IMG/VR virus record: IMGVR_UViG_3300050134_000048
Span: 1-31,782 of that record
Direction: 5' to 3' (one strand)
DNA: 31,782 bases
DNA from: a virus
The notes beneath the pieces are model-generated. The model was not told the DNA's origin. It was given only the letters and a program-made list of their open reading frames with translations, and did not search any database. A program made the translations under genes and the position numbers. Positions 1 to 31,782 of this stretch are shown piece by piece; the stretch's first letter is position 1; each line of letters opens with the position of its first letter.

Positions 1-553
1 ATCCACCTTTAACAAGTGAAGAAAGAAATGGTGCTAGAATGCCTGAAGAACCCTTTTTTTCTTGATATGCAAAAGGACTATAGCCTAATCCAAGTTGAGA
101 TAGACCCTGAAATTGACCCTGCTGTCTTCCGGCTGCTTGACCCTGCAATTGAGTAAATAGCTGGGCTAATTGGGATTGAAAATCTGATGCTGCCCCACCC
201 AAAGCTTGGCCAAAACCACTAGATGATAAAGCTCCTTGACCGGCAAAGCGTTCGGCAATACCTGGCAATGTCTTCTCATTGAATTGTTGATTATATGGTT
301 GAGAAAATTGTTGGAAGGCTTCTGGCCCTTGACCCAATAAATTTTGGTCATATTGATTGGCTTGCTGCAATCCTCCACCTTGTTCCATCATTTGCTGAAG
401 CAAGGAAATAAGATCATGTCCACCAAATTGTTGCTGCTCGGGTGTACCTGTAGGAAGTTTTTTTAATTTATTATCAGTTCCACCGAGAAAATCGCGCCCT
501 TTTTGAGTGGCAAGACCACCTGTCAACCAATGTCCCCAATCATTCCATGTCAT
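1..553 (-). CDS. Gln-rich virion-associated protein, 3' end missing
   Basis: Open frame of 184 codons from an ATG at 553 that runs off the left edge with no stop. An AGGTGATAT ribosome site precedes the ATG. The protein is rich in Gln, Gly, Ala and Leu, starts MTWNDWGHWLTGG, and holds a segment near residues 95-110 (GIAERFAGQGALSSSGF) followed by a helical Gln/Leu stretch. From memory, similar Gln-rich proteins are common in structural clusters of environmental phages; I could not run a search. It is the last visible gene of the minus-strand structural run, 12 bp after the 178-residue gene. A role as internal virion, ejection or tail protein is inference from place and composition. A 70-residue frame on the same strand inside it is a shadow. 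Confidence 0.8.
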   Translation of the reverse strand, partial: MTWNDWGHWLTGGLATQKGRDFLGGTDNKLKKLPTGTPEQQQFGGHDLISLLQQMMEQGGGLQQANQYDQNLLGQGPEAFQQFSQPYNQQFNEKTLPGIAERFAGQGALSSSGFGQALGGAASDFQSQLAQLFTQLQGQAAGRQQGQFQGLSQLGLGYSPFAYQEKKGSSGILAPFLSSLVKGG

Positions 554-565
554 ATATCACCTATA

Positions 566-1102
566 TCAGTTCTTCAAAAATTCCATAACCCATACAAACC
601 ATGTAAGAGCATTTCCCGAATTATTCTGTATAATTATTGTATTTGTCGAGGCTTGATATCTTACATATATTTGAGGATCATTTATAAAATAAGATAAACC
701 TCCGGTATCTATTGCACCACCAAAACCTTGCACTGGATAAAGGTAGCCATTGATAATGGGTGGTTGTGTAAATGGTGGGGATGCTGGAGGGCCAGTCAAT
801 GTTAATGAAGTTGTACCGGTTGGAATAGTAGCTACCATGTTGAGAAATAAGTTTAAGGCAACAAGATCAAAGGTAGTACGGTAACCATTACGGTTTTGCT
901 GAGGATTGCCATTTTGAAACCATTGCTCGAAACTTGCTGTTTCCTGCAAAAGGAATAATCCGCTTTCCTTGGTATTTACCGCGTTTGCAATTCTTCGCAT
1001 GTAAAGAAGCAAAATAGATTGGAAGTCTTTTTCTTCAGGATTTACATCGAGAGATATAGGGAGTTGATTTGTATTAAGGCTTTGATTGCTTGAAAATGTC
1101 AT
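566..1102 (-). CDS. hypothetical virion protein, 178 aa
   Basis: Its ATG overlaps the stop of the upstream 61-residue gene (ATGA), so translation is probably coupled. The N-terminal third looks helical and polar (residues 1-65). The remainder is rich in Gly, Pro, Thr and aromatic residues and looks like beta structure (TGPPASPPFTQPP near residue 105, then NGYLYPVQGFGG). It ends in a Trp-rich tail, LTWFVWVMEFLKN. I do not recognise the family. Position among neck and tail genes suggests a minor virion component. Confidence 0.75.
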   Translation of the reverse strand: MTFSSNQSLNTNQLPISLDVNPEEKDFQSILLLYMRRIANAVNTKESGLFLLQETASFEQWFQNGNPQQNRNGYRTTFDLVALNLFLNMVATIPTGTTSLTLTGPPASPPFTQPPIINGYLYPVQGFGGAIDTGGLSYFINDPQIYVRYQASTNTIIIQNNSGNALTWFVWVMEFLKN

Positions 1103-1284
1103 TTAATCAAATACCTTGGATTTTGTTTTAAGGCTATGTAATGAGCTGTTTGTATTCCGCCCATAGCTGTTATGATCTCATCTATATTTAAAATGCCTTG
1201 ATTGACATTTTCCATCATACGATCGTATTGCCTTTCGCCGACAAACATTCTATCTTCAATGGTATTTTCGTTTCTTTTCTTCAT
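1099..1284 (-). CDS. small hypothetical protein, 61 aa
   Basis: Charged, mostly helical protein (starts MKKRNENTIEDRMF) with no recognised motif. It sits between the 862-residue tail protein and the 178-residue protein and shares an ATGA stop/start with the latter. Real because it fills the only space between two clear genes in the same operon and has operon-like spacing. No function can be assigned. Confidence 0.65.
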   Translation of the reverse strand: MKKRNENTIEDRMFVGERQYDRMMENVNQGILNIDEIITAMGGIQTAHYIALKQNPRYLIK

Positions 1285-1310
1285 AATGTAAAGCAGCTGT
1301 ACCGAATAAA

Positions 1311-3899
1311 TTAGTTTACGATTCTTGCACCTTCGCGAAAGTAACAGTTCATGGCATTTAATTCCATAGGGGCTTGATGCGTAGCGACCTGATTCATGAG
1401 GTTATCATCATAGGTTAGACCGATACGAAGGTATTGACCAAATTGGGTGCTATAGAAGCGATACCATGCGTATTCGGAACCAGGTATGTATGTTTGCCCA
1501 TTCACCGGTGAAGTATTCCAAATTCCCCCCTTCGTATAAGTCCCAAATCCTGATGAATCAACGCCAGTTAAGCTAAAGTTATTAGAGTCAACGACTTTGA
1601 TTATATAGATGACACTATTCAATTGTGTCATACCTTGGACATTGGCGATATAAATGGCTGTTCCGCTGATTAAGCTGTGATCTGGACTGGTTATTACGCA
1701 AGGGTTGGCCTTTGTTGCGCCAGTGATAAAACCAGCTTGCTGAGAGGAGTTAATGAGTTCCTGATTGCCTGTAATAAGATTTGCTTGCTCGCCAAGGTAG
1801 GAGTTGACAAAAAGCTGAACTGTGATTGCAGGGATTGAAGGAATAGCTAGATTTGAATCCATTTGGAAATCAATGTAGGAAAGTTTGAATTGCTTTCCTT
1901 GTCCTTGATAAGGATTAAAGTCTTTGCCTACGATATTCATCTTAGGTAATAGGGCTACTAGTCCACTTCCTATGTAAACAGCTGAAGAAGTTATGGCAAT
2001 CGAATAATAGGTTTGGCTTGCTTGATCCCATGCAAACAAGTTAAAGGTATCTACAGATAAGACACTGACACTGTAAATTTGATTATTGATGCCGGGGTCA
2101 GCTATATTAAAGAGTGCTCCAGAAATATAAATGAATTCGCCATTGGCTAAATTATGGCTTGGAACTGTAATGACAATTGGCGAGCTGGGTGTTGCGCTAA
2201 AGGTAATAGCTGTTATGGCTAGGTTAGAAGGGTAAAGGAGAAAAGCCGGTTCAGGGGTTTCAGCATCGGGATTCTCATAGATAGTAATAAAGCCCTGTTG
2301 GTTGCCCGCAGTGACATAATCAACATAAGCCTGATCATCTACGTTGTCCCAAGAAACTGTGCTATCCCAGAAAGTTGTAAGGCTATCCCATGTAATGCCG
2401 AATTGAAATTGGCTTGTCCCAAAGCAAGTTATTGTATCCCTGAATTGTGCCCAAGTGTTGTTTTTGTAGTTGAAAAGCAATACAGTCGTCGGATAGTTTT
2501 GATAGATTTGTCTCGTTGACGTGTCGACATAATTCCAATAGACAATTTCCTTTTCAAAATCTCGGACACCATGGACAAAGTTCGGAGCATTTTCTTGAAT
2601 CTCAAAACTAAAGACAGTTTCCGGTATAGCTTCATCCAATCGGGATAGACCATTTGCTCCCGCTTGAATTATACCTCGGTCACTTACTGCCATAACTCCC
2701 TGATCAAATACAATAGGGCTATAAGTGCAGATAGCCCCGAAATCAGAAGAAATTCTTTCAAAAATGAAGGGAAGTCCATATTCTCCAATATATCTTAATT
2801 GCCACGTGGAATATTCAAAGAAGACTATCAAAGTATTTCGATAGAAAGCTGCGCTAACAATAGCTTCGTTTGTAGGTGCATCCAAAAAGCCACCACGTCC
2901 AAATATATCTCTACGCCAGCCATTTGTTTGATCTGTAGGGTCGCCAATTTGACTAAAAACACATCTAGCAAAGAAATTTGTTGCTCCTGCGACTCCACTT
3001 GACGTAGCTCCTTCCCATACGTTTAATTGTAAAAGACGACCATAATAAGGAATTATTATCAATGATTCCCATAATGTTACTGTGGCAGTCACAAGAGGGG
3101 TAAGATCTGTCCAAACTGAATTATTATAATATCTTGGAGGAGCGTATGGCGTTGCGGCTCCAAGGGTGATATTATTATTCGTAACGAAGAAATATCTAAG
3201 ATCTGGGGTTGCACCTTGGTAATTTGCTGACCAAAAGAAATCCGTATTAGTTCCTGTCCACACTGTACCAGGGGATAATTCTTGAAAACCAGCAACAAAT
3301 TGATACGCATAGACAGTATCGAAAAAGACTGTGGAATCTATTCCTATACTCGCGACATCTCTTTTGCATATACCCATGACCGGAAGTGTAGGATAATAGG
3401 CAAAGGAAATTGTCGAAGTTGCTGGGCCAACGGCTCCGGATGAAATGATTGTTACGATGCCAGTTGCATAATTGATTGTCGCTGACGTTATCGGGCCAGC
3501 TCCTGTCACAACCATAACGCCTGTTCCTGTGGAATCAGTTAATGTTTGGCTGATTGGGGATGCAAAAATAATAACAATGGGTGTTATGTTTCCTGGCTCT
3601 ATTGACGCAGCTGGTTGGCCAGTAATGCTCAATTGAAAGAAAATATTATAAGATTGTGATCCTATAACTAGCGTTGTGCTTCCTGCTGAGGCTGTTTCAA
3701 ATATTCTTCTTAAACGACCAATTGTAATGGAACCATCACGCTTTTTTGTTCTTTCTCGGAAAACATAGGCATTTTGAAGGTTGGAGAAAGCTTCATTCGC
3801 CAACATTAAAGGTTTGCGGTCTGTTGTTAGACCACCACCTGGATAACCGCCTATGAGAACCTGTTGAAAAGATGACATTAGTAACCTATAGCTGTCCAA
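1311..3899 (-). CDS. large tail/neck protein with repeated FCCH-like beta modules
   Basis: An 862-residue protein, the longest in the window. The N-terminus (PGGGLTTDRKPLMLANEAF, then NLQNAYVFRERTKKRDG) resembles the start of phage tail or DNA-stabilisation proteins that list an asparagine-rich opening and a kr-G motif. Near residues 560-650 and 720-795 are two modules of the kind annotated in phage proteins as 'ubiquitin-activating enzyme E1 FCCH': a V(I)T-x(2-3)-H-x-L segment, G-x-x-I/V-Y-I, a NxxIYxV strand and an xFxL strand. A further INYATG-I/V-T motif near residue 140 is shared with the 384-residue neck protein at 5019-6173. It overlaps the upstream fibre-like gene by 22 bp. Most likely a tail hub, tubular or stabilising protein; the exact role is not established. 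Confidence 0.8.
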   Translation of the reverse strand: MDSYRLLMSSFQQVLIGGYPGGGLTTDRKPLMLANEAFSNLQNAYVFRERTKKRDGSITIGRLRRIFETASAGSTTLVIGSQSYNIFFQLSITGQPAASIEPGNITPIVIIFASPISQTLTDSTGTGVMVVTGAGPITSATINYATGIVTIISSGAVGPATSTISFAYYPTLPVMGICKRDVASIGIDSTVFFDTVYAYQFVAGFQELSPGTVWTGTNTDFFWSANYQGATPDLRYFFVTNNNITLGAATPYAPPRYYNNSVWTDLTPLVTATVTLWESLIIIPYYGRLLQLNVWEGATSSGVAGATNFFARCVFSQIGDPTDQTNGWRRDIFGRGGFLDAPTNEAIVSAAFYRNTLIVFFEYSTWQLRYIGEYGLPFIFERISSDFGAICTYSPIVFDQGVMAVSDRGIIQAGANGLSRLDEAIPETVFSFEIQENAPNFVHGVRDFEKEIVYWNYVDTSTRQIYQNYPTTVLLFNYKNNTWAQFRDTITCFGTSQFQFGITWDSLTTFWDSTVSWDNVDDQAYVDYVTAGNQQGFITIYENPDAETPEPAFLLYPSNLAITAITFSATPSSPIVITVPSHNLANGEFIYISGALFNIADPGINNQIYSVSVLSVDTFNLFAWDQASQTYYSIAITSSAVYIGSGLVALLPKMNIVGKDFNPYQGQGKQFKLSYIDFQMDSNLAIPSIPAITVQLFVNSYLGEQANLITGNQELINSSQQAGFITGATKANPCVITSPDHSLISGTAIYIANVQGMTQLNSVIYIIKVVDSNNFSLTGVDSSGFGTYTKGGIWNTSPVNGQTYIPGSEYAWYRFYSTQFGQYLRIGLTYDDNLMNQVATHQAPMELNAMNCYFREGARIVN

Positions 3900-4495
3900 A
3901 AAATGCCCGCACTCCCACCTGTAGGAGCTATAACTGTAAAACCTGATTGAGTAACTGATCCAACTAATATAACCATAGCTTCGATATTTGCTGCTGTTCT
4001 TACAATGCTTATAGAAACATTTAGACAGGCCGTTGGAAAGGTAGGATTGAAAGTTATAGGATTATTCCCAGAAACTGGACTGGGAAATAACCCCCATTGT
4101 AAAACTATTCCTCCGGCAAGAAAGGTATAACCATTGTTAACAATTGGAGTAGGCGTTCCAGGGCCTGTCAATTGAACTCCTGCATTTCCTGCTCTTGAAT
4201 AAAATACTTCTCCTAATGGGCCTAATGGCGCAGATCCTGCTGGTTGGGAATAAAGAGTTTCGTATCCTACTCCGAAAATACCAGGGGGTAATGTTGGCGT
4301 TGATGTGTTCGTAGTATTTTTTAGGGAAACCTTTGTATGCGATCCTGCTGCGCCAGGGAAAATAGTATTTTGCGTTTGATGGTCAATACCGAAAACTTCA
4401 AATGAACCATCTAAATTATCCCGAATAGTGGATTTGGTATTTCCTAATGATGATCCATCGGGAGGATAACCAAGGGTAAAGGTAGGGATTGACAT
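3878..4495 (-). CDS. tail fibre-like protein with gp53-like C-terminal domain
   Basis: 205 residues. The C-terminal half (from about residue 120) carries the pattern GGIVLQWG, then ITFNPTFPTACLNVSIS and a final IFWTAIGY. This is the signature I associate with the receptor-binding tip often called putative tail fibre gp53-like C-terminal domain (an I-x-QWG strand, F-P-x-x-F strand and a Y/W-A-I-G end). The N-terminal part is a Thr/Asn/Gly-rich linker. It overlaps the downstream 862-residue gene by 22 bp. A role in host contact is inferred from the domain. Confidence 0.75.
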   Translation of the reverse strand: MSIPTFTLGYPPDGSSLGNTKSTIRDNLDGSFEVFGIDHQTQNTIFPGAAGSHTKVSLKNTTNTSTPTLPPGIFGVGYETLYSQPAGSAPLGPLGEVFYSRAGNAGVQLTGPGTPTPIVNNGYTFLAGGIVLQWGLFPSPVSGNNPITFNPTFPTACLNVSISIVRTAANIEAMVILVGSVTQSGFTVIAPTGGSAGIFWTAIGY

Positions 4496-4504
4496 AATAT
4501 TTCC

Positions 4505-4639
4505 TTAAACTGCTACTGTTGCGATAGGTTGAGTATCCTGCGGACGCTTTAACTTTCTTTTAGCTTCGGCACTAATTGGAGGATTTGCCGTTTTCAAACG
4601 CTTATTCAATTTCTTTTCTTTGCCTTTAATAACTACCAT
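4505..4639 (-). CDS. tiny basic protein, 44 aa
   Basis: Short frame MVVIKGKEKKLNKRLK... ending TQPIATVAV. Nearly a third of its residues are Lys or Arg. It lies between the 35-residue Lys-rich gene and the fibre-like gene in the minus-strand structural run, with 7 bp and 9 bp gaps. Support is its spacing and the presence of several similar Lys-rich mini-proteins in this window. No function recognised; nucleic acid binding is only a guess from charge. Confidence 0.5.
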   Translation of the reverse strand: MVVIKGKEKKLNKRLKTANPPISAEAKRKLKRPQDTQPIATVAV

Positions 4640-4646
4640 GTGAATC

Positions 4647-4754
4647 TCACGTTGTTGATTTGCCTACAAATGGGCCGCCACCCATATTTACTTTCTTATC
4701 GGGAGGTGTGACAATTTTCTTTTTCTTTATTACTGGTTTTTTCTTAATTTTCAT
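4647..4754 (-). CDS. tiny Lys-rich protein, 35 aa
   Basis: Frame MKIKKKPVIKKKKIVTPP..., with 12 Lys in 35 residues and a Gly-rich tail (GGGPFVGKS). It overlaps the end of the 92-residue gene by 11 bp, so its ribosomes may come from that gene. Not homologous by eye to a known family. It belongs to a set of five Lys-rich mini-proteins in the window. Confidence 0.5.
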   Translation of the reverse strand: MKIKKKPVIKKKKIVTPPDKKVNMGGGPFVGKSTT

Positions 4755-5022
4755 GGCATGCCAATGCTTTAATTGATTTCCTTCTTAATTTTTCTTCATC
4801 TAAAAGTGTGGCAAAACCCACATCATCGACGGTGAATTCATGGGATATTGCAAGTTTTATGATATCTTCTGGTCTAATCCCATATTGATTTTTTAATTTC
4901 ATGCAATCTTCTGGAGTCAGTTTTTTATCTTCTTTTTTAAACACTTCTACGAGGAAATTTCCTCCTCGCCAAAATGTTTTATATGCGCATTTTATCCAAT
5001 GTAAGGTTAAGTCTTCTGTCAT
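4744..5022 (-). CDS. hypothetical protein, 92 aa
   Basis: Starts ATGA-coupled to the neck gene upstream. Charged, mixed helical protein with a Trp/Phe-rich start (LTLHWIKCAYKTFWRGG) and a Lys/Asp/Glu-rich middle (EVFKKEDKKLTPEDCMKLK). The segment IRPEDIIKLAISHEFTVDDVGFATL reads like two short helices. I do not recognise it. Tight coupling places it in the head-tail assembly operon. Confidence 0.65.
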   Translation of the reverse strand: MTEDLTLHWIKCAYKTFWRGGNFLVEVFKKEDKKLTPEDCMKLKNQYGIRPEDIIKLAISHEFTVDDVGFATLLDEEKLRRKSIKALACHEN

Positions 5023-6173
5023 ATTGCTCCAAATCCTCCACCAAAGCCATTTTGGCTGTAGTTTTGTGTTAGTTGATCTGTATAGATAGTTTGAATTTGC
5101 TGTTGGCCTATTTGGGCATAGGTACGTGTTTCTATGATGTCGTAACGCTCTCTAAGCATCTTATCAATGTATCTTACACCATCTTCATCTATTCTATTTT
5201 CAAAGATCTTCTTGGCTGCCCCTACAGCTAGTATTTCCCACCATTCACTAAGCTCTGGATTACCTGTTAAATCTGCTGCAAGTAGTGCTTGGATGGGTTG
5301 ACGAGAGCAAGTCAGCTCAATGGTGTAACCGGCATCGGGGACTGGGGCAAGCGTAAATTGGTTTTGAAAGAACATGATCGAAAGAGGTATTGATAAAACT
5401 TTCGGATTGTAGGCTATTGAAATCGGCATACCTAAAGGAATTATTTCATTGAAATATAAATCTGTTATAGCCCCTGTTGCATAATTTATCTTCGCTGTCG
5501 CAATGGTTGGATCGACGGAAGCATATTGACGGTAGTAGTTATATCCAAATTGCTGTTGGGGCAGATTGCCGGCTGATGTATCGAAAATCTGAATTAGATT
5601 GCCGTTACCATCATCCGTAACGTTTTGACTATCTCTAAAGCCTACGTTTGCTGAAATTAGAATGCTTTGAACGCGGCTCTGGGGAAAGTAAAGGTTGGAT
5701 CCACCTGTCACCCCTGGACTGCGAGTAATAAGCTCACCCGGGTCATTATTGACGCTTGCAATCATGGGGAAGGCAATCGTATTTCCTGAATATGGGCCTT
5801 TATTCCCATTTCCTACAGCAAAGTTTTTATCGATTTGCTGCCAATTGTAATTGACTCCATAGAAATTCCAAGGATTTGTAAAGAGCTTCAATTCACGCTT
5901 TGCGCAATAGCAAGGATTATCAACTGTTATGTAAAGTTCGCTATTGAAAGGATAGACGTCTTGACCAATGTTTGTCGTAAAGGTATAGATATCTTTTAAT
6001 TTTAATGAACGAAATTTAGCAGGAAGATCATAGCTATAAAAACTGTGCATCTGCTGAACGATTTTTGAATCCGTCATTTGAAACGCGTTATTTGATCCTG
6101 TTAATTCACGCGTCTTTTTTATCGCATCTGATAAGGCTGGGAAAACCGGAAATGTTGGTACAAATGTTGTCAT
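5019..6173 (-). CDS. head-tail adaptor/neck-like protein
   Basis: 384 residues. It opens with a helical stretch about residues 10-50 (ALSDAIKKTRELTG) and continues as a long beta-rich middle. The C-terminal region from about residue 300 (LTGNPELSEWWEILAVGAAKKIFE, then helices to residue 365) resembles phage adaptor or tubular proteins in which a Pro-Glu-x-x-E-W helix is followed by an Ala-rich helix and an R-rich helix. It shares the INYATG-I/V-T motif (about residue 230) with the 862-residue protein. It sits between the 127-residue and 92-residue genes with ATGA-type overlaps. Neck or connector role is inferred from sequence style and gene order; confidence in the exact role is modest. Confidence 0.7.
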   Translation of the reverse strand: MTTFVPTFPVFPALSDAIKKTRELTGSNNAFQMTDSKIVQQMHSFYSYDLPAKFRSLKLKDIYTFTTNIGQDVYPFNSELYITVDNPCYCAKRELKLFTNPWNFYGVNYNWQQIDKNFAVGNGNKGPYSGNTIAFPMIASVNNDPGELITRSPGVTGGSNLYFPQSRVQSILISANVGFRDSQNVTDDGNGNLIQIFDTSAGNLPQQQFGYNYYRQYASVDPTIATAKINYATGAITDLYFNEIIPLGMPISIAYNPKVLSIPLSIMFFQNQFTLAPVPDAGYTIELTCSRQPIQALLAADLTGNPELSEWWEILAVGAAKKIFENRIDEDGVRYIDKMLRERYDIIETRTYAQIGQQQIQTIYTDQLTQNYSQNGFGGGFGAI

Positions 6174-6553
6174 ATTATCGGTTCGTTATCAAAGGCATCT
6201 TCCAAGGTCACGGTTGCAGTTCCTGGGGGAATCCCTGAACCTGCGGGCACTGCCACACATGGTATCTGCCCATTTGCTACATATATAAACGCATAAAATT
6301 GTAGAGTGTCTACTTCAATCGTCACTGTGTTAGGTGTCAAACTTATTATTAAAGACTTCTGGTTATTTAACTGAATCATGCCATTAGGCGGAGGGACACG
6401 AAAGCTTATCCACTCCCCTAATGTAAAATTATGATTAGTAATAAAAGTTACTACAGCTACCGCTGCTTGTGTTATGTTTTCTATATATTGTAGGTTCGGG
6501 ATAAAATTAGCCCCAAAAGGAGGGCCAAAGTCCGATGGTAGAAAAACACTCAT
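6170..6553 (-). CDS. beta-domain virion protein, paralogue of the 356-aa protein's C-terminus
   Basis: 127 residues, ATGA-coupled on both sides. It can be aligned by eye with the C-terminal part of the 356-residue protein at 6979-8049: ITQAAVAVVTF against ITQATQAKVYF, an FTLGEWISFRVP against FTPGELVDFQIP strand, GMIQLNNQ against GMTQLSNL, FYAFIYV against FTAFVYP, VPAGSGI against FPAGSGI, and DAFDN in both. It is also built like the FCCH-type modules of the 862-residue protein. Most likely a duplicated virion surface or decoration domain; the function is inferred from the duplication and place. Confidence 0.75.
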   Translation of the reverse strand: MSVFLPSDFGPPFGANFIPNLQYIENITQAAVAVVTFITNHNFTLGEWISFRVPPPNGMIQLNNQKSLIISLTPNTVTIEVDTLQFYAFIYVANGQIPCVAVPAGSGIPPGTATVTLEDAFDNEPII

Positions 6554-6915
6554 TACATGACATCCATCGGGGTAAATCTAACCCTTGATATAGTTTCAAA
6601 TGTTCTTGGAGGCTTACCACCTTGCCATGGAATATTTAAATCATATCTACGTACTTTCTTCTTTGTGTTATTCAAATGCCTTACGTGCCCCATAGGCATA
6701 TCGCAGATTTCACCATGGACAAGTTTAATAATCTGGACAGGTTCACCGGGATATTTTCTATAGCTATATTCAAGCCAACCACCTTGCGCGTCGATGAATT
6801 CAAACATGCCCTTGCATAATTTATCATCTTTGATTCGCATTTCTTTAACTAACTTATCCCTTTCAGCGGGAGGGAGAGTGTTTTTTTGCTTTCTTCCAAT
6901 TTCTCTGACTTCCAT
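6553..6915 (-). CDS. conserved phage protein next to capsid genes, 120 aa
   Basis: Open frame reaches a GTG at 6966, but that GTG lies inside a 13-bp hairpin (6945-6973) that would hide it. An ATG at 6915 has AAGG nine bases upstream, so I prefer it (MEVREIGRK start). The core is highly patterned: DDKLCKGMFEFIDAQGGWLE, YRKYPGEPV, HGEICDMPMGHVRHLNN, and ISRVRFTPMDV at the end. I remember very similar proteins beside capsid genes of environmental podoviruses, but I cannot name a function. The GTG version would be 137 residues. Confidence 0.7.
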   Translation of the reverse strand: MEVREIGRKQKNTLPPAERDKLVKEMRIKDDKLCKGMFEFIDAQGGWLEYSYRKYPGEPVQIIKLVHGEICDMPMGHVRHLNNTKKKVRRYDLNIPWQGGKPPRTFETISRVRFTPMDVM

Positions 6916-6944
6916 ATGCACAAACCTTATTTTTTGTATGTTGC

Positions 6945-6973
6945 TAGGTGGGCGACAGTTTGTCACCCACCTA
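6945..6973 (-). promoter_or_regulatory. 13-bp intercistronic RNA hairpin
   Basis: Arms of 13 bases (TAGGTGGGCGACA and TGTCACCCACCTA on the plus strand) around a 3-nt loop. The single C/A mismatch on the plus strand is a G-U wobble in the minus-strand transcript, so the pairing holds only in that RNA. There is no T tract after it, which argues against a plain terminator. It lies just past the stop of the capsid-linked 356-residue gene and before the 120-residue gene, so it may protect the end of the capsid mRNA or set relative expression. Confidence 0.6.
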
Positions 6974-6978
6974 AATTA

Positions 6979-8049
6979 TTATGCGTTAGTTATTGCGTTA
7001 TTCCAATCTGCTTTGAATGCCATGACTACCATATGGGCACTTGCTGGCCCTACCACGGATAATCCCAGATTCATTACATATTGAGCTTTATTATCAAAGG
7101 CATCTACCAAGTTAGTTCCTGGAGGACTTTGAGGAATCGTTGCACTTCCATTTAATGGAACAATGCCAGAGCCAGCAGGAAAGCACACGGCCGGAGAATT
7201 ACCATTTGCATAACTTGCCGACACTGGATATACAAATGCTGTAAAGCCAGTAGTGTCATAATTAAGCGTTATAGATGATTCTGTCGCCGTATTAGTCACA
7301 ACTAATACCCTTGCAGCACCTGGCGGGTTTGCAGTTGCTCCAGCTACAGGCGTTGCAGTTAGATTGCTAAGCTGCGTCATGCCGTAAGCTACAGGAATTT
7401 GGAAATCAACTAATTCACCTGGCGTGAAATCATTTGGCTTGCCAAAATACACCTTAGCTTGTGTTGCTTGAGTAATGTAAAGAACAGGCGCAAGTTTCGG
7501 ATACATAAAGCCAGGATAAATTTTTTGGTAAAATCCTGTTGTACCGTTGGCAATTGTCCATCCTGCTGTTGCAGCCGTAGCAGCCATACCAAGCGTAATA
7601 CTTGTATTTGCTGTTAAAGCTGTGATCTGAAAGGCAATTGAACTTAATTCAAGTGCACCTGTAACGTTAATCAAACGAACAAAATCACCAACGCTTAAGC
7701 CAGCCGTACTTCCTGTTGAAACAACGAAGGTCGTTCCATTGATGGCAGTTATGGCAACTTTTGCGTAAGTTGGCGGATTTGTTTGATCAACAAAAGTAAA
7801 ACCACCTGTAGTTCCTGTTGAGGTAGCTAAAGCATTGGTTGTTACCGTCTGGCTTTTTCCGATATAAGAGCCTTGAGCCATGGAACTAAACCATTCGGAT
7901 TCAAGAGCCGTGACAGCGGTAGTATCGCCCCAATTTGTCAAATCCTTAATAAAAACCCAGTCGGGTTTGTCCGTCATAGGTATATTCATAGCTACAGGTG
8001 TAGCAGGATTCGTATAATCCCATTTGCCTATAAAACTGTATGGTAACAT
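6979..8049 (-). CDS. capsid-linked beta-rich protein, possible decoration protein
   Basis: 356 residues from the ATG at 8049, chosen because AAGGAG lies seven bases before it; a longer frame upstream overlaps the capsid gene and lacks support. It begins MLPYSFIGKWDY, then two FCCH-like beta modules: about residues 110-190 (ITAINGTTFVV, VGDFVRLINV) and about 200-300 (ITQATQAKVYF, GELVDFQIP). The last part (DAFDNKAQYVMNLGL) ends in a hydrophobic helix. Directly after the major capsid gene, so a second head protein or decoration protein is the likely role; not proven. The second module is paralogous to the 127-residue protein. Confidence 0.8.
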   Translation of the reverse strand: MLPYSFIGKWDYTNPATPVAMNIPMTDKPDWVFIKDLTNWGDTTAVTALESEWFSSMAQGSYIGKSQTVTTNALATSTGTTGGFTFVDQTNPPTYAKVAITAINGTTFVVSTGSTAGLSVGDFVRLINVTGALELSSIAFQITALTANTSITLGMAATAATAGWTIANGTTGFYQKIYPGFMYPKLAPVLYITQATQAKVYFGKPNDFTPGELVDFQIPVAYGMTQLSNLTATPVAGATANPPGAARVLVVTNTATESSITLNYDTTGFTAFVYPVSASYANGNSPAVCFPAGSGIVPLNGSATIPQSPPGTNLVDAFDNKAQYVMNLGLSVVGPASAHMVVMAFKADWNNAITNA

Positions 8050-8060
8050 AATTTTACTCC

Positions 8061-9008
8061 TTAAATACCTGTTGAACGTAGATTCTGCATCCATAGGTCG
8101 TTGGTGATGCATTGTCCTTGATAGAACGAGCAACCAGCAGTATGTCGAAGCATGCATGGGTCGTTGTTGTATCCAGGAGGTAGATAGATAAATCGAGCTT
8201 TACCACCTGCTTGCCATACAACCTTATAAGATTCTTTAGCTGCTACAAAACAGTTTGCAATATCATTTCCCAACATGGACGCATTGGGAGAAACAGAGCC
8301 TTGTTCCGAAACAAAGAATCTTACGTTATTAGCTCCCCCAAGTTCTGTGGACAGGGTTTGGCTAATATTTGGATACTGGAATTTCTTGATAAAACCAGTC
8401 ATGTTATATAGGACAGGGATCATCCTAGTCGTTAACATGCACCCATAGGAATCGCCAATCGGGCTTGTGCCGAATTTTAGGTCAGCTTCCACGATGTTCG
8501 TGATGTACTCTCCAGAGTTGTTTTGAAGAACTGTGAAGACATCATCGACATCTAAAATTGTCATTTCCGTTGGAATATCGCCATTCGTTCCATTGACGCA
8601 ATTTATGATACTTGCGGAACTTTCTAAATTATCGCGTTGAAGGGCATCTTGAGATTCTCTCAAAGATTGACCTAAACGGGCTGCAGCACTATTGAGAACA
8701 GGATCTTCGTTGGTGATCGTGACCTGACGAGTCAATACGATATAAGTCGCATAAACACGTACACGGCAATCCACGTCAACGCGATTAAGCTGTTGTGGTG
8801 GTGGGTTCGATTGTGCATCGTCAAGAGGCACTTCGAATAGATCTAGACGGTCGTAGCGTGACTGTCTATCGATAAAGCCATTATTGTCTGGCAACTCAAC
8901 AGGTGTAGCAAACAACATGTGAATCAAGTTGTGCTCTGGAGTTGACAGTAATTTGGCATTGTAGCGTTGCTGAATCTGTGGAGGCAGAGAAGCAATTGAA
9001 ACGGTCAT
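8061..9008 (-). CDS. major capsid protein, N4-gp56 type
   Basis: 315 residues, the usual size for this group. Residues about 10-60 read as the N-terminal arm and 'E-loop' opening (TPEHNLIHMLFATPVELP, then FIDRQSRYDRLDLFEVPLDD), which is the pattern I associate with N4-gp56-family major capsid proteins. The middle (VYATYIVLTRQVTITNEDPV, SLRESQDALQRDNLE) is the typical spine-helix region; the rest is mixed alpha/beta. AAAGGAAACC precedes the ATG. It sits right after the scaffold gene, as expected for a head operon. The capsid forms the icosahedral shell around the packaged genome. Confidence 0.9.
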   Translation of the reverse strand: MTVSIASLPPQIQQRYNAKLLSTPEHNLIHMLFATPVELPDNNGFIDRQSRYDRLDLFEVPLDDAQSNPPPQQLNRVDVDCRVRVYATYIVLTRQVTITNEDPVLNSAAARLGQSLRESQDALQRDNLESSASIINCVNGTNGDIPTEMTILDVDDVFTVLQNNSGEYITNIVEADLKFGTSPIGDSYGCMLTTRMIPVLYNMTGFIKKFQYPNISQTLSTELGGANNVRFFVSEQGSVSPNASMLGNDIANCFVAAKESYKVVWQAGGKARFIYLPPGYNNDPCMLRHTAGCSFYQGQCITNDLWMQNLRSTGI

Positions 9009-9029
9009 TTCAGGTTTCCTTTATGGGTT

Positions 9030-9785
9030 TTAACCCATTTCAGGAACCGAGTTGGCTAATGCAGCATATCCGTGCATCTCACGATAAAGATCCTTTTTCA
9101 TAGCATCCGTCAACTTAAAGGCTTGGGCAATAGGGCGTTTGTCAAACGCCATGGGCGACTGCACCGATTTCTCGGATTTTGCAATGGCCTTATCTATTTC
9201 CTTTTCCCTTCTACTCTCAGGTGCTTTATGAACTAGGTTCATCGCTTTAATGAACTTATATGTTTGCAAACCGATTTTATATGGATCTTTTAATTCCACG
9301 ATCGACTGCGCCAATTCCGGTTCCCTCTCTTCTAAAAGAGATAGTGTTTCGGGATTGACGACCTCGGAGAAATCTGAATATTGACGATTCAAACGATCTA
9401 GATATTGACTGTCATTTTGCTTTTTGAAGTAGGACTCCACTTCTTTTTTAGCAATCTGTTCGGCGTACTGCTGGGCCTTCTTCTCAACAAGTCTTTCAAC
9501 TTTGCCTTTAGGAATAAACTCATCGGCGCCGATACTGTCAAATTCGTCGATGTCTTGCTTTGCAGGTGCAGAATGGCTCATTTGAGCTTGCATCATCTGC
9601 ATTTGCATTTCTCGCATTTGCTTCAGTTCTCTTTCGAGTTCGCCATTTTTGAGACGCATAGCCTTAAAGTTTCGCTCGTCAGTTTCTTCTTTAAGTTTCT
9701 TTGCCTCGTTTACTTCATTGACTGGATTATCAACCTGAGTTGCTACCTCAAGGACTTCGCTGTTTTGGTTTTCAATTTCTGTCAT
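9030..9785 (-). CDS. scaffold protein
   Basis: 251 residues, acidic, no Cys and low complexity. Residues about 30-70 form a Met/Gln-rich coiled coil (ELERELKQMREMQMQMMQAQ), and about 95-130 a second charged helix (VERLVEKKAQQYAEQIAKKEVE). The end is helical and Lys-rich. AAGGAAAATTC precedes the ATG. Coiled coil, acidity and place directly ahead of the capsid gene fit an internal scaffold that guides procapsid assembly and leaves before packaging. Confidence 0.8.
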   Translation of the reverse strand: MTEIENQNSEVLEVATQVDNPVNEVNEAKKLKEETDERNFKAMRLKNGELERELKQMREMQMQMMQAQMSHSAPAKQDIDEFDSIGADEFIPKGKVERLVEKKAQQYAEQIAKKEVESYFKKQNDSQYLDRLNRQYSDFSEVVNPETLSLLEEREPELAQSIVELKDPYKIGLQTYKFIKAMNLVHKAPESRREKEIDKAIAKSEKSVQSPMAFDKRPIAQAFKLTDAMKKDLYREMHGYAALANSVPEMG

Positions 9786-9814
9786 GAATTTTCCTTGTGT
9801 TGATTAGTGGTTGG

Positions 9815-9846
9815 CTAGCCCCACAATACGCCTGGCATTGGGCTAG
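9815..9846. repeat. inverted repeat upstream of scaffold and Zn protein
   Basis: CTAGCCC and GGGCTAG with an 18-bp spacer, in the 132-bp divergent space between scaffold and the plus-strand zinc-binding gene. Just beyond it GTACGCC is repeated with 11-bp spacing (9846 and 9857). Neither a clear T tract nor a known operator is seen, so it could be a protein-binding site or a structured 5' leader for the scaffold mRNA. Confidence 0.35.
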
Positions 9847-9867
9847 TACGCCTTTTGTACGCCCTTC

Positions 9868-9896
9868 TTGACAATGATGAATAAAAAAGTTATAAG
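9868..9896 (+). promoter_or_regulatory. sigma70-type promoter for plus-strand Zn gene
   Basis: TTGACA at 9868-9873 (consensus), a 17-bp spacer, and TATAAG at 9891-9896 (5 of 6). This is the clearest promoter in the window and points to the plus strand, in the middle of a minus-strand structural block. The expected start of transcription near 9903 leaves a leader of about 15 bases before the ATG at 9918. Confidence 0.75.
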
Positions 9897-9917
9897 TCTA
9901 CTAAAAAAAGGATGGAT

Positions 9918-10235
9918 ATGATTTGCGAGAATTGCTTACAGATAAAAGAACAGAATTGTTTTTTGAAGGATCAAAAGATTTGTTTTCATTGTGTCTATAA
10001 AATAAAGACTTCTAAGAAAGTATTAAAAACTGAAAAGGTAAAATATTGCAGAGTTTGCAAAAAAGAATTGAATTATGATGAAAATGCACGAAAACGTCAG
10101 AGAAACGTATTCTGCTCTTTAGAATGTGCTGAAAAGGGGCATAAGGATTTGAACCTTAATCACTGGACACGGAAGCTTCGCAAGATGGAAGTGGCAGCCT
10201 CTTATATGGATCTTTCTGATTATGTTGTGAAATAG
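9918..10235 (+). CDS. small zinc-finger-like protein (moron-like)
   Basis: 105 residues from the ATG at 9918; an in-frame ATG at 9912 is only two codons earlier, but AAGGA sits five bases before the later one. Cys pairs: CENCLQ near residue 3-6, CFHC near residue 22-25, CRVC near residue 46-49, and CSLECAEKGH near residue 68-77. These are spaced like zinc-binding clusters. The remainder is Lys-rich. It runs against the surrounding minus-strand genes, has its own promoter, and overlaps the 3' end of the 208-residue gene by 80 bp. This looks like a moron: a host- or regulation-related gene inserted in a structural cluster. Function unknown. Confidence 0.7.
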   Translation: MICENCLQIKEQNCFLKDQKICFHCVYKIKTSKKVLKTEKVKYCRVCKKELNYDENARKRQRNVFCSLECAEKGHKDLNLNHWTRKLRKMEVAASYMDLSDYVVK

Positions 10236-10782
10236 TAACTTCATTTGGATTTACCTTCGAAACTAAGACATCTCCACGATATAGGGGATTGGCAATCCAA
10301 TTTCCTAAATCGTTCTTTGTAAATCCATAATGCTCTAGACGATCATTTTCCCAATGCCTGAACATTTGTAATTCCTCTTGCTCATGCTGGGCTGGGCGCA
10401 ACTCAGGAGAATTTAACATGTTAAGCATTTCATATCTTGCCGGAAGATGCCAGCAAAAGAAAATCTCGTTAGATGGGGGATCAACCTTGAAAACCAAGGT
10501 ATCGGCTTCTGGATATGGTCTATATTTCGTTTTTATCATTCGACGTATGAAGGAATTTTTCATTTGAAGATCGCGCCTCTCATAGACTGTAATGAAGAAG
10601 AGACGACCTTCAAAATCTTTTGTGCCTTGTATTGCTGTTTCGTTTAAATCTTCTACAAGGCTTTTACGCATCTCATAATTCATGTCGCCAGTGATAAGAC
10701 CACGTTCCCCATTCATTTGAGCATCGCGATAGATAGCTCCAACGGTCTTTCTTGTAGGATCGATTAAGCTTCTATTTTCCAT
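10156..10782 (-). CDS. hypothetical protein, 208 aa
   Basis: Starts MENRSLIDPTRKTVGAIYRD. A central region (FFITVYERRDLQMKNSFIRRM, then PPSNEIFFCWHLPARYEM) has a structured alpha/beta look, and the final 30 residues are basic and Ser/Pro-rich. It is the first gene of the group upstream of scaffold and overlaps the plus-strand zinc gene tail to tail. Function not recognised; gene order points to virion morphogenesis. Confidence 0.75.
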   Translation of the reverse strand: MENRSLIDPTRKTVGAIYRDAQMNGERGLITGDMNYEMRKSLVEDLNETAIQGTKDFEGRLFFITVYERRDLQMKNSFIRRMIKTKYRPYPEADTLVFKVDPPSNEIFFCWHLPARYEMLNMLNSPELRPAQHEQEELQMFRHWENDRLEHYGFTKNDLGNWIANPLYRGDVLVSKVNPNEVTISQHNQKDPYKRLPLPSCEASVSSD

Positions 10783-10879
10783 TATTGATTCCTAGTTTTT
10801 TATCACGTTTCTTTTTCAGAAGTTTTGCGATTCTTTTTTGAGATGGTTGTTTAATGTGAACACCTTGCATGGAAGTCAT
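10772..10879 (-). CDS. tiny basic protein, 35 aa
   Basis: MTSMQGVHIKQPSQKRIAKLL followed by a KKKRDKK run. GGAGGAAAACCC precedes the ATG, a strong ribosome site. It overlaps the start of the 208-residue gene by 11 bp, so it probably feeds ribosomes to it. Its Lys-rich nature matches four other mini-proteins in this window. Confidence 0.6.
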   Translation of the reverse strand: MTSMQGVHIKQPSQKRIAKLLKKKRDKKLGINNGK

Positions 10880-10905
10880 GGGTTTTCCTCCGCTAATACA
10901 ATTTT

Positions 10906-11223
10906 TCATTGACTTCCACAACTAGCACAAAACCACATATAAGCATTTTGACCTATGACTTGACATTTATGAATGCCGCATTTCTGGCATTTAGGAATAC
11001 AAACCTCTTCACCTTCTTTGTCAATCATAGTGACTGATTTTGGATCAAGAAAACGAACAGGATGAGATGAACCATATTCACATTCTAATTCCGATTCTCT
11101 TTTTTTCATTTTATCAATTTCACTTGCCAATGTCTTAAAAGCAAATGGATCGTCATATTTGTCTTTTCTATCGCTCATTTGCCAACCAGCTTCCCCATCG
11201 TTTAAGATAAACGATTCTTTCAT
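10906..11223 (-). CDS. zinc-ribbon hypothetical protein
   Basis: Up to 105 residues. The C-terminal 35 residues hold a zinc-ribbon-like set, CIPKCQKCGIHKC and FCASCGSQ. The N-terminal part is charged and helical. Two starts are possible: the ATG at 11223 or a downstream one near 11178 (MSDRKDKYD); neither has a strong ribosome site. It overlaps the end of the 71-residue gene by up to 56 bp. No function recognised. Confidence 0.65.
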   Translation of the reverse strand: MKESFILNDGEAGWQMSDRKDKYDDPFAFKTLASEIDKMKKRESELECEYGSSHPVRFLDPKSVTMIDKEGEEVCIPKCQKCGIHKCQVIGQNAYMWFCASCGSQ

Positions 11224-11383
11224 ATACAGGATCTAATCCTAAAGAAAGCATTTTTGCTTCATCTTTAAGCATGGCTTCATGCTCTTCTCGTCCATTGACG
11301 TCTATATAACGAACCGGAGGCATTTCTGCGGGAGGGTTTATTCCACCAAAATCATCATTCATCTTAGTTCCTATATCTTTCAA
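11168..11383 (-). CDS. small hypothetical protein, 71 aa
   Basis: Starts MKDIGTKMNDDFGG, with Pro and acidic-rich middle (PPAEMPPVRYIDVNG) and a charged helical end. An alternative Met at residue 8 is possible. It overlaps its downstream neighbour and lies 11 bp after the 124-residue gene. Recognised only as a coherent small frame in an operon of similar ones. Confidence 0.55.
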   Translation of the reverse strand: MKDIGTKMNDDFGGINPPAEMPPVRYIDVNGREEHEAMLKDEAKMLSLGLDPVYERIVYLKRWGSWLANER

Positions 11384-11394
11384 ATCGCTTGGTT

Positions 11395-11769
11395 TTAAGA
11401 CATAAAGGATTCATCGTTAATAATTCTCTTCGCTCTAAGTCTTCCAAATAAGTGCGGGTGACGTCTATTAGCTTCTCGAAAGTAAGAGAAGGGTGTACCG
11501 ACTGATTGGCCTGTTTTCTTTTCAAACTCATCTTCTTTTGCCTTCGTCCGCCCATACAACTCCAAGAATTTCTGTTCCAATTTTTCAACTTTAGCTAACC
11601 AAACGGAATTCTTAACACACTTGGGTTTTATTTTCAAAATTAAATATTCGTAGATGCCCCATAAAGTTGAGCAATCATCCCAAAACTTAAGAGTTTTTTG
11701 GTTTAAGAGTATTCGATTATAATATTGAATAATTTGAGGGGGTAAGCAAACAGTACGTGTAATTTTCAA
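11395..11769 (-). CDS. hypothetical protein with TTG start, 124 aa
   Basis: The start is TTG at 11769, with AAAGGA nine bases upstream. It overlaps the stop of the 44-residue gene by 4 bp. The N-terminal half is hydrophobic/helical (FWDDCSTLWGIYEYLILK) and the C-terminal half is Lys/Glu/Arg-rich. A 74-residue frame at 11364-11588 in the same strand is a shadow. Function unknown. Confidence 0.65.
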   Translation of the reverse strand: MKITRTVCLPPQIIQYYNRILLNQKTLKFWDDCSTLWGIYEYLILKIKPKCVKNSVWLAKVEKLEQKFLELYGRTKAKEDEFEKKTGQSVGTPFSYFREANRRHPHLFGRLRAKRIINDESFMS

Positions 11770-11900
11770 TTTTTATTTCCTTTTCTTGGATTGTAAGGCA
11801 TTTGTTGAATAGTTGGAGGATTTCCGATGGTTTTACCTTTTTTTTTAGGCTTTTTGGCTAAAATGTAAGGTAATTTATCTTGAAAATTGGTTTTTTTCAT
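11766..11900 (-). CDS. tiny basic protein, 44 aa
   Basis: MKKTNFQDKLPYILAKKPKKKGK and a Pro/Asn-rich end. AGGA seven bases before the ATG. It ends overlapping the TTG start of the 124-residue gene, which suggests translational coupling. Member of the Lys-rich mini-protein set; no known family. Confidence 0.55.
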   Translation of the reverse strand: MKKTNFQDKLPYILAKKPKKKGKTIGNPPTIQQMPYNPRKGNKN

Positions 11901-12102
11901 GATACGTCCTGGTTCTATTTAGTCTAGGATGAGCCAGGCAAGACCTAACTCTTTTCTTGGCGATCAACCCAATACTTAAGTTGGATGAGCTCCCGACGGC
12001 TGCCATTTGTATCTTACGTGACACCGTTTTCAGATTCTTATTTATACTCGCAATCCTTAATCGAGTTAAATGCAGTACAATGAACAACCATACTGCAAAA
12101 AA

Positions 12103-12174
12103 CGCCGGAAGTAGGATTTGCACCGACGACCTCCTCGTTGAAAAAAGGCGCTCTACTAACTGAGCTAACACGGG
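12103..12174 (-). tRNA. tRNA-like element, degenerate
   Basis: Canonical D-arm on the minus strand (TAGCTCAGTTAGTAGAGC) and the expected AGGTC variable loop. The T arm is GTCGG-TGCAAAT-CCTAC with one mismatch and G instead of T in the conserved TTC. The acceptor ends (CCCGTGT and TTCCGGC) pair at only 4 of 7 positions, and the anticodon loop is a base short, with TTC or TCA in the region. Length 72 nt with discriminator. A decayed or chimeric tRNA gene is the best reading; a functional tRNA is doubtful. The flanks (11901-12102 and 12207-12243) hold a GCAGTA/TACTGC hairpin at 12072-12096 and a T-arm-like GTCGGGAGCTCATCC on the minus strand near 11980-12000, but no gene. Confidence 0.4.
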
Positions 12175-12206
12175 AAAAAGGGGGTTACGCTTTTTAGACG
12201 CACCCC
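12175..12206 (-). terminator. weak terminator-like hairpin
   Basis: On the minus strand GGGGT ... ACCCC (5 bp, 12181-12206) is followed by C and TTTTT (12175-12179). It lies after the 94-residue gene and before the tRNA-like element, where transcription of the minus-strand small genes could slow. The short stem makes it uncertain. Confidence 0.35.
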
Positions 12207-12243
12207 GTACTCCTTCTACACATGGTAGATGAGCTAAATAACT

Positions 12244-12528
12244 TTATCTCTTAGGCGTTTCTTCTATCATAGTTTGACCCCAGCGCCTTTCGACAAGATC
12301 ATTCATATCTCGGCTCGTCGTATCCGAACGGACACGAAAACCCTGCGTGAATTGCTCGTCAAGATCTACTGGGCCTCTTTGAATTTCAATACGCCCCGGT
12401 CGCGGAGTATCTCCCACTTCCTTTTTAGACAATGTATCTTTTTTATACACATTATCTTGCGGATACCTTTCTTTATTGGAAGTAGTAAAAACGCCTGATC
12501 TGGCATTGCTTTTACTAGATTTAGCCAT
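12244..12528 (-). CDS. hypothetical protein, 94 aa
   Basis: Low-complexity, charged and Ser/Thr/Arg-rich protein (MAKSSKSNARSGVFTTSNK..., RPGRIEIQRGPVDLDE). Its start overlaps the stop of the 104-residue gene (TAATG). No Cys, no membrane segment. Likely intrinsically disordered. Unknown function; downstream of portal. Confidence 0.6.
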   Translation of the reverse strand: MAKSSKSNARSGVFTTSNKERYPQDNVYKKDTLSKKEVGDTPRPGRIEIQRGPVDLDEQFTQGFRVRSDTTSRDMNDLVERRWGQTMIEETPKR

Positions 12529-12842
12529 TATGAATACCTGCCGTGATAAGCCTGTTTCTCAACTGTTGACGCTTCTGTAGCCTGAAATTTGTCTTGACGC
12601 TCAATATAATTAAGAGTCTTTGAAAAATCTTCCTGCGAGAAGTCCCTTTCTGGCTTCTGATAATCTTTAATTGTCGGTGACATATCACCTTGATTAAGAC
12701 CTTTCATCGCCATATCACCATTTGGCATACTGCCATTTTCTTTACCAGATTGACGGTTTCCGCCTCGCGCTTTGCCACCTTCTCCAGAGCTTTTGTATCC
12801 GCCTTGACCCTTTTCAGATCTTCCGCCATAACTTTTAGCCAT
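12528..12842 (-). CDS. Gly/Lys-rich hypothetical protein, 104 aa
   Basis: The N-terminal half is strongly Gly/Ser/Lys-rich (SEKGQGGYKSSGEGGKARGG), the C-terminal half acidic and Gln-rich with a helical feel. AAAAGAGGTG precedes the ATG. Its first residues (MAKS) match the next gene, hinting at a common origin or shared start region, but the rest does not align. Likely disordered virion or DNA-binding protein; not recognised. Confidence 0.6.
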   Translation of the reverse strand: MAKSYGGRSEKGQGGYKSSGEGGKARGGNRQSGKENGSMPNGDMAMKGLNQGDMSPTIKDYQKPERDFSQEDFSKTLNYIERQDKFQATEASTVEKQAYHGRYS

Positions 12843-12885
12843 AAAAACACCTCTTTTTTGTGTATACTTTACTTAAATCCGATAT

Positions 12886-13083
12886 TTAAGCAACATTTAC
12901 TTTATTTTCTCTACTTTCTTTTGCGGCTTCCCAACTTACAAATGCATTAAATAGGGCTAACCCAATATCTTCATCGAATATTTCAATCCTGTGCATCACC
13001 ACTATTATAAATTCTTTTTGAAAACCTATTCGATATAAAGATTCGATTATTTGCAGTTTTGTATTTATAAGGTCTAAATTCAT
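12886..13083 (-). CDS. small hypothetical protein, 65 aa
   Basis: MNLDLINTKLQIIESLYRIGF and then acidic and hydrophobic helices. GAGGCAAA precedes the ATG. It begins 7 bp after the portal stop. Unknown; included because spacing and ribosome site are good. Confidence 0.6.
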   Translation of the reverse strand: MNLDLINTKLQIIESLYRIGFQKEFIIVVMHRIEIFDEDIGLALFNAFVSWEAAKESRENKVNVA

Positions 13084-13090
13084 TTTGCCT

Positions 13091-15100
13091 CTATGCTACA
13101 TTTTGAGTTACAGTTTCTTTCTCTGGATTGGCTGCCGGACTTATCGCATTCAATATCTCGACTTGCTGCATAAGATGATCTAAATCCATGCCTTTAAGCT
13201 CTTTTAAGGCTTTAACAACATTAAGTAAACTTGCAGTATCTTCTTGGTGTGCTCTGCGAAGCTTATCTTGTGCAACGGCACTATCTGTTTGTATCTTGGC
13301 CACTCTCTCTTTTGCAAGCCCTTCTTGGCTATGAGCATAGGCAACCTTCGTCAAATTATCAACTTCAATTTGCTTCATTTGAAGTTGTTCCATTTTTTCC
13401 TGCTGTTCCTGCATAGCCTTTTGCTTAGCTTGTATTTTTTCTACAATCCTACCCTTATTCTGTATTGTCATTGCTTCTATGACTTCATCTATTGGGAATG
13501 TATCCGGTGCTATGGACTGGGCATGAAGAAGCTGCGCTAATTCAAGCTGCTGTTGAGATTCTGTCAATGGTACTTGAATTACTTTGCAACCATATTTAAA
13601 GAATATCTTATTGTCAAACTCTGCTGTAGGCTCTTCGCCAATAACTTGACGTACTTTCCCATATGTCCAGTTCTTTTGGATGAATTCAATTTCAATATCT
13701 CCGCAAAGCTTCTGGCATTCATCCGCTTGGTCAAAGAGACGCGTTAGATTGCGTGCTGTGGCCGCCTGACGCATCATTGATATAATCCCTGCCTTATCGT
13801 CAACTTCGATGCCCATGGACTGCGGATCGACTCCGGAAACGCGGTAAATGACATCCTTAAGCATCTCTTCCATTTGCAGCATGACAGGCGATGGGGGGAC
13901 AATAGGCATAGGCTGAACATCGTCCATTTGGAAATCTGGATCAATGGAAAGTACTCGGCCATGACCTTGGTTTAATGCATCCTCTGGAGTAACTAGAGCG
14001 CCTTTTTTAACCTTTAAACCTTGCTGTTGTGCATCGAGGATTTCTAAATTCGATACTTTCAATCTATTAAACAAATATTGAGGATCTCTGAGATCCCTAC
14101 AGATGCCCCTAAACTTATACGCATAATATGGAGTATCAGCGGTGAAATAGGCAAGCATAGGGGCAACAGGATAACGATCAAGACCATAAGGATTAGGCTC
14201 GTCAACGAGAACACGATCATTAAGAATAATGGATCGCCTAACGGTTGGAACAGGCTTTTTAATGGTTGCCAGCTTGCCTTTAAAAGCTTGCATGAGTTCT
14301 TTAAGTTGTTCATCAGTCCCTGTAAATTCTTGCGTTTCTTCCGTCTTTCTATCAACTAGAAATGTAGCTTCCCTATTCGTTAAATACCAGTATTCATCGA
14401 AGGCTATCAAGTTAGGAAATTGAATCTGATATACTTCCGGCATATAGAAGAATTTATCATCGCGATAGGTTCCTTTAGGAAGCGAAAGAATATCATCGGC
14501 AAACTGCTGGTAAAGTACCGCTGCCTCGTTCCTATCAAAGAAGGTGCGCATCCACCAAAACCTAGCATCACTCATGTCATGCTTGCGGAAATAAGGATCA
14601 AATAAGCATGATTTCATGTCTACATAACGCCATCGAGGATCTGGACTGATAGGGTCTTTAGTATTGTCCGCAAACATATACATGAAGCCTAAACCCTGAA
14701 CTAATCCCCCTAGCTCAAAACAATCGCTGAATGTCTGATAGAATCCGTTCTTATGATTATGATAAAGACATTTAGTAAGTTGATCGCTTGTCTTTTGCAT
14801 ACCGTTTTGTATCGGCATGACAGCTGTCGACTTACGTGTAATCCTCTGTTGTCCTCCTACAGCTTGCGTTATCGGATTCATGATATTGAAATTCCATACC
14901 TTACGCCTATACGTCGCAACTCCCGGAAATATCAAGCCCCATATGTCTTGGTCGCCTATGCAAAACCTCTGATCGACATCGGCTTGATACCATTGCGTTT
15001 GTAGTATGTTTATGCAATCGGAATAGTTTTTCTCCATCGATTGACGGAGAGAAATATTTAAGGACTCTTCAGGAAAAAAAATTGGGTCATTATTGCGCAT
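13091..15100 (-). CDS. portal protein, P22-like
   Basis: 669 residues, close to the roughly 700 of the P22 portal family. The first 300 residues are mixed alpha/beta with Trp/Tyr-rich segments (QDIWGLIFPGVATYRRKVWNFN). The middle (RYPVAPMLAYFTADTPYYAYKFRGICRDLRDPQYLFNRLKVSNLE, near residues 345-375) is the wing/stem region typical of this family, ending in the VDPQSMGIEVDDKAGI loop. The C-terminal 130 residues are a Gln/Lys-rich coiled coil (KQKAMQEQQEKMEQLQMKQ), like the P22 portal barrel. It forms the 12-fold ring for DNA entry and exit and pairs with terminase. The start shares a 70-bp divergent space with the plus-strand gene at 15169. Confidence 0.88.
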   Translation of the reverse strand: MRNNDPIFFPEESLNISLRQSMEKNYSDCINILQTQWYQADVDQRFCIGDQDIWGLIFPGVATYRRKVWNFNIMNPITQAVGGQQRITRKSTAVMPIQNGMQKTSDQLTKCLYHNHKNGFYQTFSDCFELGGLVQGLGFMYMFADNTKDPISPDPRWRYVDMKSCLFDPYFRKHDMSDARFWWMRTFFDRNEAAVLYQQFADDILSLPKGTYRDDKFFYMPEVYQIQFPNLIAFDEYWYLTNREATFLVDRKTEETQEFTGTDEQLKELMQAFKGKLATIKKPVPTVRRSIILNDRVLVDEPNPYGLDRYPVAPMLAYFTADTPYYAYKFRGICRDLRDPQYLFNRLKVSNLEILDAQQQGLKVKKGALVTPEDALNQGHGRVLSIDPDFQMDDVQPMPIVPPSPVMLQMEEMLKDVIYRVSGVDPQSMGIEVDDKAGIISMMRQAATARNLTRLFDQADECQKLCGDIEIEFIQKNWTYGKVRQVIGEEPTAEFDNKIFFKYGCKVIQVPLTESQQQLELAQLLHAQSIAPDTFPIDEVIEAMTIQNKGRIVEKIQAKQKAMQEQQEKMEQLQMKQIEVDNLTKVAYAHSQEGLAKERVAKIQTDSAVAQDKLRRAHQEDTASLLNVVKALKELKGMDLDHLMQQVEILNAISPAANPEKETVTQNVA

Positions 15101-15109
15101 TTTCTACCT

Positions 15110-15138
15110 TTAAGATTAATAACCTAATCTTGTATGAT
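15110..15138 (+). promoter_or_regulatory. promoter with embedded operator-like inverted repeat
   Basis: TATGAT at 15133-15138 and TTAAGA at 15110-15115 form a 17-bp-spaced promoter-like pair. Between them lies a perfect inverted repeat AAGATTA/TAATCTT (15112-15118 and 15125-15131, 6-bp spacer) that overlaps both the -35 side and the spacer. That is the expected place for an operator. It serves the plus-strand gene at 15169. Confidence 0.5.
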
Positions 15139-15168
15139 AAATTTTATTCTGCGCAAGTGAGGAAAGTC

Positions 15169-15411
15169 ATGCGAAATAAGCAAGTATCTAAAGATGATTT
15201 ACTGGATGTTCAAGAAATGACTAGAAGGCTTGAAGAAGCCATGTCATTGATTTTGCAAGACAATGACATGGATTTAGCCGTATCCGCTCTTATGAGTTCT
15301 ACGATAAATTGTATATTTGGTCAATGCTCAACCATCCAAGAAATAGAGCATTATCGCAATGTATTCATAAAGATTATGAATTCGGCTGCTGATTCTATTA
15401 AACCGGTTTGA
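15169..15411 (+). CDS. small helical protein (moron-like), 80 aa
   Basis: ATG at 15169 chosen because GAGGAAA precedes it; a frame extending to 15082 overlaps the portal start and lacks a ribosome site. MRNKQVSKDDLLDVQ then two amphipathic helices (MTRRLEEAMSLILQ and LAVSALMSSTINCIFG). It runs against the terminase-portal block and overlaps the 209-residue gene by 14 bp at its 3' end. No family recognised; opposite orientation, own promoter and operator suggest a host-facing or regulatory add-on. Confidence 0.6.
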   Translation: MRNKQVSKDDLLDVQEMTRRLEEAMSLILQDNDMDLAVSALMSSTINCIFGQCSTIQEIEHYRNVFIKIMNSAADSIKPV

Positions 15412-16027
15412 CTTTTGCTCTTCTCTTCTTTGGAGGCTCTTTATCTTTAAGCTTATCTTCAACTAAAACTTTATACATGGCTTGAATCTGGAATTGCTGC
15501 GTATCCAATTTTGCACTCTCATTTGACATTTTTGCTGTCATTTCACTATTAAATCTTATATTCTTTGCAACTACGCGAATATCATCCAATAATGTTTCAA
15601 ACTCTTTCTTTTCACTCAAGCACGCCGTCGCTACCGATACCAACCCTTTGAACTCATTCACCATCATATTAAGCTTATCTACATTCTTCATGTAGTCGTC
15701 AAATTTATCTAATGTTGCACCGACAACTCGCGTTTCTTCTAATCGTTTTTCATCATTAAGAAGAGTGTTTAATTTGTCATGTAGACTGTCGTAGGAATTG
15801 GATAAGTCATCATTGTTGCACCTATCCTCTATTGACTCTTTAATTTGATCTAATTGGCTCTCTATATGCTCAAACTTTGTCGGCTCGTCTTCGTATTCTT
15901 CCGTTATCACACCTTCAAGCTTTCTAGTTTTAGAATGGTTTATATTGGGCCTACTCATTTCATATTCCATACTCAATCTAATGCTATTCAACGTTTGCTT
16001 TATCTCTCTGATATCATCCCAAAACAT
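15398..16027 (-). CDS. coiled-coil hypothetical protein, 209 aa
   Basis: Rich in Glu, Lys, Asp, Leu and Met with heptad-like stretches throughout (LDQIKESIEDRCNN, LHDKLNTLLNDEKRLEE, LDKFDDYMKNVDKLNMMVN). It ends in a basic tail (KKRRAKVKP). The start overlaps the stop of the phosphatase gene by one base. Could be a structural or assembly-associated coiled coil; no family recognised. Confidence 0.7.
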   Translation of the reverse strand: MFWDDIREIKQTLNSIRLSMEYEMSRPNINHSKTRKLEGVITEEYEDEPTKFEHIESQLDQIKESIEDRCNNDDLSNSYDSLHDKLNTLLNDEKRLEETRVVGATLDKFDDYMKNVDKLNMMVNEFKGLVSVATACLSEKKEFETLLDDIRVVAKNIRFNSEMTAKMSNESAKLDTQQFQIQAMYKVLVEDKLKDKEPPKKRRAKVKPV

Positions 16028-16527
16028 TAAAACTCCTTTCCTGTTTGATTTACGTCGAATACAAATATCCCTCGTCTTCTGTACATGTCAACAACTTTCG
16101 TTCTGTCATCGAAGACAAAATCTATTGTATGACCTTCTTTTAATGCTTCATTAAGCCACGATTCTTTTAATTGATCGTCCGGTGTATAATCGCCTTTTGG
16201 GCGCATCTTCAAACTATTATATTCTATATAATTATCTTCTAGCCATTTTTCTGTTTTTCTTCTTACGGATTCGCATCTTCCTGACCATATATGTAAGTCA
16301 TGTGAGTTGTCATAATAATCATGACCAAACATTGAAGTAATCACTATTGCTATAGGCCTAATTAATGTGTCCTTATCGCATGCCTCATAGAATGCTTGCC
16401 AATCAGGTTTCCAACCTTCTCTAAGCCTTGCTTGATCATATCCGCCAATGATATTTTTATTTATATCTACAAAATGCCTTCTATGCTCGCAATCGGCAAG
16501 CGTGCCGTCTAAATCAAATATGATCAT
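16027..16527 (-). CDS. HAD-type polynucleotide 3'-phosphatase domain
   Basis: 166 residues. HAD motif I is DLDGT at residues 5-9, motif II IWSGR near residues 80-84, a conserved MRPKGD-x-x-x-DD block near 108-118, and motif IV FDDR at 139-142. The MR-x-x-GD pattern and the WSGR-x-x-x-x-x-x-T-x-x-WL helix are what the phosphatase half of T4 Pnkp-type proteins shows. No kinase P-loop is present, so it is a stand-alone phosphatase. Known members remove 3' phosphates from nucleic acid ends; a role in end repair here is inferred. It overlaps the 73-residue gene by 14 bp. Confidence 0.8.
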   Translation of the reverse strand: MIIFDLDGTLADCEHRRHFVDINKNIIGGYDQARLREGWKPDWQAFYEACDKDTLIRPIAIVITSMFGHDYYDNSHDLHIWSGRCESVRRKTEKWLEDNYIEYNSLKMRPKGDYTPDDQLKESWLNEALKEGHTIDFVFDDRTKVVDMYRRRGIFVFDVNQTGKEF

Positions 16528-16735
16528 CTTTTACCTTCGGTTTATAAGCAAAACCCATATGAAACTTTCGCATTTCCTCTTCTTCATCTATCCATTCTGT
16601 GCCGAGTTTTCTAAGAAGTTGCATTGTTTTAGAATTTTCTATATCTATTTTATAATTCTTTTTTAACATTTTAAGAGATTCATTAAGTGATAATCTCATA
16701 AACTCCCATTCATCTTTTGTCAGGTCTATTTTCAT
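16514..16735 (-). CDS. small hypothetical protein, 73 aa
   Basis: MKIDLTKDEWEFMRLSLNES followed by Lys- and Glu-rich helices (EEEEMRKFHMG). It overlaps the start of the phosphatase gene by 14 bp and the end of the membrane protein by 26 bp. Amphipathic helices; no family recognised. Confidence 0.6.
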   Translation of the reverse strand: MKIDLTKDEWEFMRLSLNESLKMLKKNYKIDIENSKTMQLLRKLGTEWIDEEEEMRKFHMGFAYKPKVKDDHI

Positions 16736-16889
16736 TGATTTTCTTCCATCGTTTTTCTATTTCGTAATCTATTGTTTTATCTGTCAATTCAATGCCATGG
16801 TTAATACCTACTATAAACCCGATCCTATATGTCATATAAAAAGCTATCAATAAAACTAGAAAAACTATGAACAATAATGTAAATGTCAT
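16710..16889 (-). CDS. single-pass membrane protein, 59 aa
   Basis: MTFTLLFIVFLVLLIAFYMTY gives an N-terminal hydrophobic segment of about 20 residues, followed by a Gly-rich turn (RIGFIVGINHG) and a charged cytosolic-looking tail. ATGA overlap with the upstream 92-residue gene and AAAGGAAAGG upstream. A small inner-membrane protein of unknown function between the phosphatase and the 92-residue gene. Confidence 0.6.
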   Translation of the reverse strand: MTFTLLFIVFLVLLIAFYMTYRIGFIVGINHGIELTDKTIDYEIEKRWKKINENRPDKR

Positions 16890-17164
16890 TCTGTATCCTT
16901 TCCTTTTGATTGCTCTTTAGCTCTAAATGATATTAATATGTCGATTGCTTCATCGTATTTAAAGCGAGTCAGCTTTAAAAAACTATCCGTCCGTGATGAA
17001 GGCAAAGGCTCAAAATGCCACTTTAAATCGCGACCTAAACAAAATCCTGTCGGGTCTTCCGCTATTGCCCAAAGAATACTTTTATCAGATTGAATCATGC
17101 GGTGAAGCATGTAGATTTCATTATCTGGGAAAGAAATCTCGTAAAGAATTGGTTCGATTTTCAT
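16886..17164 (-). CDS. hypothetical protein, 92 aa
   Basis: MKIEPILYEISFPDNEIYML, a mixed alpha/beta start, and a charged helical end (FRAKEQSKGKDTE). Overlaps its neighbours by 4 bp at each end (ATGA-type). No family recognised. Confidence 0.6.
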   Translation of the reverse strand: MKIEPILYEISFPDNEIYMLHRMIQSDKSILWAIAEDPTGFCLGRDLKWHFEPLPSSRTDSFLKLTRFKYDEAIDILISFRAKEQSKGKDTE

Positions 17165-17250
17165 TTGTTACCTATATCAAAACCTTTTACCCATCCAATC
17201 ATATAACCTAAAATATAACCAAGAATAAAGAATATTAGTAAATCGATCAT
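17161..17250 (-). CDS. tiny membrane protein, 29 aa
   Basis: MIDLLIFFILGYILGYMIGWV is a nearly continuous hydrophobic helix followed by KGFDIGNK. It is ATGA-coupled to the terminase stop and overlaps the start of the 92-residue gene. Two such membrane peptides lie between terminase and the phosphatase. Unknown function. Confidence 0.55.
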   Translation of the reverse strand: MIDLLIFFILGYILGYMIGWVKGFDIGNK

Positions 17251-18758
17251 ACCCCATAATACCTATTTACTGCCTTGATATCATCGTCCGGGCCTTTGCC
17301 GTCCCTTCTTTCAAGCCCTTTTAATCCAACCGCAAGATATCTAAAGCTATCGGCAGCATGCGAATGCTCGTCATGCAATGGAGTATTCTTATAGCATCCT
17401 AATCTATCATCCCAAAGCTTCTTATAAGCCTCTAAATGCCTCACTCCAAAATAACATTTTTCTTCATCGAAGCAACACCGCCCGAGCATGCTTCTAACCG
17501 TTTGTATTCCTTCGAATTTGTCGCATTCTTTTATATCAAGCACTATAAATTTACCATCTATTAATGGCCTCGCATGATCGAGGTACGTCGTTTTGAGACC
17601 TTGATCGCGACGACGTGCATCATGAGGGAAAATATGCCTATCAAAACGATACTTCGTACTTTTGAGCCAATCCGCATAATGTGCTACTCCTTCGTCCCAA
17701 TTCTCATAAAAATTGATGATGTTAACTTGGCCTCCACGATTAGTCTGAAAGCACCATATACTAGTGAAATCGTCAAGGCCAATATCCCAAGCGGTATGAA
17801 CAGTATTATTATCATCATAAGGTACGCGACATATGCCGCCACTAGAACGCAATTTAGACATTTGCGCGCCATAATACAAACCTTCGTTAGCACTTTCAAA
17901 CGCCTCCTTTGGCGTTGATGGGTATTCTTGCTTCATAGCGTCGCCAAGAAGCCTATGCTTCATCTCATACCAACGCCTTTGATCTTCATCTATCTTGCGC
18001 TTGCGCTCGTTCTCAATGATATCCAAATAGTCATTGGTTTCTTTTGTCACTATGATAGCCTCTGTTGATTCGCTATATCCTGGCTCGTCATACCATGGGA
18101 AGAAGAAGAAGCGCTGTTGCATAGGGGACAACTTTGATCCGCACATGGCGAGAGCTTCCGCGGATTTGCTAAACTCGTAGAAATATCCTTCTCTTCCTTC
18201 GGCTGTTGATTCGATTGCAATAATCTGATCTGTCGAAACAGTGTTGAGACTTCCAGTGACAATTTCCTTTGCAACGTCGGGAGACTTAGCACAGATCTTA
18301 CCAAACTCCGATACAAGCAATCGCTGATAAGTTCCCGATCTGAATCCTGTAGAAACTCTATAGCTACTGCCATTTCCGAAAGCAAGTTCTCCGCTTCGAT
18401 CATTAGTTGCAGAGTTAAACGCTCTAGTCCATTTGGGCATTCTGTCGTAGGCATATTTGACCTTCTTTTTAAAGATATCTTCAGCATCTTCTTTTCTGTG
18501 TGCTATGATGCCTGAATTTGTATTTGGATACCAAAAGCAATCGTCAAGAAAGTTAATAGAGAAATAGGTCGTAACACCCAGCTGTCTTGCCTTGAGAACG
18601 AGCATTTGATGCCATTCCCTTTCAAATAGCTCTTTTTGTGCCCAGTTAAGATTAAACAGGATTTCATTACCAGATTTATCGTTGATATAATATAGATGTG
18701 TTAGACGCCAAAGCTTGCTATTGAGTTCTTCCTGAGTAGGAATATATTCATTTTCCAT
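17247..18758 (-). CDS. terL: terminase large subunit
   Basis: 503 residues. N-terminal ATPase: Walker-A-like KARQLGVTT at residues 56-64 (the viral terminase variant with RQ-x-G), Walker B LLVSEFG at 147-153, and motif III IESTAEG at 182-188. C-terminal RNase H-like nuclease: WDIGLDD at 324-330, PHDARRRD at 379-386, and DEHSHAADSFRY at 463-474, supplying the acidic residues. It cuts concatemers and drives DNA into the head through the portal. Upstream is the small subunit, separated by a tRNA-like element. Confidence 0.93.
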   Translation of the reverse strand: MENEYIPTQEELNSKLWRLTHLYYINDKSGNEILFNLNWAQKELFEREWHQMLVLKARQLGVTTYFSINFLDDCFWYPNTNSGIIAHRKEDAEDIFKKKVKYAYDRMPKWTRAFNSATNDRSGELAFGNGSSYRVSTGFRSGTYQRLLVSEFGKICAKSPDVAKEIVTGSLNTVSTDQIIAIESTAEGREGYFYEFSKSAEALAMCGSKLSPMQQRFFFFPWYDEPGYSESTEAIIVTKETNDYLDIIENERKRKIDEDQRRWYEMKHRLLGDAMKQEYPSTPKEAFESANEGLYYGAQMSKLRSSGGICRVPYDDNNTVHTAWDIGLDDFTSIWCFQTNRGGQVNIINFYENWDEGVAHYADWLKSTKYRFDRHIFPHDARRRDQGLKTTYLDHARPLIDGKFIVLDIKECDKFEGIQTVRSMLGRCCFDEEKCYFGVRHLEAYKKLWDDRLGCYKNTPLHDEHSHAADSFRYLAVGLKGLERRDGKGPDDDIKAVNRYYGV

Positions 18759-18780
18759 TCTGACATTAGTTTGAAGTTAT

Positions 18781-18883
18781 AAAAGATGACACGACTTGAA
18801 CGTGTACGCGACTGGGATTTTACCCCACTCGCACAGTTAAGATTATAGTTACTACTCCATAATCCTGCGGGTCTACCATCGTT
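18781..18883 (-). tRNA. class II-length tRNA-like element
   Basis: Perfect T arm ACACG-TTCAAGT-CGTGT (18789-18805). The acceptor halves AACGATG (18877-18883) and CATCTTT (18782-18788) pair at 6 of 7 positions. There is a strong long variable-arm-like hairpin, GCGAGTGGG and CCCAGTCGC with one mismatch, and a CCCGCAGG segment like a tRNA-Tyr or Leu D-arm. Total length with discriminator is 103 nt, longer than usual. The anticodon arm does not fold properly (AGTAA/TTAACT with mismatches); the loop has ATA after a T. No CCA is encoded. It lies in the 180-bp space between the small and large terminase genes, which holds no other gene. It may be a degraded tRNA or a tRNA mimic. Confidence 0.45.
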
Positions 18884-18938
18884 AGTCTCTCTCTAACTTT
18901 CCCCCACATCAAAATCTTATGTAAATCCGCTTTACATC

Positions 18939-19367
18939 CTATTTGATAGGCTTGCGATTGCGTTGTACTTCTTCCATGACTTTTTGACGTTCTTCTTCTG
19001 TTGCTCTGGCATCGCCTTTAAGGGCTTTTGCTTTGCGTTCGGCATCAGCTTCCGCGTCTACGTCTTCGCTTTCTCTAATATCACCAAAATAGATACGTTG
19101 CCATCTTTGTGCAATAGGGGGAGGAACATCACCATTTAAATATTTTTTAGCTATAATTTTAAGTGCTTGTTCATAATACGGAAGGAATTCTTTACATTGT
19201 ATAAATGATTTCCACTGATTATAAGTGAACATTTTTTCTACTGTATACCATTCAGAAAGATGATAAACTGTTTTAATGTTTTTCTTAACCCAAGTAACCA
19301 TTTCTTTACCTAAAAGGATCATTTCATCGGGGGGGAAAGATACAGTTCTTAAGGCTCCAGGTGGCAT
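18939..19367 (-). CDS. terminase small subunit-like protein
   Basis: Start at 19367 preferred (MPPGALRTVSFPPDEM) because GGAG lies nine bases upstream; earlier starts at 19427 and 19382 lack a ribosome site. 142 residues. Helical middle (MVTWVKKNIKTVYHLSEWY and FIQCKEFLPYYEQALKIIAKKYLNG) and then PPPIAQRWQRIYFGDIRES with an acidic, Lys-rich helix at the end. This arrangement and its place directly ahead of terL match the DNA-recognition small subunit of phage terminases. The HTH core is not fully obvious, so the call is by pattern and position. Confidence 0.7.
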   Translation of the reverse strand: MPPGALRTVSFPPDEMILLGKEMVTWVKKNIKTVYHLSEWYTVEKMFTYNQWKSFIQCKEFLPYYEQALKIIAKKYLNGDVPPPIAQRWQRIYFGDIRESEDVDAEADAERKAKALKGDARATEEERQKVMEEVQRNRKPIK

Positions 19368-19449
19368 TATTTCAATCTCCATATTTAAGAATTTCAGGTT
19401 AGCTTTCCTCTGAAATAAATACAACACATAAATTTAATGAGAAAAGAGC

Positions 19450-19479
19450 TTGCGTTAAATTGTGATATCTTGATATATT
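19450..19479 (+). promoter_or_regulatory. candidate promoter, plus-strand accessory operon
   Basis: TTGCGT (19450-19455), 18-bp spacer, TATATT (19474-19479, 5 of 6). An ATATC-TT-GATAT palindrome (19465-19476) overlaps the -10 side and could be an operator. It lies in the divergent space between the small terminase and the plus-strand gene at 19521. Confidence 0.35.
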
Positions 19480-19520
19480 GTTATCATGAACGAAAACCAA
19501 TAACAAACGAAGGTAAGAAC

Positions 19521-19709
19521 ATGAAGAGCGATACATACAAGACAGGCAAGCTATACAAAAAGTTAGATGCCTATAAGTTTAATGCAAAAGGTGAATTAGA
19601 ATATTTTACAAGTTCATGCCAATTTCGGACGCAAAGAAATTTCAAGCAATGGTTGATATTATGGGTGGAGAATACCAGATATATAACAACAAAGAGCGGT
19701 GTAGCATGA
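19521..19709 (+). CDS. small hypothetical protein, 62 aa
   Basis: MKSDTYKTGKLYKKLDAYKF, then a Trp/Arg-rich end. Start chosen at 19521 because AAGG precedes it (AAGGTAAGAACATG); the same TAAGAACATG string precedes the gene at 21311. The stop is ATGA-coupled to the J-domain gene. The second half looks less natural than a different-frame reading from 19616, so a frameshift is possible (see findings). Confidence 0.5.
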   Translation: MKSDTYKTGKLYKKLDAYKFNAKGELEYFTSSCQFRTQRNFKQWLILWVENTRYITTKSGVA

Positions 19710-19843
19710 GAGAACAATATTTTATAGACTTAACGAGTACAGAGAACATCAAAGCTAGATTCAAGGAACTAGCAAAGCAATATCACCCTGATTTAGGCGG
19801 GTGTGTTGAGATAATGAAAGAGATTAATAGCCAATACGCTTAA
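19706..19843 (+). CDS. minimal J-domain protein, 45 aa
   Basis: MREQYFIDLTSTENIKARFK, then LAKQYHPDLGG and EIMKEINSQYA. The HPD tripeptide with a preceding basic helix and the following helix are the core of DnaJ-type J domains, which activate Hsp70 (DnaK). Only helices II and III and the loop are present, so this is a very short J protein. Its ATG overlaps the upstream stop (ATGA). In-frame upstream sequence extends open to 19595 and contains an ATG at 19616, giving a possible 75-residue version. Confidence 0.7.
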   Translation: MREQYFIDLTSTENIKARFKELAKQYHPDLGGCVEIMKEINSQYA

Positions 19844-19857
19844 CAAACGAGGGTTGA

Positions 19858-20406
19858 ATGAACGAAAGAAAATATAGATATATAGCCGAAAATTTTTATG
19901 GTCAATTTGATCCCAGCAATCTTAAAGATTATAATCCGAGTGATAATGAAGCACAGGAGGATTTCGACAATATGGTAAGCATGTTTGGCGAGCAAATTAC
20001 TGAATGTGGATTAAAGATTACGATCGAAAATATTGAGGATTATTTAAAAGAGATTAAACGAGATAATGCCAGCGCAAGGTTGGGAATGGGTGGAAGCATG
20101 AACGATGATTTTAATATATTTTATGATGGTTATATAGAATGTGCCTGTTGGACTGAGAATATCAGCCATTGCACAGATTCCGAGCAATATCAAATGGAAC
20201 TTGACTGCAAGGCCTTTATTGATAAAGCAAATGGATTAATGGATGGGTTATGTTTATCTCAATGCGGCCACGACTTTTGGTTAACACGGAATAGTCATGG
20301 AAGCGGATTTTGGGATAGAGAGAATATCAAGGATGAAATAGCTGATAAATTGACTGAGTTAAGTCAAAGTTTTGGGGAATTCAATATATATGGGGATGAC
20401 GAATGA
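19858..20406 (+). CDS. conserved phage protein, GHDFWLTRN type
   Basis: 182 residues. The C-terminal region holds CGHDFWLTRNSHGSGFWDR near residues 136-154, which I recognise as a very common conserved phage block of unknown function. The first 60 residues are charged and helical. GAGGG precedes the ATG. It follows the J-domain gene and ends ATGA-coupled to the first RHH-like gene. The protein has several Cys (CACW, HCTD, DCKAF, CLSQCGH). Function unknown. Confidence 0.75.
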   Translation: MNERKYRYIAENFYGQFDPSNLKDYNPSDNEAQEDFDNMVSMFGEQITECGLKITIENIEDYLKEIKRDNASARLGMGGSMNDDFNIFYDGYIECACWTENISHCTDSEQYQMELDCKAFIDKANGLMDGLCLSQCGHDFWLTRNSHGSGFWDRENIKDEIADKLTELSQSFGEFNIYGDDE

Positions 20407-20549
20407 AAAAAGGAAAACAGAAATTCCTTGTAATTCGATTGAATAACGAATTGCATCATAGAATACAGGTTATGGCTATGAAAGAAAAGCTGACGATACA
20501 AGAATGGTTTAATATAGTGCTTTGTGATTTTATGAAGGATATAAAATGA
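20403..20549 (+). CDS. ribbon-helix-helix-like protein 1, 48 aa
   Basis: MKKGKQKFLVIRLNNELHHR opens with a beta strand (FLVIRL), then two helices (NNELHHRIQVMAMKEK and TIQEWFNIVLCDF). This is the layout of Arc/MetJ/CopG-type RHH DNA-binding proteins, normally dimeric. ATGA-coupled to the 182-residue gene and to its paralogue downstream. Missed in long-ORF views because of its size. Confidence 0.65.
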   Translation: MKKGKQKFLVIRLNNELHHRIQVMAMKEKLTIQEWFNIVLCDFMKDIK

Positions 20550-20680
20550 AAAAAAAGTTTGTGGCTATACGCCTTGCGCCTGAATTGCATCATAGGTTAA
20601 AGATGTTAGCTTTAACAAAAAAAATAAGCATTCAAGAATTACTTGAGAAGTTGATTATTGAATCTCTAGGTGAATCTTAA
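20546..20680 (+). CDS. ribbon-helix-helix-like protein 2, 44 aa
   Basis: MKKKFVAIRLAPELHHRLKM and SIQELLEKLIIES match the first RHH protein position by position (KF-x-x-IRL-x-x-ELHHR, then helix, then I-QE). The pair looks like a tandem duplication that has diverged. Likely forms a heterodimer or two dimers with different operators. It overlaps the minus-strand 61-residue gene by 26 bp at its 3' end. Confidence 0.65.
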   Translation: MKKKFVAIRLAPELHHRLKMLALTKKISIQELLEKLIIESLGES

Positions 20681-20840
20681 TGGTAATTTCCTCTGGTTCA
20701 CCGTCGAAGTTCTTTTTGGCTTCTTCGATGCATCGGAGGATTTCTGGTTCGGTATCGCTGACGCAATAAGTGGCATAGACGAGAAATTTCTGTCTATATG
20801 TACGATCTGAATCTTTAAGTATTACGGTAAGCTCTGACAT
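20655..20840 (-). CDS. hypothetical protein, 61 aa
   Basis: MSELTVILKDSDRTYRQKF, a beta strand and basic turn, then acidic helix (CIEEAKKNFDGEPEE) and a final strand. AGGATC ahead of the ATG. It is the downstream partner of the GroES-like gene, 27 bp after its stop on the minus strand. No family recognised. Confidence 0.6.
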   Translation of the reverse strand: MSELTVILKDSDRTYRQKFLVYATYCVSDTEPEILRCIEEAKKNFDGEPEEITIKIHLEIQ

Positions 20841-20867
20841 GATCCTACCATAATAAATAAATGAATA

Positions 20868-21107
20868 TTAGTCAATCTTTGCGAGAATTTGTATTTCTTC
20901 AATGACGAGGTATTTTTCATTTTCATGCTCTATTTCAGCGCCTGAGAATCTATCGAGATAGATAAAGTCATTGGGTTTTACTTTTGTGACTTCATCGCCG
21001 ATGGCGAGGATGACGAAGCGTTTTGGTTTGTTATTGGTGACAATGAGAGCACCTTTTTTTATTTCGGCTGGTTGTATGATGATTCTTTTTCCTATGGGGA
21101 TGAGCAT
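20868..21107 (-). CDS. GroES-like co-chaperonin
   Basis: 79 residues from the ATG at 21107 (AAGGT upstream; the longer frame to 21128 lacks a ribosome site). MLIPIGKRIIIQPAEIKKGALIV gives the Cpn10 opening strand and a short mobile-loop region; VKPNDFIYLDRFSGAEIEHEN and YLVIEEIQILAKID match the second half of GroES (VGD-x-V, Y-SG-x-E, E-x-YLI-x-E-x-DILA). The mobile loop lacks the usual 'SGGIVL' and is shortened, so GroEL binding may be altered. Known phage GroES proteins (such as T4 gp31) cap the host GroEL to fold phage capsid protein. It is isolated on the minus strand within the plus-strand accessory genes. Confidence 0.85.
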   Translation of the reverse strand: MLIPIGKRIIIQPAEIKKGALIVTNNKPKRFVILAIGDEVTKVKPNDFIYLDRFSGAEIEHENEKYLVIEEIQILAKID

Positions 21108-21191
21108 CTTGTACCTTTTTTGTTGCATTAATTTGGGTTTACGGATATCTATATTGATTTTGAAAATTTATAGCTAGAGAATTATAATTGA

Positions 21192-21290
21192 GAATGCGAG
21201 TTAATGGGAACATGTTATAGGCGTATTTTAAAGATTTAAGACTCCTTTGGGTCGTCATATAGCAGGTAGGTTCGAGTCCTACCGCATTCA
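21192..21290 (+). tRNA. class II-like tRNA-like element
   Basis: Perfect 7-bp acceptor GAATGCG (21192-21198) / CGCATTC (21283-21289), discriminator A at 21290, and a perfect T arm GTAGG-TTCGAGT-CCTAC (21266-21282). Overall 99 nt. An imperfect anticodon arm can be drawn as AAAGA-TTTAAGAC-TCcTTT, which would place TAA (Leu UUA) in the loop with extra bases, followed by 17 nt of variable region. The D-arm region is about ten bases too long and does not fold well. No CCA is encoded. It could be a functional but odd tRNA-Leu, a decayed one, or an attP core from a host tRNA 3' end. It fills the space between the GroES-like gene and the gene at 21311. Confidence 0.5.
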
Positions 21291-21310
21291 AATAAATATA
21301 GGCTAAGAAC

Positions 21311-21691
21311 ATGTATTATGATAGAGAGGGAAAACCAATGAAGACAGAAGTTATGTTAGAAATGCTTGACGCTATTAAAAAATTAATAGAGTTAAGAGAA
21401 TCAATTGAAAAGATAGAAGAAAAGCAAGAAAGAGAATGTCCGTTGCATGAAGAAATGGGTAAAGAATATAGAGATATTTTGGATTGGGCTTTAGGTAAAG
21501 ATTTTCTCATTTCAACAAAAGGGGAAAGCAAAGAAATTTGGAAAAGCTTACATCCGGATTTACCTTATCCTAGAGTTTTTTTAACCAATATTGAAACTCC
21601 AGAAGAAAATACTATTGGATTGCTTTTAGATATCATCCCTTTATACCATGAAGATAAAAAAAGGAAATGCAAATGCGACAATGCGAGCTAG
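21311..21691 (+). CDS. hypothetical protein, 126 aa
   Basis: MYYDREGKPMKTEVMLEMLD with a charged coiled-coil-like first half (KLIELRESIEKIEEKQE) and a mixed second half. Two starts are possible: 21311 (AGG eight bases upstream, and the same TAAGAACATG string as at 19521) or 21338 (GAGGG seven bases upstream). I keep 21311. A tail of KKRKCKCDN suggests metal or nucleic acid contact. Not recognised. Confidence 0.6.
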   Translation: MYYDREGKPMKTEVMLEMLDAIKKLIELRESIEKIEEKQERECPLHEEMGKEYRDILDWALGKDFLISTKGESKEIWKSLHPDLPYPRVFLTNIETPEENTIGLLLDIIPLYHEDKKRKCKCDNAS

Positions 21692-21897
21692 AAAGGGTTA
21701 TAAGGGAGAAGGGCAGTATCAAGATGAAGAGGACAGGTGAAAAGCTTGTGGCCTTTGTTGAAGGAATTACGTTGGACATGATTGGTGCAATTGTCGATTT
21801 AAAGAAGCTTTCGGGTTTTTGGGTAATCGATAAAGTCCACGAACAAGATATTGAGAAGCACCAGATAAAGCATAGCTGGCATGTTGGCGGCCTATGA
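21673..21897 (+). CDS. hypothetical protein, 74 aa
   Basis: Start at 21673 preferred, with AAGGA eight bases upstream; an in-frame ATG at 21667 is too close. MRQCELERVIREKGSIKMKR, then hydrophobic helices and a Trp/His-rich end (HSWHVGG). ATGA-coupled to the membrane peptide gene downstream and overlapping the 126-residue gene by 19 bp. Confidence 0.55.
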   Translation: MRQCELERVIREKGSIKMKRTGEKLVAFVEGITLDMIGAIVDLKKLSGFWVIDKVHEQDIEKHQIKHSWHVGGL

Positions 21898-22034
21898 ATA
21901 AAGCTGCAATTTATGCTATTCTTTTTGGTCATGCTATTGGAGGAGTTTATATTTTTCTAGGCATGCCTTTACAAGCCATTTATTTTGGTCTTTTTGCTTT
22001 GACTTACATGTTAATGCTGCTAAAAAGTGATTAG
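21894..22034 (+). CDS. small membrane protein, 46 aa
   Basis: Two hydrophobic segments: AIYAILFGHAIGGVYIFLG and AIYFGLFALTYMLMLL, separated by a MPLQ turn. ATGA-coupled to the 74-residue gene. It overlaps the RusA-like gene by 15 bp tail to tail. A holin-like size, but position in an accessory operon gives no support for lysis; unknown function. Confidence 0.6.
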   Translation: MNKAAIYAILFGHAIGGVYIFLGMPLQAIYFGLFALTYMLMLLKSD

Positions 22035-22466
22035 TATCTTTATTCCATATCCCTCGGATTTCACTTGATCACATGAGAGTGAAATCCGCTCGTCGCTGTC
22101 GGCTCTGCCGGCTCTATGATCTCCGGTTATTATAGCACAACATGCGTCTACAATATATTTAAAAGACATTGGAAGGTTCTCGAACTTGTCTAGAGTGCCT
22201 GGGGCAAAGCGAGTAAGCTTTATGCTGCAAGGAAGTTTGATGACATTTTTGATTGGGTTGAGGGCTAAGGCTACAGTATTCTTTTGAATTGTGTGTCTTT
22301 TGTGTTTCTTTTTCCATGAATCGAAGTTGTTAGCTTCGGACACGGTTCGAATGGGAAGCGCGATTTCCACGCTTCCGTTTGAAATATCGACCAAAAACTC
22401 GAAAGCTTTTTTAAAGGCTCTGGTTGATCTTTTTTTCTTTGTGGTAAGTACGTTTTTGTTTTTCAA
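22020..22466 (-). CDS. RusA-like Holliday-junction resolvase
   Basis: 148 residues with a TTG start at 22466 inferred from GGAG ten bases upstream; the reading frame is open further into the HNH gene. The pattern is RusA-like: VEIALPIRTVSEANNF near the N-terminus, KKHKRHTIQKN, LTRFAPGTLDKFENLPMSFK, VDACC, and GRADSDERISLSCDQVKSE. In typical RusA proteins LDDDNL and a downstream D supply three acidic residues; here the first reads LDKFENL, so one acidic residue is shifted or replaced while DSD remains. Acts on branched recombination intermediates and nicks four-way junctions. It fits with the recombination and replication genes nearby. Confidence 0.7.
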   Translation of the reverse strand: MKNKNVLTTKKKRSTRAFKKAFEFLVDISNGSVEIALPIRTVSEANNFDSWKKKHKRHTIQKNTVALALNPIKNVIKLPCSIKLTRFAPGTLDKFENLPMSFKYIVDACCAIITGDHRAGRADSDERISLSCDQVKSEGYGIKILITF

Positions 22467-23127
22467 AGAGAATAAACTCCTTTTTTTCCTGAAAATTGGT
22501 GAACCATTTATCAGATACCAAAAGATTACATTCAGCGCAAGAAACAACTAAATTATTTAATCCATTACCGCCTTGAGTTGACCATGGTCTTATATGATCA
22601 ATATGCAAAGGGAGAAATTTTTTTGCATTTTCAAGGTTATATCCACAATATTGGCAAGTATAACGATCACGGACGTAACATTTCTTATAATTTCTATGTA
22701 TTCTTACTTTCTTGGCGTCCTCTACTTTAACTTTCCATCCTACGACATGACCAACAAAATTTATCTTAGAGATATTCTTTTCGGGTATTTTACTTTCGCA
22801 AGCATCGCATGATTCACAAAATAGATCTGTAAATTGTCGGATATCTTGCATGCAGAAAAAGGCATCATTGCAGTTAAGGCAACAATTTTGATATGTCTGC
22901 ATTCTCCCAACGCCAATTATAAAGATATCAGGGATGTAGAAAAAATCCCTTTTTATGATTTCTTGTTTAGTCAGGTCGCCTTTGAGTAATTTTTGCTTAT
23001 AATCGAAGATGCAATCTTTGCATCGATTTTGAAGTCCATCAGTTTTGGCTTTGTTTTTGTAGAAATCTCGCGATTCAAGATAAAGGCCGCAGCAGTCGCA
23101 TTTTTTAGATAATGTATCCAAAGTCAT
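22411..23127 (-). CDS. HNH endonuclease with zinc fingers
   Basis: 238 residues from the ATG at 23127 (GGAG six bases upstream; a longer frame to 23178 lacks a ribosome site). N-terminal zinc cluster CDCCGLY...CKDC (residues 10-40), a second set of Cys in the middle (CCLNC, FFCMQDI, CESCDAC) and the C-terminal HNH core: VRDRYTCQYCG, then LHIDHIRPWSTQGG and NLVVSCAECN (about residues 160-215). HNH nucleases cut DNA with one metal ion; free-standing ones spread themselves or aid packaging. It overlaps the RusA-like gene by 56 bp. It may be a homing-type mobile gene. Confidence 0.8.
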   Translation of the reverse strand: MTLDTLSKKCDCCGLYLESRDFYKNKAKTDGLQNRCKDCIFDYKQKLLKGDLTKQEIIKRDFFYIPDIFIIGVGRMQTYQNCCLNCNDAFFCMQDIRQFTDLFCESCDACESKIPEKNISKINFVGHVVGWKVKVEDAKKVRIHRNYKKCYVRDRYTCQYCGYNLENAKKFLPLHIDHIRPWSTQGGNGLNNLVVSCAECNLLVSDKWFTNFQEKKEFILFEKQKRTYHKEKKINQSL

Positions 23128-23198
23128 TTTATCTCCGTTGATTAAAGGAATGCCAAGAATCTTAAGGATTCTAGGCACTTTAAATCAAGGATCAAACC

Positions 23199-23507
23199 TC
23201 AAAATGGTAATTCGTTAGAATTCTGGCTTTTCTGTCCTTTTTCCCAGCCTCGATTTTTCAAATATTCTTTTATCTCTTTATCCAGAAAGTTATCGCTGAA
23301 CTGTGCACCTTTGAGGAATTCTTTTTTTCCGTTTTTGGTGGCTCCGGCGGAGACAATATCCCAAAAAGAACCTCCATTCTTCATATTTTTTCGAACGTAG
23401 GCTAGGCGGATTTTAAAGTCTTCTGCCTTGATATCAAGGTATACGACCTCTTTTGTGTATTCGTCTTGCGGAAAACTTTCATGACCTGCGAATTGAAATC
23501 TGCTCAT
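23199..23507 (-). CDS. conserved phage protein, 102 aa, SSB-like tail
   Basis: MSRFQFAGHESFPQDEYTKE, then mixed alpha/beta and a FWDIVSAGATKNGKKEFLKGA core that I remember from many phage genomes. It ends NSNELPF, which resembles the acidic DIPF/ELPF tip of single-strand-binding proteins that recruits partners, although the protein is otherwise not a clear OB-fold. CAGGAGATAAAA precedes the ATG. Between loader and HNH gene. Confidence 0.65.
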   Translation of the reverse strand: MSRFQFAGHESFPQDEYTKEVVYLDIKAEDFKIRLAYVRKNMKNGGSFWDIVSAGATKNGKKEFLKGAQFSDNFLDKEIKEYLKNRGWEKGQKSQNSNELPF

Positions 23508-23558
23508 TTTTATCTCCTGTAATTTTTATTTTAACCTGTTTTGTTCTACTTGTAAAGC

Positions 23559-24080
23559 CTAAAAATCTAAAGTTCGTCTATCTTCTCCATCAAAACGCAT
23601 CGTTATTCCTGAAGTAATTCTACTTAAAATAGCACTTCCAAGCTTATCACGAACCTCTTTACCTGTTAGATTCGTAGTAATAATAGTTCCTAAAGTGTCT
23701 CGATTTTTCCATCGTGAATCGATAAGAGCATCAAGAAAATCCATGAAAGCATCGGAAGGGGTTTTTCTGCCCATATCATCTATTATCAATAGCTTAGTTC
23801 CTTTGAGTCTATCTGAGATATCTTTTGAACTACCTTGACTCTTAGCATCAAGCCATTGTTCGTTTAAGTCAGCTTGAGAAATGAAATAAGCAAGATCTTT
23901 ATCGTAATAAGGTAGCTTGTAAGGCGTATGAAGCTCATAAATGGCCTCGGCGATAAAACTTTTTCCTGTGCCATTGGCTCCGGCCATAAGAAAAAATCCA
24001 AAAGGCTTTCGAGCAAAGCGAAGGATCTTTTCCATTTCCTCGGGTGTTCTTCTGTTAATTTCCTTAAATTTTGGCATCAA
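23559..24080 (-). CDS. DnaC-like helicase loader (AAA+ ATPase)
   Basis: 173 residues. Walker A GANGTGKS at 34-41, Walker B LLIIDDMG at 97-104, sensor I TIITTNL at 132-138, and the arginine-finger-like ILSRI near 151-155. The size and order match DnaC/IstB-type AAA+ loaders that place the replicative helicase on the origin. It overlaps the initiator gene by 4 bp (ATGA-type), directly downstream as in lambda O/P. The N-terminal domain is short, so partner contact may differ from DnaC. Confidence 0.85.
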   Translation of the reverse strand: MMPKFKEINRRTPEEMEKILRFARKPFGFFLMAGANGTGKSFIAEAIYELHTPYKLPYYDKDLAYFISQADLNEQWLDAKSQGSSKDISDRLKGTKLLIIDDMGRKTPSDAFMDFLDALIDSRWKNRDTLGTIITTNLTGKEVRDKLGSAILSRITSGITMRFDGEDRRTLDF

Positions 24081-24874
24081 AATAATCCTTCTGCTTTGCT
24101 TTTCATGGGTGTTCCATCCATGTTTTTAGTGCCTCGTTCAACGGAAGCTTTTGGAAAATTAGCCTTGAAGGCTTTTTTATTCTCGGCGTAATCATTGGCT
24201 CGGGAGAACCAGCCTGTCAGGAACTTGCGCCAGAGCTTTTTTTTGCTTTTGGAGGGATTGGACTTAAGCCATTGAGTGGCTTTGGTAATCTCAAGGTCAA
24301 GGTTGACATTCGGGAACATGGCTACCCAATCTTTTCGATCCTCAAGGCTAATGCCTTCAAAAAGACAACTTTCAGAATTAAAAAAAAGATTTTCTTTTGT
24401 GTGAAGCGGCGCAGCCGACTGAGCATATACTTTGCTTTCTTCTTCTTTCTTTATATTCTTATTCTTTCTTAGTTCGTCGTTAGGCAGTCGTTGGTCAGTC
24501 GTTAGGCAGTCGTTAGGTCGGTCGTTACCCTCTGAAATATTTATGTCGTAAACATTTGAGGATAAGAGCTTTACCTTAGTACCTTCGGTCGTTACCCCAG
24601 TCGTTGACTTTTTGCGATTTCTGTTAGTTTCTGTAATTTCGAGGTGTTGGCGTTGAACAAGAATCTTCTTAGCAGTACGATAATTTTGCTCGGTCATTCC
24701 ATAACTTTTCCAATCACCGAGCAAAGCTTCACCAATATGTAAACCATCAGGCGCACCTTCATATCGACGAGCTAATTCGGCAATGATTGTTAAAAGTCGG
24801 AACGCATGACCTTTTTTTATTACAAGATACATGGCTTCTTCGGAAGGAATAAATTTAATGAATCTTTCAGACAT
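24077..24874 (-). CDS. replication initiator (DnaD/O-like)
   Basis: 265 residues. N-terminal part (FIKFIPSEEAMYLVIKKGHAF, then LLGDWKSYGMTEQNYRTAKK) reads as a winged-helix DNA-binding domain; a low-complexity Asn/Asp/Lys/Glu-rich linker follows (residues 115-150), and the C-terminal block (WLKSNPSKSKKKLWRKFLTGWFSRAND) is a pattern I know from phage replisome organisers. The DNA under the linker carries the iteron repeats. Its start codon is the end of a large inverted repeat (24873-24917). It likely opens the phage origin and hands over to the loader. Confidence 0.8.
   Translation of the reverse strand: MSERFIKFIPSEEAMYLVIKKGHAFRLLTIIAELARRYEGAPDGLHIGEALLGDWKSYGMTEQNYRTAKKILVQRQHLEITETNRNRKKSTTGVTTEGTKVKLLSSNVYDINISEGNDRPNDCLTTDQRLPNDELRKNKNIKKEEESKVYAQSAAPLHTKENLFFNSESCLFEGISLEDRKDWVAMFPNVNLDLEITKATQWLKSNPSKSKKKLWRKFLTGWFSRANDYAENKKAFKANFPKASVERGTKNMDGTPMKSKAEGLF
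24425..24608. other. candidate replication origin inside the initiator gene
   Basis: Direct repeats of GTCGTTAGG(CA) start at 24476, 24487, 24498, 24509 and 24521, spaced 11, 11, 11 and 12 bp; two more (GTCGTTACC at 24588 and GTCGTTGAC at 24600) are 12 bp apart. Next to them, 24425-24470 is a pyrimidine- and AT-rich run. The order on the coding strand (initiator DNA-binding end, iterons, AT-rich run) mirrors the lambda origin in gene O. The 11-bp period is not a multiple of three, so the repeat cannot be a protein repeat and must be kept as DNA. Confidence 0.7.
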
Positions 24875-24917
24875 AACACCCCATAAATCGATTGCAATCT
24901 TTGATGTGGGGTGTTAT
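24873..24917 (-). promoter_or_regulatory. inverted repeat over the initiator start
   Basis: ATAACACCCCA (24873-24883) and TGGGGTGTTAT (24907-24917) are 11-bp perfect arms. In the minus-strand RNA the GGGGTG of the downstream arm is the ribosome site and the arm ends at the ATG, so folding would hide the initiator start. The loop holds a second palindrome, GATTGCAATC. It may be an RNA switch or a protein operator. Confidence 0.6.
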
Positions 24918-24961
24918 ATTGGAGTTACAAGCTTCCATTGTATGTCCCCACGACATATCAA

Positions 24962-24990
24962 AAATACCCCGATTAGTCGTCGGGGTATTT
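24962..24990. terminator. bidirectional intrinsic terminator
   Basis: AAATACCCCGA and TCGGGGTATTT (11 bp) with a 7-nt loop. TTTTCTTTT follows on the plus strand and TTTTTGAT on the minus strand. It lies between the winged-helix gene and the initiator gene, so full read-through of the minus operon would need antitermination or another promoter. The region 24875-25041 has no other gene; a 60-residue frame across it is rejected. Confidence 0.75.
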
Positions 24991-25041
24991 TCTTTTGAAA
25001 CACTATCATATTTCATCCAATCATTACAATTAAGTTTGCTC

Positions 25042-25317
25042 CTAGTCATTCAGGTGCGCCCCCATGATGCTTATCTCAAAATCTTTGTCGCTTTCTTTGA
25101 AGGAAAGGAGATTGAGATACATTAGGGGGGTAAGGTTGTTCCTGAATAGTGTGGGGGAGATAAGAAATTCTTTGCGAATTTCCTTTTTTGTGACTTTGAA
25201 AGACATGCTATGGCCTCGTTTTTCCCATAGTTGTATATAGAGGATAGCTGAGAGCGGACAGCTCTTTAGAACACGTACGAAGTATTTTATGGGTGGGAAT
25301 GTGTAGTAATCTTTCAT
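25042..25317 (-). CDS. small winged-helix-like protein
   Basis: 91 residues. MKDYYTFPPIKYFVRVLKSC, then SAILYIQLWEKRG, VTKKEIRKEFLISPTLFRNN and LTPLMYLNLLSF. The second half is a helix-turn-helix plus strand pattern like phage replication or MarR-type wHTH proteins. AGAGGAAA precedes the ATG. First gene of the minus-strand replication operon; probably regulatory or a replication cofactor. Confidence 0.65.
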   Translation of the reverse strand: MKDYYTFPPIKYFVRVLKSCPLSAILYIQLWEKRGHSMSFKVTKKEIRKEFLISPTLFRNNLTPLMYLNLLSFKESDKDFEISIMGAHLND

Positions 25318-25344
25318 TTTCCTCTTTTTTTGTTGTTTTTTTTA

Positions 25345-25395
25345 AGAGGAGAATATACGCTTGAGCGCACAATTCTCCGCAATTCTCGGATTTTT
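25345..25395. promoter_or_regulatory. operator-like repeats ahead of the replication operon
   Basis: GGAGAAT (25348-25354) and two ATTCTC half-sites (25372-25377 and 25382-25387) flank a CGCT-TG-AGCG palindrome (25358-25367). On the minus strand these read GAGAATTG twice at 10-bp spacing. A weak promoter pair TTGCGG, then TATATT 19 bp on, can be drawn for the minus strand over them. They may bind a regulator of the replication operon. Confidence 0.4.
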
Positions 25396-25462
25396 GTATA
25401 AGGCCACAGTATTGGGTTTTCTTAGTCCCCAGTGCTTGGTTTTTGGTAGTCTCTATTCTTCA

Positions 25463-25489
25463 AGGCACTTAATGTGGCGTTAAGTGCCT
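25463..25489. repeat. 10-bp perfect inverted repeat
   Basis: AGGCACTTAA and TTAAGTGCCT around a 7-nt spacer. No T run follows on either strand, so a terminator is unlikely. It sits in the 294-bp gene-free space 25318-25611, between the replication operon and the membrane peptide gene, and is the strongest protein-site candidate there. The rest of that space is AT-rich with no gene. Confidence 0.55.
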
Positions 25490-25611
25490 CACATTCATAT
25501 TATTTCATAAATTTAAATTGCAATATATTTCTAGAAAAAGAAACCAAACCCCTAGTAGATTTTCATTTAAAAAAAACACCTATCCTGAGATGTTGTTTTT
25601 GAGGTGAAAAT

Positions 25612-25734
25612 ATGAAAGAAGTTTGGTTAGAAATTTTGGAAGGGATAAAAGAATCAGCAGGAATGCGTTATTTTTTGATAGTCGCAGCTCTTCTTTTTTT
25701 AGGAATTGGCTTATTTTTATTGATGAGATCTTGA
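25612..25734 (+). CDS. small membrane protein, 40 aa
   Basis: MKEVWLEILEGIKESAG and a hydrophobic helix (YFLIVAALLFLGIGLFLLM) that ends RS. GAGGTG with good spacing before the ATG. It overlaps the repressor gene's 3' end by 67 bp on the opposite strand. Small single-pass proteins next to immunity regions sometimes act in superinfection exclusion, but that is only a possibility here. Confidence 0.55.
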   Translation: MKEVWLEILEGIKESAGMRYFLIVAALLFLGIGLFLLMRS

Positions 25735-25919
25735 TCTAGCCAGTCATATATTGTGACTGCCCCCATGGTATATTTTTCAATTTCATAAGCTATTGGGATG
25801 CTTGGTATCTTATCGAGGCGAATTATTTCATGAAGACTAGATTGACTAATGCCCAATTTTACAGCAACGTATTTTTGGACTTTATCATTATTTTGCATCC
25901 ATTCAGCAAACTTATTCAT
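25668..25919 (-). CDS. Cro/CI-like HTH repressor
   Basis: 83 residues. Helix-turn-helix core KVQKYVAVKLGISQSSLHEII near residues 13-33 (XRE/Cro type), then PIAYEIEKYTMGAVTIYDWL, a pattern seen in Cro- and YdaS-like phage repressors. The C-terminus is Lys-rich. No dimerisation or RecA-type protease domain, so this is a short Cro-like or CI-like protein. Divergent from the early operon across a promoter region with repeated operators. Confidence 0.8.
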   Translation of the reverse strand: MNKFAEWMQNNDKVQKYVAVKLGISQSSLHEIIRLDKIPSIPIAYEIEKYTMGAVTIYDWLDQDLINKNKPIPKKRRAATIKK

Positions 25920-25946
25920 GTATTTACTCTTTTTATCATGTTTTTG

Positions 25947-26009
25947 TGGACAGAAATTCGAGATTACGAATATACTAACGAATATACAAGATTAACTTGT
26001 TTAAATCAA
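25947..26009. promoter_or_regulatory. divergent switch promoters with repeated operator
   Basis: ACGAATATAC occurs twice (25966-25975 and 25978-25987), a 12-bp step. Plus-strand promoter: TGGACA at 25947-25952 (5 of 6), 18-bp spacer, TATACT at 25971-25976 (5 of 6), whose -10 lies in the first repeat. Minus-strand promoter: TTGATT at 26004-26009, 17-bp spacer, TATATT at 25981-25986 (5 of 6), whose -10 lies in the second repeat. A repressor bound to the repeats would block both, which is a compact lysogeny-type switch. Confidence 0.7.
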
Positions 26010-26018
26010 GGAGAATAG

Positions 26019-26201
26019 ATGAACGCCATATCAGAAGCCGTGACCCTTTTACAAGAAGCCTCCAGAATTTTGGATGAGCATGCAAACAATCCGAAAAACT
26101 ATAATAGCATCTACGCCAATGACTTTGAAATCAAGTCATGGGAGATATACAAGCACATGGTAGACATTAAAGAGATTCAAAATAGATACGGCGTTTTATG
26201 A
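26019..26201 (+). CDS. small early protein, 60 aa
   Basis: MNAISEAVTLLQEASRILDE, a coiled helix, then charged and Tyr-rich. AAGGAG lies six bases ahead of the ATG. First gene of the early operon. ATGA-coupled to the next gene. Unknown. Confidence 0.65.
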   Translation: MNAISEAVTLLQEASRILDEHANNPKNYNSIYANDFEIKSWEIYKHMVDIKEIQNRYGVL

Positions 26202-26338
26202 ACGACGATCTAGAAGAGGATGTTGAAGCGGATTTGTATCAAGAAAAAAACGACGCTACTTTGATACATAACGATGAGTGTCCATGTGGGTATATATGTT
26301 CTAGGTGTTTAGGAATAAGTGACAGGGATTTTATGTAA
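26198..26338 (+). CDS. small zinc-binding-like early protein, 46 aa
   Basis: Acidic N-terminus (MNDDLEEDVEADLYQ) and a Cys set CPCGYICSRCLG near residues 28-39. Both ends are coupled (ATGA and TAATG) to neighbours. Probably binds zinc; function unknown. Confidence 0.6.
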   Translation: MNDDLEEDVEADLYQEKNDATLIHNDECPCGYICSRCLGISDRDFM

Positions 26339-26532
26339 TGAAAGTGAATAAATATAACATTGGTATGAGAAATGCCATGTTGGTTCAGTTTCTTTCCATG
26401 AAAAGAAAACATAAGAAGTTAGAGCTTTTGATTAAACAGGAAAAGAAAAGGTGGGAGGGGAACGACACCCTCCCCATAACAAACGAAGAACGATTAACGC
26501 CATACTACCAAAAACAAAATATAAAGGAATAA
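26338..26532 (+). CDS. small basic early protein, 64 aa
   Basis: MKVNKYNIGMRNAMLVQFLS, then a Lys-rich helix (KRKHKKLELLIKQEKKRW) and a Pro/Tyr-rich end. TAATG-coupled to the zinc-binding-like gene. It is directly ahead of ERF, so may work with it; not recognised. Confidence 0.6.
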   Translation: MKVNKYNIGMRNAMLVQFLSMKRKHKKLELLIKQEKKRWEGNDTLPITNEERLTPYYQKQNIKE

Positions 26533-26536
26533 GAAA

Positions 26537-27208
26537 ATGAATCAATCAGAAAATATAAATGAATTGGCAGCGGCTTTAGCAAAAGCTCAAGGCGAAATGC
26601 AACCTGTGTATAAAGATAAGAAAGTTGCTTTCGATACGCAAAAGAATGACAGGGTTAAATATAAGTACGCTGATTTGGCTGCTGTATGGGATTCTTGCCG
26701 GCAACCTCTATCCGCTCATGGCCTGGCTGTTGTGCAAACCATGGAATCAATAGACGGCTTTTGGGTACTTACTTCGACTCTTACCCATTCATCCGGTCAA
26801 TGGATGAAATCTATGCTTCCTATTAATGTAAATACCGCGCCTGCTGCCTTGGGTTCAATCATCACTTACATGCGCCGTTATGCTTTGTGTGCCATGGTGG
26901 GTATAGCTCCAGAAGATGATGACGGTCAGGAAGCAACAAAGGATTATGAAAACAATGTTAAGCAAGTTGTTCAAAAAAAACAACCTGATATATCAAATGA
27001 CCGGATAGAGACAAATGAAATCATTGCGATATCGACTTTGGCCGATAAGCTGGATGGAGAAAGCTTTAAATCGTTTATGGGATGGATAAAAGTAACTTTT
27101 GATGCTTTGTCTATTTCTGACATACCAAAGAATGCCGTTGAACGGTGTTTAAATTTAATCAATGCGAAAATTAAGCTAATTAATGATCAAAACAGGGTAG
27201 TGGCATAA
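26537..27208 (+). CDS. erf: ERF-family single-strand annealing protein
   Basis: 223 residues. The N-terminal 145 residues follow the ERF pattern: LAAALAKAQGEMQPV, YKYADLAAVWDSCRQPLSAHGLAV, then TSTLTHSSGQWMKS and a GSIITYMRRYALCAMVGIAPEDDD stretch, which is the classic end of the ERF core. The C-terminal part is a variable tail with helix-rich sequence. ERF proteins anneal complementary single strands and help recombine or circularise phage DNA. Placed next to a YqaJ-type exonuclease. Confidence 0.88.
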   Translation: MNQSENINELAAALAKAQGEMQPVYKDKKVAFDTQKNDRVKYKYADLAAVWDSCRQPLSAHGLAVVQTMESIDGFWVLTSTLTHSSGQWMKSMLPINVNTAPAALGSIITYMRRYALCAMVGIAPEDDDGQEATKDYENNVKQVVQKKQPDISNDRIETNEIIAISTLADKLDGESFKSFMGWIKVTFDALSISDIPKNAVERCLNLINAKIKLINDQNRVVA

Positions 27209-27366
27209 TGAAGTTTTGGAAAATTGATTTAGAAACAAGGATTTTTAATCTATCTTTAGAAATAAAGCATTTGGTTGAGGAATATGACTTAGATAAACGA
27301 GTTATAGTTTCTGATTTTGAGGATCTAATAAATTCTAATTTTGAAGAGGAAAAAGATGAAGTATAA
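27208..27366 (+). CDS. small acidic early protein, 52 aa
   Basis: MKFWKIDLETRIFNLSLEIK, then acidic helix ending FEEEKDEV. TAATG-coupled to ERF, and overlaps the exonuclease start by 11 bp. Its position between the two recombination genes suggests a partner, but no motif supports a role. Confidence 0.55.
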   Translation: MKFWKIDLETRIFNLSLEIKHLVEEYDLDKRVIVSDFEDLINSNFEEEKDEV

Positions 27367-28222
27367 GAAAGTAAATGTAGAGCAAGGATCGAAAGAGTGG
27401 CTGAATTGGAGGAAGTCGGTGATTACGGCCACCGACTGCCCTTCGATACTGGGAACGAGTAAATTTCAGACTGCATACAAGTGTTGGCAACGTAAATGCA
27501 GTCTTATAGGGGAGCAAACTTGCAACGCTGCTATGGAACGCGGCTCTATGCTTGAGCCTCAAGCTAGAGATAATTTCATAAAGAAATATGGCATTAATAT
27601 GACGCCAACGGTAGTAGAAAGCAAGGAATATGAATTCTTGGGTGCTTCTCTCGATGGAATATCAGATTGCGGTAACTATATTCTAGAAATCAAGTGTGGG
27701 GAAAAATCCTACACTATGGCTTTGAATGGTGAAATACCTCCCTATTATGTAGATCAAATGCAACACCAGCTTTTAGTGACTCAGGCTGAAAAATGCTTTT
27801 ACTATTGCTATAATGGTAAGGAAGGGAAGTGCTTAGAAGTTTTTAAAGACCCTGAATTTGAAAGCAAGTTTCTGCCGATAGCGAGAAAGTTTTGGAAGGG
27901 AGTAGCCTGTTTTGAGCCGCCTTCTTTAGCGGCAAGTGATTACCTAGATATGAACGATAATTTATCTTGGTTAAAATACGCTACCATGTATCAGGAAGTC
28001 GAAGCTTCGATCAAATCTTTAGAAGAACGAAAGGATTATATACGAAAGAAGCTCATAGAGCTATGTGGGGATAATTCCTGTCAAGGCTATGGAGTAAAAG
28101 TTATAAGCACACTTATGAAAGGGCGTGTTGCCTATGACGAGATACCGGAGATAAAGGGTATCGATCTTGATAAATATCGGAAGGGTACGACAAAGACTTG
28201 GAAAATACTTATTGATAAGTAA
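27356..28222 (+). CDS. YqaJ/lambda-exo-type recombinase nuclease
   Basis: 288 residues from the ATG at 27356 (GAGG upstream; a TTG 5 codons earlier lacks support). VNVEQGSKEWLNWRKSVITATDCPSILG, then RGSMLEPQARD with E67, GASLDG with D100, and LEIKCG with E111 and K113. These are the catalytic residues of the YqaJ/lambda exonuclease fold (D-ExK). A QMQHQLLVT helix follows. The last 100 residues are a helical addition. It chews 5' ends to leave single strands for ERF. Confidence 0.88.
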   Translation: MKYKKVNVEQGSKEWLNWRKSVITATDCPSILGTSKFQTAYKCWQRKCSLIGEQTCNAAMERGSMLEPQARDNFIKKYGINMTPTVVESKEYEFLGASLDGISDCGNYILEIKCGEKSYTMALNGEIPPYYVDQMQHQLLVTQAEKCFYYCYNGKEGKCLEVFKDPEFESKFLPIARKFWKGVACFEPPSLAASDYLDMNDNLSWLKYATMYQEVEASIKSLEERKDYIRKKLIELCGDNSCQGYGVKVISTLMKGRVAYDEIPEIKGIDLDKYRKGTTKTWKILIDK

Positions 28223-28258
28223 AAGTTTAAAAGGCATCGTTAAATAAATGGAGGATAT

Positions 28259-28426
28259 ATGCAATTCATATATTTAGCGGTGCTTTTTTTTTGCTTTTCG
28301 TCTTGCTCAGTGATGAACAAAGACCTCGGCCTTCCTGATAACAATCCCTTTGAGCAAGGTATTGAATATTTGATTGAAGAGGAGACTGGTGTAAAAATGG
28401 AATTTACTCAAAAGCCTGCTTCTTAA
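28259..28426 (+). CDS. small lipoprotein, 55 aa
   Basis: MQFIYLAVLFFCFSSC followed by SVMNKDLG: a short hydrophobic signal ending in a lipobox-like FSSC at residue 16. The mature part is acidic (IEYLIEEETGV). GGAGGATAT precedes the ATG. It follows the exonuclease by 36 bp and overlaps the minus-strand 57-residue gene by 23 bp. It could be an o-spanin-like protein or exclusion factor; neither is shown. Confidence 0.6.
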   Translation: MQFIYLAVLFFCFSSCSVMNKDLGLPDNNPFEQGIEYLIEEETGVKMEFTQKPAS

Positions 28427-28577
28427 TTTCTGCTTGCATGGCTAATTCTAGATTCTTTCTTAAGATTTTACGTGTTTTTTTGGCTCCATAGTTGTCTATA
28501 AGAATCTCTATAAACTGTTCGATGGTGATTCTTTGATCTACAAGGGCTTCTTGTATCTTTTCAAAACTACATTTCAT
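28404..28577 (-). CDS. small helical protein, 57 aa
   Basis: MKCSFEKIQEALVDQRITIE, then LIDNYGAKKTRKILRKNLELA, a basic helix that looks nucleic-acid-like. Overlaps the lipoprotein gene tail to tail by 23 bp and starts 4 bp after the stop of the 151/146-residue gene. Not recognised. Confidence 0.55.
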   Translation of the reverse strand: MKCSFEKIQEALVDQRITIEQFIEILIDNYGAKKTRKILRKNLELAMQAEIKKQAFE

Positions 28578-28580
28578 AAA

Positions 28581-29021
28581 TTATTCTTCATATTTTCTTT
28601 GTCTATCTTTCAAAAACCTTTTTTTCCATTCTGAAACTACAGACTTGCCTTTTTCAGTATTCCAAATTTTTTGGGAATAAGGAGTTATTTTATCACATTC
28701 TTCTTCAGGTAGATCATGATGTGCATATTTACCACCTAAAGGCTTTAATCCTTTATCATGCAATTCACATTTTCCTTCTTTCCAAAAAGTACAACCAATT
28801 TTAGATTGAGTATGATAAGGAGCGTTTTGAGATTCATAACCTTTTAATGCAGGATGAATATCTGGCACTTCACCGGGCCAATCATCTAAACAAAGTCTAT
28901 CACCGTAACCAGCTTCCATTATTGCTTCAATATCTTCCGGTGTGCCAGTGCAAGGTGTATGACACATACGCTGACACCGTTCGCAAGAACATTCGCTTAT
29001 AGTAAACATTTCTAATGACAT
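28581..29021 (-). CDS. YkgJ-like Cys-rich metal-binding protein
   Basis: 146 residues from the ATG at 29021 (a longer frame to 29036 starts inside a terminator-like hairpin). CSCERCQRMCHTPCTG near residues 11-26 holds a C-x-x-C-x-x-x-C cluster, with GCTFWKEGKCELH near residues 76-88 and further Cys/His ahead of the end. This matches the iron-sulphur/zinc-chelating YkgJ-type family, whose role is not well known. The start lies directly after a T tract and hairpin (29022-29058). Confidence 0.65.
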   Translation of the reverse strand: MSLEMFTISECSCERCQRMCHTPCTGTPEDIEAIMEAGYGDRLCLDDWPGEVPDIHPALKGYESQNAPYHTQSKIGCTFWKEGKCELHDKGLKPLGGKYAHHDLPEEECDKITPYSQKIWNTEKGKSVVSEWKKRFLKDRQRKYEE

Positions 29022-29058
29022 AAAAAAACCCCACATTAATTTTCGTTAATATAGGGTT
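29022..29058 (-). terminator. intrinsic terminator or leader hairpin
   Basis: On the minus strand AACCCTATATTAA pairs with TTAATGTGGGGTT (13 pairs with two G-U) around a 6-nt loop, followed by a run of T (29022-29028). It lies immediately ahead of the YkgJ-like gene start, so it may stop the upstream operon or act as an attenuator that controls the gene. The GGGG ribosome site of that gene is inside the stem. Confidence 0.65.
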
Positions 29059-29088
29059 CCGTTGAAAGGAGGTCAATAAAAATTGAGA

Positions 29089-29196
29089 TTATTTTTTCTT
29101 TTTCATATCTTTTTTCATCTTGTTTTCCATTTTCATATCTTTTTTTTCGTGGGTTTTAAGTTCTTTTTCAACTTTTCCCGCTGTTACTTTTTTCAT
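29089..29196 (-). CDS. tiny Lys-rich protein, 35 aa
   Basis: MKKVTAGKVEKELKTHEKKD, then a Met/Lys run ending KKKK. Lys makes up nearly half of the residues. AGGA precedes the ATG. It overlaps the 72-residue gene by 29 bp. One of five Lys-rich mini-proteins; unknown. Confidence 0.5.
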   Translation of the reverse strand: MKKVTAGKVEKELKTHEKKDMKMENKMKKDMKKKK

Positions 29197-29386
29197 AATT
29201 CCTGCCTATTGTTATATTTTGTTGTGCTTTAATTTCTGAGTTTTTCCACGTCCAGCATTCGCCAGTATCATCTTGGAAGCATAACCACATAAGATCATGT
29301 TCTTGTGAATAGTCGCATATAGCTACTGCCCAAGCTTTGCCTAAAGGAGTAATGAGAGGTATTTGTGGGTTTAGTTGGAGCATCAT
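29168..29386 (-). CDS. conserved small phage protein, 72 aa
   Basis: MMLQLNPQIPLITPLGKAWA, then VAICDYSQEHDLMWLCFQDD and TGECWTWKN. The pattern (PP/IPL-x-TP-x-GK, EHD-x-x-W/L-x-x-FQDDTGECWTW) is one I remember from many phage genomes as a small conserved protein. Ends Ser/Lys-rich. Function unknown. GGGGG ahead of the double ATG. Confidence 0.65.
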   Translation of the reverse strand: MMLQLNPQIPLITPLGKAWAVAICDYSQEHDLMWLCFQDDTGECWTWKNSEIKAQQNITIGRNYEKSNSGKS

Positions 29387-29541
29387 TTCTTTTCATCCCC
29401 CTTTTTCTTGGCGTTACGAATAAGATTCTTATAGTCTTTTATGGTTATTTCTTTAACTTTATATTCCTTTCCCTGCCAGGGAAATTTAAGATCAATCATA
29501 ACTCTTGTTGTTTGTGGAGGAATATATATTAAAGAATTCAC
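29383..29541 (-). CDS. small hypothetical protein, GTG start, 52 aa
   Basis: Inferred GTG start at 29541 with AAAGG five bases upstream, ATGA-like coupled to the neighbour. MNSLIYIPPQTTRVMIDLKF (first residue from GTG) and then Lys-rich helix (KDYKNLIRNAKKKG). Not recognised; spacing and ribosome site support it. Confidence 0.55.
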   Translation of the reverse strand: MNSLIYIPPQTTRVMIDLKFPWQGKEYKVKEITIKDYKNLIRNAKKKGDEKK

Positions 29542-29699
29542 TTTTTACCTTTTTTGGCTTCACTATATCCTATAGCCAATGCTTGCGCCCTATCTTTCAC
29601 AACTGGCCCTTTCTTGCTTCCGCTATGCAATTCACCTTTTCCGAATTCACCCATGACCTTCTTCACTTTTCTTTCTTCTTTACCTTTTCCCTTACCCAT
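29538..29699 (-). CDS. small basic DUF6496-like protein, 53 aa
   Basis: MGKGKGKEERKVKKVMGEFG, then KGELHSGSKKGPVVKDRAQALAIG and YSEAKK. The motif VM-x-E-F-x-x-G-x-L-x-SG-x-K-x-G-x-x-V and QA-x-AI-x-x-SEA matches a common small phage and bacterial family (DUF6496 by memory) of unknown function. First of the minus-strand small-gene run, facing the plus-strand secreted protein across only 38 bp. Confidence 0.65.
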   Translation of the reverse strand: MGKGKGKEERKVKKVMGEFGKGELHSGSKKGPVVKDRAQALAIGYSEAKKGKK

Positions 29700-29737
29700 G
29701 CTATAACCTCACGTGAAATTTAAATAGGATTTTACAC

Positions 29738-29986
29738 ATGAAAATTTTCTTAGCAAGTATTGTTTCAATTATTTTTACAACTTCCGCTTTTTCCAGTGAA
29801 CAATTGCCCCATCATCATTGTGAGCATGTTTATGAGTTTTGTCAGCAAGGCATTAGAATTGCCGACTACCATCTACATATTTACAATCACATGAACCCTA
29901 CAAATTATAGTCATGGATATTGGGATGGTCAAAGGGATGCTTATATTTCTGTTGAAAATTTTATTAAGCTACAAGATAACCGCTAA
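29738..29986 (+). CDS. secreted or periplasmic small protein, 82 aa
   Basis: MKIFLASIVSIIFTTSAFSS is a clear Sec signal, with likely cut after SAFS. The mature part is His- and Tyr-rich (PHHHCEHVYEFCQQG, YHLHIYNHMN, GYWDGQRDAY) with Cys. AGGA precedes the ATG. It runs against its minus-strand neighbours and overlaps the fibre gene's stop by 23 bp, like a moron. A metal-binding or host-surface role is possible but unsupported. Confidence 0.65.
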   Translation: MKIFLASIVSIIFTTSAFSSEQLPHHHCEHVYEFCQQGIRIADYHLHIYNHMNPTNYSHGYWDGQRDAYISVENFIKLQDNR

Positions 29987-31463
29987 AAAATGTATTATTT
30001 GCTGCTCCTGCCACACCACTTTGAGTAATGTTAATTGTTTTAGTACCAAAAGATCCAATAGCATTAACTTTACATGTATCCCCAGCAGTCATAGAAATAA
30101 GTCCAGAAACTTGATTTCCTGTTTGTTGTGCAACTGCAAAATTCATATTATTTTGTAATGTAATCGATGTTGCTTGAAGCTGGACAGTATACCCTATTGC
30201 CGTTCCAGGATTTGAAAAATAAACACACGCATTGAAGTGATATAAACCTGTCACTGGGGCAGTAAAAATCCCTGTAGTTGCATTAAATCCAGTGCCATTT
30301 TGAAATGCGATAGTATCCTGAATTACTTGATAAACAGTTCCATCTCCTGTAACACCATTGGCTTGCGTTGTTAGGTAAGCTAAAAATGCTGATGTTTTTG
30401 AACCCTCCGCTGCTTGCCAAGTTGCACTTACACCAGGTCCATTGCTTGTTAAAACCTGCGTAGCTGTGCCGAAGCCTAAATCTGACAGCTGCCCTGTGCT
30501 TGATACTGCGACAGGAGAACCAACTGCCGTTACCCCTGTAATACCTGCTGTGAAGTTTTTATTTTGTTGACCTGCGCCTGATCCTTGCGTACCGATTCGA
30601 ATCACATTTGATTCCCCAACAGTTCCAAGATTTCCTATCATTATATTAGAAGATTCCGCACCGGTGTAATTTGATGCAGATTGATAACCCATCGCAATTA
30701 TATATGAACTTGTCAGAGAATTGAGAAGACTTTCATATCCAAAACAAGAGTTATTATTTCCTAAAGTTATACTTCCTGCACTCCCAAAACCTATACAAGT
30801 ATTATTTGAACTATTTGTGCCCGCTGTTGGTAGTGAATCTGCTCCTATGCATACATTATCAGTTCCAGTAACTATTGACTGACACGAACGTGATCCAATG
30901 GCTATATTGTCATTAGTAGAAACTATTTGACTCCCTGCGTTAAGTCCCATCAAAACATTTCCCGAAGCCGTTTGAAGAGCGTTTCCAGCTCCAAACCCGA
31001 ACGCAATATTTGATATGCCACTCGTAATCCCTGAAGAATTGAATGATCCGATTGATATATTACTAGTTCCTGTCGTAATAGATGGACCGGTATTTCCAAA
31101 AAAAAGATTGGTTACTCCAAAATCAAGCGTTTCTGTAATTCCTGATCCTGAAAATTTTACCGTCGAATTTGCTGTTAGAAAATCGAATGCATTTCCTGTA
31201 AGTGTTCCGCCTGTGTTACCTGTGATGCTTATTGAAGAAGCAGCGGGTGCTTGAAAAGTTGGATCATTGCCCGTTCCATTTGATGTGAAAACCTCACCAG
31301 AAGTTCCGATAGCACTAGCAACAAAAGCACCATTTCCCTCTGCTATAACTACACCGTGAGCTGTCAGTCCGCTATTTGTTCCAATTGCTGCGAAAGTAGG
31401 ACTCACACCCCTTCCATCTCCAATTAAAGTTTCTCCCGATGGACCCGTTCCGACGTTTGCCAT
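29964..31463 (-). CDS. tail fibre/adhesin with YadA-like repeats and C1q-like tip
   Basis: 499 residues. N-terminal region with repeated linker motifs (TLIGDGRGVSPTF, FTSNGTGNDPTF, and LTSNGPGVSATW near residue 340). About residues 130-275 hold short repeats of the N-x-A/I-x-x-G type (SNIAFGFGAG, DNIAIGSRS, DNVCIGADS, NNTCIGFGS, NNSCFGYES), like a trimeric autotransporter head. The C-terminus, about residues 355-499, is a C1q/TNF-like jelly roll: NGVTGDGTVYQVI, then FTAPVTGLYHFNACVYF and GLISMTAGDTCKV. This is a host-binding fibre in a trimeric form. It lies 1 bp after the partial gene at the right edge. Confidence 0.8.
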   Translation of the reverse strand: MANVGTGPSGETLIGDGRGVSPTFAAIGTNSGLTAHGVVIAEGNGAFVASAIGTSGEVFTSNGTGNDPTFQAPAASSISITGNTGGTLTGNAFDFLTANSTVKFSGSGITETLDFGVTNLFFGNTGPSITTGTSNISIGSFNSSGITSGISNIAFGFGAGNALQTASGNVLMGLNAGSQIVSTNDNIAIGSRSCQSIVTGTDNVCIGADSLPTAGTNSSNNTCIGFGSAGSITLGNNNSCFGYESLLNSLTSSYIIAMGYQSASNYTGAESSNIMIGNLGTVGESNVIRIGTQGSGAGQQNKNFTAGITGVTAVGSPVAVSSTGQLSDLGFGTATQVLTSNGPGVSATWQAAEGSKTSAFLAYLTTQANGVTGDGTVYQVIQDTIAFQNGTGFNATTGIFTAPVTGLYHFNACVYFSNPGTAIGYTVQLQATSITLQNNMNFAVAQQTGNQVSGLISMTAGDTCKVNAIGSFGTKTINITQSGVAGAANNTFFSGYLVA

Positions 31464-31464
31464 G

Positions 31465-31782
31465 TTAAAATACCTCGTAATTATTTGAATGATAAAGACA
31501 TTCTAATGATTCAAAATCATCGAAAAATGTAAATTCTGTTTCTTGATCGATTGTAGATGCACCCGTAAGTGACTTGATAATAATATTATGTGTGTTAGCT
31601 ACTCCTAAACGGTCTTTCACAATAAATTGTCTGTTTGCTGCGGGAGTGTCAGGAAGATTTATTGTTACAGCTCCGTTTGTAGAATCCACTGAAATGTAAT
31701 AGTCTGTTGCTGTCACGGTGTAGGGACTCATAGCAAAAGTTACGTTTACATATGTAGTGGCTGTTTCAGTTAGCTCTATTGT
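31465..31782 (-). CDS. beta-rich fibre protein, 5' end missing
   Basis: Open frame from the right edge through 31465; the first 17 codons (TIELTETATTYVNVTFA) have no stop, so the gene begins outside the window. The pattern TATDYYISVDSTNGAVTINL, P-x-x-x-x-x-RQFIVKDRLG, then NIIIKSL and TIDQ is a common beta-prism or tail-fibre segment in phages. It ends YEVF. Directly upstream of the adhesin gene, so probably part of the same fibre. Confidence 0.65.
   Translation of the reverse strand, partial: TIELTETATTYVNVTFAMSPYTVTATDYYISVDSTNGAVTINLPDTPAANRQFIVKDRLGVANTHNIIIKSLTGASTIDQETEFTFFDDFESLECLYHSNNYEVF

Follow-up and report, generated by a model that had tools for sequence, protein, structure and literature searches.

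The region inside the initiator gene of this phage is very probably its theta-type replication origin, organised on the lambda O/ori plan. The DNA analysed, referred to below as the window, comprises 31,782 bases and comes from IMG/VR as a virus record. A preliminary description had proposed an iteron-type origin nested in the initiator gene, and this is the best reading of a repeat array that is conserved in relatives while its unit drifts, of covariation between a predicted recognition helix and the iterons, of an adjoining AT-rich run and of a neighbouring gene for a helicase loader. At the level of sequence, the reading is also supported by the exchange of modules among relatives and by a linkage between the tail of the initiator and the presence of the loader. 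The features and their positions are summarized in Table 1.

Table 1. Features of the origin region and their positions in the window.
Feature	Position	Strand	Remarks
DnaC-like AAA+ helicase loader gene, 173 aa	23559..24080	minus	phrog_50, E 1.1e-23; IstB/DnaC-type ATPase
Initiator gene, 265 aa	24077..24874	minus	Predicted winged-helix DNA-binding domain at the N-terminus, then an iteron-encoded linker and a C-terminal domain
C-terminal tail RGTKNMDGTPMKSKAEGLF	24080..24139	minus	Bears the GxP..F motif, found together with a neighbouring loader gene
Exchangeable C-terminal domain	24158..24409	minus	Type 'FEGI..DW..P..W.K.NPSK..WRKFLTGWF'; other types follow the same block in relatives
Purine/AT-rich run beside the iterons	about 24430..24476	minus	Candidate DNA unwinding element; contains the least stable 40-bp window of the gene
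Main block of five iterons (24474-24529)	24474-24484, 24485-24495, 24496-24506, 24507-24517, 24519-24529	minus	Consensus CCTAACGACTG, read on the coding strand
Upstream iteron pair	24586-24596, 24598-24608	minus	GTCAACGACTG, GGTAACGACCG; 12-bp step
Predicted recognition helix, codons 61-74	24653..24694	minus	AlphaFold model and covariation

The N-terminus of the initiator resembles a winged helix in an AlphaFold model (mean pLDDT 73), in which the recognition helix spans residues 62-74. Structure comparison of this model gave no specific match to a known structure: the best Foldseek E was 0.2, and generic winged helices scored a Z of at most 7.6. Membership of one specific structural family was considered and rejected, as Foldseek and VIA both returned generic winged helices only. 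A sequence search of solved structures with the initiator gave no match, and the initiator family matches no family in Pfam. The lambda O family (Phage_rep_O) was matched neither by the window initiator nor by any of 26 family members; in the control, lambda O itself matches at E 5.7e-36. Assignment of the window protein to a PHROG initiator family was likewise ruled out, with no match found.

Several other features lie in and around the initiator gene. Its leader (24873-24917, minus strand) holds a conserved GCAA flanked by an inverted repeat, AACACCCCA..TGGGGTGTT; this repeat contains a Shine-Dalgarno-like GGGG and abuts the ATG. The inverted repeat is kept in twenty relatives, with one pair found as UA or CG (10/7) and with 13 two-sided cells against 5.4 in shuffled sequences. 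RNAalifold predicted no structure for the leader, and the repeat could possibly be a translational hairpin or an operator. Upstream of the gene, a perfect 12-bp inverted repeat with a T-rich flank (AAAATACCCCGA/TCGGGGTATTTT, 24961-24991) is terminator-like. A G+C-rich stem of the CGGCTGCGCCG type occupies about 24400-24422, at the border of the swapped C-terminal module, and is also found in relatives L020, L026 and L039. On the opposite strand, an Erf-like annealing protein and a RecE-like exonuclease (26537-28222) make up a recombination module next to the origin region. The HNH/endonuclease VII gene at 22411-23178 matches Lar-like restriction alleviation families at its N-terminus.

Seven copies of an AACGAC core (GTCGTT on the complementary strand) lie on the minus strand, all inside the initiator gene. 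In the coding direction, the five copies of the main block follow each other at steps of 12, 11, 11 and 11 bp, and the upstream pair lies 67 bp from the block, start to start. The preliminary description had reported five repeats at steps of 11-12 bp and two more copies 60-80 bp away, which is accurate in both coordinates and gap. The pair falls in codons for the predicted wing loop (residues 89-98). Outside these seven copies, AACGAC[CT]G does not occur in the 31.8-kb window. The unit has no dyad symmetry above random expectation. Identity at a lag of 11 reaches 27 of 33 positions in the block and is the top lag match of the whole window, whereas first-order Markov sequences of window length gave a mean of 19 and a maximum of 23, and synonymous-codon shuffles of the initiator gene (300 and 500) reached maxima of 24 and 23. 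As positive controls, the same scan recovers the annotated lambda iterons (lag 20) and the published iterons of phage L/ST64T (lag 11). The seven-copy repeat array is real and is more than coding chance.

Relatives of the initiator were collected by scanning viral contigs, using the protein first and alignments afterwards. This yielded more than 25 distinct relatives from environmental phages, together with Vibrio phage 1.177.O and its kin, and they are 30-75% identical to the window initiator. Two scans of genome contigs and one scan of plasmids gave no relatives, and terminase matches are scattered among gammaproteobacterial and other phages. Nearly every intact relative has an array at this place, and most keep the 2+5 layout with block steps of 12-11-11-11. 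The unit itself differs by lineage (TAACGACCG, GCGACGACCG, AACCAACGA, GGGCGACCGAG, ACGAATG, AACGACAAC). Conservation of the repeats in related phages, to which the preliminary description had pointed, is thus found as an array that is kept while its unit drifts: pooled over related genes, the block has a lag-11 identity of 0.574, codon-shuffled genes one of 0.392 (z 18.9), and lag 22 gives another peak. The upstream pair is closer to its own gene's unit than to those of other genes (permutation p 2e-4, relatedness not removed), and the amino acids encoded by the pair follow the unit, Thr becoming Asn where ACT becomes AAT.

Directly after the main block lies the AT-rich run, which is purine-rich on the coding strand and pyrimidine-rich on the plus strand, as the preliminary description had it. 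In lambda O, taken as a control, the least stable 40-bp window of the gene likewise falls in the AT tract, and in nearly all relatives the run directly follows the block. Initiator-binding iterons of plasmids serve control, and a mainly regulatory role for the present iterons as initiator-binding sites (autorepression, handcuffing, or a block to replication or transcription forks), with replication starting elsewhere in the genome, is the strongest alternative, though an improbable one. The upstream pair, set apart from the AT run, would suit such a role, and in Bacillus phage SPP1 there is another origin that lies outside the initiator gene (PMC6316719). However, the AT-rich run goes with the block in nearly all relatives, the window contains the core array only once, and an operator of the promoter type should lie upstream of the gene rather than in its middle. 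Cumulative GC skew was also considered as an origin marker and is uninformative for this window; its minimum, at 19.3 kb, lies near the change of coding strand and not at the array, and the ends of the contig are unknown.

Recognition of the iterons by the initiator was approached through covariation. The copies were put in register, by hand for L021, L038 and the Vibrio-type sequences, and all columns of the DNA-binding domain were set against all bases of the unit. Residue 63 determined base 1 in all 25 sequences of the first set and ranked first among 97 columns. This base-1 rule was recorded before six more relatives (L053, L064, L067, L072, L075 and L076) were fetched, and all six obeyed it. 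For bases 1-2 the correspondence with residue 63 holds in 32 of 32 sequences, where glutamine (17) or methionine (1) occurs with AA, arginine (7) or glycine (2) with GA, and lysine (5) with GG; for base 1, no other domain column scores as well as residue 63 (z 12.7). Base 4 follows residues 62 and 69, and R62 combined with L/I69 goes with C at this base in five of five sequences. L064 and L076, the later relatives that bear R62, both have C at base 4, as predicted from L039-L041. Residue 67 was hinted at by the first set as a determinant of base 2, but was not borne out by the held-out L053, L067 and L075. Columns 88-98 also score highly; they are encoded by the upstream iterons themselves, so they are not independent.

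In a tree built without the helix and wing columns, base 1 changes at least eight times and the class of residue 63 eight times. Sampled independent pairs on this tree are always in agreement, but only two of the eight base-1 changes fall on strongly supported branches of this short tree (84 columns), so that the agreement is not significant by a sign test alone. Judged by their covariation, residues 62-63 and 69 of the recognition helix appear to read bases 1, 2 and 4 of the iteron. The chemistry of the residue-63 rule, glutamine with adenine and arginine or lysine with guanine, is plausible. No earlier report of helix-iteron covariation in this initiator family was found in the open-licence literature. 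On balance, we favour the view that the window initiator represents a large unnamed family with an in-gene origin lying partly in wing codons. The specificity of this family would have been diversified repeatedly by paired changes in two to three helix residues and in all seven iterons, giving a readable code (Q63: AA, R63: GA, K63: GG; R62 with L/I69: C at base 4).

Among relatives, at least four kinds of C-terminal domain follow the DNA-binding domain and its iterons, and some of these match the PHROG 'replisome organizer'. Related initiators having the same linker without repeats, which according to the preliminary description would speak against an origin here, are represented by a sole case, L032. 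In this phage, a truncated 118-aa remnant of the old DNA-binding domain (2237-2593) is without iterons and is followed directly by a replacement initiator (2586-3509). The replacement has an unrelated N-terminal domain with its own GGGCCAACA iterons at 11-bp steps (28/33, codon-shuffle maximum 24), and its C-terminal part is of the same type as that of L028, at 66% identity. Since the domain in L032 was replaced together with its iterons, the iterons travel with the DNA-binding domain.

Such exchange could also mean that the repeats are a relic or a recombination joint, a hot spot for exchange between initiator modules and not a working origin. This is a still smaller prospect than regulation: C-terminal domains are indeed swapped just downstream of the block, and a domain replacement is seen in L032, but the matched drift of all copies with the helix residues needs a continued binding function, and exchange is expected at a working origin too. 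That the repeats arose as a side effect of a repetitive linker peptide or of codon bias is hardly credible, for although the linker is of low complexity and rich in T, N, D and R, codon-shuffled genes fail to reproduce the array, the unit is read in all three frames while the peptide has no repeat of matching step, and amino acids change along with the unit. The preliminary description had dismissed a protein repeat on the 11-bp step alone, and that argument is insufficient because three 11-bp steps correspond to an 11-aa period; its conclusion is retained, as a protein-repeat or codon-bias source is ruled out by the codon shuffles and a protein cause is excluded by the covariation as well.

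The gene next to the initiator, in the same direction, encodes the DnaC-like loader, so the order of initiator and loader given in the preliminary description, and its likeness to the lambda O/P plan, are confirmed. All ten initiator genes with the GxP..F tail motif have an adjacent DnaC-like loader, against 3 of the 22 without the motif (Fisher p 4e-6, relatedness not removed). Two of these three motif-less cases, L020 and L021, have in common another tail, SR[IV]L[RK]GSN, and a more distant AAA+ loader. Because the type of tail co-occurs with the loader, it is suggested that the C-terminal tail docks the loader.

For an in-gene origin of this kind, we infer binding of the iterons by the initiator, its monomer stoichiometry, melting, recruitment of the loader and the start of replication at the array. 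The N-terminal winged helix would bind one 11-bp iteron per monomer and, as an iteron spans about one helical turn, successive monomers would line up head to tail along a single face of the DNA. Within each site, bases 1, 2 and 4 of the AACGACYG core would be read by the start of the recognition helix (residues 62-63, and 69). An initiator complex assembled on the five-copy block would melt the adjoining AT-rich run, and the upstream pair probably provides extra binding sites that stabilise or regulate this complex. The C-terminal domain and tail would then recruit the adjacent DnaC-like loader, which would deliver the host DnaB helicase.

Origins of this kind are already known, but their specificity can rarely be read from sequence. 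One initiator family here provides about 30 natural protein-iteron pairs, and a simple rule has already predicted held-out members. How an origin changes without loss of replication, with protein and sites in the same DNA, is directly testable by single substitutions. The tail-loader linkage is a similar handle on the choice of helicase loader by initiators.

Lambda O has its DNA-binding domain at the N-terminus and the next gene encodes the loader P, which is the same plan as found here. Lambda and Stx phages are the classical examples of iteron origins located centrally within the initiator gene (PMC7466680), and lambda iterons are 18 bp long with hyphenated symmetry, each binding two O proteins (PMC6022878). 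As in the window, the iterons of lambda ori lie mid-gene with an AT-rich tract directly downstream. Lambda differs in having four 18-bp iterons with a dyad at steps of 20, 24 and 23, whereas the present array comprises five plus two 11-bp units without a dyad; moreover, the loader is P in lambda and an AAA+ DnaC-like protein here, and the present initiator has no Phage_rep_O match. The preliminary description had called the iteron unrelated-looking, which holds against lambda but not against phage L (PMC8022706) or the Vibrio relative, both of which have 11-bp repeats.

Gene 18 of Salmonella phage L contains imprecise 11-bp direct repeats (TGTCCAACGGA), although as an origin this site is only proposed (PMC8022706). 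In phage L/ST64T (AY052766), as here, 11-bp direct repeats lie inside the initiator gene in two clusters and give a lag-11 signal. The clusters are 3+2 in ST64T versus 5+2 here, and the next gene encodes a DnaB-type helicase rather than a DnaC-like loader. The window initiator has no BLAST match to the phage L/ST64T initiator (E > 0.05), and a distant relation is possible. The initiator of Vibrio phage 1.177.O (MG592544) is a distant relative, 35-37% identical over the DNA-binding domain, and likewise has 11-bp in-gene repeats, with R63 accompanied by G at base 1. It differs in its unit (AAGCGACAGGC), its O-like C-terminus and the DnaB-like gene that follows.

Similar arrangements are known beyond these phages. 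At oriL of SPP1, in gene 38, the origin-binding protein binds direct repeats in its own gene (PMC6316719). Going by its published description, SPP1 oriL shares with the window the in-gene repeats, an AT-rich unwinding element and work with a loader, and SPP1 differs in its second origin. In the RepA_N replicons of PLEs, the DNA-binding domain and the origin co-vary and are swapped as one module, with retention of the C-terminal domain (PMC8263062). The PLE origin is intergenic with semi-palindromic iterons of about 30 bp, whereas the array in the window is in-gene and is built from units of 11 bp.
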